Below, in pieces: positions 1-6,625 of a stretch of DNA of 6,625 nt. Both the position numbers and the translations under genes were made by a program. The stretch is taken from contig JADFMS010000069.1 of the NCBI GenBank assembly GCA_022563775.1, positions 1 to 6,625 on the forward strand. Reading direction: 5' to 3'. This DNA is from Fidelibacterota bacterium (GTDB taxonomy: Bacteria > Marinisomatota > SORT01). The notes under the pieces were generated by a model. That model was not told the origin of the DNA, did not search any database, and saw only the letters and a program-made list of their open reading frames with translations. The stretch's first letter is position 1, and each line of letters opens with the position of its first letter.

Positions 1-114
1 GTCTCTTTTGTTCTCAGAAAGAGCGGAGCGGCAAGTGATTTAAAGGAGAACAGCGTATCAATAGTATTGGGATATTCAGCCGGTGAACTCTGGTTTGTAC
101 GCAGAAAGAGATAA
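1..114 (+). CDS. C-terminal tail of an unidentified protein (5' truncated)
   Basis: The first frame is open from base 1 to a TAA at 112-114, giving 37 residues that end in GELWFVRRKR. The other two forward frames close within about 45 bases. The gene begins before the window. The tail is basic at its end and shows no motif that I recognise, so no function is assigned. It stops 28 bases before the lipoprotein start, with the Shine-Dalgarno site of that gene in the gap, so it may be the preceding member of the same transcription unit. A chance open frame of this length is possible, hence the modest confidence. Confidence 0.45.
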   Translation, partial: VSFVLRKSGAASDLKENSVSIVLGYSAGELWFVRRKR

Positions 115-130
115 TTTATTAAATAACGAT

Positions 131-136
131 AAGGAG
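131..136 (+). promoter_or_regulatory. Shine-Dalgarno site of the TPR lipoprotein gene
   Basis: AAGGAG lies 6 bases before the ATG at 143. This supports the first ATG rather than the internal Met14 codon, and shows that this genome uses classical ribosome binding sites. Confidence 0.7.
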
Positions 137-142
137 TAATTA

Positions 143-1420
143 ATGACACTTTTGGTTAATCTCGTTAAACGTTACGGCATCATGGGATTATTAGGCATTA
201 CTTTTTCATATATGGTAATCTCCGGCTGTGCTTCTCAATCAGGCTCAACGAGCGATGAGCTGTCAGCGGCGGAAAAGGCGAGGCTCGATTCTCTTGCCAG
301 GGTCGCCGACAGGCAGTGCAAAATTTATCTTTCGACCGCATTCGAATATTTCAAAAACAAAGAATATGAAGGTTCGCTAAGAAATTACACTAAAATGGTG
401 AACAGCGGCTGTACAGAAAAATACGGTGACAGGGTTTGGGTTTTCCTCGGAAACTCATATAGAGAAATGGATAAGCCCGACAGCGCAATGTGGGCGTTTA
501 ACAAAGGACTTTCGGAGGAGCCCGACAACATTTCTCTGCATGAAAACGTAGCTTTTATGTTTCAACTTTCCGGTGATAACGATAAGGTCATCGCGGAATA
601 TGAAACGATTGCCGCTTTGGATTCGTCAAACATTGCTCGCTGGAGAAAGCTGCATGATCTCTATTTCAGAGTTGCGGAGTATGAAAAGGATCTCGGCGTA
701 TTAAAAAAGATAATCAAGATGGACCCGGAAGATATCATAGCAAAAAATGACCTCGTCACGGTTATGAAATTCTTGGGGGAGGACCCGACGGAGCTGCTGG
801 AAGAGAGACATCTGAACAATCCTGACAACCCGGAGTTTTTGCTTGAATATGCAAATACGATTTATCAAACGGCGGATTATGAAAAAGCTATTCCGCTTTA
901 TGAAAAACTGCTCTCTCTTGAACCTGATCATTTTTTGGCTCTTGACCGGATAGCGACAAGCTATAAAAACCTCGATAACACGGGTAAGGCGCTCTCTTCT
1001 CTAAAGAGACTGCTGAAGTTAAGACCCAATGATAAAACGGTGGTATATGATATTACGGATCTGTACAAACAAGCCGGTGAGCTCAAAACCGCATATTCCT
1101 GGGCAAATAAGACCATAAATACGAAACCTAAGGATGGACGCGGGTTTTACATACGAGGTTTGGTTCTTGAAGCGGCTGCCAATAATTGTCAGAATGAACG
1201 CGGTGCTAAAGTACCGTCTATATATGATAAGCTTGTCTTCGAAGTAGCTCTCGACGACGTTAAAGAAAGTGTCGCGCTTGGATATACTGCGGCGCGCAGC
1301 AGGATTCAGTTTTTAGAACAACAGGCTCCGTCAAAAGGCGACATTTTTATGCACCCTGAAAAATTTCAGCCTGAAGGTGATTGTTATAAATGGATAAAGA
1401 GGAAAGTAAAAAGAAAATAG
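143..1420 (+). CDS. TPR-repeat lipoprotein
   Basis: A 425-residue exported protein made mostly of tetratricopeptide repeats, which normally act as scaffolds for protein-protein contacts. Residues 1-28 form a type II signal peptide: a basic start (K9, R10), a hydrophobic core at about 12-26, and the lipobox ISGC with Cys29 as the lipidated residue. It is therefore expected to be anchored in the inner or outer membrane on the periplasmic side. Helical repeats run from about residue 62 to 345, some seven or eight units. The clearest are those carrying GNSYREMDKPDSAMWAF (103-119), NTIYQTADYEKAIPLYEKLL (238-257) and ATSYKNLDNTGKAL (271-284). Repeats near 200-227 are degenerate. The C-terminal tail has two further cysteines (349, 414) and a very basic end. 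The start is fixed by AAGGAG at 131-136. It overlaps rpiB by 31 bases. Partner and exact role are unknown. Confidence 0.85.
   Translation: MTLLVNLVKRYGIMGLLGITFSYMVISGCASQSGSTSDELSAAEKARLDSLARVADRQCKIYLSTAFEYFKNKEYEGSLRNYTKMVNSGCTEKYGDRVWVFLGNSYREMDKPDSAMWAFNKGLSEEPDNISLHENVAFMFQLSGDNDKVIAEYETIAALDSSNIARWRKLHDLYFRVAEYEKDLGVLKKIIKMDPEDIIAKNDLVTVMKFLGEDPTELLEERHLNNPDNPEFLLEYANTIYQTADYEKAIPLYEKLLSLEPDHFLALDRIATSYKNLDNTGKALSSLKRLLKLRPNDKTVVYDITDLYKQAGELKTAYSWANKTINTKPKDGRGFYIRGLVLEAAANNCQNERGAKVPSIYDKLVFEVALDDVKESVALGYTAARSRIQFLEQQAPSKGDIFMHPEKFQPEGDCYKWIKRKVKRK
1373..1380 (+). promoter_or_regulatory. Shine-Dalgarno site of rpiB, inside the lipoprotein CDS
   Basis: GAAGGTGA lies 9 bases before the rpiB ATG at 1390, within the last codons of the upstream gene. 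It supports a start that overlaps the upstream gene and suggests translational coupling. Confidence 0.55.
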
Positions 1421-1851
1421 CGCTCGGTGCTGACCACGCCGGCTATGAGCTAAAAGAGAAAATCGCCGATTATCTTAAGAATAAAGGTTACGAGGTCATA
1501 GATTTCGGAACCTATTCAAACGAGTCCACTGATTATCCTGATTTAGCGTTGAAGACCGCGAAATCGGTTTCTGAAAAGGAATCCGATGAAGGAATTCTCG
1601 TCTGTGGTACCGGGATCGGGATGAGTATTGTAGCAAACAAACTGCCGGGAGTACGTGCGGCTCTTTGTAACTCAACAGAAACGGCGAAACTCGCCAGGCA
1701 GCATAATCACGCAAATCTTCTCTGTCTTGGAGCTCGTGTAGAGAGATCGGAATCTGTTGAAGACATAATAGATGCGTGGTTGTCAGCTGAGTTCGTGCAT
1801 GGAAGACACGATCGGCGGGTTCAGAAGATTCATACGCTTACCGGAATATAA
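1390..1851 (+). CDS. rpiB: Ribose-5-phosphate isomerase B (RpiB/LacAB family)
   Basis: A cytoplasmic enzyme interconverting ribose 5-phosphate and ribulose 5-phosphate in the non-oxidative pentose phosphate pathway. It feeds nucleotide and cofactor synthesis. At 153 residues it has the usual family length. Family motifs are in order: [12 protein letters not shown] (11-22) with the substrate-binding D15-H16, TDYPDLA (47-53), the phosphate-loop block CGTGIGM (72-78), and [14 protein letters not shown] (103-116). By alignment with E. coli RpiB, D15, C72 and H105 match D9, the catalytic C66 and H99, with a constant offset of six. This places it in the cysteine-type group rather than the actinobacterial glutamate type. 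The first eight residues (MDKEESKK) are an extension lying in the overlap with the lipoprotein gene, supported by the Shine-Dalgarno site at 1373-1380. The glyA start lies 2 bases after its stop. Confidence 0.95.
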
Positions 1852-1853
1852 AA

Positions 1854-3152
1854 TTGTTGTCGACATTAAAAGCGGAAGACCCCGAGCTTTATGAATCCGT
1901 ACGGGGTGAAGTAGCCCGCCAGCGCCAGACCCTTGAGTTGATTGCTTCCGAAAATTTCGTTAGCCGTAAAGTATTGGAAGCTGCCGGTTCTGTATTGACG
2001 AATAAATACGCCGAAGGGTATCCGGGTAAACGATATTACGGCGGGTGCGCTCATGTGGATATTGCGGAAAATCTCGCCCGCGACAGAGCAAAAAAACTCT
2101 TCGGCGCCGAATATGTGAACGTTCAACCTCACTCCGGTTCACAGGCGAACATGGGAGTCTACTTTACGTTTTTAAAACCGGGTGATACTCTGATGGGGAT
2201 GAGCCTCTCGATGGGCGGTCATCTCACTCACGGCTCACCTGTTAACTTCTCGGGAAAAATTTATAACGTCGTATCTTACGGAGTAACAAAAGAAAAAGAG
2301 CTGATCGATTTCGATCAGGTGGCAAAAGTTGCGCGAGATGAGAAACCTAAAATGATCGTCGCCGGCGGAAGCGCTTATCCGAGAGATATTGATTTCGCGA
2401 AATTTCGTGAAATTGCCGACGAAGTGGGTGCGTATCTGATGGCTGACATAGCGCATCCTGCCGGACTGGTTGCCGTAGGGCTGCACAACGACCCTCTGCC
2501 TGTTTGCCACGTAGTTACCACTACTACCCATAAAACTCTCCGGGGACCACGGGGCGGGATGATAATGATAGGGAAGGATTATGAAAATCCGTTCGGCATA
2601 GTCGCCCCTAAATCCGGAAGGACAAAGATGATGTCTGAACTTCTTGACAGTATGATCATGCCGGGAATACAGGGAGGACCGTTGATGCACGTGATAGCCG
2701 CAAAAGCGGCGGCGTTTGGTGAAAACCTTGAACCGGAGTACAAAACTTACATCGAGCAGGTGGTGGCAAATGCCAAAGCCCTCGCAGACGCCCTGCTCGA
2801 ACACGATTTTAAAGTTGTTTCGGGCGGTACTGACGTGCATCTTGTACTGTTGAACCTTGTAAATAAAAACACTACGGGCAAAGCGGCGGAAGAATCACTT
2901 GAAGCGGCGGGTATCACTACCAATAAAAACATGGTGCCGTTTGACGAGCGGAGTCCATTTGTAACGAGTGGATTACGGATAGGAACCCCGGCGCTGACTA
3001 CAAGAGGCATGAAGGAAGAACAAATGAAGATAATAGCAGACTTGATGGACAAAGTTATTTCTAATCCCGATGACAAAGCTATCAGGAAGGAAGTAAGAAT
3101 ATCGGTCGGAGAACTTTGTGAAGAATTTTCACTATACGATTACCTCGTCTAA
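1854..3152 (+). CDS. glyA: Serine hydroxymethyltransferase
   Basis: A PLP enzyme converting serine and tetrahydrofolate to glycine and 5,10-methylene-tetrahydrofolate, the main source of one-carbon units for purines, thymidylate and methionine. It is full length at 432 residues. Visible landmarks are ELIASENF (28-35), [14 protein letters not shown] (51-64), HSGSQAN (93-99), the PLP-contacting D198 and H201 in MADIAHPAG, the Schiff-base lysine K227 in [14 protein letters not shown], and the substrate carboxylate arginine R375 in [11 protein letters not shown]227 and R375 are 148 residues apart, against 134 in E. coli. The extra residues lie near 243-262 ([12 protein letters not shown] and following), a form I associate with Bacteroidota and relatives. 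No ATG is available at a suitable place. TTG at 1854 (or the adjacent TTG at 1857) gives the expected N-terminus, preceded only by a weak GGAA at 1843-1846. It lies between rpiB and nrdR in a tight cluster. Confidence 0.97.
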
Positions 3153-3156
3153 AGCT

Positions 3157-3163
3157 GGGAGGA
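3157..3163 (+). promoter_or_regulatory. Shine-Dalgarno site of nrdR
   Basis: GGGAGGA lies 7 bases before the ATG at 3171, in the 18-base gap after glyA. It is the strongest ribosome binding site in the cluster and fixes the nrdR start. Confidence 0.7.
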
Positions 3164-3170
3164 TAAGAAT

Positions 3171-3617
3171 ATGAGATGTGTCTATTGTGATTCGGCGGAT
3201 ACTAAAGTCGTTGATTCACGGGCGGTTCAAAGCGATAACGCCATCCGGCGCAGACGCGAATGCGAATCGTGTTCAAAGCGCTTTACAACTTATGAATATA
3301 TAGAGAACACTCCCGTAATGGTCGTTAAAAACGACGGCAGGAGGGAGACGTATGCGCGGCAAAAGGTGGAAAAAGCAATACAGATAGCGTGCAATAAACG
3401 TCCGGTGTCTCTCGAACAGATATCTTCCATAATAAATGACGTTGAACTTGAACTCGGCAATCTCGGCAGAAGGGAAGTACCGGTTAAAGTGATAGGCGAA
3501 ACTATCATGAAGAAACTCAAATCTATTGATGAAATCGCTTTTGTCAGATTCGCCAGTGTTTATAAGCAGTACAAGGACACGCAGGAGTTCATCTCCGAAA
3601 TCCACAGGATGAATTGA
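3171..3617 (+). CDS. nrdR: Transcriptional repressor NrdR
   Basis: A nucleotide-sensing repressor of ribonucleotide reductase operons. ATP/dATP binding to its ATP-cone domain controls DNA binding at paired NrdR boxes. At 148 residues it has the normal family length. The N-terminal zinc ribbon uses C3, C6, C31 and C34 (MRCVYC and CESC), with the conserved VVDSR (13-17), basic AIRRRREC (24-31) and RFTTYE (37-42) blocks between and after. The ATP-cone spans about residues 49-139, with VVKNDGRRETYARQKVEKAI in its first third and EIAFVRFASVYKQYKD (121-136) near its end. It follows glyA by 18 bases on the same strand, so it probably shares the rpiB-glyA transcript. No ribonucleotide reductase gene is in the window, and I did not find a clear pair of NrdR boxes. 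A tRNA promoter starts 7 bases after its stop. Confidence 0.96.
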   Translation: MRCVYCDSADTKVVDSRAVQSDNAIRRRRECESCSKRFTTYEYIENTPVMVVKNDGRRETYARQKVEKAIQIACNKRPVSLEQISSIINDVELELGNLGRREVPVKVIGETIMKKLKSIDEIAFVRFASVYKQYKDTQEFISEIHRMN

Positions 3618-3624
3618 TAAACTC

Positions 3625-3653
3625 TTGACTTCTGATCGAAAGCCGGGTATAAT
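3625..3653 (+). promoter_or_regulatory. Sigma70-type promoter of tRNA-Ala
   Basis: TTGACT at 3625-3630 and a perfect TATAAT at 3648-3653 are separated by exactly 17 bases. The predicted start is near 3660-3661, about 10 bases before the mature tRNA. This is a near-consensus housekeeping promoter, fitting a highly expressed tRNA. With no obvious terminator after the tRNA, transcripts may run into the left tRNA-derived repeat. Confidence 0.85.
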
Positions 3654-3670
3654 ATATCTGACATTGTAAC

Positions 3671-3743
3671 GGGGCCGTAGCTCAGCTGGGAGAGCGCCTG
3701 AATGGCATTCAGGAGGTCGTCGGTTCGATCCCGATCGGCTCCA
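3671..3743 (+). tRNA. tRNA-Ala (anticodon GGC)
   Basis: A 73-nt cloverleaf folds completely. The acceptor stem GGGGCCG/CGGCTCC contains the G3-U70 wobble pair that marks alanine tRNAs. The D-stem is GCTC/GAGC with an 8-nt loop, and the anticodon stem is CCTGA/TCAGG with loop ATGGCAT and anticodon GGC at 3704-3706. The variable loop has 5 nt, and the T-stem GTCGG/CCGAT closes the loop TTCGATC. The discriminator is A73. CCA is not encoded (CTA follows), so the 3' end must be added by nucleotidyltransferase. It reads GCC and GCU alanine codons. Its 3' half is copied in the two repeats downstream, so it is likely the origin or insertion target of the accessory segment. Confidence 0.97.
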
Positions 3744-3794
3744 CTAACATTACCAATGGTTACAGAGAATTTAATGAATTACAAAATTTAGATA

Positions 3795-3909
3795 CGCCTG
3801 AATGGCATTCAGGAGGTCGTCGGTTCTTCCGTAGGAACTCCTTTGGAGGATCCCGATCGGCTCCACTAATATCCCGTACATAATTAAAATCCGTACATTA
3901 ATGTATATT
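3795..3909 (+). repeat. Left tRNA-Ala-derived direct repeat with interrupted T-loop
   Basis: Bases 3795-3826 equal tRNA bases 3695-3726 (from nucleotide C25 to T-loop C56). Bases 3849-3869 equal tRNA bases 3727-3747 (G57 to just past A73). Between them, 3827-3848 is a 22-nt insert absent from the tRNA. The insert reads as two hairpins: TTCC-GTA-GGAA and CTCC-TTT-GGAG. The tail 3870-3909 is AT-rich, with CCGTACAT twice (3874-3881 and 3891-3898) and the perfect palindrome TACATTAATGTA at 3894-3905. From 3800 to 3909 the copy is identical to 5796-5905. The tRNA 5' half is absent, so this is not a functional tRNA. Confidence 0.95.
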
Positions 3910-3993
3910 AAATTTGTTCATGCTAATATTTTTTTGCCATTAAATTAGTAAATTAAATATGTAATAATTACCGTTTGGATGAAAAGATAAAAT

Positions 3994-5631
3994 ATGGCTA
4001 AAGTAAATCTTGATAAACCTGTATTAAAGGCTGAGATAGAAATAGATAGATACCATTTAACTCATCCGTTTATCAAATTAAAAAAGACTGAAGCATTTTG
4101 GTATCTCTTCTGTGCAGCAGAAGAATCTATGATGATGACAACGATGAACTTCCCAGATGATCTCTACATCGCAGGTAATTATGTTGATAGTATGAAATAT
4201 GTATTAAAGTATTGTATGCAGTGGATAAATCATTCATGTACAACTGGAGGAAAAATTCCGTTAAAAAGTAATCCAAAGTTGAAAACTCTGGCAATCGAAT
4301 TTCTGAACATTGGTTCTGAATATCAGGTATTTGTTGTGCAATATACTTTGGCGTTAAAAGGTATCCTAAAGATGAAAGCTGAAAATTATTCTCTCGATGT
4401 TGATTATCCTCCAAATTATGATCGACGAATCGAGGCATATAATCAATTGCTTTTTCCGGAATTAATAGATGATGCGAAAGATATTACTACTTCAATCAGT
4501 GATTTTAGAACGGCTATCACCAGCAATATCAGGATGGGGGACGGAACCTTTACCTATTCAATCAAGCCAAGGGATGTAATAAAAGCAATAAACTACATAA
4601 AGGAATATTCTGTCCAGGCGTACGAATTACCTCCAGAATGGAAGTTTGCTCGATATTCATTATCCGAGTTCAAGAAAGTTTATGATGGATTGACAGCTTT
4701 GGCACATTATCATTTACTCGCATACAATTATTCAATTGGAAATGCAAGACCGTATGGTGGATTCATAACAAATATTTATAAATTCAAAATGGCAGGGATG
4801 ATTAATAGGCTTTCGAGATATACTGCCGAAATAAATAAGGAAACGATTAAATATATTCTTAACGATTTAACATATGGATCGCATGACTTAATAAATCCAG
4901 ATCCTGCGTTACAACCAATAATTCCATTATCAGGTGAGCAATTCGCAATCATCCCTTCAATATTAATCTCGAATTCACCGGAGAGAAATTTGATATCCTT
5001 ATTGAATAGGATTCCTAAGGAGAGACATATTTATTCAAAAATCAGTAATGAAAAAGAATCTATAATGAGAGATAAAATTAAGAGTGAGTTGAATGATATC
5101 GACTATCGATTTTGGAATGGTAAGATATCTAAAACAGGGGAGCTACCGGACATTGATTTGGCTATTATCTCCGAATCAGAAAAGATTGTTCTTATCTGTG
5201 AATTAAAATGGTTTCTCGATCCGGCTGAGACGAGAGAAATGATCGAAAAAACAGATGAAATAGTTAAAGGCATTGAACAAATTGAGAAACTCAGAAAAAA
5301 TTATGATAGCGTAAAAGATACAATTGATCAAAAATTAAATATAACCTCGGATTACGATTATATGTTTATAGTTATTTCCGAAAATTTTATTGGTCTTTCC
5401 TCGGTACATGTTGAAGAAATACCCGTAATTAATAGATCGCACATAATTCATAAGATTAAGGAAAAACGATCTTTAAAATTTATAATAGAATGGCTTAAAC
5501 AGAGAAATTATCTCCCTACTCCAGACATTCATTTTAAAACGGGTATCAATCATTACAAGGTGGGTAAGTGGAGCATTCCAATTATAAGTTACAAACCTTT
5601 GATTAAAAAAAGTTTAAAGTATCATACATAG
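3994..5631 (+). CDS. Uncharacterised protein with C-terminal PD-(D/E)xK nuclease-like domain
   Basis: A 545-residue protein that I do not recognise as a whole. Its C-terminal third carries the signature of PD-(D/E)xK nucleases: a helix with acidic residues (DKIKSELNDIDYRFW, 360-374), then GELPDIDLAII (382-392) with P385-D386 and D388, then a strand ending in ICELKW (401-406) with E403 and K405. The 17-residue step from D386 to E403 suits the fold. A long charged helix follows (about 410-445), then the hydrophobic strand YMFIVIS (456-462). The N-terminal 340 residues look helical, rich in Tyr, Lys and Ile, without a signal peptide or clear membrane span, so the protein is probably cytoplasmic. 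ATG 3994 is the first in-frame start: an in-frame TAA lies just upstream, and only a weak GAAAAG precedes it. Codon use is far more AT-rich than in the flanking genes. Position between tRNA-derived repeats suggests horizontally acquired cargo, perhaps phage defence or DNA restriction. That role is inference. Confidence 0.85.
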   Translation: MAKVNLDKPVLKAEIEIDRYHLTHPFIKLKKTEAFWYLFCAAEESMMMTTMNFPDDLYIAGNYVDSMKYVLKYCMQWINHSCTTGGKIPLKSNPKLKTLAIEFLNIGSEYQVFVVQYTLALKGILKMKAENYSLDVDYPPNYDRRIEAYNQLLFPELIDDAKDITTSISDFRTAITSNIRMGDGTFTYSIKPRDVIKAINYIKEYSVQAYELPPEWKFARYSLSEFKKVYDGLTALAHYHLLAYNYSIGNARPYGGFITNIYKFKMAGMINRLSRYTAEINKETIKYILNDLTYGSHDLINPDPALQPIIPLSGEQFAIIPSILISNSPERNLISLLNRIPKERHIYSKISNEKESIMRDKIKSELNDIDYRFWNGKISKTGELPDIDLAIISESEKIVLICELKWFLDPAETREMIEKTDEIVKGIEQIEKLRKNYDSVKDTIDQKLNITSDYDYMFIVISENFIGLSSVHVEEIPVINRSHIIHKIKEKRSLKFIIEWLKQRNYLPTPDIHFKTGINHYKVGKWSIPIISYKPLIKKSLKYHT

Positions 5632-5795
5632 TAGTAATGTGAATCTATTCTATTTTTGTAGGCTTGATCATTTAGGTCATCCGTATCAAGATAGTCTACA
5701 ACAATTAAAGTTCAGTATTCTAATGATTTAATAAGTAATATAGTGGCTGTTTCACAAAAGGAGTTTGTAAATATTTGCGAAAATAGGCTTTAATG
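5632..5795. other. Non-coding AT-rich gap after the cargo gene
   Basis: No convincing ORF or RNA gene is present. Apart from the imperfect hairpin at 5656-5701, the only notable stretch is TGGCTGTTTCACAAAA (5744-5759), which vaguely resembles the ends of some insertion sequences but has no partner or transposase. With the right repeat (5796-5905) and the hldD leader (5906-5967), this makes a 336-base stretch without a gene. Confidence 0.6.
5656..5701 (+). other. Imperfect hairpin downstream of the cargo gene
   Basis: TTGTAG (5656-5661) pairs with CTACAA (5696-5701), and inside it CTTGAT (5663-5668) pairs with ATCAAG (5685-5690), with a 16-nt loop and an uneven internal bulge (1 against 5 nt). 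It lies 24 bases after the stop codon. No T-run follows, so it is not a canonical intrinsic terminator. It could stabilise the mRNA 3' end. Confidence 0.4.
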
Positions 5796-5905
5796 GAATG
5801 GCATTCAGGAGGTCGTCGGTTCTTCCGTAGGAACTCCTTTGGAGGATCCCGATCGGCTCCACTAATATCCCGTACATAATTAAAATCCGTACATTAATGT
5901 ATATT
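5796..5905 (+). repeat. Right tRNA-Ala-derived direct repeat with interrupted T-loop
   Basis: This copy is identical over 110 bases to 3800-3909, including the 22-nt T-loop insert (5823-5844), the tRNA 3' end and the tail palindrome (5890-5901). Homology to the tRNA begins five bases later than in the left copy, inside the anticodon stem, at a junction where AATGG is doubled (5792-5796 and 5797-5801). The repeat ends 62 bases before hldD. Confidence 0.95.
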
Positions 5906-5922
5906 TAATCTGTTTGTGTTAA

Positions 5923-5934
5923 ATTTGCGCAAAT
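5923..5934. promoter_or_regulatory. 12-bp perfect palindrome in the hldD leader
   Basis: ATTTGCGCAAAT is self-complementary and lies 33 bases before the hldD ATG. It overlaps TTGCGC (5925-5930), which with TATACG (5950-5955) would make only a poor promoter (19-base spacing). It could be an operator, but nothing in the sequence names a regulator and chance is not excluded. Confidence 0.25.
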
Positions 5935-5967
5935 GATTTTCTTTAAACTTATACGGATTCAAATTTA

Positions 5968-6625
5968 ATGATCATAGTCACAGGTGGAGCCGGACTTATA
6001 GGAAGCGCTGTCGTTTGGAAATTGAACGGCAGAGGCGTAGATGACATACTGATCGTCGATCACAATCCAAACGGCGATAAGGACGATAATCTCGCAGCGT
6101 TAAAATATTCGCAGTATTTAGATAAATCCGACTTCCTTCAAAAACTTTTTGACGGTCGGCTCAGCGATAGTATAGAATCGATAATTCACCTCGGCGCATG
6201 TACTGATACAACTGAGACTGATAAGGAGTATCTATATCAAAACAATTTCGATTACACCCGCAAACTCGCCTCTTATGCGGTGAATAATAAAATCCGGTTT
6301 ATATATGCTTCAAGCGCTGCGACTTATGGAAACGGCGAGAAGGGTTATGCCGATGATGAGAATCTGATTCCTGCGCTTGAACCGCTCAACGAATATGCTC
6401 GTTCAAAACAAATGTTCGATCTATGGGCAACTGAAAATGGCCTGCCGGACAGGATCGCCGGCCTCAAATACTTCAACATATTCGGTCCGAATGAAGGTCA
6501 TAAGGGAGAGATGAGGAGTATGGTGGCTAAGGCATTCGAGCAGATATGGTCATCCGGTGAAGTCAGACTCTTCAAATCGCACCGTGAGGAATACGAAGAC
6601 GGGGAGCAGCAAAGAGATTTTCTCT
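5968..6625 (+). CDS. hldD: ADP-L-glycero-D-manno-heptose 6-epimerase (3' truncated by window end)
   Basis: The last step of ADP-heptose synthesis for the lipopolysaccharide inner core: a cytoplasmic NADP-dependent epimerase inverting C6 of the heptose. The first 219 residues are present, and the family is usually a little over 300. The Rossmann nucleotide loop TGGAGLIGS (5-13) has G6, G9 and G12. The family-specific HLGACTDTTETD (74-85) and YASSAATYGNG (113-123) are followed by the catalytic Y143-ARS-K147 and by GPNEGHKGEM (173-182), whose K179 matches the second catalytic base of E. coli HldD (K178). The stretch EDGEQQRDFL (210-219) runs into the window edge. These specific blocks separate it from generic UDP-sugar epimerases. 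No strong Shine-Dalgarno site precedes the ATG. Composition returns to that of the core genes. The right repeat ends 62 bases upstream, so the natural promoter may have been displaced or replaced. Confidence 0.93.
   Translation, partial: MIIVTGGAGLIGSAVVWKLNGRGVDDILIVDHNPNGDKDDNLAALKYSQYLDKSDFLQKLFDGRLSDSIESIIHLGACTDTTETDKEYLYQNNFDYTRKLASYAVNNKIRFIYASSAATYGNGEKGYADDENLIPALEPLNEYARSKQMFDLWATENGLPDRIAGLKYFNIFGPNEGHKGEMRSMVAKAFEQIWSSGEVRLFKSHREEYEDGEQQRDFL

Follow-up and report, generated by a model that had tools for sequence, protein, structure and literature searches.

A predicted nuclease gene flanked by identical tRNA-Ala halves that carry a 22-nt double hairpin

The window, by which we mean the whole stretch of 6,625 nt that was analysed, carries a TPR lipoprotein gene, an rpiB-like ORF (named by eye), glyA, nrdR, a tRNA-Ala gene with anticodon GGC, a repeat, an AT-rich ORF, a second copy of the repeat and an epimerase gene, in this order. 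A previous sequence-only reading had singled out the order of intact tRNA-Ala, repeat, one AT-rich ORF and repeat. We found this arrangement as described: positions 3800-3909 and 5796-5905 are identical at 110 of 110 nt, and for an exact repeat of this length a chance match is ruled out. The features of the locus are as follows.

3171..3617, + strand: nrdR, chromosomal flank on the tRNA side
3671..3744, + strand: intact tRNA-Ala (GGC), from ARAGORN and Rfam RF00005
3745..3794, no strand: spacer of 50 bp from the intact tRNA to the left decorated fragment, from the sequence
3795..3909, + strand: left decorated fragment, running from CGCCT and the anticodon arm of tRNA-Ala to the tRNA 3' end, with the 22-nt insert and the post-tRNA flank
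3827..3848, + strand: 22-nt double hairpin (DHE), left copy, in the T loop as TTC-DHE-GATC
3994..5631, + strand: AT-rich ORF of 545 aa, PD-(D/E)xK nuclease-like, with Upx as the nearest fold
5796..5905, + strand: right decorated fragment, from GAATGGC at the anticodon loop
5823..5844, + strand: 22-nt double hairpin (DHE), right copy, in the T loop
5968..6625, + strand: ADP-heptose epimerase gene (rfaD), chromosomal flank, truncated by the window end

The intact tRNA-Ala gene scored 62.3 bits against the Rfam tRNA model (3671-3743). It stands 50 bp outside the left repeat, and no intact tRNA is restored at the end of the unit; instead, direct repeats that include the 3' part of the tRNA are present at both ends. 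That each end carries the same altered tRNA half, as had been claimed, was confirmed, the alteration being a 22-nt insertion, TTCCGTAGGAACTCCTTTGGAG, common to both copies and located between TTC and GATC of the T loop. The insert aside, the left copy follows the tRNA through its 3' end with 0 mismatches, and the same AT-rich flank comes after the tRNA end in both copies. The left copy has five more tRNA bases (CGCCT) than the right copy, whose 5' end lies exactly at GAATGGC of the anticodon loop, within the dyad CCTGAATG-G-CATTCAGG, and is preceded by unrelated sequence. In the first 17 positions beyond the 110 bp the copies share 12 (~0.001 among random pairs of local 17-mers); a further likeness of the copies was dropped, as a gapped comparison over 26 nt was equalled by 336 of 5000 random pairs.

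Since the window fragments have no 5' half, a plain tRNA intron and a functional split tRNA were both rejected. When the hairpins were removed by script from 57 sequences including those of the window, tRNAs were called only at loci L066, L082, L083 and L085, and not for the window fragments. The hairpin was also rejected as an RNA known to Rfam, because the only match in the window at the gathering threshold was tRNA.

The ORF between the repeats has a GC content of 0.326, compared with 0.457 in the core genes, and the ORF list contains no other ORF of at least 110 aa between the two copies. This sole long ORF had no Pfam match and no recombinase domain, so the reported lack of a recombinase holds for the unit. 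Residues D388, E403 and K405, which form a D...ExK motif, were invariant in 47 aligned sequences, and restriction and nicking enzymes were fold-matched over about residues 352-508. Judged by motif and fold, the 545-aa product is a putative PD-(D/E)xK nuclease. Its best fold match was the anti-phage protein Upx (PDB 9wuf), matched in part; the two compare at 11% identity and at under half the length. In the PDB the protein found no match by sequence or by profile, and PADLOC gave none either. Assignment to a known family of phages, plasmids, PADLOC, NCBIfam, PHROG or Pfam was rejected, none being convincing (one PHROG match at 0.19), and weak matches to single members were CARF_HEPN (0.0059), SduA_C (0.0036) and DUF234 (0.0063). 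The nearest relatives of the cargo protein (P0002-P0004) have 52-65% identity. One other genomic context was seen, a P2-like tail-gene slot. A cargo profile, run without a positive control, had no match in 240 and 335 genomes (partly overlapping sets), and within these genomes no cargo relative was found in a decorated array.

The 22-nt insert consists of two adjacent 4-bp hairpins with loops of 3 nt, and we named it DHE because it resembles the double-hairpin elements known from mitochondrial genomes. Its mode of insertion can be read from a tRNA-Met array (L079) with seven T loops at spacings of 106, 106, 106, 106, 106 and 128 nt, in which the hairpin occupies the two distal T loops and the five preceding ones are empty. 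The insertion site shows no duplication. The DHE is thus a clean insertion, with filled and empty units together in one array.

Conservation of the structure was analysed with 28 hand-chosen and aligned T-loop copies, 27 of them distinct. In the distinct copies 98.6% of the pair cells form, and both-side changes numbered 43 compared with 11.3 in shuffles (0/500 as high). For the whole structure, none of 500 shuffles matched the observed paired cells, changed cells or covariation score; two weaker measures, the number of changed pairs and the number of pair types, were equalled by 5/500 and 20/500 shuffles, respectively. Sliding the pairing partners abolished the covariation signal. The T stem, which varies among tRNA kinds, accounts for 29 of the 43 both-side changes, and the DHE stems for 14, spread over three of the eight DHE pairs. 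The shape of the DHE is kept by compensatory changes in its stems.

Marked tRNA fragments were then sought in other genomes, all sets being samples. In a class which we took as Bacteroidota because it belongs to the same phylum as L002, a 24-mer search allowing up to two mismatches found matches in 7 of 240 genomes, and none with the reversed pattern. One match (L018) is a tRNA-Ser remnant with the hairpin between TTC and GAA; at the other loci from this search no tRNA setting was recognized by eye. A pattern of T loop plus hairpin was present in 30 of the 240 genomes (reversed control: 0), a figure that takes in non-structural or non-tRNA matches, for example in G257 and G322, and the GGTTC part of the pattern biases it toward T loops. 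A strict filter applied to 56 loci (T stem of at least four pairs, TC before and GA or AA after the insert) left 38 rows, in which two sites appear on both strands, giving 36 sites in 20 genomes (the genomes by hand count); among the many kinds of tRNA involved are Val, Lys, Glu, Pro, Ser and Met. In 26 rows the sequence could be aligned, spanning the insertion, with a tRNA of its own locus; after L076 and L081 were set aside as self-alignments, 24 remained including the two of the window, with 20 insertions in the T loop and four elsewhere in the tRNA. In three rows, two from L082 and one from L085, the intact tRNA has the marked copy upstream of it, and decorated remnants often adjoin the intact cognate tRNA in the 20 sampled genomes. 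In further genome sets, the T-loop hairpin pattern was found in none of 117 genomes of the phylum of G001, in 10 of 238 drawn from the phylum of G002 (seven of them already among the 30), and in the family of G238 in one of six, G238 itself. An exact 27-mer of the hairpin had no match in viral contigs.

With a DHE core devoid of T-loop letters, 63 copies were detected in 12 genomes that had been picked as positives (reversed control: 0). Eighteen are strict T-loop copies, and a few more represent weaker tRNA pieces; 27 of the 45 non-strict copies are flanked by pairing of at least 5 bp and so lie inside the loop of another palindrome. A wider set of 111 distinct copies contained 41 T-loop cases, and pairing flanks were present at 30 of the other 70, compared with 312 of 5000 random positions. 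In both sets, repeated copies of one host palindrome inflate the counts of hairpin loops. Further DHEs are located in the D arm of a tRNA-Ser (L092), between the D and anticodon stems of tRNA-Pro (L082, L083, L085) and, by eye, in the anticodon loop of a tRNA-Ser (L175). Because the double hairpin is also found in the loops of other palindromes, the insert is a separate small repeat and not private to one cargo-carrying unit. We picture the DHE, provisionally, as a minute element that settles in the loops of hairpins; tRNA copies that need not function any more would tolerate it. The proposal of a family of mobile units therefore needs dividing: fragments of the same make do exist in other genomes, but the alteration that marks them is a separate double hairpin, and most of the decorated fragments inspected elsewhere have, on our reading, no evident cargo. 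Tandem units without evident cargo are present at L094 and L062 (two each) and at L059 (several).

To describe the surroundings of the strict sites, the nearest ORF on each side was listed, and ten ORFs picked by eye were compared with Pfam. ORFs of ~80 aa with a GIY-YIG match lie between intact and marked tRNA at L069 (Glu), L083 (Pro), L091 and L112 (both Ser), and they begin no more than about 40 nt from the 3' end of the tRNA. The GIY-YIG family was matched in 64 of 119 genomes; among the 30 best-matching loci, which are not a random draw, 24 have a same-strand intact tRNA at most 150 bp away, the GIY-YIG ORF being downstream of it in 18 and upstream in six. At L068 and L092 we noticed what we read as decayed GIY-YIG ORFs. 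A phage integrase (PF00589) is nearest on one side at L074, L090 and L095, in the last case beyond the intact tRNA, and a SAM_4 fragment is near L059. Genome G151 has a full-length marked tRNA-Phe with hsdM after it and an AbiEi gene before it, and on another contig a marked tRNA-Phe half that starts at the anticodon loop and is followed by an MmeI-type restriction-modification (R-M) gene; the two tRNA-Phe pieces are alike over ~230 bp. AbiEi-family genes stand on both sides at L078. These integrase, GIY-YIG and defence neighbours are parallels and not an enrichment.

No close relative of the host was found by serine hydroxymethyltransferase (SHMT) comparison, the best matches being 68% among 198 genomes of the phylum and 69% among 245 of the class. 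Because of this low best match of 69%, the host may lie outside the surveyed class. The glyA loci of eight distant relatives had no tRNA within 1.5 kb, and a search of genome contigs with the TPR lipoprotein gave five distant TPR matches, all in other groups.

The reading we favour, though we hold it at no better than even confidence, is that the locus is an insertion hotspot at tRNA-Ala, where two decorated halves that acted as att-like or homology-type repeats enclose a defence-type nuclease gene. We infer the following course of events. Insertions that duplicate the 3' part of a tRNA would leave non-functional halves near the intact gene, the duplication arising at the anticodon or T loop by tyrosine-integrase crossover or by nuclease-triggered repair. 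The hairpin element, favouring hairpin loops, would then settle in the T loop of the leftover halves. A unit consisting of the 3' half from GAATGGC, the flank, the gene and sequence ending in TAATG could subsequently enter a marked tRNA-Ala half at CGCCT^GAATGGC, which would place a copy of the decorated half at each end. As no recombinase was found in the unit, its movement would have relied on factors acting in trans or on homologous recombination of one decorated half with another; a trans-acting integrase, such recombination and nuclease-driven duplication are the candidate routes. The structure equals such an insertion and has the arithmetic of anticodon-loop integration or of tRNA repair after a cut. 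Against the hotspot count that most of the decorated fragments inspected elsewhere have no evident cargo, the lack of a cargo relative in the decorated arrays of the 240 and 335 genomes, and the combination of a unit without integrase and an intact tRNA outside it, which is unlike a standard island.

Another history, to which we give about half that credence, is that decorated tRNA-Ala pseudo-halves were multiplied by local duplication, as at L079 and L094, and an unrelated AT-rich gene later fell into the spacer, the repeats playing no part in its arrival. Tandem decorated and undecorated units without evident cargo are known, such as the seven T loops of L079 at 106 or 128 nt, and the window copies share a post-tRNA flank as array units do. 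The right copy, however, begins at the anticodon loop after unrelated sequence, unlike a unit of a clean tandem array, and the tRNA-Phe pieces of G151 occur on two contigs, each followed by a different R-M gene.

Less probable is that the nuclease is itself the mobility enzyme, cutting the tRNA gene so that repair copies both gene and tRNA half, with the hairpin marking or protecting the extra half by splitting the target. The GIY-YIG ORFs in the slot between intact and decorated tRNA (L069, L083, L091, L112) and near tRNAs at 24 of 30 best loci agree with this, homing enzymes of the PD-(D/E)xK type are on record in the part of PMC6083498 that we draw on, and by our own comparison the SegB motif RAWTSGAAC, as given in the portion of PMC13096335 used, spans the T-loop position between TTC and GAA where the hairpin sits. 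The cargo fold, however, matches a defence protein and restriction enzymes, with no homing enzyme prominent; the only other context seen is the P2-like tail-gene slot, and the T loop of tRNA-Ala has, by eye, one mismatch to the SegB motif. A contig wrongly joined through the 110-bp repeat, which would make false neighbours of cargo and rfaD or of nrdR-tRNA and cargo, is improbable: identical copies are error-prone for assemblers, the protein is known from two contigs of which this one (6,625 bp) is the longer, and the eight distant glyA loci without a nearby tRNA give no view of the neighbourhood, but only 50 bp separate the left copy from the tRNA it derives from, and each copy has different sequences on its two sides, so that every junction is unique.

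More speculatively, the DHE might split the T-loop site of tRNA-cutting nucleases, so that marked halves are immune and serve as recombination ends for nuclease or anti-phage cassettes without recombinases, in Bacteroidota and neighbouring groups; we regard this as rather unlikely. The underlying idea, drawn by analogy, is that the hairpin would break a SegB-like site in the T loop.

The finding brings together insertion hotspots at tRNA genes, homing nucleases that cut tRNAs, anti-phage cargo and mobile hairpins of minute size, subjects commonly treated separately. Should the marked halves be ends or protected scars, they would provide a searchable signature for defence genes that move without recombinases and help to account for the accumulation of tRNA 3' ends close to intact tRNA genes in these bacteria. 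On a more cautious view, the mobility of such elements becomes directly testable in bacteria, since a double hairpin of 22 nt lodges in the loops of other hairpins and one array offers filled next to empty sites.

Among the matches listed in literature searches on GIY-YIG genes at bacterial tRNAs, tRNA-derived palindromic repeats and bacterial double-hairpin repeats, the present arrangement was undescribed. Among the stem-loop families of bacteria, EFA-1 and Pae-1 are noted in PMC2267715 as having double hairpins. Mitochondrial hairpin elements comprise the DHEs of Allomyces, the RHEs of sponges and the GC clusters of yeast (PMC4478555 and PMC2800124, in the sections used here). As portrayed in those sections, they resemble our element in having very short adjacent hairpins, dispersed copies, conserved stems and no coding capacity, and differ from it in that ours lies in a bacterial chromosome, in hairpin loops and in the T, D and anticodon arms of tRNAs. 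We take the likeness to be one of form only.

Of the 83 sites of the phage GIY-YIG nuclease SegB, which has cleavage peaks within tRNA genes, 23 carry the motif RAWTSGAAC, and the enzyme drives segmental, tandem amplification of tRNA and nuclease gene, as reported in PMC13096335. Going by this account, such free-standing GIY-YIG enzymes share with our loci a small nuclease gene at tRNAs, tandem tRNA pieces and a T-loop-like motif, whereas the window encodes a 545-aa PD-(D/E)xK-like protein in a bacterial chromosome. With tRNA islands moved by tyrosine recombinases the locus has in common an intact tRNA, a displaced 3' part at the far end, a boundary at the anticodon loop and AT-rich cargo, and PF00589 integrases adjoin a few of the decorated fragments in other genomes. 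It differs from them in that no integrase was found in the unit, the altered half is at both ends, the intact tRNA is outside and the T loop is broken by a hairpin. The earlier statement that common integrative elements do not explain the unit family was not borne out in full, as a few fragments lie beside phage integrases and such elements may account for part of what is seen. Hairpin-marked tRNA leftovers, which in distant bacteria occur beside tRNA genes and in some cases beside nuclease, integrase and anti-virus genes, point to a little-noticed kind of landing site for genes.

At one locus, the following tRNA-Met array was found:

L079 (G255:C83), 1419-2160: tRNA-Met, with the 3' part of this tRNA repeated six times after it

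The 22-nt double hairpin is present in the final two of the six copies, and filled and empty hairpin sites occur together in this array. Two double hairpins per copy were found in tRNA-Pro(GGG) copies of three genomes (loci L082, L083 and L085), one located in the T loop and the other between the D and anticodon stems; an intact tRNA-Pro lies near these copies in all three. The hairpin is also carried in the loop of another palindrome, CCCCTCTCC...GGAGAGGGG, of which several copies occur in one genome (L125, L140, L148, L151 and L163). These are nested repeats, one inside the other.

In a Bacteroidota class, GIY-YIG ORFs of ~80 aa (L169-L198) accompany some tRNA genes; in 24 of the 30 best matches the ORF lies within 150 bp of the tRNA. 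In genome G219 this ORF occurs three times at a spacing of 427 bp. Inspection by eye of L179 (G249:C7) revealed a tandem pair of units, each consisting of a tRNA-Pro 5' half with a hairpin in its anticodon arm and a GIY-YIG ORF, followed by an intact tRNA-Pro. By this reading, L179 is the mirror image of the other arrangement, the displaced part being the tRNA 5' half.

In the post-tRNA flank of the window (3874-3905), we noticed by eye two copies of CCGTACAT and the palindrome TACATTAATGTA, which, judged from sequence, are possible protein-binding arms.

A hairpin-marked tRNA-Lys half at L113 adjoins a short ORF (4247-4372) that by eye looks like an integrase N-terminus; a Pfam search of this ORF gave no match. 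A relative of the window's nuclease-like cargo (27%) is encoded on a viral contig (L017, 1994-3682), flanked on both sides by genes that we named, by eye, as P2-like tail genes.
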